A DNA stretch of 37,150 bases from positions 1 through 37,150 of the forward strand of contig JACRHZ010000051.1 of NCBI GenBank assembly GCA_016220175.1, given 5' to 3'. The notes below the pieces were generated by a model. That model did no database searches. It saw only the letters and a program-made list of their open reading frames with translations, and was not told where the DNA came from. The translations under genes were made by a program, and so were the position numbers. This DNA comes from Candidatus Peregrinibacteria bacterium. GTDB taxonomy: Bacteria > Patescibacteriota > Gracilibacteria > CAIRYL01. Below, in pieces: positions 1 to 37,150 of the stretch; the first letter of the stretch is position 1, and each line of letters opens with the position of its first letter.

Positions 1-2
1 CC

Positions 3-110
3 AAAGTATCAGAAGAAAAAATCTATGCAGTACAAGAAAAACTCAACGACAGACCAAGAAAATCACTTCGATATCGTACTCCAAATGAAGTCATTTCTGA
101 TCTCCTCTAG
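3..110 (+). CDS. IS30-type transposase, C-terminal fragment (5' end outside the window)
   Basis: Open from the left edge to a TAG at 108-110, 35 residues visible. The peptide contains YAVQEKLNDRPRKSLRYRTPNE, the usual end of IS30-family DDE transposases, where an LN-x-RPRK-x-L-x-Y-x-TP-x-E block precedes the stop. Only the C-terminus is inside the window, so it is not possible to say whether the gene is intact. Its stop codon overlaps the stop codon of the convergent mfd gene by two bases (CTAG), which is unusually tight for an IS inserted beside a host gene. Family assignment is by recognition of the motif; confidence is good for a transposase and moderate for the IS30 family. Confidence 0.75.
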   Translation, partial: KVSEEKIYAVQEKLNDRPRKSLRYRTPNEVISDLL

Positions 111-3100
111 GGGTGGTGCTTATAATCCTTGAATTTTCCTATTTCTTTGAAAACTTCTTCCTCTGACTCTATTTCATGTATGATTTTTTTTGATTTTGGT
201 ACGAGTTTTTGGAGAGCTTCTTTAACTCCGCGCATCCAATCAAATCCCATTTCTTTTACTGGAGTTTTCAATGTTTCCCCTGAAATTTTCCATTTTTGCT
301 GATATTTCAAAAGATTCATAATTTCAACTGCTGTTACTTTCTTTGAGAGCACGAGATGAATTTCTCTGTCATTTTTTGTAACCGAAACCATTTTTACAGC
401 TCGAACATTTGCTTCTCTCGCAAGAATTTTTACCTCCAAAACTTTAAATAAATTCATGACCTCTTTTGGAATTCTCCCATATTCTTCAGAAATCTCTTCT
501 TGGAGCTCTCTCAGTGTTCCAAGATTTTTTACTGATGCTAATTTTTGATAGAGTAATATTTTTTCCTTTGAATCCACGACGTATGTCCCGGGAATGTAGG
601 CATCAATTGCAATTTCGATAAGTACGTCTTCCGCTTCCTCTATTTCTTTTCCTCCCAAAATTTCTCCTTCCTGCAGTTCACGAATGGTTTGATTTAAGAG
701 CCTCAAAAAGTGACTTACTCCAACAACATTTACGGTTCCATGTTGATTTACCCCAAGCACATCGCCAGCTCCACGTATTTCGAGATCTCTCATAGAAAGC
801 TGGAATCCGCTTCCAAGTTCTGAGGCTTCAATGAGGGCTTTTAATCTTTTTTTTGCGCTAAGACTCAATTTCTGTGAAGAATGGAGGAGATAGGCGTATG
901 CTTGAATTTTCGAACGCCCAATTCTTCCTCGAAGTTGATACAGTTGTGAAAGCCCGAATTGTTCGGCATTGTTTACAATGAGCGTATTCGCATTTGGAAG
1001 GTCAATCCCATTTTCAATAATCGTGGAAGAAACGAGGACATTATATTTTTTTTCCTTGAAGTCAAAAATTCTGTCTTCCAGCATTGCCGAGACCATTTGT
1101 CCATGAGCCACTACAAAAGAGGCTTCTGGGATAAGTTTTTGGAGTTTATAGGCCATTGCCTCGATTGTTTCCACTCGATTATGGAGGAAATATACCTGAC
1201 CACCTCGTGCTGTTTCTTTTAAAATAGCTTCTCGAATAAGAGCATCTGAGTATTTCCGAACTTCTGTGATAATCGGGAGTCGCCCTGGAGGAGGCGTGGT
1301 GATCGTGGAGATATCGCGAAGTTTATGGAGCGCAAGATTGAGCGTTCGAGGAATTGGTGTCGCTGTGAGTGTCAGAATAGATACCTCACTTCTGAGTTTC
1401 TTAAATTTTTCTTTTTGCTTCACTCCAAAGCGTTGCTCTTCATCGATGATTACGAGTCCCAGATTATAAAAACGGACATCTTCACCGAGGAGTCGGTGCG
1501 TTCCAAGAACAATATCAATTTTCCCTTTTTCTAGCTCTCGCAATATCTGTTTTTGTTCTGATTTCGTTTTAAATCGCGATAGAACTTCTATTTTTACGCC
1601 GTGCTTTTCCATTCTTTGTTGAAATGAGTCAAAATGTTGATGCACCAAAATGGTAATAGGCGCAATCATGGCGACTTGTTTCCCTGATTGCACCACTTTA
1701 AATGCAGCTCTCATGGCGACTTCTGTTTTCCCAAATCCCACATCTCCGCAGAGGAGGCGGTCCATGGGAAGATCGTTCTCAAGATCCGCTTTGATATCAC
1801 GAATTGCGGCAATTTGTCCTGGGGTTTCTTCGTAGGGGAATTCTCCCTCGAAAAGTCCTTGTTTTTCATTATCTGCGTTGAATTTATCGCCTTTTACCTG
1901 GGCTCTCGCAGCGTAAATTTGCAGAAGTTCTTTTGCGATTTTTTCCGTTTCTGCTCGAACTTTTTTCTGAATGTTTTTCCATTCTACACCTCCGAGCCTT
2001 GTTAATTTGGGTTCTTCATTTGTGTCGGAAATATATCTTGAAATTTTATCCGCCTGATCTACTGGAACATAAAGTTTGTCGTCTTGAAGATATGAAATTT
2101 CGAGATATTCCCGAGTAATCCCGGAAATTTCCTGCTCACAAATTCCCAAAAACCTTCCAATTCCATGATCCAAATGAACCACAAGGTCTCCTACTTTTAG
2201 ACTCGTGAGAAAGTCAATGTTGATGGATGATGTTTGAATTTTTTTCGCCTTTTTTCCATGAAGATGAAAAATTTCTCGATCAGTAAAAAGACAGATTTTA
2301 TGCTCTTGATTCTGAAAAGATGGCGGTACTGATTCGAGTTCCCCTGCATCTATGAGGAGAATTCCTTTTTCTGGGTTCCCATTTTCCTGAAATGGAATAA
2401 ATTCTTCGAGGAGAATATTTTTGAGTTCGTCCTTCCTTTTCGTCATAATGACGATTTTCCATTCACTTGTTACCTTCTCTCGAAAATCTGCAAGAAGATC
2501 GGAGAGATTGAAATACTTGAGAACAGAGAGGAATCTTAAATGAATTGATGTTTTTTCGTCTTCCGGGAATGACGAGAATTCGAGTATTTTTGGTGAGGAA
2601 GACGAAAGTTTGGTATATGCGTTTTCGGAAAGCTCTTCGAGTTCATTAAAAATTTGGATGTCTTCGGGGGAAAATACTTCTGAGAATATTGTTTTTTCGA
2701 AAGAGTGACTGATGGGATAAAAGGCGACTTCGCCAAAGTGTTTCCCGATTTTTTTGCTTTCTGGAAAAAACTCAAAAATACTTTCAATTTCATCAAATGA
2801 CACTTCCACTTTTACTGGCCTGTCAAATCCGAGAGGAAAAATATCAAGTACATTTCCACTTCTTCGATATTCTCCCTTTTGTAAAAAAATATCACTGGTG
2901 AGAGAATATCCCATCTTTATGAGGCGGTTGAAGATTTGCATTGCTGAAATTTTTTGCCCTTCTTTCAGGATGACTTTTTCCTCTTCCATTGTTTTTGGAT
3001 TTGGAAAAAATTCGAGAGCGTCCTCTTTTGTACAGAAAAAAACATGTATTCTCTCCTCTTCATCCTTTTGAAGAGCTTTAAGAACCCATTCTGATTTTTC

Positions 3101-3415
3101 CTGTCCTCGTTCCTCTGAAAATGAGAGCGTAGAAAAATCGATATATTTCCCGTTCCCAGAAAGAAAGTAGGGGGCAAGAGAAGCGGTTTCATGAAGATCA
3201 TTTTTCCCATCCGTAACAAAAAGGATATTTCTTGTTTTTGGATGTGATTTGAGGAGATTTTCAAATAAAAACAATTTTGAAGATATGTTTGGAACTCCAG
3301 ACACAGTAAGTTTTTTGTTTTCTTGGAATATTTTTATACCACTCTCTCCCAAAAAATCCCCTAAAAAAAAGGAGGATAGGAGGATGTGGTTCTTTTGAAA
3401 AGATTCTTCGCTCAT
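107..3415 (-). CDS. mfd: Transcription-repair coupling factor Mfd
   Basis: Mfd is a DNA translocase that removes RNA polymerase stalled at lesions and recruits UvrA. The 1102-residue product is close to full family length (about 1150). Seen in order: an N-terminal UvrB-like region, the RNA polymerase interaction domain (GDLVVHLDHGIGRF near residue 413), then a RecG-like motor with Walker A GDVGFGKTE near 555, the DEEQRFG box near 658, TATPIPRTL, and motif VI QLRGRIGR near 828, followed by the TRCF C-terminal domain. The ATG at 3413-3415 is preceded by a U-rich stretch without a Shine-Dalgarno. The last residues (FKDYKHHP) lie in DNA resembling an IS30 end, so the natural C-terminus may have been replaced. 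dnaN lies 138 bp upstream in the same orientation. Confidence 0.97.
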   Translation of the reverse strand: MSEESFQKNHILLSSFFLGDFLGESGIKIFQENKKLTVSGVPNISSKLFLFENLLKSHPKTRNILFVTDGKNDLHETASLAPYFLSGNGKYIDFSTLSFSEERGQEKSEWVLKALQKDEEERIHVFFCTKEDALEFFPNPKTMEEEKVILKEGQKISAMQIFNRLIKMGYSLTSDIFLQKGEYRRSGNVLDIFPLGFDRPVKVEVSFDEIESIFEFFPESKKIGKHFGEVAFYPISHSFEKTIFSEVFSPEDIQIFNELEELSENAYTKLSSSSPKILEFSSFPEDEKTSIHLRFLSVLKYFNLSDLLADFREKVTSEWKIVIMTKRKDELKNILLEEFIPFQENGNPEKGILLIDAGELESVPPSFQNQEHKICLFTDREIFHLHGKKAKKIQTSSINIDFLTSLKVGDLVVHLDHGIGRFLGICEQEISGITREYLEISYLQDDKLYVPVDQADKISRYISDTNEEPKLTRLGGVEWKNIQKKVRAETEKIAKELLQIYAARAQVKGDKFNADNEKQGLFEGEFPYEETPGQIAAIRDIKADLENDLPMDRLLCGDVGFGKTEVAMRAAFKVVQSGKQVAMIAPITILVHQHFDSFQQRMEKHGVKIEVLSRFKTKSEQKQILRELEKGKIDIVLGTHRLLGEDVRFYNLGLVIIDEEQRFGVKQKEKFKKLRSEVSILTLTATPIPRTLNLALHKLRDISTITTPPPGRLPIITEVRKYSDALIREAILKETARGGQVYFLHNRVETIEAMAYKLQKLIPEASFVVAHGQMVSAMLEDRIFDFKEKKYNVLVSSTIIENGIDLPNANTLIVNNAEQFGLSQLYQLRGRIGRSKIQAYAYLLHSSQKLSLSAKKRLKALIEASELGSGFQLSMRDLEIRGAGDVLGVNQHGTVNVVGVSHFLRLLNQTIRELQEGEILGGKEIEEAEDVLIEIAIDAYIPGTYVVDSKEKILLYQKLASVKNLGTLRELQEEISEEYGRIPKEVMNLFKVLEVKILAREANVRAVKMVSVTKNDREIHLVLSKKVTAVEIMNLLKYQQKWKISGETLKTPVKEMGFDWMRGVKEALQKLVPKSKKIIHEIESEEEVFKEIGKFKDYKHHP

Positions 3416-3553
3416 TCTGAGAAAAAAGAACTATTGTCTTATAAAACAACAGGTCGACCTTCCCTTCAAAAAAGAGAGGGAAAAATCACCTTGGGAATAG
3501 TATTTTCGCGCGGGATGTATTTTTCTCCAAAATTCTTTCTTTTGCAAGTAGTT

Positions 3554-4663
3554 TTAAATCTTAAGGGGCATAATGACGTGCACATAGTCTTCTTCTTTTT
3601 CTGGCTTGATAACCACTGGAGAGAGCTTCTCTTCTGTTTGGATATACACGGTTTTTGTATCAATACTCTGAAGAACGTCGAGGAGATATTGTCCATTGAG
3701 AGCGACTTCTGTGTTCTCTCCTGAGACCTCAGCAGCGATCTCTGATTCTTCACTTCCAATCTCTGTGGCATCTGTTGTGAGCTCAACGCTCCCTGTTTTT
3801 TTAAAAGAAACTTTAATATTATTGTTGTTTTCTCGTGCAAAAAGTCCAACTCTTTTTATTCCCAAAATAAGTTCATCTCGAGAAATTTTTGCTTTTATTT
3901 TGTAAGAAGAGGGGATTATTTGTGTATATTCTGGAAATTTCCCCTCAATAAGTCGCGAAATGAGTTTTGTGGTCCCAATTTGAAAAAGGATTTGATTCTT
4001 TGAAGAAATAACTTCAACTTCTTTTTCTTTTGAAGACCCAAGTATGCGTACAAGTTCTTGCATTGTTCTGCTGGGGATAATGTTTTTGAGATCTTTTATT
4101 GAATTTTTCCCAGAAAGTGTAATCTTCTTTTCTCCAAGCCTATAAGAGTCAGTCGCTACCAAATGAAGGGTGGTATCTTTTCCCCAAAAATATACTCCGG
4201 AAAGAACTGGTCTTGTTGTTGTTCCAGCACAGCAAAACACAACTTCTTCTATAGATTTTTTTAGTGCTTCAGAAGAAACTGAAAAATATTCTTCTTTTTC
4301 AACAACGGGAATAACAGGAAATTCTTCTGGAGAAATTCCTTTGAGCTTTGTTTTTGATCCAACAGCTTGGATAAAAATAGTTTCTCCGTCTTCAAGAACA
4401 AGCTTTATTTCGCCTTCTTTTAAGTATCCCACATAACTCACTAAAATTTTAGCGGGTATTGTTATTTTTCCCTCATTTTTTATGTCTGCGGAAATTGATG
4501 TTGTAATTGCAATTTCTAGATTTGTCGCTGATAAATAGAGTTTTTGCCCTTCTGCTTTTAAGAGCACATTCCCGAGGATAGGAAGAGTGTTTTGTGGATT
4601 GATTGCTTTTTGTACAAGTGTAAGTGCTTCAAAAAAATCTTTTTGCTGACAAGTAAGTTTCAT
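3554..4663 (-). CDS. dnaN: DNA polymerase III beta subunit (sliding clamp)
   Basis: The beta clamp forms a ring around DNA and tethers the replicative polymerase. The 369-residue product starts MKLTCQQKDFFEAL and continues with VQKAINPQNTLPILGNVLL, a typical N-terminus in which the first helix is followed by the N-P-x-LPIL motif. The end, PVVIKPEKEEDYVHVIMPLKI, matches the family C-terminus (usually ...YVIMPMRL). The open frame continues 19 codons further upstream, but those residues do not fit the family, so the ATG at 4661-4663 is preferred. It is preceded by CTGCTTTCTTT, not a Shine-Dalgarno. No dnaA or recF is next to it; mfd is downstream. A possible promoter is TTGCAT-17-TACTCT about 40 bp upstream, but it is weak. 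Confidence 0.96.
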   Translation of the reverse strand: MKLTCQQKDFFEALTLVQKAINPQNTLPILGNVLLKAEGQKLYLSATNLEIAITTSISADIKNEGKITIPAKILVSYVGYLKEGEIKLVLEDGETIFIQAVGSKTKLKGISPEEFPVIPVVEKEEYFSVSSEALKKSIEEVVFCCAGTTTRPVLSGVYFWGKDTTLHLVATDSYRLGEKKITLSGKNSIKDLKNIIPSRTMQELVRILGSSKEKEVEVISSKNQILFQIGTTKLISRLIEGKFPEYTQIIPSSYKIKAKISRDELILGIKRVGLFARENNNNIKVSFKKTGSVELTTDATEIGSEESEIAAEVSGENTEVALNGQYLLDVLQSIDTKTVYIQTEEKLSPVVIKPEKEEDYVHVIMPLKI

Positions 4664-5040
4664 AAAGAAAGCAGTGAGGGAAACTAAAGAAAGAGTACGA
4701 TCTCTTCTCAAAAAATGCAAATCCCTTTTTACTACCCGCCTTTAAATAATATATATTTTTTAAAAAAGAAAAGAATAATTATAATTACACACCATTTCTT
4801 TTATAAAGAAATAAAAAAAGAAATATATTTCATAAAACAAAAGACTTCATAAGAACAAAAAACAAAGATATGAACACAAAAAAGACTCTCAAAAAATAAA
4901 AGCAAGAAGCTGTTTATAAAAACCCACAATTCAGCGGAGTTTTAGAGAATGTGAAAAAAATGTAGAAATCATAAAATCATAAAAACACCTTCCACTAAAA
5001 GAAAACAAGAATCCTAAAAAAGTGTTCATTGTGAAAAGAA
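4664..5040. other. 377-bp very AT-rich gap upstream of dnaN; weak candidate for a replication origin
   Basis: No convincing coding frame or RNA gene is seen. The stretch consists largely of A-runs on the plus strand and short TATA-like blocks around 4745-4800. One site fits the relaxed DnaA-box pattern TTWTNCACA (TGTGAAAAA read on plus, 4950-4958) and one is a single-mismatch relative (TGTTTATAA near 4911-4919). Two weak boxes in AT-rich DNA are expected by chance, so an origin is only a possibility suggested by the position next to dnaN. The gap must hold the dnaN promoter. Confidence 0.25.
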
Positions 5041-6342
5041 TTAATATCTATTTTCTTTTTCCACACTTTGGAACACTCCTTTTTTAAAACTTCGATCAGG
5101 AATGTCTTCTTCAAGACATAAACTCGCACCAATAAATGAATTTTTTCCAATTTTCACCCCCGGCATAATACTCGTGTTTATTCCAACTCGAACATTTTCC
5201 CCACAAAAAAGTCCAATTTTTTGAGAATGTGTGGGAATTTTTTCTTCAAAAATTTTTACAGAAATATTCCCTTCGTCCAGACGCAGATTCCCTGTTCGCG
5301 TTCCTGCGCCAAATGAAATATTTTCATCAAGTACCGAGTCCCCAACATAATTCTGATGCGTTCGAACACGTCTTAAGAAGTAAGAACGAGCGACTTCAGT
5401 ACCATGACCAATAAGAGAATCTGCGCCGATATGTGAATTTCGAACCAGCACATGATTTCCAATAATACAATTTTTTCCAATATAAGCAGGACCGTTTATG
5501 ACAGCGAAATCAAATACTTTTACCCCTTCCTCCAAAACAACATCCCCCAAAATACTCGCATGCGGAGATATTTGTGCAGAAGGATGAATGTCTTGACCAG
5601 AAAGCCTTAAAAGAAAGAATTCCATAAGCCGTAAATGGTCCCATGGATATTTTAATGCCTGCCAAAATCCATCATATTCCACCACTTCACACTTTTGTCC
5701 AGAATCGAACAATTTTTGTAGTCCATTTTCATATCCATAGTGTCCTGAATTCAGCTTTCGCTCTTTCTGTAAAAAATGAAATATATTTTTTGGATTCCGA
5801 AAAAAGTGGAAAACAAGATTTATCATGTGCGAAGGTTCATTTCCCATTCCAGGTTTTTCTAATATTTTTTCAACAAATCCTTGAGAATTGTAAACAAGAT
5901 ATCCACCGGGGAAATACTTTTCCACATTTTTTCCACAAACAAGAATGTCGGAATCTGATTTTGCGGCTTTTTGAAGTAAGTTCGCAAAGAAAAAGTTTTC
6001 CACAAAATCATTTGAACTCATAAGGAGAAAAGGCTTCTTCATATCGATTTTGTCCTGAGCATCAAGAACCCCACCAAGCATGCCTTCTTCTAGTTTTTTT
6101 TGGATTGAAAATGTCCACTCTATTTTTTTTCCTGCGAACTTCGGCAAAACAAGAGCTTGAATTTTTTCAATATTTTCTTCATTCCCCACAATATGAATTT
6201 CATCAAACTCTGGAAAAGAAAGCAGTTTTTCAATTTGGTGCTCAAGAACAGTTTTTCCGAGATAATCAAAAAAAATTTTGTCCGAAAGCGGCCACATGCG
6301 CTTTGATTGGCCAGAGCAGAGGAGGAGGACTTGAATATGCAT
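5041..6342 (-). CDS. Sugar-phosphate nucleotidyltransferase with C-terminal left-handed beta-helix (GlmU-like architecture)
   Basis: Predicted cytosolic nucleotidyltransferase that would couple a sugar 1-phosphate to a nucleoside triphosphate. The N-terminal half has the Rossmann-type signature LLLCSGQSKRMWPLSDK, a variant of GGxGTRLxPLTxxxPK in which the binding lysine is kept. Residues from about 250 onward contain hexapeptide repeats (ISPHASILGDVVLEEGV, AYIGKNCIIGNHVLV, NSHIGADSLIGHGTEV, GVNTSIMPGVKIGKNSFIG type) typical of a left-handed beta-helix. The order, transferase then helix, is that of GlmU, but the acetyltransferase activity cannot be read from the sequence. The frame is open to a TTG at 6388-6390; the ATG at 6340-6342 is chosen because the nucleotidyltransferase strand begins there. 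No sugar-pathway genes are adjacent, so the substrate is unknown. Confidence 0.8.
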   Translation of the reverse strand: MHIQVLLLCSGQSKRMWPLSDKIFFDYLGKTVLEHQIEKLLSFPEFDEIHIVGNEENIEKIQALVLPKFAGKKIEWTFSIQKKLEEGMLGGVLDAQDKIDMKKPFLLMSSNDFVENFFFANLLQKAAKSDSDILVCGKNVEKYFPGGYLVYNSQGFVEKILEKPGMGNEPSHMINLVFHFFRNPKNIFHFLQKERKLNSGHYGYENGLQKLFDSGQKCEVVEYDGFWQALKYPWDHLRLMEFFLLRLSGQDIHPSAQISPHASILGDVVLEEGVKVFDFAVINGPAYIGKNCIIGNHVLVRNSHIGADSLIGHGTEVARSYFLRRVRTHQNYVGDSVLDENISFGAGTRTGNLRLDEGNISVKIFEEKIPTHSQKIGLFCGENVRVGINTSIMPGVKIGKNSFIGASLCLEEDIPDRSFKKGVFQSVEKENRY

Positions 6343-6405
6343 AGAAAGAATTACTGATAAAACTATGAACCACAAATAGAGATTTGACAATATAATTAAG
6401 ACCGC

Positions 6406-6422
6406 TATTATTTTACCAATAT
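6406..6422 (-). promoter_or_regulatory. Candidate extended -10 promoter for the nucleotidyltransferase gene
   Basis: On the minus strand the sequence reads ATTGGTAAAATAATAG. TGGTAAAAT fits an extended -10 element (TGn followed by a TAtaaT-like hexamer). It lies about 70 bp upstream of the chosen start, and similar TGGTAWAAT elements precede the tRNA-His and the DsbA-like gene. No good -35 is visible. The same interval also contains plus-strand consensus elements, described as a finding. Confidence 0.3.
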
Positions 6423-6534
6423 TTCTAAAGTTATGGAAAGACCGAATCGCTGTGAAATCCAGTTTGATACTATATGGATGCCATTTGTTTCTCTCTCCAC
6501 GTTCTCGATTGCCTTTTGGGCAAAAACGAAAAAA

Positions 6535-7362
6535 TTATTCTAAAGTAAACTCTATATCTCCAACATCTTTCGTCACCAAAACTCCACTTCCAAAATTCTT
6601 AATTCGATCGACAATCTCGGCATGCGGATGCCCATACGGGTTCTTTTTTCCGGCAGAGATTACTGAAATCTTCGGCTGTACCGCTTCTAAAAATTCCGGA
6701 GAAGAAGAAGTTTTACTTCCGTGATGAGCGACTTTCAAAATATCACTTTTAAGCGGAACTGGTTTTTTCAAGATTTCTTTTTCGCCATCTGCTTCAATAT
6801 CCGCGGTCAAAAGAATCGATTGATCCTCAAATGTCACCCGAAGAACGATTCCAGAATTATTCATTTTTTGGATTTCTTTCCCCATAAGCGGCTTCTCAGG
6901 AGAAAAAATGTCGAAAAACACTCCGTCAATCCAAAAATCCTTTTCTGAATCAGAAAAAAATACTGGAATATCTTTTTCTGAGAGGAGGGAAAGAAATTCT
7001 CGAAACTCCGAAGTCTTTCCATTTGCTCCCGTGAGAAAAACGTTTTTCACTGAATATACTTTTAGTGATTCGAGTGCCCCAACAAAATGATCCTTTTCCG
7101 GATGTGTAACCACCATGAGCTCAATTTCTCTGTTCCAAAACGGAAGATCTTGAGAAAGCTTTGAAACGAAAGTGGAATCATCGCCACCATCAATTGTCAC
7201 AAATTTTCCATGAGGAGTTTTCATAAGGATCGCATCACCAAGAGGAATGTCATAGGTCTTAAAGTGAAATTGTTCATCAAAAATTCGGTCACTTTCTCCG
7301 AAGAGAAAAAATGCAAAAAGGAGATTCCCAAAGAAAAATAACAGAAAAAATTTCTTGGACAT
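6535..7362 (-). CDS. Secreted or membrane-anchored metallo-beta-lactamase-fold hydrolase (ComEC C-terminal-like)
   Basis: The 275-residue product starts MSKKFFLLFFFGNLLFAFFLF, a signal peptide or anchor. The rest resembles the metallo-beta-lactamase module found at the C-terminus of ComEC/Rec2 DNA-uptake proteins: YDIPLGDAILMKTPHGKFVTIDGG, then a metal-binding THPEKDH (H87, D91, H92), then LLTADIE and VAHHGSKTSSSPEFLEAVQPKISVISAGKKNPYGHP. All metal ligands of the family appear present. The large ComEC membrane channel is absent, so it is a stand-alone hydrolase; nuclease activity is plausible but not proven. The frame is open up to 7449, but the upstream gene's terminator (7422-7455) lies within that extension, which argues for the ATG at 7360-7362. 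Confidence 0.85.
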   Translation of the reverse strand: MSKKFFLLFFFGNLLFAFFLFGESDRIFDEQFHFKTYDIPLGDAILMKTPHGKFVTIDGGDDSTFVSKLSQDLPFWNREIELMVVTHPEKDHFVGALESLKVYSVKNVFLTGANGKTSEFREFLSLLSEKDIPVFFSDSEKDFWIDGVFFDIFSPEKPLMGKEIQKMNNSGIVLRVTFEDQSILLTADIEADGEKEILKKPVPLKSDILKVAHHGSKTSSSPEFLEAVQPKISVISAGKKNPYGHPHAEIVDRIKNFGSGVLVTKDVGDIEFTLE

Positions 7363-7421
7363 TTTTGCAAATATATAGAGACACTTTCGCAAAAGAATCT
7401 TCTCCTTCAAAGCGGACATCC

Positions 7422-7455
7422 AAAAAAACCCCTCTGAGATAACACTCAAAAGGGG
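7422..7455 (-). terminator. Intrinsic terminator behind the LPQTG surface protein gene
   Basis: Read on the minus strand: CCCCTTTTGAGTGTTATCTC, then AGAGGGG followed by seven T. The stem is CCCCT/AGGGG plus TGAG/CTCA with a small internal loop and a six-base loop. It sits 34 bp past the stop of the FN3 gene (7489), before the start chosen for the next gene. Confidence 0.85.
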
Positions 7456-7488
7456 CTTTTCGACGGGAGGAAACGAAATATATCGATC

Positions 7489-8820
7489 TTATTTTTTCTG
7501 TCGACGACGGATGACAACATATAATGCACTTGCCAAAGCAGCCAAAGAAAGAGGGGCTCCCGTTTGAGGGAGAGCTGGCAACCGTATCGACTCGATCGTT
7601 CCGGAATTTTCATTTCCAGAAGTATCTGTTGCAGAAACCTTCGTAGTATGCTCCGTTTCTGGTTTTCCAGAGGTGTCATATTTTTCCGTGTCTTTTTCAA
7701 GTTTTACTCCATCAACCCAATTCTTCCCCTTGTCAGTGCTCTCATAAACAGTCTGATGGTCAACATCAGAAGACGTGCTTTTCTTCCAGGAGAGACTCAA
7801 AAGGAAATCTTTGAGGCGTGGAGTAGAAGAAATTTTCAAATCCGTTACATTTTCTGGAGGAGTCGTATCCTTTGAAACTTCCGTTTTTGAATCGGGACCT
7901 GTTTTTTCTTCAGTCTTCACTTCTGTTTTTGGTTCTTCCCCGACTTTACTCACAAGCGGTTTCTCGGCTTCAGGAATTTCCAGAGCATCCGTTCCGGTAA
8001 AATACGCAGAATCCGTTGCGCCGCTTTCGATTGGATTCTTTTGAAGATCAACAATAGCCGCTCCCACAGAAACCGCGTATTTGACATCACGTGTCATTTT
8101 TTCTTTGAGCGTTACAAATAAGATATTCTTGTGCACTTCTTCTTTATCCTTTTCCCCCTTATAGTCTATTTTGTATTCCACAGCAGAAACAGGAAGCACT
8201 TTCTTCTCATCAGCAGATTCCTTTATGGAAAAATTAAGTTCCGGAAAAAGGTCAGGAAGAGTTATACATTCAGAAAAAGTTACTTTTACGAGATCTTTCG
8301 TAAGAGCCTTTGCTTCTTTTACTTGAGGAGCCTTCTTATCGTCAACAGTGCAATCTTCTTGTGGTACTGGTTCAACAGTTTTTGCATCTTTCGCTGCTGG
8401 AGCATCGGCATATACTGATGCAGGAGCGGAGAAAACTTCCTCAGAAAGAGCAGTTGTTTTTGCGCCACTCTTCAAAATAGCCCCCACAGCGATATAATAC
8501 CGAACACCATTTGTGAGATTTCGTAAAATATACGTAGTTTCTGTCGTCTTCGTGTCTAGAGTAGTATCATAATCTTTTGCAAGTTTTTCTGAAACAGAAG
8601 CGATCCCATAGTGTACTTCATACGAAATTACTGGGTCCGTCGCGGATGAAAGCGCATCCCAAGAAACAGAAAGAGCCGTATCGTATGGAGTAATCGCAGG
8701 ATTTTTCACGACCACTTCCTCCGCTGCTGAAGAAGACGCTATTCCCAAGCTAACAGCAAGAGCTGCCGCGAGAAAAAGCATAATAATTTTGCGAACTTTG
8801 AAATGTGCGAGGGATTTCAT
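7489..8820 (-). CDS. Surface protein with fibronectin type III and Ig-like domains and an LPQTG sortase signal
   Basis: A 443-residue exported protein. Residues 1-33 are a signal peptide (KIIMLFLAAALAVSLGIASSSAA). Then comes a fibronectin type III domain (about 40-135; ALSVSWDAL...YEVHYG...YILRNLTNGVRYYIAVGA), a linker, a bacterial Ig-like region (about 165-280; DKKAPQVKEAKAL...VKVTFSE), an acidic Pro/Thr/Glu-rich linker, and a second FN3-type domain (about 320-410; PPENVTDLKISS...LSLSWKKS). It ends with LPQTG (417-421), a hydrophobic stretch and RRRQKK, the classic cell-wall sorting signal cleaved by sortase. No sortase gene is in the window. It probably acts as an adhesin or structural surface protein. 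It has its own promoter candidate and a strong terminator, so it is likely monocistronic. Confidence 0.9.
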   Translation of the reverse strand: MKSLAHFKVRKIIMLFLAAALAVSLGIASSSAAEEVVVKNPAITPYDTALSVSWDALSSATDPVISYEVHYGIASVSEKLAKDYDTTLDTKTTETTYILRNLTNGVRYYIAVGAILKSGAKTTALSEEVFSAPASVYADAPAAKDAKTVEPVPQEDCTVDDKKAPQVKEAKALTKDLVKVTFSECITLPDLFPELNFSIKESADEKKVLPVSAVEYKIDYKGEKDKEEVHKNILFVTLKEKMTRDVKYAVSVGAAIVDLQKNPIESGATDSAYFTGTDALEIPEAEKPLVSKVGEEPKTEVKTEEKTGPDSKTEVSKDTTPPENVTDLKISSTPRLKDFLLSLSWKKSTSSDVDHQTVYESTDKGKNWVDGVKLEKDTEKYDTSGKPETEHTTKVSATDTSGNENSGTIESIRLPALPQTGAPLSLAALASALYVVIRRRQKK

Positions 8821-8853
8821 GTGTATATGTTTATATTTTTAAATTTTCACATA

Positions 8854-8882
8854 ATTATACACTTTTTAAAAAGAAAACGCAA
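8854..8882 (-). promoter_or_regulatory. Promoter of the LPQTG surface protein gene
   Basis: On the minus strand TTGCGT, a 17-bp spacer and a perfect TATAAT lie about 35 bp before the ATG at 8820. A GTGTATA/TATACAC inverted repeat brackets the leader between the -10 and the start codon (8821-8861), which could be an operator or chance in AT-rich DNA. Confidence 0.5.
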
Positions 8883-8892
8883 ACACAAAACT

Positions 8893-11295
8893 TCACGAAA
8901 AGAAAGACTTCAGTTCATTCCTACAAATTGGCTCAATCTCAAGATTTTCTCGAAGAGCCGCCTCAAAAAACTTCCCATATCCTTTTTTTTCTCGAATTCG
9001 AGGATCAAAACAAAAAAATACATATGGTTCTTTTTGTGAGGAAAAGAGACGAAAAAGTTCTCGCTCAAAACGCGCAACACTTCTCGGAACAATGTATTCT
9101 TCGAAAGAATGGGAGAATAAATTCTTCCTTTTCGAAAGAAGAGCCATCCCGGGAGGATCGAATTGGAACTTTTGATAAAAAAATACATCAAAAGAAATTC
9201 CCTCTATAGGAAAAACCTGATCAAAAAATCGCGAAGTTCCCATGAGAATTTTTCGACCTGGCTTTTGTAAAATCGCTTGAATTTTGCCCCTACTTCCACT
9301 TTTGGGCGTAATACAAGCGATATCGTTTTGAGAAAGCGCATGAAGAAGATATTCTTCCACTTGCTCTAACATTTTTTGAGAAGGAAAATGGGCGAGAATA
9401 TTGCGAACCGGGGCATCAATTATTTGGAGAAGCCATTCGGCGGCAACTTTTGGAGTATTATCTCCAGAGGAAATCCCATCAGATGAAGAGAATCGTACAA
9501 GCGAAGGAGAAGGTTTTTCTCCAAGAAAGATCATCTTTTTTTCGATCTCGGCTGGAAGAGAAAACGGAAGAACCCACTCTTCACGAACATTTTTAGAAAA
9601 ATGTTCTCCAAAGAGCAAAAAGCAAGGATGCTTTTTGGAAAAATCCTCCCAAGCGAAATCCAGAGAAATGCTGTTTCTATAGCACTCTATACTATTTTCC
9701 GGAAGTAAACGAAAAAATTGCAATTCATTTGCACGATGATTTTCTCCAAAAAAATCACGCCACAGAGTAATGGCTTTTATGAGAGAAGAAGGCGCATTAC
9801 TCTGGTCTATTTCTTCAAGAATTTCTGAAAACACTTCAAAAAATTCATTCCAATCTTTCTCTTTTCGAATTCCTGCATCAACATCTATTTCAACAGCGTA
9901 CTCATTCTCTCCTGCCCTCTTTCGGAGAAATCCGCCCAAAAGCTCAAATGTGAATCTGATTTTTTCGCGAATATCTTCAGAAAAAAGTGAGGAAAGAGAA
10001 AGAGTCTCTTCTGAAGAAACACGAATCTCCGACAAAAGAGTGAGAATATCTTCAAGATACTCCGCTCCTTCGAGGAGTATGTATTTTCCGTGATATTCTC
10101 GAAGCAGTTTTTGCGGAATGAAAAAGATGTCATATTTCCCGACTAATTTTTCTGGCAAGAATTGTTTTCCCGGACAAGAATCAGAACAGTCAACATGGAT
10201 AGTATCACGAATTTCAGGACTCACGCTCCATTCTTCACGTTTCAAAAGAGGGAGAGAAGACTCGCCTCGTTCTAAGTTTCGCAAAACCTTAAGTCCCACA
10301 ATTGCCTCAAGATCAGTATATTCTGGTTTTTCTAAGAATTTTTGAACTCGAGATTCGCACATTTTCATTTCTGGAAGTGAAAATTCTACAAAAGACATAT
10401 GCGGGAATTTCTCTGAAAAATATGAGAGAAGATCCCGAATACGAGGTTTCATTCGCGGAGAAAAAACGATTCCCACCGGAACATGATGTTTCGAAGAAAA
10501 CGAGACAGCGCTTTCAGTCGCCAGAAAAAAAGGATCAGAAGGGAATCGAGGAGAAATTTCCCATATTGATTTTTTCCCTTTTTCAAAAACAGAAGCAACT
10601 TCCTTCTGAAAAACTTCTTCCTTCTCCGTTTTTTGCAAAGGGAAAAAGCATGATTTTTTTTCCGAAATACGCGCCATCTGAAGGTGCTTTTCTTCTTCAA
10701 AAAACATTCTCGCTTCAAAGAAAAATATTTTTCCAGACCAAGAAGTCTTTTGAAGAAGAGCACGATCTTTTTCCCGAGTCGGCTCTGAAGTGCCGAGCAC
10801 ATATTTCGTTGAAAGAAGTTTCCAGAGCTCTATATTTGCAAGAACGTCACTCATGGCACGATGAGCACCTTCATGAGGAAGCTCGTATTTTTGTGTAAGG
10901 ATTTCCAACGAATAACTTTCTTCATCAGGGAGAAGAATTGTTGAAAGTGGATATGTATCAATTTCTTTATTTGAAAATTCAAAACCTTTTGCGCGGAGAA
11001 ATTCCGTATCAAACGAAATATTATGCCCAACAATAATATCGTCCTCGTGGAGAAATTCTTGTAAAAATTTCGTGCGAATAACTTTTAATTGTGGCTTAAG
11101 AATAAGATCATCTTTGGTAATTCGACAAAGACGCCGAATTTGAGGCGGAATTTCAAAATCTTCTTCCGAAGGACGAATAAGCTCATCAAACGTCGCTATG
11201 ACTTTTTCTCCATCAAATCGTGCCGCAGAAAGCTCAAAAATATCGGCAATTTCATGGCTGAGGCCAGTGGTTTCTATATCGAGGAAAAGAAGCAC
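8893..11295 (-). CDS. DnaQ-type exonuclease fused to a degenerate DinG-like helicase
   Basis: An 800-residue protein with the architecture of Firmicutes DinG. Residues 1-165 form a DEDDh 3'-5' exonuclease with all motifs: FLDIETTG (Exo I), HNISFDTEF (Exo II) and HRAMSDV (Exo III). The remainder aligns by eye with XPD/DinG helicases, but ATPase motifs are lost. No GxGKT is seen where Walker A should be (PFFLATESAVSFSSK), and the DEAH box reads EGAE in YILLEGAEYLED near residue 411. Only two cysteines of a possible Fe-S cluster remain (CSDSC near 373). A motif VI-like PRSVARFERELFRLF survives as a scaffold. It most likely acts as an exonuclease in DNA repair or processing. Start is the ATG directly before LLFLDIETTG. 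Confidence 0.85.
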   Translation of the reverse strand: MLLFLDIETTGLSHEIADIFELSAARFDGEKVIATFDELIRPSEEDFEIPPQIRRLCRITKDDLILKPQLKVIRTKFLQEFLHEDDIIVGHNISFDTEFLRAKGFEFSNKEIDTYPLSTILLPDEESYSLEILTQKYELPHEGAHRAMSDVLANIELWKLLSTKYVLGTSEPTREKDRALLQKTSWSGKIFFFEARMFFEEEKHLQMARISEKKSCFFPLQKTEKEEVFQKEVASVFEKGKKSIWEISPRFPSDPFFLATESAVSFSSKHHVPVGIVFSPRMKPRIRDLLSYFSEKFPHMSFVEFSLPEMKMCESRVQKFLEKPEYTDLEAIVGLKVLRNLERGESSLPLLKREEWSVSPEIRDTIHVDCSDSCPGKQFLPEKLVGKYDIFFIPQKLLREYHGKYILLEGAEYLEDILTLLSEIRVSSEETLSLSSLFSEDIREKIRFTFELLGGFLRKRAGENEYAVEIDVDAGIRKEKDWNEFFEVFSEILEEIDQSNAPSSLIKAITLWRDFFGENHRANELQFFRLLPENSIECYRNSISLDFAWEDFSKKHPCFLLFGEHFSKNVREEWVLPFSLPAEIEKKMIFLGEKPSPSLVRFSSSDGISSGDNTPKVAAEWLLQIIDAPVRNILAHFPSQKMLEQVEEYLLHALSQNDIACITPKSGSRGKIQAILQKPGRKILMGTSRFFDQVFPIEGISFDVFFYQKFQFDPPGMALLSKRKNLFSHSFEEYIVPRSVARFERELFRLFSSQKEPYVFFCFDPRIREKKGYGKFFEAALRENLEIEPICRNELKSFFS

Positions 11296-11380
11296 ATTTC
11301 AAAAAAAGAGTATTCACGGGAAAGTTTCTCGAATTTTCTGAAAAAGGACAAGGCGTGGAAAAAAATAGGGAAAAATCATC

Positions 11381-11411
11381 TTTACACATATCCATAAAGA
11401 GATGCTATGAT
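11381..11411 (+). promoter_or_regulatory. Candidate promoter of the small lipoprotein gene
   Basis: TTTACA at 11381-11386 and TATGAT at 11406-11411 are separated by 19 bp (or TTACAC with 18 bp). Transcription would start about 25 bp before the ATG at 11443. The spacing is long, so confidence is low, but the gene is isolated between leftward genes and needs its own promoter. Confidence 0.35.
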
Positions 11412-11442
11412 AGGCACGTTTTTACTATTTTCTCCTTTTCCA

Positions 11443-11862
11443 ATGAAAAAACTTACCGCGCTCGTTCTCCCGATGCTTGTTTTCGCTGCGTGCTCTGTCT
11501 CCCTCAATGCTCCGAGTATCACCGATCTGAAGCTTTGTTCTCAGATAACCGGAGATCTTTGCTCAAGTGATTCTACGACGTTTCAGCCGGTCGAAACGTC
11601 CTTATACGCCACAGCTATATACAATTATGCTGAAGCAAATGAGTCGGTAAAAGTAACTTGGAACTATGTTGGGGGAAATCCGGACATTCAAGGACCGCTA
11701 GAAATAGCTTCTGCAGACATTAAAATTCCAGAAGGAACGGTGTTTAATATGAAAGGGACGATAGAACAACAAGGTCCATGGCCAACAGGGAATTATGAAG
11801 TAGTTCTTACAACCGTTTCCGGAAAAGTTGCGGCTCTCAAAAAGAGCTTTAGTGTTCAATAA
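11443..11862 (+). CDS. Small predicted lipoprotein of unknown function
   Basis: A 139-residue product starting MKKLTALVLPMLVFAACS, a lipoprotein signal peptide with FAAC as the lipobox and the cysteine at residue 17. The mature part is mostly predicted beta-strand (TSLYATAIYNYAEANESVKVTWNYVGG... GNYEVVLTTVSGKVAALKKSFSVQ), resembling a single Ig-like or beta-sandwich fold. I do not recognise a family. An ATG at 11407 is in frame, but it overlaps the candidate -10 and would place residues before the signal peptide. It is the only rightward gene in the first 17 kb, and it ends in front of a bidirectional terminator shared with ftsK. Confidence 0.75.
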   Translation: MKKLTALVLPMLVFAACSVSLNAPSITDLKLCSQITGDLCSSDSTTFQPVETSLYATAIYNYAEANESVKVTWNYVGGNPDIQGPLEIASADIKIPEGTVFNMKGTIEQQGPWPTGNYEVVLTTVSGKVAALKKSFSVQ

Positions 11863-11920
11863 AAATCAAGCCTTTTCTCGACATATTTTACAGGAATATT
11901 GGCAAAGTGAAGTAATATCA

Positions 11921-11950
11921 AAAAGCTCCGAAATCTTCGGGGCTTTTTTT
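11921..11950. terminator. Bidirectional intrinsic terminator between the lipoprotein gene and ftsK
   Basis: AAGCTCCGAA, a three-base loop ATC, then TTCGGGGCTT form a 10-bp stem with one G-T pair. It is followed by T7 on the plus strand and preceded by A5, giving T5 on the minus strand. It can serve the lipoprotein gene (stop 11862) and ftsK (stop 11996) from opposite sides. Confidence 0.9.
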
Positions 11951-11995
11951 GGCACACGAGATTTCTCTATTCTGTTGTCGAACCTCGACAACATT

Positions 11996-14200
11996 TTACA
12001 TAAACACCTCTCTTGGCTTTGCCCCACGAGAAGGTCCGATGTGTCCTTTCTTTTCCAAAATATCAAGAATGCGCGCTGCACGAGCATATCCAACAGAAAG
12101 CCTTCGCTGAAGAAGAGATGCGGATGCTTTCCCTGTCCCCCGAATCAAAGAAAGAGCTTCCTCTTCAAGATCATCTTCATCCCCAATTCCTCCGCCAAAA
12201 CTTCCTCCTGAAAAAGATACAGTTCCGACTTCCGAAGCTTCATCAATAAGATCGATATGCTCAAAATCTCCCATTGAGAGTTTAATACGATTGATCACTC
12301 GCTCTATTTCCGCGCCAGAAATATAAATTCCCTGAATGCGTTGCGGCTTTGAAAGTTTTGGATTCGTAAAGAGCATATCACCTTTTCCGAGAAGATCTTC
12401 TGCGCCGATGGTATCGAGAACGGTGCGGGAATCAACTTGCGCTGTTACGGCAAAAGAAATGCGTGAGGGAATATTTGCCTTGATAAGCCCGGTGATCACA
12501 TCTACCGATGGTCTCTGTGTGGAAATAATCAAATGAATTCCCACAGCGCGCGCCATTTGCGCGAGACGACATACAACCGCCTCAGTATCCTTTCGGAATT
12601 GGCGCATCATAAGGTCTGCAAGTTCATCTATCATAATCACAATTTTCGCCATTTTTTCCGGTTCTTTTTCATTGTATTCCGTAATATTTCGATATTTTTT
12701 CTCTCCCATTTCTGTGTATCTTCGCATCATTTCACTGACACACCACCTGAGTGCCGCAAGTGCTTTTTCTGCATCAGTAATTACCGGAGTTAAAAGATGA
12801 GGAATTCCGTTATATGGCATAAGTTCAACTCTCTTCGGATCAATCAAAATAAGACGCATGTCTGCAGGAGAATTTTGAAAGAGCAGAGAAATAAGAAAAG
12901 TATTTGTGGCAACTGACTTTCCTGATCCAGTTGCACCGGCAATAAGAATGTGCGGCATTTCGGCGAGATCCTCAATAATCGGATCACCAGAGACATCACG
13001 CCCTATGGGAAGCTTGAGAGAACTCCTCGGCTCATGATATTCAGGAGATTCCATGATTTCTCGGAGATGGACAACTGTTCGTTTCAAATTCGGGATTTCG
13101 ATTCCCACAAGATTTTTTCCAGGAATAGGAGCTTCAATACGCACGCTCTCAGCAGAAAGAGCAAGGGCAAGTTCGTTTTTTAACCCCGTAATTTTCGAAA
13201 GTTTGATAGATTCTTCAGGAATAAGCGTAAATTGCGTAACCGTCGGTCCAACGTGAGCAGTTTTCATGTCCACCTCTAAGCCAAAATGAGCGAGTTTGCG
13301 CTGAATTTCCTCCGCCATTTTTTTGAGATCGCTGTCTTTGGTAAGAATTTTTGATACAGCAGGGTTTAAAAGGTCAAGAGTCGGAGCTTCCCACTGCGAA
13401 AAATCTCCGGAAGGAATTCGAGTCTGGTCAGTTTTTAAAGATTTTCTTTGTTTTTCTTGAAGAACGGGTTTTTCAAAATTTGGTCGAATTACTTCGAACT
13501 GCTCTTCCTCTTTTTTGAACTCTTCCTTCATTACTTTTTGCACTTCCTGCTCAATGAAACTTGGCTTGAGTATTGTCAGTTGCTCTGCAGGCTTCCTCTT
13601 TTTTTCTTCAGAAGTTTTTGGGAAGAAGAAGGTGACGCATTTTACAAAAAACACGCCAAGACTGCGAAGTGAAATTTGAAAGGCGAGAAGAGCTCCAACA
13701 AGAAAGATTCCAAAGAGAACAATGGATGCGCCCATATCTCCAAGAAACATTCGGAAAATAAGACTTGAAGCTACTCCAAAAAATCCAGCCGCCTCAAGAG
13801 GATTTCCTACAAATGGTTTTCCCATACTCTCAGTTGGTATTTGAATGGTATGGAGAAATCCAGATGCTCCAAAAAGGAGGAAGAAACTCCCGAGGAGCGT
13901 CGTAAAATTAAAACTCGTTTTTTTCCCAAGAAAGGCAGAAACAGAAAGGATAGCAAAAAGAGGTGGCAACATCCATGATCCAACACCAAAAAGTTGAATG
14001 AGACCTGTTCCAATCTGCTCTCCAATAAGTCCGAGGTTTTTGGAAAGGGTGAGGAAAAAAAGGAGAGAAAAAACACCAAAAATTACGCCAGCAATTTCTT
14101 GAGAAATAGGACGAGGGATGTCCACTTGCACCTTTGAAAAATGCGAGAAAACTGATGAACGCCTGCGCGTTAAAGAATTCCTACGGCGTGCTTTTCTCAT
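11996..14200 (-). CDS. ftsK: DNA translocase FtsK/SpoIIIE
   Basis: A septal DNA pump that clears and aligns chromosome termini at division. The 734-residue product has an N-terminal membrane region of about four helices (residues 35-180, starting EIAGVIFGVFSLLFFLTLS), a short charged linker, and the RecA-like motor: LPIGRDVSGDPIIEDLAEMPHILIAGATGSGKS (Walker A near residue 423) and IVIMIDELADLMM (Walker B near 521), then IISTQRPSVDVITGLIKANIPSRISF. The last about 65 residues (EALSLIRGTGKASASLLQRRLSVGYARAARILDILEKKGHIG) are the winged-helix gamma domain that reads KOPS/SRS sites. It lies 35 bp behind the DsbA-like gene and is probably co-transcribed with it. The linker is short compared with E. 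coli FtsK, as in SpoIIIE. Confidence 0.97.
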   Translation of the reverse strand: MRKARRRNSLTRRRSSVFSHFSKVQVDIPRPISQEIAGVIFGVFSLLFFLTLSKNLGLIGEQIGTGLIQLFGVGSWMLPPLFAILSVSAFLGKKTSFNFTTLLGSFFLLFGASGFLHTIQIPTESMGKPFVGNPLEAAGFFGVASSLIFRMFLGDMGASIVLFGIFLVGALLAFQISLRSLGVFFVKCVTFFFPKTSEEKKRKPAEQLTILKPSFIEQEVQKVMKEEFKKEEEQFEVIRPNFEKPVLQEKQRKSLKTDQTRIPSGDFSQWEAPTLDLLNPAVSKILTKDSDLKKMAEEIQRKLAHFGLEVDMKTAHVGPTVTQFTLIPEESIKLSKITGLKNELALALSAESVRIEAPIPGKNLVGIEIPNLKRTVVHLREIMESPEYHEPRSSLKLPIGRDVSGDPIIEDLAEMPHILIAGATGSGKSVATNTFLISLLFQNSPADMRLILIDPKRVELMPYNGIPHLLTPVITDAEKALAALRWCVSEMMRRYTEMGEKKYRNITEYNEKEPEKMAKIVIMIDELADLMMRQFRKDTEAVVCRLAQMARAVGIHLIISTQRPSVDVITGLIKANIPSRISFAVTAQVDSRTVLDTIGAEDLLGKGDMLFTNPKLSKPQRIQGIYISGAEIERVINRIKLSMGDFEHIDLIDEASEVGTVSFSGGSFGGGIGDEDDLEEEALSLIRGTGKASASLLQRRLSVGYARAARILDILEKKGHIGPSRGAKPREVFM

Positions 14201-14235
14201 TCAAGATGAGGATGAAAGGGAAACGGAATAGAGAA

Positions 14236-15003
14236 TTATTTCTTGAGTTCAGAAATAGCAGTTTCAACTACTTCTTTTGGAACCGCTCCTCCAAGAACGC
14301 GAACTTCAGAAGTTTTTGTATTCAGGAGAATATTTCCGGGAGTTCCTGAAACGCCAACAGAAGTTCCTTCAGAAAGTGACGTTTTCACTTTTTCCGTCAT
14401 CTCCCCAGAATCAAGGCAGCTCTGAAAACTTGTCGCATTCACACCAGTTTTTGCTGCAAGCTGAGACAAGTCAGACACTGGGTACAAACTTTCTGCCCCG
14501 AAGAGACCATCTGCGAATTTCCAAAATGCGGAATTTCCGCCGAGTTTTGCAACACACTCACTCGCCTCGGCCTTTTTCTGAGATCCCGGATGGAAACTGA
14601 GCGGGAAATGTCGATATACCCATGCTACTTTTCCGCTAGAATTATCCACTACCTCTTTTGCTGTTGGGTGGAATTTTGCACAAAAAGGACACTCGAAATC
14701 AGAATATTCAAAGAGAACAATTTCAGCACTTTTATTCCCATAGAGATGATCCTCATCAGAAAGAGCTCGCACATTTTTTGCCTTTTCTGCCGCTTGTTTC
14801 TGTTCTCTAAGAGCAGCTTTTTGCTGATCGAGCTGGTTCTTTGAAGACAAACGCTCAACTGAACTTTCAATAGCGGCATCAAAATCAGCGCTTTCCACAT
14901 ACTCCGCCAATTTTTGATCAACAATTTTAGAAATTTTGTCTTCAGGAGTAAGAGCACATCCTGCGAGAAGGAAAGGGACAAATAGCAAGAAAAATTTTTT
15001 CAT
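14236..15003 (-). CDS. DsbA-family thiol-disulfide oxidoreductase lipoprotein
   Basis: Extracytoplasmic thioredoxin-fold protein, likely oxidising or isomerising disulfides in exported proteins. The 255-residue product has a lipoprotein signal MKKFFLLFVPFLLAGC with the acylated cysteine at residue 16, then a charged helical linker (about 25-80), then a DsbA/thioredoxin_4 domain. The active site is EYSDFECPFCAKFHPT with CPFC at 105-108, and the cis-proline loop is GVSGTPGN near residue 222. Upstream is its own extended -10 promoter candidate; ftsK follows after 35 bp, so the two probably form an operon. No DsbB or VKOR partner is in the window. Confidence 0.92.
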   Translation of the reverse strand: MKKFFLLFVPFLLAGCALTPEDKISKIVDQKLAEYVESADFDAAIESSVERLSSKNQLDQQKAALREQKQAAEKAKNVRALSDEDHLYGNKSAEIVLFEYSDFECPFCAKFHPTAKEVVDNSSGKVAWVYRHFPLSFHPGSQKKAEASECVAKLGGNSAFWKFADGLFGAESLYPVSDLSQLAAKTGVNATSFQSCLDSGEMTEKVKTSLSEGTSVGVSGTPGNILLNTKTSEVRVLGGAVPKEVVETAISELKK

Positions 15004-15087
15004 GAAAAGAAAGGAAAAAGGAATAAAAACTTCAATAAGGAGGATACCTGAATTTTTGAAAAATGTCTTTAAATTTTTTTTCGGTCA

Positions 15088-15096
15088 ATTATACCA
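15088..15096 (-). promoter_or_regulatory. Extended -10 promoter for the DsbA-like gene and ftsK
   Basis: Minus strand TTGGTATAAT contains a perfect TATAAT with TGG in the extended -10 position. It gives a leader of about 75 bases before the ATG at 15003. No good -35 is seen at 16-18 bp (TATTTT at best), which is compatible with an extended -10 promoter. Confidence 0.5.
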
Positions 15097-15175
15097 AGAA
15101 TTTCGCGGAGAAAATAATCACTCCTGGATATTTTGCCAAAAAGATCACAGAATTTTTATATAAATTTTAATGAGG

Positions 15176-16849
15176 CTATTTTGAACTCGTTCCAGAAGAA
15201 AGGCGAATGGAAATATTTTCCGGCAGTTTCGGAATTGTTGAGCTCCAGAATGGCCAAAGAGAAATAGAGACTTCAGAAACCTCCTCCTTATTCGAAATAA
15301 GTGCTTCTGCAGCATTTTTTTCCATTCCCTCAATCTCAGATTTTATGGAATTCACAAAAAGAATTCCCTGCTCACTTCTCGGATCAATAACGTATTCTTC
15401 AGCTCCTCTCACGGAAATAGCAAGCTTGAGAGAACCGTTTTTTTCATCTCGCTCTAAAAGTTCAGGAGAGATACTTTCTTCATCAATTCCAACAAGCCTC
15501 ATTTTTGGGTCAGTTTTGGCAGAGAGGGAATCCCAAAGGAGTGAATAGAGGGCATTCTCAGAATATGCCCAGGTACGGACTCGTATTTTAGCCGATACAG
15601 AAAAACTTTCCTGATTCTTTCCGAGAATATCATTCTCAACGACGATGTCCATAATTTTTGTTTCTAAAAATGATTTTCCAAGGAGAAGACTCAAATCCAA
15701 CGTTTCTTGAGAATTTTTTTCTGAGATAAATTTCTGAAGATTTTCTTCAGCACTTCCCAAAAGATCAGTGGTAATTTTATTTTTTGCTGCCCCTATGTCA
15801 GAAGATGTTATTTTTGGCGACCAATCCGTTCGCCCTCCTGAAAATGGGGAAGTCGATTCTGCCCATATTTTTTCCCGAAATGCCTCAGAAAGACCGGGAA
15901 GAAAAAATTTGGAAGGACCAATGTTTCCTTCTTCTCCTACAATTTTCCCAGAAACATCTTCTGCATCAGCTGTTACAGAAACCGTGCGCATTCCAGGAAC
16001 GATATTTTGAGACGCATCTTTCTTCTCGGCCGGAATTTCTAGCCAATCTGATATTCGGAAAACAAGTCCTTCCGGAGTTTGAAATCGTGTCTGTGGGCGG
16101 AGCCTTTTTTCTTCGGGGGAAAAATTATATACCGTAATTTCACCAGAGGAATGAGATCCACGAAAATCTTTTGTGATAGTAGGGAACTTAATACTTTTCT
16201 CAAAAACCGACTCAATAGGAAACCCAGCAATACCTTCTTTTTGATAAAGAACATCACGGTTTTTTTCATTTTCGAGATTGAAGAGCATCACATTTACAAT
16301 AGTTTCTACGCCTTTTTTTTCAGGTTTAATATCTATGGTTGCACCGGGGAACGCCAAAAACGAAAGAAAGGCAAGAAGTCCGACGGAGAAAATGAAAAGG
16401 CCAAGGAGGGCTTCCCATGATGGCTTTGAAAAGACGTCCTTCCAGTTTGCCCTTTCAGATACTGGTGGATGATGCAAAGACCCCTCTTCTGTGATGCCAA
16501 TTGATCTTTTCCGAACAAAAGAACGCTCAAAGTTTACATTCACAGGATTTTTTTTGGCAGAAATAGTGTCTTCTGGAAGTTTTTTCTCCCAGTGTTCCAA
16601 AGTAGGATGACTTTCTATTCCTGCTGTTTCGCACATTTTTCGAGCCTTTGCGAGTATGGTGATAACGACCAGAGACTTTCCATTTTTTTCCGCCTCACTC
16701 CGAAGAATCTGGAGATTCACAATACTCTCAAAAAGAAGAGACTTTCGCGGCAGAACAAAAACAATGGTATCTGCTTTCGCAGAAACAATTTTCGAAATAA
16801 ATTCGGAAATATCGGTGTCCTGGTCTACATAAAAAATTCTCTCATCCAT
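15176..16849 (-). CDS. Single-pass envelope protein, baseplate-J-like family common in CPR bacteria
   Basis: A 557-residue protein with three parts. Residues 1-80 form a cytoplasmic alpha/beta domain (IFYVDQDTDISEFISKIVSAKADTIVFVLP...LLFESIVNLQILRSEAEKNGKSLVVIT) seen at the N-terminus of many CPR envelope proteins. A linker leads to one membrane helix at about 146-168. The outer part is beta-rich, with VTADAEDVSGKIVGEEGNIG and FFLPGLSEAFREKIWAESTSPFSGG. The latter resembles the GPxxFxIPGL...I-A-x-S-x-x-x-GG segment of proteins annotated baseplate J-like in CPR genomes. No phage genes surround it, so a phage role is unlikely; a cell-envelope complex is more plausible. It is a family with no established function that I know of. 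The ATG at 16847-16849 follows a U-rich leader. Confidence 0.65.
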   Translation of the reverse strand: MDERIFYVDQDTDISEFISKIVSAKADTIVFVLPRKSLLFESIVNLQILRSEAEKNGKSLVVITILAKARKMCETAGIESHPTLEHWEKKLPEDTISAKKNPVNVNFERSFVRKRSIGITEEGSLHHPPVSERANWKDVFSKPSWEALLGLFIFSVGLLAFLSFLAFPGATIDIKPEKKGVETIVNVMLFNLENEKNRDVLYQKEGIAGFPIESVFEKSIKFPTITKDFRGSHSSGEITVYNFSPEEKRLRPQTRFQTPEGLVFRISDWLEIPAEKKDASQNIVPGMRTVSVTADAEDVSGKIVGEEGNIGPSKFFLPGLSEAFREKIWAESTSPFSGGRTDWSPKITSSDIGAAKNKITTDLLGSAEENLQKFISEKNSQETLDLSLLLGKSFLETKIMDIVVENDILGKNQESFSVSAKIRVRTWAYSENALYSLLWDSLSAKTDPKMRLVGIDEESISPELLERDEKNGSLKLAISVRGAEEYVIDPRSEQGILFVNSIKSEIEGMEKNAAEALISNKEEVSEVSISLWPFWSSTIPKLPENISIRLSSGTSSK

Positions 16850-17019
16850 AAGTTCAGAAGAAACCTGCTGAATAAAGATACTGTGTTTTTGAAATTTTGA
16901 CGAGAGAAATGAACTCGCTCAGAAAAGAACAAGATTTTCTCATAACATTTTCTGAGAGCATTCTCTTTGCGCTCCACTCCATTTTTTGAGACAATGCGAG
17001 CAAGATTATTTTCTTTCCT
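16850..17019. other. Divergent intergenic region where gene orientation flips
   Basis: 170 bp between the leftward envelope gene and the rightward PKD gene. I see no clear promoter pair. TTCTCATAACATTTTCTGAGA (16936-16956) is an imperfect inverted repeat (TCTCA/TGAGA) that could be an operator. A 24-codon open frame from 16908 (MNSLRKEQ...) has no recognisable feature. Leftward genes dominate on the left and rightward genes on the right. Confidence 0.3.
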
Positions 17020-19131
17020 ATGCCCACCGAAGAAGAAAAAAATATCTTTCTTGAATCTCTTCAGAAAGAACGAGAAGCCTCCTCCAAAGTACTTGCAAAT
17101 CAAAAAGTGGAAAAGACTCCTCCGAAAAAACAAATGTCAGGAACAGCCCTTTTTGCAACGCTGTTTTTACTCTTTCTTCTTATTGTTACACTTCTCATTT
17201 TCATTCTTTCTGTAGGAGGAGGGAAAAATCCAATTTTACAAAGCTTTGGAATAGAAAGTGGAGAAGTGAAGGAGTTTTTGAAATCGCTTGTCAATTGGAT
17301 ATTTGGCGGACTTACACTTCTCCTTCTCCTCCTCTTTTCTATTGGAATATTTCGCGGAATTTCTGCAAAAAAGGAAGAACGGGAAAAGCGCAGAAACTCA
17401 CTCGTTTTTGGAACAGTTTCCGGAGGACTTATTTTTGTTGTTGTCCTGGCATGGCTCGGAATGTTTGCCTACATTAATACTTTAGAGGCAGGAGCAGTAG
17501 GGACACGAAATCAAATTGAAGTTTTGAATTTGAATCCAGGGGACAAAATCATCGCACCGCTCACCATTGCATTTTCTGCAAAAAGCATAGCAGGAGAGTT
17601 TGCCCGTCAAAAGAAAAAAGTTCAAAGATTTTTGTGGGATAAAGAAAGTGATGGAACGTACGAAGTAAATACCGGTCGTGATCCCACGGTAAATTTATGG
17701 TTTGCAACAAAAGGAGTGCACGTGGTGTCTCTCATGGTGGAAATAGAGGGGGAAAATCCACAAGAATTTCAGAGGCAGTTTGAAGTCGACGACGTTCTTT
17801 TTGTTGCAACTCCTGACGCAGGGGAAGTTCCTTTAGAGGTTTCATTTGATGCCAAAGATATTACCGAGGGACTTTCCGTACAGATATTTGAATGGGACTT
17901 TGATGGAGACTCTGTGGTAGATGAAACGACGACGAATGCCCAGATGAAACATACATATCAAAAAGTCGGAGTATTTCCAGTGAGACTTCGCATTCGTCTT
18001 CAGGATGGACGCGTAGAAACGTACGAACGCAGAATTACAACCACAGGTGCTACTTCTGAGCAGATCAAAGCTATTATTGAAGCGTCTTTAGTAGAGGGAT
18101 TTGCGCCACTTAAGGTAGAGTTTTCAGGAAAAGATTCCTTTTCCTCTGAAGGCAAAATTACGGGATATTTTTGGAATTTGGGAGAAAAAGATACTTTGCG
18201 AAAAGGCGATGTCGTAACACACACGTATGTAGCACCAGGAACATATCGCGTAGAATTGCGTATTACAAATGATATCAAGATGGAAGCTACGGACACTGTG
18301 GAAATTGTCGTAAAAGGAACTTCAAAAGCCCCCGAGATAGTACTCACGAGTGTGCCAGCGGGAGATGCATCAGGGAAAATTATCGAAAAAGAAAGCCCGC
18401 TCACCGTTACTTTTGATGCGAGTCAATCAAAAGATCCTGATGGAGATATTGTCAGTTGGGATTGGGATGTAAATACAGATGGAATTCCCGATGAGTATGG
18501 GGAAAAATTCACGTATACCTTCGAAACAGCTGGAGAATATACGGTAACTCTTACTCTCCGTGATGCTGATGGAAATCAGAGCACGGCAACTCGTGAAGTT
18601 CTTCTTGGGAAAAATCCAGTACAGGCGAATATTATTGCAACTCCTGAAACCGGATCTGTTCCATTGACAATCACATTTGACGGCTCTGGCTCAAGTTGTG
18701 GGATAAAATGCAAGATTCTCTCGTTCGAATGGAATTTTGGAGATGGAACACAGCCTCAGCTGACCGGAGCCCATACCACACATACATTCACCAAGGTGGG
18801 AACTTTTACAGTAGGGCTTCAAATTACTTCAGAAAATGGAGATAGAATTTCTGGAAAAAAAGTGATTGCTGTACGAGAACCTGCGCTGAAAGCATGCTTT
18901 GAACCGAGCAGGCTTTCTGGAAAAGCCCCGCTTCCAATTCTCTTTAAAGACTGTTCTGACGGGACTATTCAAAAATGGAAGTGGGATTTTGGAGACGGAT
19001 ACATTTCTGAAGAACGCGCACCGGAACACACTTTTTCTGCCGCTGGAACATATACCGTCAGACTCTCTGTGATGGATGAGAATAATACGACTTCTCAGGA
19101 TTCACAGGATATTCAAGTCGAGGCTCCTTAA
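17020..19131 (+). CDS. Membrane-anchored PKD-repeat surface protein
   Basis: A 703-residue protein with three predicted membrane helices near the N-terminus (about 43-66, 93-112, 128-152) and a large extracytoplasmic part made of about six PKD-type beta-sandwich repeats. The repeats show WDFDGD, YFWNLGEKD, WDWDVNTDG, WNFGDG and WDFGDG in their first half and the H-T-Y/F-x-x-x-G-x-[FY]-x-V block in their second (KHTYQKVGVFPV, THTYVAPGTYRV, TYTFETAGEYTV, THTFTKVGTFTV, EHTFSAAGTYTV). The first repeat (VQRFLWDKESDG) is divergent. PKD domains mediate protein or carbohydrate contact, so adhesion or envelope structure is likely. The ATG at 17020 follows TTTTCTTTCCT. A small membrane protein gene follows by 23 bp. 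Confidence 0.9.
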   Translation: MPTEEEKNIFLESLQKEREASSKVLANQKVEKTPPKKQMSGTALFATLFLLFLLIVTLLIFILSVGGGKNPILQSFGIESGEVKEFLKSLVNWIFGGLTLLLLLLFSIGIFRGISAKKEEREKRRNSLVFGTVSGGLIFVVVLAWLGMFAYINTLEAGAVGTRNQIEVLNLNPGDKIIAPLTIAFSAKSIAGEFARQKKKVQRFLWDKESDGTYEVNTGRDPTVNLWFATKGVHVVSLMVEIEGENPQEFQRQFEVDDVLFVATPDAGEVPLEVSFDAKDITEGLSVQIFEWDFDGDSVVDETTTNAQMKHTYQKVGVFPVRLRIRLQDGRVETYERRITTTGATSEQIKAIIEASLVEGFAPLKVEFSGKDSFSSEGKITGYFWNLGEKDTLRKGDVVTHTYVAPGTYRVELRITNDIKMEATDTVEIVVKGTSKAPEIVLTSVPAGDASGKIIEKESPLTVTFDASQSKDPDGDIVSWDWDVNTDGIPDEYGEKFTYTFETAGEYTVTLTLRDADGNQSTATREVLLGKNPVQANIIATPETGSVPLTITFDGSGSSCGIKCKILSFEWNFGDGTQPQLTGAHTTHTFTKVGTFTVGLQITSENGDRISGKKVIAVREPALKACFEPSRLSGKAPLPILFKDCSDGTIQKWKWDFGDGYISEERAPEHTFSAAGTYTVRLSVMDENNTTSQDSQDIQVEAP

Positions 19132-19154
19132 TTTTTCATTTTTTTCCTTACCCC

Positions 19155-19259
19155 ATGAATTCAAAAACAAAAAAAGCAATGGTGGTGACACTGGCTGTTC
19201 TCTCCACGATTGCTTTACTTTCAACCATTGTTCTTCCTCTCCTGCAAATATTCCAATGA
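19155..19259 (+). CDS. 34-residue single-span membrane protein
   Basis: An ATG 23 bp behind the PKD gene opens a frame to TGA at 19257. The peptide begins MNSKTKKAMVV and continues as one hydrophobic helix (VTLAVLSTIALLSTIVLPLLQIF), with the positive residues at the start, so the N-terminus should stay inside. The leader TTTTTTCCTTACCCC is pyrimidine-rich as at many starts here. A short basic N-terminus followed by a helix is a common pattern for very small conserved CPR membrane proteins. Position suggests co-expression with the PKD protein. Function unknown; too short to be sure without homologs. Confidence 0.6.
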   Translation: MNSKTKKAMVVTLAVLSTIALLSTIVLPLLQIFQ

Positions 19260-19326
19260 AGAATAATGAGAGAATGAACATCTCTAAAAAAAGCCTCACG
19301 AAGATGAAAAGTAGAGACTATTTTTG

Positions 19327-19403
19327 TGGGGCGGCCGATGGGATTCGAACCCATGACATTCGGGACCACAACCCGACGCTCTAGCCACTGAACTACGGCC
19401 GCC
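19327..19403 (-). tRNA. tRNA-His (GTG anticodon)
   Basis: The minus strand folds into a full cloverleaf. The extra G(-1) pairs with C73, the mark of tRNA-His. The acceptor is GCGGCCG/CGGCCGC, followed by TA and a D-arm with AGTTCAGTGG. The anticodon loop in CGGGTTGTGGTCCCG has GTG, and the T-arm is GGGTTCGAATCCC. CCA is encoded (TGG on plus at 19327-19329). It is transcribed against its neighbours from its own extended -10 promoter. Confidence 0.97.
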
Positions 19404-19433
19404 ATGCTTTAGGAAAGCTCGAAGAGTGTAGGA

Positions 19434-19442
19434 ATTATACCA
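19434..19442 (-). promoter_or_regulatory. Extended -10 promoter of tRNA-His
   Basis: Minus strand ATGGTATAATTCC has TGG directly before a perfect TATAAT. The start point would be near 19427, about 24 bases before the tRNA 5' end at 19403. No recognisable -35 lies at the expected distance. Confidence 0.65.
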
Positions 19443-19473
19443 TAAAATTGCAACATCTTTTCGTTGAAATCCC

Positions 19474-20793
19474 ATGAAAACTCTCCAGATAATTTCTTTT
19501 GCATATCGTCTTCTTAGGCGTCGTCTGGGGAGGAATATCCTTGTGTTTGGAGGTGTTTTTATAGGGACATTTCTCCTGGTTTTGTTTTTATCTTTTGCGG
19601 AGGGAGTAAAACTGAGCATTCTTCTTCCGATAGAAAAAGAGCTCAGTTCTGAAGCTCTTGTCGTTATGGCGGAACCAAAAACCTCATCGGGATTTGACCC
19701 ACTCGTATTTTTTCGTGCTCGATCAGAAGGGTATATATCCCCTGAAATATTTCGTCAGATTGAAAAACTTCCTGAGGTGAAAAAAGTATATCCAGAAACA
19801 AGAATTCCATTTCCTGTAGCGACAAATGCAGAAATAATTTTTGGTGTCGGATTTGCATTTGATTCCACACTCAGCGGATATCCTTCAGAACTTCTTCAGG
19901 AATATCTTCCGGAATGGCAAACATTTACGGGCTCTGAAGATTTTATACCAGTGGTGCTTTCTCCACTCCTCGTGGAAATATACAATTCCACGATTGGAGA
20001 AATTGTTCCCGGGGCATCTAAAAAAACACTCAAAAATTTTCTCGGTCAAGAAATGGAATTCACTTTCGGAAAAATAAATTATTTGGATTTTTTTCAGAGC
20101 TTTCCTGAAGGAGTTTCTCCGGAGGTAAAAAAAGGAAAAATTGTCGGTTTTGCTCCTTTTCTTTCGCCCTTTACTTTTGGAATTCCTGAAAAAATTGCCC
20201 GAGAAATGTGGATGAAATATGAAAAAATCTCCGCTGAAGAACTTCTCCCAAAATCTACAGTAGTGAAGGTCTGGAACCAGGAAGATGTTCCTTTGCTGAA
20301 GCAAAAGTTTCAGGAGATGCATCTTTTAACGAGGGATCTTTCAGCCAATCTTGATACAGTACGAAATCTGCTCTTTGGACTAGAAACAATCATTCTTATT
20401 ACTGCCGGACTCATTCTTGCTCTCGCGTTTCTTTTTTGTGGATCAGTACTCTCTCTTTCCATTTTAGAACACCAAAAAAGCATCGGAATTCTTCAAACAC
20501 TCGGCGGATCTCCATCCGATATTCGGAACATATTTTTTTCACAAGGGATTCTCATTCTTGGAGGAGGGATTTTCTCCGGATGTATTTTTGCTTTCGTTCT
20601 CGGGAACGTATTAAATTCAATTATTCTCCCTTCTCTTCCTGAATTCTCAATTGCGCCTTCCTCAATTTTTTATTTCAACTGGATGTTCTTTTTAAAAATA
20701 TTTGCTATAATCTTCTTTGGAGCAATTACAGTTGCTTATGTGCCAGCACGGAATGCAGGTCGCAGAAGTCCACTTGAGACAATTCTCCACTAA
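19474..20793 (+). CDS. ABC transporter permease, FtsX/MacB-like
   Basis: A 439-residue membrane protein with the MacB/FtsX topology. There is one helix near the N-terminus (about 21-43, NILVFGGVFIGTFLLVLFLSF), a large extracytoplasmic domain (about 45-300), then three helices (about 305-330, 350-380, 403-425). The C-terminal module reads SILEHQKSIGILQTLGGSPSDIRNIFFSQGILILGGG and ends AYVPARNAGRRSPLETILH, equivalent to the PARRAARxxPxEALR ending of the family. Such permeases usually act as mechanotransmission partners of an ATPase; no ATP-binding subunit is adjacent, so its partner is elsewhere. An ECF sigma factor follows after 124 bp that contain a terminator-like hairpin. Confidence 0.88.
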   Translation: MKTLQIISFAYRLLRRRLGRNILVFGGVFIGTFLLVLFLSFAEGVKLSILLPIEKELSSEALVVMAEPKTSSGFDPLVFFRARSEGYISPEIFRQIEKLPEVKKVYPETRIPFPVATNAEIIFGVGFAFDSTLSGYPSELLQEYLPEWQTFTGSEDFIPVVLSPLLVEIYNSTIGEIVPGASKKTLKNFLGQEMEFTFGKINYLDFFQSFPEGVSPEVKKGKIVGFAPFLSPFTFGIPEKIAREMWMKYEKISAEELLPKSTVVKVWNQEDVPLLKQKFQEMHLLTRDLSANLDTVRNLLFGLETIILITAGLILALAFLFCGSVLSLSILEHQKSIGILQTLGGSPSDIRNIFFSQGILILGGGIFSGCIFAFVLGNVLNSIILPSLPEFSIAPSSIFYFNWMFFLKIFAIIFFGAITVAYVPARNAGRRSPLETILH

Positions 20794-20836
20794 AGTACGA
20801 ATTCCAACATTTTTTGTTTCTCAATATTTGCGAAAT

Positions 20837-20898
20837 TTGGTAAAGTGAGTCCCCAAGGCGCAACAAAAAGACATAACGCCAGGAAGCCTTGGTTTTTT
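20837..20898 (+). terminator. Extended -10-like box followed by a hairpin with T-run: terminator of the permease gene or leader attenuator
   Basis: TTTGGTAAAGTGA (TGG plus a TAAAGT hexamer at 20838-20846) is followed by CCAAGGC (20853-20859), 26 bases, GCCTTGG (20886-20892) and T6. The 7-bp stem with the T-run is a plausible intrinsic terminator for the permease gene. GGCG (20857-20860) can instead pair with CGCC (20877-20880), so two exclusive folds exist. It lies 20-80 bp before the ECF sigma gene, so it might regulate that gene. Confidence 0.55.
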
Positions 20899-20917
20899 AT
20901 GAGATTTCTCTAACATA

Positions 20918-21487
20918 ATGGATTACTCAACTCGTTTTACGGCAGAACTTCTCCAAAAAGCGAAAGATGGCGATCAAGAAGCATTTGGAGAAATTTTTGA
21001 TGTTCTTTTAGAGCCAATATATCGCTATATTCTTTTTCATGTCGGAGATCCGCGTATTTCAGAACAAATTACAGAAGAGTTTTTTTTAAGACTTTGGAAA
21101 GATCTCAGAAAATTTCGTCAAAACGGCAAAGGGAATTTTCAAATATGGGCTTTTCAGCTCTGTTATAAAATCGTCTTGGGACACGCTTCTCCAGACAAAA
21201 ATATTCAAAAAAGTTCTTTAGGAGAGACCGCTGAAGCATCTTCCCCAGCACAGGCCCAAGATTTTCAGTTGCAAAGAGCGCTCCTTGAATTACCAGATTC
21301 TCAAGCAGAAGCTATTATTCTCAAATATTTTTGTTCTCTTAGTCCTGCAGAAGTCGGAGGAATTCTTGAAAAAACGGAAGGAGCAGTACGAATTTTACAG
21401 TCTCGGGGACTCAAAAAACTTCGAGAAATTCTCGAAGGAGTTAAGCCTAAAGAAGACAATTCTGAAGAAGATGAAAACATCATCTAA
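20918..21487 (+). CDS. ECF-type RNA polymerase sigma-70 factor
   Basis: A 189-residue sigma factor with only regions 2 and 4. Region 2 reads AKDGDQEAFGEIFDVLLEPIYRYILFHVGDPRISEQITEEFFLRLWKDL, the usual ECF sequence in which a helix is followed by the -10 recognition segment. Region 4 reads LLELPDSQAEAIILKYFCSLSPAEVGGILEKTEGAVRILQSRGLKKLREIL, a helix-turn-helix for -35 binding. The gene is followed after 32 bp by a single-span FecR-domain protein that is a natural candidate for its anti-sigma or sensor partner. The target promoters cannot be read from the window. The ATG at 20918 has no Shine-Dalgarno. Confidence 0.92.
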   Translation: MDYSTRFTAELLQKAKDGDQEAFGEIFDVLLEPIYRYILFHVGDPRISEQITEEFFLRLWKDLRKFRQNGKGNFQIWAFQLCYKIVLGHASPDKNIQKSSLGETAEASSPAQAQDFQLQRALLELPDSQAEAIILKYFCSLSPAEVGGILEKTEGAVRILQSRGLKKLREILEGVKPKEDNSEEDENII

Positions 21488-21519
21488 TATCGAAATCCTC
21501 ACATACAATTTCCCTAAAA

Positions 21520-23400
21520 ATGGAATCATTTCAGTTTGTATCACTTGAAAGGCGGCTCTATGAAGGGAGAAAGATCGCTCCCTCTGAGGATTTTGAGGAA
21601 TCACTCAAAGCGTTTCTCTTTTCCCAAATGGCGGAGAAAAATGAGAAGTGGTTTTTGCAGTTTGTAAAAGATTTGGAAATATCATCTGACTTTGCGGTCG
21701 TAAAAAATCGCATTTGGCAGAATCTAGAACATTCGGCAGACTCCTTGCCATTTGATCTTTCCGATTTTCTGAGACATGTTGTCAGGAAATCATGGTTCTG
21801 GAAATCCATCGTAGCAGTGATCTTTATTGTGGGAGGATTTCTTATTGTTCCTCCATATCTTTTTGGAAGCGACATCCTTCCTCAACAATTTTCATTACTT
21901 ATGGAAGCTGCTGGCGAAGTTCATATTGTTCAGGGAACTGAGGAGAGCCAAGGGAAAGGAGGGGAACATCTTTCTCAAGGACAAACAATTCAAACGGGAG
22001 AAGGAACAGCACAAATAGTTTTTTTTGATGAAACCCTTTTCAGAATTGGACCACATTCCTCTGTGACTCTCCAAAAAAATACGCAATATCCAGGCCCTTC
22101 CCATTCTGGAGAAATAGAAGTCGTTCTAGAGGAGGGGAAAGTTTGGCTTCGTTCGTTTGCCACACCGACTCCAGATATGAAATTTGTATTGAAATCAGGA
22201 GACATTCTCATTTCTCCACTTCCTGGAACACTTGATGTGAGTCGAGAAGCACGAGAAACACAAATTCGTATTTGGGAACGCAGTGCTAAAATTTCAGATC
22301 AAGAAAATAAGCAGAATACTATTTTTGTTGCGGGATCAAAAATTCGGTATTCCCCGCTGGAAGGGAGACAAGAAGAGGATCTTTTGACTGAAGACAAAAA
22401 TGAAGAATGGGTTCGGAAAAACATATCAGATGACGAAATCTTCCTCAAAAATCGCCTTCAAACACTCGAGTACGAATATAGAAATCACTCAGGAGTCCTC
22501 CCCGGATCCTTTTTATATCCGATAAAAATATGGGGAGAACCAAATCTTTTTCAAGGAGCCCCAGCTGACGATTTTTATGTGATTGAAAAAAGAATTGAAG
22601 AAGTACTTCTTCTCTTCTTGCAGGGTGATGAAAAAAAAGCACTTGCCACGCTTGAAGAAGCGACGTTCGCTTTGCAAGCAATTCTTCTTGAACATCAAGA
22701 GCTTCGTCCTCTTGCTGCTCAAGTGTTTAATCGATTTCAAACAGATCTTATGTTTCTCCCTGCGGATTCTCCGCTCTGGAAGATTCGGAAAAAATTATAC
22801 GATACAGAAGCAGAAGTTTTTCACCAAAACCCATTCTATTTTCACAGAAACGCAGTAGAAGAGCTCTGGAATCTGCAGACCATTATTCTGGAATCCGATA
22901 AGCTCATTTCTCGAAAACAATTCGAAACGTACGAATTTCAGAAATCCTTTCTGCCACCTCCTATTACAAATGACCCCGAGGAGAAAGCTTCTCTCCTTCG
23001 GCTTAAAATACAGGAAATAAAACTTCTTAATTTTCTGTTTTTTAAACTCTTTGCGGAAAGTAACATCGAAGCTGCTGAGGACAAAGTTATCGCTGAAATT
23101 CTCATGCTCATCGAAGGAAAAGAAGACATCAAAAATCTTCTTTGGGAAGAAACTTCTCAGCCGCCTGACACAAATCCAATTTATGATTTTCAGGAAAAGG
23201 TAAAAATTTATAAAACTCTTCAGGGAAGAAAAAATCAGACAGCGTCACTTTTGTCAGAAGTAGAAAACACCGCAAGAAGTCTTCCTTTCCTTCAGGAAAT
23301 TCGAAAAGTACTCGGTCCAGAGCTCCGTGATGTTGTTACGAAAAAAATGGGAGAAATCCTTGAGGAAGAAGAGAAGAAAATTATCTTAGAGGCGAGTTAG
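21520..23400 (+). CDS. FecR-domain / DUF5667 single-pass membrane protein, putative anti-sigma partner
   Basis: A 626-residue protein with a cytoplasmic N-terminus (1-92), one membrane helix (about 94-115), a FecR-type domain (about 125-250) and a DUF5667-like helical region (about 325-440). The FecR part shows GEVHIVQGTEES...GQTIQTGEGTAQIVFFDETLFRIGPHSSVTLQK, then EVVLEEGKVWLRSFATPT. The DUF5667 part shows GVLPGSFLYPIKIWGE...IEKRIEEVLLLFLQGDEKKALATLEEA. FecR proteins classically pass an outside signal to a cognate ECF sigma factor, and this gene lies 32 bp behind one. The N-terminal 90 residues are the place to expect sigma binding, but no ZAS-type zinc motif is seen. The remaining C-terminal about 190 residues are helical with no known match. 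Confidence 0.85.
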   Translation: MESFQFVSLERRLYEGRKIAPSEDFEESLKAFLFSQMAEKNEKWFLQFVKDLEISSDFAVVKNRIWQNLEHSADSLPFDLSDFLRHVVRKSWFWKSIVAVIFIVGGFLIVPPYLFGSDILPQQFSLLMEAAGEVHIVQGTEESQGKGGEHLSQGQTIQTGEGTAQIVFFDETLFRIGPHSSVTLQKNTQYPGPSHSGEIEVVLEEGKVWLRSFATPTPDMKFVLKSGDILISPLPGTLDVSREARETQIRIWERSAKISDQENKQNTIFVAGSKIRYSPLEGRQEEDLLTEDKNEEWVRKNISDDEIFLKNRLQTLEYEYRNHSGVLPGSFLYPIKIWGEPNLFQGAPADDFYVIEKRIEEVLLLFLQGDEKKALATLEEATFALQAILLEHQELRPLAAQVFNRFQTDLMFLPADSPLWKIRKKLYDTEAEVFHQNPFYFHRNAVEELWNLQTIILESDKLISRKQFETYEFQKSFLPPPITNDPEEKASLLRLKIQEIKLLNFLFFKLFAESNIEAAEDKVIAEILMLIEGKEDIKNLLWEETSQPPDTNPIYDFQEKVKIYKTLQGRKNQTASLLSEVENTARSLPFLQEIRKVLGPELRDVVTKKMGEILEEEEKKIILEAS

Positions 23401-23448
23401 AGCGAAGAGGTATTCTTTTCCTAGAAGATATTTTATTTTGAAACACAC

Positions 23449-25233
23449 GTGAAACCAGCTATAAAAATCTTCGGAAATGAAAGAGAAATTATTGCGGAAT
23501 CGATCATTATTGAAATGTTTCAGTGTGGGGAAGTGCACCCAAAAAAATTGGAAGACATAAAAAATACGTGGACGAAAGGAAAGAACATTTCATCGCCCTC
23601 AAACGTTGATCTCTTAAAGTCGTACAGAAAGCTTGTGGGCAGTAAAAAAATTCCAGAAACTCCTTGGCTTCAGAAGAAACTGAGAAAAAGGTCAATTCGA
23701 ACACTTTCGGGGATTTCTCCCATTTCAGTTCTCACGAAACCTTACCCTTGCCCGGGAAGATGTGTGTATTGTCCTACAGAGAAAGCTTCTCCAGAAGGGA
23801 AAACACTCTTTGAAATCGATTCGGAAAAGAAATATGGTCCTCAAAAAATTGCCAAGAAATACCGAAGACCCGGAGCGCTCGTTATGCCAAAGAGCTATCT
23901 CTCCTCTGAGCCGGCAGCGATGAAAGCGCTCCTCAATTCATTTGATCCGTGGAAGCAAGTTCAAAACAGAATTCGAGCGCTCAAAGAAACTGGGCATTTT
24001 CCAGAAAAATGCGAACTTATTGTTATTGGAGGAACATTTTCCTTTCTTCCAAAAAAATATCAAACATGGTTTGTAAAAAGATGTGTTCAAGCCTTGAATG
24101 AAGACAAATCTCCTCATAAAAGAATAGAAAAAGTTCTGCAGGAGAATGAAAAAGCACAGCATCGGGCGATTGGCATTGTTCTCGAAACAAGACCAGATCA
24201 TATCACGTTAAAAGAAGCAAAAAGATTTCGATTCATGGGATGCACTCGGGTGGAAATCGGAGTACAAACGCTTGATGATGCCGTTTCTCTGTACACGAAA
24301 AGAGGTCATGGCAATGCGGAAGTTATCAGAGCAACAAAAATTTTACGTGATGCAGGATATAAAATTTGCTATCACATGATGCCAGGACTTCCGGGAAGCA
24401 CTCCACAAAAAGATCTTCAGAGTTTTCAAACGATGTACTCTGATCCAAATTTTAAACCGGATTATCTCAAAATTTATCCGTGTTCAGTTGTTCCATTTTC
24501 TGAGCTTGCAGAATGGTACGCTCAGGGCAAATTCACTCCAGCGACACATGAGGACCTTATTCCCCTTCTTCTCGACATCAAAGCGATGACACCGCCATGG
24601 GTTCGTATCACGAGACTCATTCGTGATATTCCCAGTACAGCAATTCTTGCTGGCTCAAAAATCACAAATCTCCGTCAGCACCTCTCTTTCCTTTCGAAAA
24701 AAAGAGGAACACCGTGCAAATGTATTCGGTGTCGTGAAATTCGCGATGAGAAATTTAATCCCGAAGAAATAATTCTGAAAAGAATGGAATATGAAGCAAA
24801 TGATGGCCATGAAATTTTTCTTTCGCACGAAACTCCAAATGGAAAAATCATCGCACTTTTACGGCTCAGAATTCCTTCGTGGTTTTTCTCAAAAAATCCT
24901 GGGAAACCGCTTTTTCGAGTCCTCAAAAATTGTGCACTTATTCGGGAATTGCACACGTATGGAGAACTTGTTCCGGTAGGAAAACGAACAGGAAATTCGC
25001 AACATGGAGGATGGGGAAAAAAACTCCTCTTTGAAGCGGAAAAGATTATTGATGAGGAATATCACATTCCAAAAGTTGCTGTTATTTCTGGCGTAGGAGC
25101 AAAAGATTACTACAGAAAATTTGGGTATGAAGAAGAGCAGACGTATATGGTGAAAAAACTAATTAAGAAATCAAGAAGGCATCATGATATACTCAAATCG
25201 CAAAAAACTGTACAAAATTTAACGATTCCTTAA
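23449..25233 (+). CDS. elp3: Elp3-type radical SAM / GNAT tRNA uridine-34 modification enzyme
   Basis: A 594-residue protein with full Elp3 architecture. The N-terminal region is followed by a radical SAM core with CPGRCVYC (Cys101, Cys105, Cys108, spacing CX3CX2C) inside the Elp3 signature RTLSGISPISVLTKPYPCPG. Then MPKSYLSSEPAAMKALLNSFDPWKQVQNR and ELIVIGGTFSFLP follow, also diagnostic. The C-terminus is a GNAT domain (IRELHTYGELVPVGKRTGNSQHGGWGKKLLFEAEKI...VISGVGAKDYYRKFGY). Eukaryotic and archaeal Elp3 build carboxymethyl groups on wobble U34; stand-alone bacterial and archaeal forms exist. The start is GTG at 23449. It forms a likely operon with the DsrE-like gene, which begins 10 bp behind the stop. 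Confidence 0.95.
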   Translation: MKPAIKIFGNEREIIAESIIIEMFQCGEVHPKKLEDIKNTWTKGKNISSPSNVDLLKSYRKLVGSKKIPETPWLQKKLRKRSIRTLSGISPISVLTKPYPCPGRCVYCPTEKASPEGKTLFEIDSEKKYGPQKIAKKYRRPGALVMPKSYLSSEPAAMKALLNSFDPWKQVQNRIRALKETGHFPEKCELIVIGGTFSFLPKKYQTWFVKRCVQALNEDKSPHKRIEKVLQENEKAQHRAIGIVLETRPDHITLKEAKRFRFMGCTRVEIGVQTLDDAVSLYTKRGHGNAEVIRATKILRDAGYKICYHMMPGLPGSTPQKDLQSFQTMYSDPNFKPDYLKIYPCSVVPFSELAEWYAQGKFTPATHEDLIPLLLDIKAMTPPWVRITRLIRDIPSTAILAGSKITNLRQHLSFLSKKRGTPCKCIRCREIRDEKFNPEEIILKRMEYEANDGHEIFLSHETPNGKIIALLRLRIPSWFFSKNPGKPLFRVLKNCALIRELHTYGELVPVGKRTGNSQHGGWGKKLLFEAEKIIDEEYHIPKVAVISGVGAKDYYRKFGYEEEQTYMVKKLIKKSRRHHDILKSQKTVQNLTIP

Positions 25234-25243
25234 CAACTCCAAT

Positions 25244-25567
25244 ATGAAGCTCGCAATCATTCTCTCGGCAAGTGAACCAGAAAGCAATTGGAATGCTTTT
25301 CGATTGGCAAATTTTGCTCTTAAACAAGGTGATGAAGTTAAGGTTTTTCTTGTTGGACAAGGAGTGGAATATGAAACTGCAAGTTCAGAAAAATTCAATA
25401 TTAAAGAGCAATCTGAAGAGTTTTTAAAGTCGGATAAAGCGCAAATCATGGCTTGTGGCACTTGTCTCAAATTACGTGAAAAGGAGGCTACGAGCACGTG
25501 CCCGATGAGTACTATGAAAGATTTATACGCATTAATAAAAGGATGTGACAAAGTTTTAACTTTTTAA
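25244..25567 (+). CDS. DsrE/DsrF-like (YchN-type) small sulfur-relay family protein
   Basis: A 107-residue protein starting MKLAIILSASEPESNWNAFRLANFALKQGDEVKVFLVGQGVE, the alpha/beta DsrE fold in which strand 1 is followed by a helix carrying the family's A-x-x-x-A-x-x-x-G pattern. A conserved cysteine pair sits in MACGTCLKLREKEATSTCPMST; the equivalent cysteine in DsrE/TusD proteins carries persulfide. It starts 10 bp after elp3. Since Elp3 and thiolation both modify tRNA wobble uridine, a role as sulfur carrier is possible, but the sequence alone does not show it. Many family members act elsewhere. Confidence 0.85.
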   Translation: MKLAIILSASEPESNWNAFRLANFALKQGDEVKVFLVGQGVEYETASSEKFNIKEQSEEFLKSDKAQIMACGTCLKLREKEATSTCPMSTMKDLYALIKGCDKVLTF

Positions 25568-25578
25568 TTACACACGCT

Positions 25579-26286
25579 ATGAAAAAAATATTCTCGTTCA
25601 CACTATTAATTTTTGCCTTAAGTTTTTCTTTTCCCACTTTCTCATTCGCGCAAGGGATGATGAGCCTTTGGAACTCATCTTCCGATAATGCCAGTATACA
25701 AAGTCAGCAACAAGAAGAACAGGAGGGGAAATCTCTTTTGGATGAATTGAGCAATAAAACAGTTCCTTGTGCACAACTCAATGACTCAGATTTTGAGAAA
25801 ATCGGTGAATATTTCATGGGGCAATCCATCGGAGACACAGGAAGGCATATCGTCATGAATGAAATGATGAAAAGAATGATGGGTGAAAAGGGCGAAGAAC
25901 AGATGCACGCAGTTATGGGAAAGAGATCAAGCGGCTGTGATTCGTCCGCTGCCTTTCCTGAGCAGGATATCGGTTTTATGCCAATGGCATATATGATGGG
26001 TGGATTTACAAATCCATCTTCTTCAAATAATTATTTTACGAATCCGAACTCTATGATGAATTTCGGATTTTTACCCTTCGGCGGTTTTAGTTGGATTTTT
26101 ATGATTCTCTGGTGGATCTTGATCATTGCGGGAATCGCTATGCTTGTTAAATGGCTCATGAGTCAATCTGGAGGAACACGATGGAATCATGAAAAAACAT
26201 CGCTTGATATCTTGAAAGAAAGATACGCCAAAGGTGAGATTAATAAAAAAGAATTCGAAGAAAAAAGAAAGGATGTAGAGGCTTGA
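25579..26286 (+). CDS. Exported membrane protein with C-terminal SHOCT domain
   Basis: A 235-residue protein. Residues 1-25 form a signal peptide (KKIFSFTLLIFALSFSFPTFSFA). The middle is rich in Met, Asn and Ser (MGQSIGDTGRHIVMNEMMKRMMGEKGEEQMHAVMGKRSSGCD, GFMPMAYMMGGF), and a membrane helix follows at about 171-194 (FSWIFMILWWILIIAGIAMLVKWL). The C-terminus DILKERYAKGEINKKEFEEKRKDVEA is a SHOCT domain, a short helical hairpin found at protein ends. The Met-rich HxxxMNEMMxxMMG segment recalls metal-binding exported proteins; this is inference only. It lies 11 bp after the DsrE-like gene, so these two and elp3 are likely one operon. Ends with TGA, so TGA is a stop here. Confidence 0.8.
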   Translation: MKKIFSFTLLIFALSFSFPTFSFAQGMMSLWNSSSDNASIQSQQQEEQEGKSLLDELSNKTVPCAQLNDSDFEKIGEYFMGQSIGDTGRHIVMNEMMKRMMGEKGEEQMHAVMGKRSSGCDSSAAFPEQDIGFMPMAYMMGGFTNPSSSNNYFTNPNSMMNFGFLPFGGFSWIFMILWWILIIAGIAMLVKWLMSQSGGTRWNHEKTSLDILKERYAKGEINKKEFEEKRKDVEA

Positions 26287-26384
26287 TAATCGACTAATCT
26301 TTTCCCACAGCGAAGTCTCTGGAAAAAACAGGCAAGATGTGATACCCTAAGAAGAGATATACGAGTATTTTTCCTCTAATTGGT

Positions 26385-26912
26385 ATGGGAGATGATCAAA
26401 TATCAGTCGGGAGCGGAGCTTCTTCTCAGCAAGGTTCAGATCCATCTGCTAGCAAAAAAGTTGCTCCATCCGTCCAGAATCCTGCGGGAAATACTCCTCA
26501 GCGGATTGTTGCCGCCTCATCCCAAAGTGGAGCTACATCGAAGAGCAATGCAAATGCAGGTGTAGTTGTCCCAGAAGAAACAAAAAAGAAATTTCCAGAT
26601 CTCGTAGAGCTCATCCTCGGAAGCGAATCCATGAATACAGAAGAGCGAAACTATTGGCTCCAGGTACTTCCGGTGATGAATCCAGATCAAGTAAAAGAAC
26701 TCAGAGATATTCTCGAGACTGAGAAGAAGAAATTGGCGGCAATTGATGCAAAATATGCAGCAAAGCCACAAGCAGAAAAGAAAGTAGATATTGAAGAAGT
26801 CGAACGAAAGAAGAAGGAAGAAAGAGAAAAAAGAAAACAAGCAGAAATAACGCATCGTCGAGAAGAGGAAAAGAAAGCAGAAGGCCTTCTTTCTGAGTTG
26901 GGGAATCTTTAA
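26385..26912 (+). CDS. Cytosolic helical protein of unknown function with Lys/Glu-rich tail
   Basis: A 175-residue protein in three parts: a Ser/Gly/Ala/Gln-rich disordered N-terminus (1-60), a compact helical segment (FPDLVELILGSESMNTEERNYWLQVLPVMNPDQVKELRDILETEKKKL, about 70-120), and a highly charged coiled-coil tail (about 130-165). Short proteins with the ..M-x-x-EER-x-YW-x-x-LP-x-M-x-x-x-Q-x-x-x-L-x-x-ILE segment recur in CPR genomes, but I know no function. The 26380 frame and others at the same locus are shadows. It ends convergent with pgeF, with a 4-bp overlap of the stops. Confidence 0.7.
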   Translation: MGDDQISVGSGASSQQGSDPSASKKVAPSVQNPAGNTPQRIVAASSQSGATSKSNANAGVVVPEETKKKFPDLVELILGSESMNTEERNYWLQVLPVMNPDQVKELRDILETEKKKLAAIDAKYAAKPQAEKKVDIEEVERKKKEEREKRKQAEITHRREEEKKAEGLLSELGNL

Positions 26913-27571
26913 ATCGCAGAGAGAAGAGTGATAATCGCACCATTCCTTCCCGCTTCCCCTCTTCGATGACTCCAAAATCTTTTTTTTGGATCGGTATACG
27001 TACAAAATGTCGGCATTTCGATATGTTTTTCGAGTATTCCATTTTTGCAGAGTTGATTTTTTGCTATTTTCCAAAGATCAACTTGATATTCAGTATTCAC
27101 GAATGGATGAAAAAATGCAGGAGTTTCTGCGAGCGGATTTGTGAATTCGAGAAGCTCAATGCTCGGAGAAAGTGCGATCAAAATATTTCGAGAATCAACT
27201 AAAAATTTGCCTTCCATTACAGCAATAACTTTCGGAAGAATACACTTTGCAATTCCTCGCCAGCCGGCGTGGACGGCTGCAATCGTTTTTGTTTGTGGAT
27301 CAAAAAGAAGTGCAGCAATACAATCTGCAGTTTTTATGAGAAGTGGAATATTTTTTTTCTGAGTAACAAATGCATCTTTTCCCAAATATACTCCTGAAGT
27401 TTCAACAATTTCCACGGCATCGCTGTGAATTTGATCTGAGAATACTGGCGGATATTTTTTCAGATACTGAGCCTTGCTCCAGTCTTCCTTCGAAAAGTCG
27501 AATGGCTTTCCGAGAAATTCAGCAGAAATTTCGCGTGCATAAGACTTAAAAATTCTCGGTACTATTTTCAT
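26909..27571 (-). CDS. pgeF: Purine nucleoside phosphorylase / laccase-domain protein YfiH (PgeF)
   Basis: A 220-residue member of the YfiH/DUF152 family, also called peptidoglycan editing factor and shown in other bacteria to act on purine nucleosides with a metal site. Signature segments are present: IPLLIKTADCIAALLFDP, then TIAAVHAGWRGIAKCI with the conserved Cys and His ligands, then LSPSIELLEF. The family's GPCIG-type block reads SPSIE here, so the third ligand site (usually GxCxxxxxY) is altered. Its ATG overlaps the nnrD stop (ATGA, 27568-27571), so translation is probably coupled. The tail FWSHRRGEAGRNGAIITLL fits the family's RxGxxGRxxxxI ending. Confidence 0.93.
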   Translation of the reverse strand: MKIVPRIFKSYAREISAEFLGKPFDFSKEDWSKAQYLKKYPPVFSDQIHSDAVEIVETSGVYLGKDAFVTQKKNIPLLIKTADCIAALLFDPQTKTIAAVHAGWRGIAKCILPKVIAVMEGKFLVDSRNILIALSPSIELLEFTNPLAETPAFFHPFVNTEYQVDLWKIAKNQLCKNGILEKHIEMPTFCTYTDPKKRFWSHRRGEAGRNGAIITLLSAI

Positions 27572-28371
27572 GAAACTCCAAAAAATTTTTTCGCCACTTT
27601 CGGAAAAACGGAAAGCATGTCTATTGCTGAAAAAGAAAGATGTGTCTGAGCGAGTTCTTCACCACATTTTCCCCAAAGGAATGCTCCTAATTCGGAAGAA
27701 TTAAGAGAAGAAAGCCCCTGAGCAAAAAATCCGGCAACAATTCCAGCAAGAACATCTCCTGTTCCTCCAACACTCATTTCTGGGACGCCAGTTTTATTTT
27801 CGACAACTTCGCCATTTTTATTGGCAATAATGTCAACTCTCCCTTTTTTGAGAATTGTATAGGTATATTTTTTCGCCATTTCCTGAACAATTTTCGGTGT
27901 CGAATTTTTTCCAAAAAGCCTTTGGAATTCTCCTTCGTGAGGAGTCAAAATCCATTCTGATTTTTTTTTGATTGTTAAAATTTCAGGAATAAGCGCATCT
28001 GCATCAATCACGGCGGGAATGTTCACATTGGTGAGAATATCCAGAATCGCGGCATGAGTTTCTGGATGTTTTCCGAGTCCATTTCCGAGGACAAGAACAT
28101 CGGCAGTTTTTGCTCGCTCGAGAATACTCTGAACATTGGATAAAGTAAGATGTGGTTTTCCAAAAGAATGCACAATAAAATTGAAGCTCGCCATTTTTGT
28201 GACCATCGCTTGAGCTTCAGGAACAAAGAGCGAGACAAGATCAACGCCGCTTTTTTCAGCTCCCAGTGCAGCCAAAATCGGAGCGCCATGGAATACTTCA
28301 CTTCCGCCGATAATGAGAATTTTTCCGTGATCGCCTTTGTGAGCATCCAAATTTCGGACAGGGAACTTCAT
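27568..28371 (-). CDS. nnrD: ADP/ATP-dependent NAD(P)H-hydrate dehydratase
   Basis: Repairs hydrated NADH/NADPH, a metabolite-repair reaction in the cytosol. The 267-residue product has the ribokinase-like fold with KGDHGKILIIGGSEVFHGAPILAALGA at the N-terminus, the ILTPHEGEFQRLFG segment, and the catalytic VGGTGDVLAGIVAGFFAQG near the C-terminus. The NnrE epimerase half often fused in other bacteria is absent. The frame is open to a TTG at 28393-28395, but the ATG at 28369-28371 (MKFPVRNLDAHKGD) is a better start. It overlaps pgeF by four bases downstream and is divergent from the SPFH gene, with about 96 bp between starts. Confidence 0.93.
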   Translation of the reverse strand: MKFPVRNLDAHKGDHGKILIIGGSEVFHGAPILAALGAEKSGVDLVSLFVPEAQAMVTKMASFNFIVHSFGKPHLTLSNVQSILERAKTADVLVLGNGLGKHPETHAAILDILTNVNIPAVIDADALIPEILTIKKKSEWILTPHEGEFQRLFGKNSTPKIVQEMAKKYTYTILKKGRVDIIANKNGEVVENKTGVPEMSVGGTGDVLAGIVAGFFAQGLSSLNSSELGAFLWGKCGEELAQTHLSFSAIDMLSVFPKVAKKFFGVS

Positions 28372-28467
28372 GTATGTAGTCTGCCATAACTCCAAAAACA
28401 GATCACGTAAAAAGTCAAAAATATTTCCTTTTCACTTTTCCAAAAAAATGACAAAATCACACCTGTC

Positions 28468-29568
28468 ATGGAAAAAAAGATTCTTAAAAAATGGCTCATA
28501 TATTTTCTCATTCTTCTTGCGATCCTTATTCTTTTGGGAGCGCAGGGGATCATCTTAATTCTGATTTTTGCATGGATGTTTTTTCCCAGAGTTTTTTCGA
28601 AGATATTTGCTGAAATGAAAACTAAATTTCCCAAAAAAGGAATTGATATTTCAGAGTTTCAATCCTCCGAAAAACCCTCATCTCGTCCTTCTTTTTCCTC
28701 ATTTTTCCCACCTTTTATGTCTCCCTTTCAGCTGAATGTGAAAGTAGTCGTCGGCATAGTAGCGACACTTCTCGTCATTTTTATTATTATTGATGGACTT
28801 GTAAGTGTTCCGATTGGTCACGTTGCCGTTATTTATGATCGAACAAGAGGAGTTCTCAAAGAAGAACTTCCAGAAGGACTGCATCTCAAAATCCCATTTT
28901 GGCAGGTTGCCACCATCGTGGACACGCGTTTACAGGAGTACACCATGAGCATCGCCACAGAGGAAGGAAGAATTCGAGGAGATGATTCCATTGAGGCTCT
29001 CACGAAAGATGGTCAAACCGTCTGGATTGATGCGACTGTTCGATATCGCATTCAGCCTGATAAAGCCTCAGATATACTCCATGAAATCGGTTCTGATTAT
29101 GATGGGATAATTATCCGCCCAGAAGTGAGGAGCATTATTCGGGAAATAATCACTGGTTACGAATCAAAACAACTCTTTCTGCTCGAATCACGCCAAGAAG
29201 CCGCAAAAGAAATGCAAGAAAAGTTACAAGCTCGATATGCATTACATGATATTATTCTTGATACGCTTCTTCTCAGAAATGTTCAGTTTTCAGAAGTGTA
29301 TTTAAATGCTATTGAAGAAAAACAAGTGGCAGAACAAAAAATTCAAAAAGCAGAATTCGAAAGACAAGAGGCGGAAATTCAGAAAAAGACGAAAATTATT
29401 GAAGCCGAAGGAGAATCCGAATCAATCAGACTCAAAGGTGAAGCTCTTTCAAAAAGCCCAGAAGTGATTCAACTTGAATTTGTCCAAAAAATGGCGCCCC
29501 AAATTAACTGGGGAATTCTTCCAGATGGCGCTATCCCACTTCTTGATGTGGGAAAACTCCAGAATTAA
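28468..29568 (+). CDS. SPFH/band-7 (prohibitin-like) membrane protein
   Basis: A 366-residue protein with a hydrophobic N-terminus of about 33 residues (WLIYFLILLAILILLGAQGIILILIFAWMFF), a second helix (about 91-110, VVGIVATLLVIFIIIDGLV), then the SPFH domain (SVPIGHVAVIYDRTRGVLKEELPEGLHLKIPFWQVATIVDTRLQEYTM). A glutamate/alanine-rich coiled coil (EKQVAEQKIQKAEFERQEAEIQKKTKIIEAEGESE) and the tail LSKSPEVIQLEFVQKMAPQ follow, as in prohibitins and HflK/C. These assemble into membrane rings and affect FtsH protease or lipid domains. No hflC or ftsH is adjacent, so it probably acts as a homo-oligomer. Confidence 0.93.
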   Translation: MEKKILKKWLIYFLILLAILILLGAQGIILILIFAWMFFPRVFSKIFAEMKTKFPKKGIDISEFQSSEKPSSRPSFSSFFPPFMSPFQLNVKVVVGIVATLLVIFIIIDGLVSVPIGHVAVIYDRTRGVLKEELPEGLHLKIPFWQVATIVDTRLQEYTMSIATEEGRIRGDDSIEALTKDGQTVWIDATVRYRIQPDKASDILHEIGSDYDGIIIRPEVRSIIREIITGYESKQLFLLESRQEAAKEMQEKLQARYALHDIILDTLLLRNVQFSEVYLNAIEEKQVAEQKIQKAEFERQEAEIQKKTKIIEAEGESESIRLKGEALSKSPEVIQLEFVQKMAPQINWGILPDGAIPLLDVGKLQN

Positions 29569-29592
29569 TTTTTCATAACCACACTTTTGAGA

Positions 29593-29663
29593 AGCAGTAA
29601 GCGGTAAGCAATCAGCAGTAAGCCTAATTTTTACAACACTTATTGCCTACTGCTTATTGCTTT
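29593..29663. repeat. Inverted/direct GCAGTAAGC repeat between the SPFH gene and glnA
   Basis: AAGCAATCAGCAGTAAGC (arm within 29605-29627) and its near inverted copy TGCCTACTGCTTATTGCTTT (arm within 29640-29663) form a roughly 22-bp stem with about four mismatches and a 12-bp loop. An additional direct copy GCAGTAAGC lies at 29595-29603. It separates two convergent genes, so it can work as a terminator, but it lacks a strong T-run; it may be a REP-like intergenic repeat. Confidence 0.7.
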
Positions 29664-29717
29664 CCCGTTCTTATTTGCATATAAGAAAATAGGCAGCATT
29701 TTTATTAAGAATTGGTA

Positions 29718-31298
29718 TTAAAACTTTTTCCAAATCTCCTGATTTCTCACTTCGTGGTGATAGATGACTTCTGCTGTTTTCACCTTTATTCCGAGAAGTT
29801 CAGGGCTTCTCATCGCCGTTTCTTTCTTGATGGCATAATACTTTTCATGATTTTCTTCACCCATAATGTATTCCATAAACTTTGACTTATGGAATGCTCT
29901 GAGGGCATCAGCAATATTTCCAAAAAGTTTCGGAAAAGGTTTTTTAGTGAGCACTTTTGACATTTCTGCATATTCTTTGTCCGAAGAACGAATTCCTAAA
30001 AGACCTGCATGAATAAGACTGAAATTGGTGAGATAAGGATTGGCATCTGGTGCGACAGAACGGACTTCAATTCGAGCAGATTTCTCATTTCCGATGGGAA
30101 TTCGCACCATTGATCCGCGATCTCGTGGAGACATCTTGATCTCATTTGGAGCTTCAAAACGCGGGTCGAGCCTTCGGTACGAATTTACACTTGGACAAAT
30201 AACGAGGCAGAGATCTTTTGCATAATGAAGGATTCCAGTAATAAAACGGTGTGCGACATCTGAAATGGCATTCATTTGAGTGGCACTATAGAAAGCGTTT
30301 TTTCCATTTTTTGAGATGCTCATATTCGTGTGCATTCCGCTTCCATTTATCCCCATCACTGGCTTTGGAAGAAAGCTTGCGGTCATTTCCATGAGTTTCG
30401 CAACCTGACGAGCAGTAAGTTTATAGAGTTGAATTTCATCACATGCAGTAAGAACATCTGTGTATTTAAAATTAATTTCAAATTGTGACGGAGCAACCTC
30501 TCCGTGATCCTTTTCATTTTCAAACCCCATGGCCCTTTGCGCTTCTGCAACGGTATCAATAAATTTTCGAAGACGATCCTGAGGAAGTGCATAAAAATAT
30601 CCTCCACGAGTAGCAAGTTTGAATCCGTGAGCGCTAGAAAAATTCTGTTCTGCATCTATTCCTTCAAATGCAAATCCTTCAATTTCTGGCGCCATGTTCA
30701 CCGTATATCCTTCCTTTTTTTGGAGCTCCATCGTGAGCATCTTGAGTCTCCCACGGAAATCTGCAGCATACGGAGATCCATTCTGATTCAAGACAAAGCT
30801 GAACATAAGAATTTTTCCAGGACCAAAAATATCTGCGGGAAGAATTCGAAATGTTCCCCAGTCTGGAGCAAGTCTGAGATCTGATTGCATTTGAGCGCTA
30901 AATCCAACAATGGATGACCCATCAAAAGTAAGGTTGTCATAAGAACTCAGAAAATATTTTTTATCATAGTCAAGCATGTGGAAGCGTCCTTCAATATCAC
31001 TAAACCCGACAGTAACAGCTTTTATTCTTTTTTCTGACTGCAAGTATTTGAGAACCTTGTCTTTCAAAAAATCTTCGGATTTCCCGGAAGTGGCGAGCTT
31101 TTTCATTTCGAGATTTATTTCTTCGAGTTCAGAATATGAAAGAGCCAAGAAATCTCTGAGGGATGATGGGGAAACAAGTGGAACATCGTGGGAAGAATTT
31201 TCTCTTAACGCAGATTCTTTCATAAATTTTTCATAAACCGCTTCGAGGTGGTTTTTGAGTGCTTCGGAAGAAGAAACAGAAGCCTGATCGTTTGACAT
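29718..31298 (-). CDS. glnA: Glutamine synthetase
   Basis: Makes glutamine from glutamate, ammonia and ATP. The 526-residue product is a type I enzyme with an N-terminal extension of about 90 residues before VTVGFSDIEGRFHMLDYD. Recognisable blocks follow in order: NLTFDGSSIVGF, YTVNMAPEIEGFAF (metal ligands), DHGEVAPSQFEI, PVMGINGSGMHTNMSI, and the substrate loop NEIKMSPRDRGSMVRIPIG (usually NRSAxxRIP, so the exact residues differ). I do not see the adenylylation NLYxLP tyrosine site. The ATG at 31296-31298 (MSNDQAS) is chosen; the frame extends 24 codons upstream into the promoter. It is divergent from a TrmB-type regulator with a palindromic operator candidate between them. Confidence 0.95.
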   Translation of the reverse strand: MSNDQASVSSSEALKNHLEAVYEKFMKESALRENSSHDVPLVSPSSLRDFLALSYSELEEINLEMKKLATSGKSEDFLKDKVLKYLQSEKRIKAVTVGFSDIEGRFHMLDYDKKYFLSSYDNLTFDGSSIVGFSAQMQSDLRLAPDWGTFRILPADIFGPGKILMFSFVLNQNGSPYAADFRGRLKMLTMELQKKEGYTVNMAPEIEGFAFEGIDAEQNFSSAHGFKLATRGGYFYALPQDRLRKFIDTVAEAQRAMGFENEKDHGEVAPSQFEINFKYTDVLTACDEIQLYKLTARQVAKLMEMTASFLPKPVMGINGSGMHTNMSISKNGKNAFYSATQMNAISDVAHRFITGILHYAKDLCLVICPSVNSYRRLDPRFEAPNEIKMSPRDRGSMVRIPIGNEKSARIEVRSVAPDANPYLTNFSLIHAGLLGIRSSDKEYAEMSKVLTKKPFPKLFGNIADALRAFHKSKFMEYIMGEENHEKYYAIKKETAMRSPELLGIKVKTAEVIYHHEVRNQEIWKKF

Positions 31299-31326
31299 AG
31301 GAAAAAAGAAAAATGAAAAAATTCGC

Positions 31327-31354
31327 GCTGATTGTACGCCGAAAATTTTGGCAA
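31327..31354 (-). promoter_or_regulatory. Promoter of glnA
   Basis: Minus strand TTGATT, a 16-bp spacer (GCCAAAATTTTCGGCG) and TACAAT sit about 30-60 bp upstream of the glnA ATG at 31298. Spacing and hexamers fit a sigma-70 promoter. It starts transcription inside the frame that extends upstream to 31370, which supports the shorter glnA start. Confidence 0.55.
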
Positions 31355-31382
31355 TCAAGCTTTCAAACAAGGAAAAATCGTC

Positions 31383-31410
31383 TTGTAGAAATTTTCTACA
31401 ACAGTATAAT
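31383..31410 (+). promoter_or_regulatory. Palindromic operator overlapping a promoter of the TrmB-like regulator
   Basis: TTGTAGAAATTTTCTACAA (31383-31401) has perfect 8-bp arms, TTGTAGAA and TTCTACAA, around three bases. TTGTAG (31383-31388) also serves as the -35 of a promoter with a 16-bp spacer and perfect TATAAT at 31405-31410, reading into the TrmB-type gene at 31477. A bound protein would block this promoter. The site is 85 bp from the glnA start, just upstream of the glnA promoter. Confidence 0.7.
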
Positions 31411-31476
31411 TACGGAGAAAAGTCACAAAAAATTGATAAAATTTCCTCGCTGTTTGGAAAAATTTCAAGTTGACAC

Positions 31477-32241
31477 ATGGAGATAAATATTCTCATTAAA
31501 AAACTCACTGCAATTGGTCTTTCGGAAAGTGAAGCGCGTGTCTACATCGCTGCGCTCGAAGCTGGGACAAGTCCCGTTTCTGCAATCGCGGAAAAAGCCA
31601 ATCTCAATCGAGTGACCACATATAGCATTCTCAAGCGTCTTTTTCATGAGGGAATTGTTGGTGTGAATGAACAAAAAGGAATGAGATTTTTTACTGCGGC
31701 CGACCCCAAAGTGTTTGTGGAAGATGTGGAGCAAAAAGCAAAAAATCTCACGGAAGAGCTCCCGAACCTCCTCGCACTTATTGGCGGGCAAGGGCTTCGC
31801 CCGAGAGTTCAATTTTTTGAGGGTCTCGAAGGTGTTCAAAAAGCCTATAAAGAAACACTTACAGCAAAAACAGAAATCCTGAATTATGCAAATTCAAAAA
31901 ACATTCGAATTCATTGGCCGAATTATGATGAAGAATATGTTTCGGTACGGAAGAATAACAAGATTTTTTTACGCGGACTTTTTCCAGATGATCCTTATGG
32001 AAAGCGCGTTCAGAGAGAAGACCAGAAATATTTTCGAGAAACAAGGCTTCTTCCGAATCGACATTTTCGAGTGGAAAATGAAATCAAAATTTATGACGAC
32101 AATGTTTTTATCGCTTCATTTGATCCGAATACTTTTGCCATCATTATTCACTCTTCTGCCGTAGCAGAAACGCAGCGGCAAATTTTTGAAATCGCGTGGG
32201 AACATGCGGTGGCGAAACCAAAGATCAAGGGAAAAATGTGA
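31477..32241 (+). CDS. TrmB-family transcriptional regulator
   Basis: A 254-residue protein with a TrmB-type winged helix at residues 5-75 (LIKKLTAIGLSESEARVYIAALEAGTSPVSAIAEKANLNRVTTYSILKRLFHEGIVGV), followed by FFTAADPKVFVEDVEQKA and a C-terminal effector-like domain (RPRVQFFEGLEGVQKAYKETLTAKTEILNYANS...) typical of short bacterial and CPR TrmB regulators. No ligand-binding sugar domain of the archaeal type is seen. The start is the ATG at 31477. Its own promoter overlaps a palindrome, so autoregulation is likely; the divergent partner is glnA. An alternative -10 (TGATAAAAT, 31433-31441) lies closer to the start. Ends with TGA. Confidence 0.88.
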   Translation: MEINILIKKLTAIGLSESEARVYIAALEAGTSPVSAIAEKANLNRVTTYSILKRLFHEGIVGVNEQKGMRFFTAADPKVFVEDVEQKAKNLTEELPNLLALIGGQGLRPRVQFFEGLEGVQKAYKETLTAKTEILNYANSKNIRIHWPNYDEEYVSVRKNNKIFLRGLFPDDPYGKRVQREDQKYFRETRLLPNRHFRVENEIKIYDDNVFIASFDPNTFAIIIHSSAVAETQRQIFEIAWEHAVAKPKIKGKM

Positions 32242-32274
32242 GAAATCGGAATAGTATTTCCTGAAATTTTTAAT

Positions 32275-32354
32275 TTTTAATTTTAAATTTTGAAATTTTT
32301 AAATAAATCTTAATGTCTAATTTTTAATGTTTAAAAATTAAGATTTAAAAATTA
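32275..32354. repeat. AT-only inverted repeats behind ndk
   Basis: The gap between the TrmB-like gene and ndk is full of AATTTTTAATTTT blocks. CTAATTTTTAA (about 32318-32328) and TTAAAAATTAG (about 32345-32355) are perfect inverted 11-mers. They separate two convergent genes. A related stretch, TTTTAAATTTTAAATTTTT, lies upstream of ndk at 32908-32926. There is no T-run following a GC stem, so it is not a classic terminator. Confidence 0.6.
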
Positions 32355-32358
32355 GAAT

Positions 32359-32829
32359 TTATCTTTCCTCGTGCTCATCCTTTGAATATACGTGCAAATA
32401 TTCTGATTTTCTATACTCAAACAGTTCATTATTATTAAAAAATCGAGGGACTTCATCCTTCGCCGCTTCGAGAGAATCAGAAGCATGAACCACATTGCAC
32501 TGCACGCTCATCGCAAGATCCCCACGAATAGTCCCCGCATCGGCTTCGCGAGCCTTTGTAATTCCACAGATTTTACGAACAGCATTCACCGCTTCAAGTC
32601 CTTCCCAACATTGTACAATAACAGGAGAACTCTTCATAAATTCACAAATACCAGGGAAGAATGGCTTATCGGCAATGTGTGCATAGTGCTCTCTGAGGAC
32701 AGCATCTTCTAAGGTCATCATTTTTGTTCCGAGAAGCTTGAGACCTTTCTTTTCAAATCGAGAAGTGATCTCTCCAATAAGACCACGCTGAATGGCATCG
32801 GGCTTAATAATGACAAGTGTGCGTTCCAT
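32359..32829 (-). CDS. ndk: Nucleoside diphosphate kinase
   Basis: Transfers the gamma phosphate between nucleoside triphosphates through a phosphohistidine. The 156-residue product starts MERTLVIIKPDAIQRGLIGEI, the family's hallmark, and carries the active-site His115 in CNVVHASDS. It is slightly longer than the usual 140-150 because of the C-terminal EYRKSEYLHVYSKDEHEER. All key residues of the nucleotide site (K near residue 9, YxH..KPFF, R, IRGD) are visible. The ATG is preceded by TTAATATTTTCTTT with no Shine-Dalgarno. It is divergent from folK and convergent with the TrmB-like gene. Confidence 0.97.
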   Translation of the reverse strand: MERTLVIIKPDAIQRGLIGEITSRFEKKGLKLLGTKMMTLEDAVLREHYAHIADKPFFPGICEFMKSSPVIVQCWEGLEAVNAVRKICGITKAREADAGTIRGDLAMSVQCNVVHASDSLEAAKDEVPRFFNNNELFEYRKSEYLHVYSKDEHEER

Positions 32830-32960
32830 AAAGAAAATATTAAGAGAGGAAAATCAAAAATATTTTTTCAGGATTAGAGGAAAAGTGCAACGATTTCTCT
32901 CTCAACTTTTAAATTTTAAATTTTTGGCATACATTTCACCTACCAGTTTTGTATTTTTGA

Positions 32961-33461
32961 ATGACTCAGAACTCCCACATTTTTCTTTCTCTTGGCTCAA
33001 ACGTTGGAAATCGCGAGGAATACGTCCAAAAAGCGATTTTGTCCATCGGGAAACTCGGAAATATTCTTCACATTTCTTCACTATGGGAAACTCTTCCGTG
33101 GGGAGAAAAAGATCAAGATCGGTTTCTAAATCTTGTTCTTGAAATGGAAACAAGTCATGCGCCTCAGCAGTTTTTACAAGAAATTCTTACCATTGAAAAA
33201 AAACTTGGAAGAAAAAGGACAAAAAAGTGGGGACCAAGAGAAATCGACATCGATATTCTCTTTTGGAATAACGAAATCATCGCAACAAAAGATCTTTCCA
33301 TTCCTCATCCATTTGCCCACATGAGGGCATTTGTGGTTGCTCCTCTTTTAGAAATTTGTCCAAAATATAATTTTCCAAACGGCGTAAGCGCAAAGAAGTA
33401 TTGGAATAATCTTTCAGACGAGGAAAAAAAGAGTGTCGAAAAATATGCTGCCTTAAAATAA
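32961..33461 (+). CDS. folK: 2-amino-4-hydroxy-6-hydroxymethyldihydropteridine pyrophosphokinase
   Basis: HPPK transfers pyrophosphate from ATP to the hydroxymethyl pterin in folate synthesis. The 166-residue product starts HIFLSLGSNVGNREEYVQKAI, has SSLWETLPWG (the Y-x-T-x-P-x-G segment), and the catalytic metal motif RKRTKKWGPREIDIDILFW, ending with IPHPFAHMRAFVVAPLLEI. All are conserved in FolK. No other folate genes lie nearby, which is noteworthy because CPR bacteria usually lack de novo folate synthesis. Start at the ATG 32961; the leader is AT-rich without Shine-Dalgarno. Confidence 0.95.
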   Translation: MTQNSHIFLSLGSNVGNREEYVQKAILSIGKLGNILHISSLWETLPWGEKDQDRFLNLVLEMETSHAPQQFLQEILTIEKKLGRKRTKKWGPREIDIDILFWNNEIIATKDLSIPHPFAHMRAFVVAPLLEICPKYNFPNGVSAKKYWNNLSDEEKKSVEKYAALK

Positions 33462-33465
33462 ATTC

Positions 33466-33494
33466 TTTTGAAATGATCTTTCTTAGAGTATAAT
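33466..33494 (+). promoter_or_regulatory. Promoter of the pilin-like gene
   Basis: TTTTGA, a 17-bp spacer and perfect TATAAT (33489-33494). The hexamer overlaps an upstream in-frame ATG (33493), which therefore cannot be the translation start; the ATG at 33523 is preferred. Confidence 0.55.
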
Positions 33495-33522
33495 GGTCGC
33501 TGTTTCTGATCATCATTTTTCT

Positions 33523-34050
33523 ATGGAACTCTCCTGGAAGAGCATCTCAGAGAATCTTCGAATGCAAGCTCAAAGCGGGAGCATTTTGCTTCTTGCAGCA
33601 ATTGCAGTTTCTGCAATGTCACTCACGACCATAAGTCTTGGATATTTGGTAATGGGAACTTCGGAATCAGGAGAAGAATTGGAACGCGCCACAGAGGGAT
33701 TTTTTGCGCTGGATACTGTTTTAGAAATGTCTCTGTATGACGCAACTGTCCATGGAGAAGGATATAGAGTCGCTTCAGAAGATTATAGCGCGGTTGCATT
33801 TGGGGCGAGAGATCAGGGGGCTTCAGATTGGGAACTCAAAAGTCAAGCACACATTGTTGTTGCGGGCGAAACAATATATACAACAGTCCCTTCATATAAT
33901 ACAGTCCCTCCACGACCAATTCAATTTATGGTCTATCCCTCAGAAGGACTTGGAGATTCGCTCAAAGATCCAAACTGGAATTCTATTCCTTCGGGCGGAA
34001 AAAATGTAGTCCCTCTCTATGTCGATAATACGGGAAAACCTCTTCCTTAG
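33523..34050 (+). CDS. Type IV pilin-like / PilX-like exported protein, interrupted by an amber codon
   Basis: A 175-residue product to the first stop. After a short basic N-terminus (MELSWKSISENLRMQAQ) comes a hydrophobic helix SGSILLLAAIAVSAMSLTTISLGYLVMG, resembling the N-terminus of minor pilins of the PilX type, then a soluble domain with predicted beta-strands. The frame closes at TAG 34048-34050 but continues open to TAA 34144-34146 with a conserved-looking Cys/Asp-rich tail (see separate entry). This makes a premature stop or readthrough likely. The start at 33523 is supported by the promoter, whose -10 overlaps the alternative ATG. The gene follows folK by 61 bp and is convergent with the methyltransferase gene. 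Minor-pilin assignment is by helix pattern and moderately sure. Confidence 0.65.
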   Translation: MELSWKSISENLRMQAQSGSILLLAAIAVSAMSLTTISLGYLVMGTSESGEELERATEGFFALDTVLEMSLYDATVHGEGYRVASEDYSAVAFGARDQGASDWELKSQAHIVVAGETIYTTVPSYNTVPPRPIQFMVYPSEGLGDSLKDPNWNSIPSGGKNVVPLYVDNTGKPLP

Positions 34051-34146
34051 TGTAATGATGGAATAAATAACGATGCAGACGCATTGGTAGACTATCCTGA
34101 CGATACTGAATGTAGCGATGCAAATGATAATGATGAAAACTCCTAA
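34048..34146 (+). pseudogene. In-frame continuation behind the TAG: CNDGxxND calcium-binding-like tail
   Basis: After the TAG the same frame codes CNDGINNDADALVDYPDD, then TEC, SDANDNDENS and a TAA. The usual module in CPR and other bacterial surface proteins is CNDGIDNDGDGLIDYPDDPGC followed by xxDNDE, so the conserved Cys, Asp and Asn ladder is almost intact. The end at 34146 is two bases from the convergent methyltransferase stop (34149), matching the tight packing seen elsewhere. The tail is therefore probably part of the pilin-like gene or was until recently. Confidence 0.75.
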
Positions 34147-34148
34147 GA

Positions 34149-34706
34149 TTATTTACAGAAAGCCACAGTCATCATGTCACTTGCATCAAGAAGAATGTCA
34201 AAAAAGAAAAACTCAAATTCACGATTTCTAAGTTTTGTAAACGCTTCCATTTTTTTTGGAAATTTTGCGGTATTATCTACGAGAATAATTCCGCGGGGAA
34301 AAAGGTGTTTTTTTGCGAATTCAAAGAATTCATGGGTTCTATTTTTCTGACCATCGATAAAGATAAGATCAAATTTTTCATGTTCATCGAGAACATTCAC
34401 GGCATCTCCAAAACGAAAATCAACATATTTTGAAAGATGCACTTTTGAAAGATTCTCTTGAGCTTCTTCAAAGCTCGGCTGAGAAACGTCGGACGTTACG
34501 AGTTTTCCTCCAGCATCTCGTAATGCATCTGCGAGAAAAATAGTAGAGAAGCCATTTGCACACCCAATCTCAAAAACATTTTTTGCACCAATGATTCTTA
34601 AAAAGAATTGTAAAATATGCCCAGAAGAAATGGAAATATTCGGAATATTTCGAGAAATTCCATCACGCTTCATCTGCTCGAGAAATCTCAAAAGTTCAGG
34701 AGACAT
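34149..34706 (-). CDS. Class I SAM-dependent methyltransferase (O-methyltransferase-like)
   Basis: A 185-residue protein with the Rossmann SAM-binding motif I NVFEIGCANGFSTIFLADAL (usually EIGTxxGYST), then KLVTSDVSQPSFEEAQENL (motif II acid) and KFDLIFIDGQKNRTHEFFEFAKKHLFPRGIILVDNTAKFP. This is the pattern of the O-methyltransferase family 3 (catechol/caffeoyl-CoA type): FIDGxK and the following VDN. The substrate is unknown. The frame is open to 34799, overlapping nrdR by 83 bases; the ATG at 34704-34706 starts MSPELLRFLEQMKRDGI, which fits family N-termini and leaves a 10-bp gap to nrdR. An internal alternative is the ATG at 34752-34754. Confidence 0.85.
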   Translation of the reverse strand: MSPELLRFLEQMKRDGISRNIPNISISSGHILQFFLRIIGAKNVFEIGCANGFSTIFLADALRDAGGKLVTSDVSQPSFEEAQENLSKVHLSKYVDFRFGDAVNVLDEHEKFDLIFIDGQKNRTHEFFEFAKKHLFPRGIILVDNTAKFPKKMEAFTKLRNREFEFFFFDILLDASDMMTVAFCK

Positions 34707-34716
34707 GAGGAAATAA

Positions 34717-35172
34717 TTATTTTTGAGGAGAGGAAAATAATTTTGAAATTTCATCCTTAAAATCTTCGACATCCTTGAAACTTCGATATACACTCGCAAA
34801 TCGAATAAAGGCTACATGATCGAGTTTTTTGAGTTCAACCATGAGATCTTCACCAATTTTTTGAGAAGTAATTTCCTTGCCTCCTCCCCATCCCTCCAGA
34901 AGTCTTGCGAGAGTTTCTTCAACTTGCTCACGGGTTACTGGTCTTTTGCTGCAGGCAATCCACACACTATGTTCAAGTTTTTCACGTGAAAATGGTTCTC
35001 GTGTTCCATTGTTTTTTACCACGATAAGTCCGGTAGTTTCGATTCGCTCAAAAGTGGTAAAACGATGAAGACATTTTTCGCATTCACGCCTCCTTCGCAC
35101 ACTTCGTCCCTCATCCGTAACACGCGAATCAATAACACGCGTATCAATGTTTTTACATTTTATACACTGCAT
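34717..35172 (-). CDS. nrdR: Transcriptional repressor NrdR
   Basis: Zinc- and nucleotide-binding repressor of ribonucleotide reductase genes. The 151-residue product starts MQCIKCKNIDTRVIDSRVTDEGRSVRRRRECEKCLHRFTTFERIE, the full NrdR zinc ribbon (Cys3, Cys6, Cys31, Cys34), followed by an ATP-cone (VVKNNGTREPFSREKLEHSVWIACSKRPV...VEETLARLL) and VAFIRFASVYRSFKDVEDFKDEISKL. The frame extends to 35274, but the added residues are not family-like, so the ATG at 35170-35172 is used. I do not see an NrdR-box pair next to it, and no nrd genes are in the window. A single DnaA-box match TTATCCACA lies upstream at 35326-35334. Confidence 0.97.
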   Translation of the reverse strand: MQCIKCKNIDTRVIDSRVTDEGRSVRRRRECEKCLHRFTTFERIETTGLIVVKNNGTREPFSREKLEHSVWIACSKRPVTREQVEETLARLLEGWGGGKEITSQKIGEDLMVELKKLDHVAFIRFASVYRSFKDVEDFKDEISKLFSSPQK

Positions 35173-35353
35173 ATAAATAAAAAAACAAGTACTCTTTTCT
35201 GCCGAAAATATACACGAGAAAATAGAGAAGCACAAAGTACAAAACTTAAATGAAATACCTACGAAAAAAATCAAAAAAACATTCGCTAAGGAAAATAATT
35301 TCGAGTATTATAAAGAGGACGACAATTATCCACAATTTATTTTTCATGTAATT

Positions 35354-36814
35354 ATGATCTCATTTGATATCGCTCCTCGAATAAATCGACGGAAACAAGC
35401 AGTTTTTTTCCCGTTTTTTAAAGAAGATGCAAAAAAATCCCTACGAAAGGCTTTTCGGGGACTCTCTTCTGTCCAAAAAAGAGCAGTTCGAAAAACATTA
35501 GAGTCAGGACGATTTCCCGCTTCAGGAGTTCTCCCTGTATTCTCAAATGATGCTCCTGTTTTTATCCAACTTCTCGGAGAGAAAAAAAAATTCACAACAC
35601 GAGAGGCAAGAGAGATAGGAGAAAGCCTCCATTCCACTGCTGCAAAATTTGAGGTGGAACAAGCTGCAGCTCTTTCCGGAGTTTTAAAAAAAGACCAATG
35701 GAAAGCTTTCCAAGAAGGGATCGTGCTCGGGCTCTATGAATTTGTTCACTGGAAAGGGGCAAAAAAATCTGAAGACTCAAAAAAGAAAAATGAGAAAGAA
35801 AAAAAACTTTCTCATGTACAAATTGTTGGACCGAAAGATGCATCCTGGGAAAAACAATTAAAAACTCTTTTTGAAGCCGTAAAATATACAAAGGATTTAA
35901 TCAATGAACCTCCGAACGTTGCAACTCCGAGTTATTTGGAAAAAATAGCTCGTGAAATCACAAAAAACCTTTCTCATGTCTCCATCGAAGTTCTCAGAGA
36001 AAAAGAACTTATCAAACTTGGATGTGGTGGAATTCTTGCGGTTGGTTTGGGGAGTGAGGAAGAATCACGACTTCTTCTTCTCAAGTATTCTGGAGGAAAA
36101 AAAGAGGCACCACTCGCTCTCGTCGGGAAAGGGGTGACATATGATAGCGGTGGACTCAACACCAAAGGACAATATATGCGGACGATGAAACAAGATTTGG
36201 GTGGCGCGGCAACAGTGCTTGGCGCTTTTTTTGCACTCGCAAAAACCAAAGTGAAAAAAAATATTATTGCAGCCATCCCTGCTGTTGAAAATCTCATTAG
36301 TGCAAAATCCTACAAACCGGATGATGTTCTCCGAATGTATAATGGGAAAACTGTTGAAATCACGAATACTGATGCTGAAGGACGACTTATTCTTGCAGAT
36401 GCGCTTGCATACGTAGAAAAACGCTATTCTCCACGGGCAATAGTAGATATGGCGACTCTTACCGGAGGCTGTGTGTATGCCGTGGGAAACGATATTGTCG
36501 CTCTCCTTGGAAAAAATTCTCAAATGGTTGCCGCACTTTTGGAATCTTCGAAGTCTGTTGATGAACCGCTTTGGGAACTCCCGATCCACGATCGCTATGA
36601 ACAGAATCTTGAATCAAAGATAGCAGACATTGTAAATGCTTCAGGGAAAATGAAAGCGATGGTAATTGAAGGAGCGCTCTTCCTTCAGCATTTTGTTACA
36701 GAGAAAACACCATGGTGTCATCTTGATATCGCCTCTGTGACGTTTGATGAAAATTTAGGAATGGCAACCGGAAGAAATGTGCGCCTTCTTTGGGATTTTG
36801 TGGAAAAATATTAG
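35354..36814 (+). CDS. pepA: M17 leucyl aminopeptidase
   Basis: Cytosolic zinc or manganese aminopeptidase that trims N-terminal residues. The 486-residue product has the M17 two-domain layout. The N-terminal macrodomain-like part (1-160) is lysine-rich, with EDSKKKNEKEKK at its end. The catalytic domain carries the conserved GKGVTYDSGGLNTKGQYMRTMKQDLGGAATVLGA (metal Lys/Asp and bicarbonate-site region) and ITNTDAEGRLILADALAYVEKRY, the NTDAEGRL signature. PRAIVDMATLTGGCVYAVG and LWELPIHDRYEQNLESKIADIVN follow. E. coli PepA also binds DNA in cer recombination; I do not claim that here. The TAG stop is directly followed by a 122-bp inverted-repeat element. Confidence 0.95.
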   Translation: MISFDIAPRINRRKQAVFFPFFKEDAKKSLRKAFRGLSSVQKRAVRKTLESGRFPASGVLPVFSNDAPVFIQLLGEKKKFTTREAREIGESLHSTAAKFEVEQAAALSGVLKKDQWKAFQEGIVLGLYEFVHWKGAKKSEDSKKKNEKEKKLSHVQIVGPKDASWEKQLKTLFEAVKYTKDLINEPPNVATPSYLEKIAREITKNLSHVSIEVLREKELIKLGCGGILAVGLGSEEESRLLLLKYSGGKKEAPLALVGKGVTYDSGGLNTKGQYMRTMKQDLGGAATVLGAFFALAKTKVKKNIIAAIPAVENLISAKSYKPDDVLRMYNGKTVEITNTDAEGRLILADALAYVEKRYSPRAIVDMATLTGGCVYAVGNDIVALLGKNSQMVAALLESSKSVDEPLWELPIHDRYEQNLESKIADIVNASGKMKAMVIEGALFLQHFVTEKTPWCHLDIASVTFDENLGMATGRNVRLLWDFVEKY

Positions 36815-36936
36815 GGAAACTCTGATAAATGCGAACTACTTCGTCATCTGCGACCAAAAATTCCTCGCCGTACATTGAGTACGACTGCGGATTTTTGGTC
36901 TTGATTCCTCGTATTTCATCATTTCTCAGAGTTTCC
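36815..36936. repeat. 122-bp quasi-palindromic element directly behind pepA (MITE- or terminator-like)
   Basis: It begins GGAAACTCTGA (36815-36825) and ends TCAGAGTTTCC (36926-36936), a perfect 11-bp inverted repeat. Inside, GACCAAAAATTCCTCGCCGTAC and GTACGACTGCGGATTTTTGGTC are near inverted copies around ATTGA. The flanks between also pair partly, so the whole element can fold into one long hairpin. It has no T-run after the stem. Terminal inverted repeats and lack of coding content fit a miniature transposable element, but no target-site duplication is evident, and a copy elsewhere in the genome would be needed. Confidence 0.75.
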
Positions 36937-37067
36937 GTGTTCCTGCTTTCTCTGTGATGATCTTTACTTTTTTCTATTTATCAGTATTTCCTTAGCTCGT
37001 TACAATTTCGGATCAGGCAATAATTTGCTGGACTGATGTAGAATGGGGGAGGATTTTTTTTGGAGGT

Positions 37068-37150
37068 ATGAATATTCAAGAACAAGAATTTCTTCAGCTT
37101 TTTCTTCCTGAAGGAATTCTGCAGTGGTTTGATGTGATACAAGGAGAAAA
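37068..37150 (+). CDS. Transposase, N-terminal fragment (3' end outside the window)
   Basis: An ATG at 37068-37070 opens MNIQEQEFLQLFLPEGIL followed by QWFDVIQGEK to the edge. The LLPEGIL-x-x-F-[DE]-[IV] segment resembles the N-terminal region of ISAon1-type transposases. Only 27 residues are visible, so the family call is tentative. Unlike nearly every gene in this window, it is preceded by purine-rich GGGGGAGGA and GGAGG, consistent with an acquired element. I cannot locate the left inverted repeat with confidence. Confidence 0.5.
   Translation, partial: MNIQEQEFLQLFLPEGILQWFDVIQGE

Follow-up and report, generated by a model that had tools for sequence, protein, structure and literature searches.

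A MITE-like hairpin insertion at the pepA stop codon of a Peregrinibacteria genome, its family in Patescibacteria and Clostridia and its probable relation to ERIC

Directly behind the stop codon of a gene named pepA lies a 122-bp inverted repeat, which raises the question whether this element is a MITE moved by a transposase from elsewhere, or a large RNA hairpin protecting the 3' end of the pepA mRNA. Both readings had been offered by the initial annotation of the window, i.e., the whole stretch of 37,150 nucleotides analyzed here, which is the complete contig C51 of its genome (G000). With a probability of about 0.8, the whole is best explained as a non-autonomous MITE-like insertion of 177 bp at the TTAG of the pepA stop, belonging to a family of Patescibacteria and Clostridia which is probably related to the enterobacterial ERIC repeat.

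The palindrome itself was confirmed. Its outer arms of 17 nt are 94% complementary and free of mismatches over the first 11 positions, in line with the perfect 11-bp ends described before, and the inner near-palindrome centered on GTAC-ATTGA-GTAC consists of two arms (36852-36873 and 36879-36900) with 77% complementarity. The element starts directly after the TAG of pepA (36812-36814) and no ORF of at least 60 aa overlaps the palindrome, both as initially annotated. The RNA fold of the palindrome was predicted at -42.7 kcal/mol compared to -21.6 +/- 3.1 kcal/mol for shuffled sequences (z -6.75), and 0 of 200 shuffles were as stable. At the gathering score, no family of Rfam 15 was found on the element in the window and in the loci with further members, while tRNA and rRNA genes elsewhere passed. 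The extent of 36815-36936 given in the initial annotation proved to be too short. The perfect 4-bp duplication TTAG encloses positions 36815-36991 and not 36815-36936, therefore the inserted unit is 177 bp long and consists of the palindrome, a spacer of 38 bp and a third end sequence (Table 1). The contig ends 159 bases past this unit.

Table 1. Features of the insertion behind pepA (positions in the window).
Feature	Positions	Strand	Remarks
486-aa ORF, pepA (named so by the initial annotation)	35354..36814	+	stop codon is the insertion site
Left target duplication TTAG	36811..36814		ends with the TAG that serves the upstream gene as stop codon
122-bp imperfect palindrome, core of the family	36815..36936	-	motif TACGAGGAANCAAG ... 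GATGACGAAGTAG on the minus strand; 130.5 bits with covariance model R1
End sequence 1, GGAAACTCTGATAAATG	36815..36831	+	outer end of the unit
End sequence 2, inner copy	36920..36936	-	closes the hairpin by pairing with end sequence 1
38-bp spacer	36937..36974		mostly unalignable between copies of the own genome
End sequence 3, GGAAATACTGATAAATA	36975..36991	-	other outer end of the unit
Right target duplication TTAG	36992..36995		

Further copies were found in the same genome (1.49 Mb, 79 contigs). BLAST revealed three more full-length copies of the 122-bp palindrome with 83-89% identity and one altered copy of 78 bp, and 7 matches were obtained with a covariance model (E<=1e-4), including two more divergent copies on contigs C26 and C8. 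All five BLAST copies carry an extra end sequence (11-14 of 16 letters) 51-56 bp beyond one end, always on the same side relative to the conserved motif. In the divergent copies L019 and L095 this outer end is absent at the expected distance. Using the outer end as border, three of the five BLAST copies are flanked by perfect 4-bp duplications (TTAG, TTGA, TTTA); one of the remaining two agrees in 3 of 4 bp and the other shows no duplication. In this genome the signal is clear with the outer end as part of the unit. With the boundaries of the 122-bp palindrome no duplication is visible by eye in these copies, and class-wide there is a weak excess of equal 4-mers (5 of 64 cases compared to 0.7 expected).

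Genome G220 contains 14 matches to the left end, 11 of which carry the palindrome and are nearly identical, one of these being cut by the contig end. The unit has a length of 168 bp here. Nine complete units were measured and five of them show perfect duplications (TACT, TTGC, CTTC, TTTG, ATAT); a tenth unit, L187, has an imperfect duplication by eye. Judged from random flanking 4-mers, a perfect agreement is expected by chance with a probability of about 0.005 per copy in the own genome and about 0.0046 in G220. The outer end is missing from 2 of the 10 palindromes of G220 that were fetched by the model (L157, L160). For other genomes, the palindrome of 122 bp appears to make up the entire unit, like in L108 with CTTG and L109 with CTAA on both sides. 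Over the whole duplication comparison, only 8 of 71 rows show a perfect 4-bp duplication.

The 38-nt spacer (36937-36974 in the window) can hardly be aligned among the own copies L001-L005, in contrast to their palindromes and to the duplications still intact in three of the five, whereas the equivalent stretch is conserved in G220. In the latter genome, L189 (G220:C47:71541) appears as a mini-derivative which retained the outer end and the spacer, lacks the palindrome and seemingly ends in the last bases of the other end. L176 and L179 are truncated pieces.

Comparison with relatives in another genus revealed a clean empty site at one of seven sites (L058). Genome G079 reads GCTTAGAAATCC at this place, and G097 reads GCTTAG-element-TTAGAAATCC with TTAG on both sides. 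Two genomes lack any element at the site of L049, with no clear duplication, and in G097 a remnant of its right half is left. The relatives compared carry a remnant at the site of L054, another subfamily at L104 and other sequence at L053 and L101; at L098 one genome has no element, another a trace and a third a chimeric-looking copy. Loss and replacement thus occur too. At one and the same place, L134 (1379-1500, G079) and L104 (G097) belong to different subfamilies, of the AAGGCGGCAGG and the AAGGAAACAAG type, which is either a replacement or a repeated insertion at one site.

The family was identified in at least 89 of 353 genomes of the class (R1, E<=1e-4), at least 41 of the 379 genomes sampled across the phylum (R2, E<=1e-5; ten in the class including the own genome and 31 outside) and at least 36 of 391 genomes of a sample of Clostridia, the class of Clostridium bornimense, with that genome included (R3). 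R1, R2 and R3 are covariance models, R3 being based on copies of Patescibacteria and Clostridium with ERIC left out. The three counts are lower bounds since about ten candidates per genome were scored, and the matches listed in the R2 and R3 surveys reached about 40 bits or more. Among named genomes, only four stretches matched the pattern, with the titles Peregrinibacteria, Peribacteria, Gracilibacteria and Clostridium bornimense; the first three belong to Patescibacteria. In Clostridium bornimense (L072, 1-1400) a single contig carries five copies amid tRNA genes: three stand in tandem with a period of 123 bp, and the other two are interleaved with the tRNA genes. No match to the core pattern was found in viral contigs.

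Taken as a MITE, the element is short, has inverted ends, lacks coding capacity and occurs in dispersed copies with target site duplication. The initial annotation had named a single copy without conservation in relatives as the finding that speaks against this reading; the element was found in multiple copies and is conserved in relatives. Together with the inverted ends, the 4-bp duplications and the clean empty site, this supports the MITE reading. The element of 177 bp, with the 122-bp hairpin and its conserved GA-containing sequence in the internal loops as core, would have been inserted at the TTAG which contains the pepA stop and would have duplicated these 4 bp, presumably through an enzyme supplied in trans which cuts at the outer ends. 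The pepA stop would stay intact after such an insertion, and the pepA mRNA would enter the hairpin directly.

An autonomous partner IS was not detected by end-sequence patterns in the own genome and in G220. Among the genomes G220, G063, G248, G249 and G069 these patterns matched in G220 only, and the matches in G220 and the own genome are family members, truncated pieces and apparent chance hits. The IS5 subgroup uses a YTAR target. An origin from it was suggested by the first duplications but dropped once the duplications CTTC, TTGC and TTTG appeared. The open frame of L019 which ends in a stop was considered as the C-terminus of a transposase and likewise dropped, as its peptide has no match in Pfam or NCBIfam.

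The fold of the hairpin is conserved over the family. By blastn, matches were obtained in 6 of 99 genomes, the own one being among those searched. A search with paired loop motifs revealed 13 stretches, 12 of which are members with a like arrangement (L002 is cut short) and one of which (L023) is a chance match. In the first consensus 30 of 43 pairs showed changes on both sides. Alignment A7 comprises 62 rows, among them Clostridium copies. Here 93.4% of the cells are paired, compared to 69.2% in shuffled controls and 34-43% with the partner slid, and both-sided changes are seen in 38 of 42 base pairs; these figures are favored by the fitting of this alignment to the structure. The most conserved letters among 45 rows are located at or next to the loops, with A-G-G and A..A on one side and ACG.AG on the other, and GA is conserved on both flanks of the apical stem.

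In addition, we analyzed the placement of the family relative to genes. ORFs of at least 90 aa were called mechanically. Of 70 copies, 10 were removed as orthologous duplicates, leaving 60 copies. Only three of them are located inside an ORF. The right-hand gene, right as read on the motif strand, is opposite in 42 of the 57 others. Its stop is no more than 3 nt away from the right end in 28 of these 42 cases, compared to about 10.6 expected under uniform placement in the gap. The left end is near a stop in 5 of 31 cases. For right-hand opposite genes, the same adjacency was found in 4 of 9 cases outside the class and in 5 of 13 in Clostridia, both small sets. The start of the element right after the stop codon of pepA thus turns out to be a family trait. 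In L083 and L101 the terminal bases of the element even form the stop codon, with a matching change on the other arm. Young copies are seldom found at stops (1 of 9 in G220 and 1 of 6 examined in the own genome), so that the placement is explained more simply by retention of copies there, with an insertion preference as the alternative. L053 (1501-1622, G085) is a member located in frame in a protein gene, to which it adds about 40 residues; in relatives the gene has different and shorter sequence at this place.

Orthologous copies are more similar to each other than both of their 400-nt flanks in 9 of 10 pairs, at 6 of 7 loci; the exception is the pair L099/L107, which is less conserved than its flanks. 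The placement at stop codons and the slow evolution of most orthologous copies suggest, as far as sequence comparison goes, a role at the 3' end of mRNA. The hairpin would be transcribed as the 3' end of the pepA mRNA, and copies might be retained at gene ends as the hairpin sets the local fate of the mRNA. In Yersinia, ERIC at the 3' end of genes is described to lower the stability of upstream transcripts via an exposed RNase E site (PMC2229807, PMC10969869). Because of the destabilization reported there (PMC2229807), the protection of the pepA mRNA proposed by the initial annotation is not the better guess. By analogy, our best guess would be an ERIC-like 3'-end effect on the mRNA, in one direction or the other.

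Several other explanations have to be weighed against this mobile element. An immobile non-coding RNA or 3'-UTR hairpin, conserved and spread by vertical descent, would fit the strong covariation and the orthologous copies, which persist between species and surpass their flanks in similarity in nine of ten pairs. It is hard to reconcile with the dispersed, near-identical copies of G220 with different 4-bp duplications, the clean empty site at L058 and the duplications of the own genome; it is already refuted for young copies and we consider it highly unlikely. It is very improbable as well that the element is of the REPIN type and owes its movement to a RAYT (Y1) transposase. The own genome (1.49 Mb) does contain nine Y1_Tnp (RAYT-like) matches (L025-L032 and C75), and the element is palindromic, dispersed and non-coding. 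However, none of the eight Y1 loci examined of these nine holds a family member by R1, and the 4-bp duplications of this family stand against a REPIN movement, which is not known to leave a target duplication.

The covariation itself might also result from correction of the palindrome at the DNA level by template switching instead of selection on the hairpin. Its strongest argument is the outer helix, where changes on both sides occur with hardly any on one side only (37 compared to 0 at columns 5/137). This is unusual for stepwise RNA evolution, with its route over G-U, and suggests that the arms often change together. Against it stand the unpaired loop letters, which are conserved in 39-45 of 45 rows at twelve columns, and the elements that outconserve their flanks in 9 of 10 orthologous pairs. 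On the motif strand, moreover, G-U pairs exceed A-C pairs (98 compared to 30 in the first 71 rows of alignment A6), a count in which few columns dominate and the rows, and thus the cells, are not independent. We regard template switching in place of selection as possible, though less likely than not, and part of the covariation could stem from it.

The family was compared with ERIC because its loop pattern resembled that of the enterobacterial repeat. ERIC copies were taken from records of E. coli, Klebsiella aerogenes and Rahnella; six loci were searched, which represent five distinct places since L074 and L203 coincide. ERIC was not recognized significantly by R1 (5.5 bits) or R2 (14.5 bits), and one unrelated stretch outscored ERIC in the test of R2. 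R3 ranked ERIC first in all six loci with 35.5, 22.7, 20.6, 19.3, 16.7 and 15.0 bits, whereas the best other match in these loci reached 9.6 bits. The matches have the same orientation and cover 112-129 nt. The best locus has an E of 1.9e-7, and E<1e-4 was reached in this one of six loci only. This ERIC is also the sole R3 match with E<=1 in the whole 770-kb record of K. aerogenes (E 3.2e-5), and no R3 match was found in the 617-kb record of Rahnella. As control, R3 gave no match with E<=1 under default filters in 98.5 kb of element-free loci. With the filters off, the best matches in 61.7 kb of element-free loci reached 21.9 and 21.4 bits (E 0.007 and 0.010); the three best places were short or partial hairpin matches of 43-83 nt, and matches of at least 95 nt reached only 14.3 bits. 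The five lower ERIC scores are within or near the reach of such unrelated hairpins.

ERIC, also called IRU or RU-1, is like the family a long imperfect hairpin of intergenic location, and the family has the size and form of ERIC, a palindromic hairpin of about 127 nt. The loop letters are similar as well, with AGG..GCAAG on the 5' side, GA/GA around the apical stem and a GCAGCC..CG type on the 3' side. In five distinct loci the right end of ERIC, with the boundaries of R3, lies 0, 7, 8, 7 and 55 nt from the stop of the opposite annotated gene, and thus near this stop in four of them, like in the family. ERIC itself has a TA target and TA termini. For such elements in general, TA at the termini is the most common description (PMC2229807). 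The duplications CTTC, TTGC and TTTG lack TA; TA is enriched near the ends of the family (13 and 15 of 64 compared to 2.8 expected), yet not general. Unlike ERIC, the family shows 4-bp duplications at its young copies, and in two genomes its unit is longer and includes a third end sequence. Its range differs too, ERIC being reported in Enterobacteriaceae and Vibrionaceae (PMC10969869).

It is possible, at somewhat less than even odds, that this resemblance is a convergence on the hairpin form and not a sign of common descent. The single locus below E 1e-4, the missing significance with R1 and R2 and the 21.9 bits of an unrelated hairpin under R3 are all consistent with convergence. Against it stand the full-length alignments with identical loop letters at equivalent structural places, the ERIC of 35.5 bits which is alone in 770 kb, as well as the gene context: the right-hand gene is opposite in all five distinct loci, and in four its stop and the end of ERIC are 0-8 nt apart. 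Common descent with ERIC is favored as the probable explanation, but not proven. Tentatively, the elements of ERIC, Patescibacteria and Clostridia might form one ancient superfamily of hairpins of about 120 nt, with the GA-rich loops as putative recognition site for a widely shared protein. Old copies would then be kept at stop codons as 3'-end elements of mRNA, and co-ordinated changes of both arms would let the terminal bases supply the stop of the host gene.

Other known elements were compared by their description. Rickettsia palindromic elements (RPE) are palindromic like the family and are given with a length of 105-146 bp (PMC2229807); L053 resembles them by its position in frame in a protein gene, but only 3 of 60 family copies are located inside an ORF. 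Correia/NEMIS, RUP and other bacterial MITEs share short length, lack of coding capacity, inverted ends, target duplication and dispersal. For RUP, an IS630 partner has been proposed and a TA target is given (PMC2229807), whereas the family has no partner by end-sequence patterns. YPAL/RU-2 of Yersinia, described with about 168 bp, internal inverted repeats and duplications of 3 to 26 bp (PMC2229807), is similar in its length and internal repeats and different in the variable duplications. Among the literature matches listed for repeats of Patescibacteria/CPR and for ERIC-Clostridium, no title deals with this family or with a link to ERIC.

Strain typing has made use of ERIC for a long time. 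One model now recognizes an ERIC and finds young, duplication-flanked copies in Patescibacteria and multicopy relatives in Clostridia. According to a review of 2007, IS-like ends of such elements were not found except for RUP, and their transposase-driven movement was without experimental support (PMC2229807). The question what moves ERIC becomes a comparative one, i.e., which gene is common to the genomes with young copies. In addition, a phylum-wide set of hairpins at stop codons is supplied, on which a 3'-end role is testable.

To the right of the element, an open frame starts at 37068-37150 (MNIQEQEFLQLFLPEG...) and is cut by the contig end; it weakly resembles the N-terminus of an ISAon1 transposase (E 0.06, below the cut-off). 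This ISAon1-like gene was considered as partner of the element and set aside, its flank being different and partly recurring near other contig ends. In front of the frame, a stretch of 23-29 bp at 37004-37032 is found again on contigs C46 and C48, in each case at a distance of 119 bases from a contig end, which indicates that the assembly may break at this IS.
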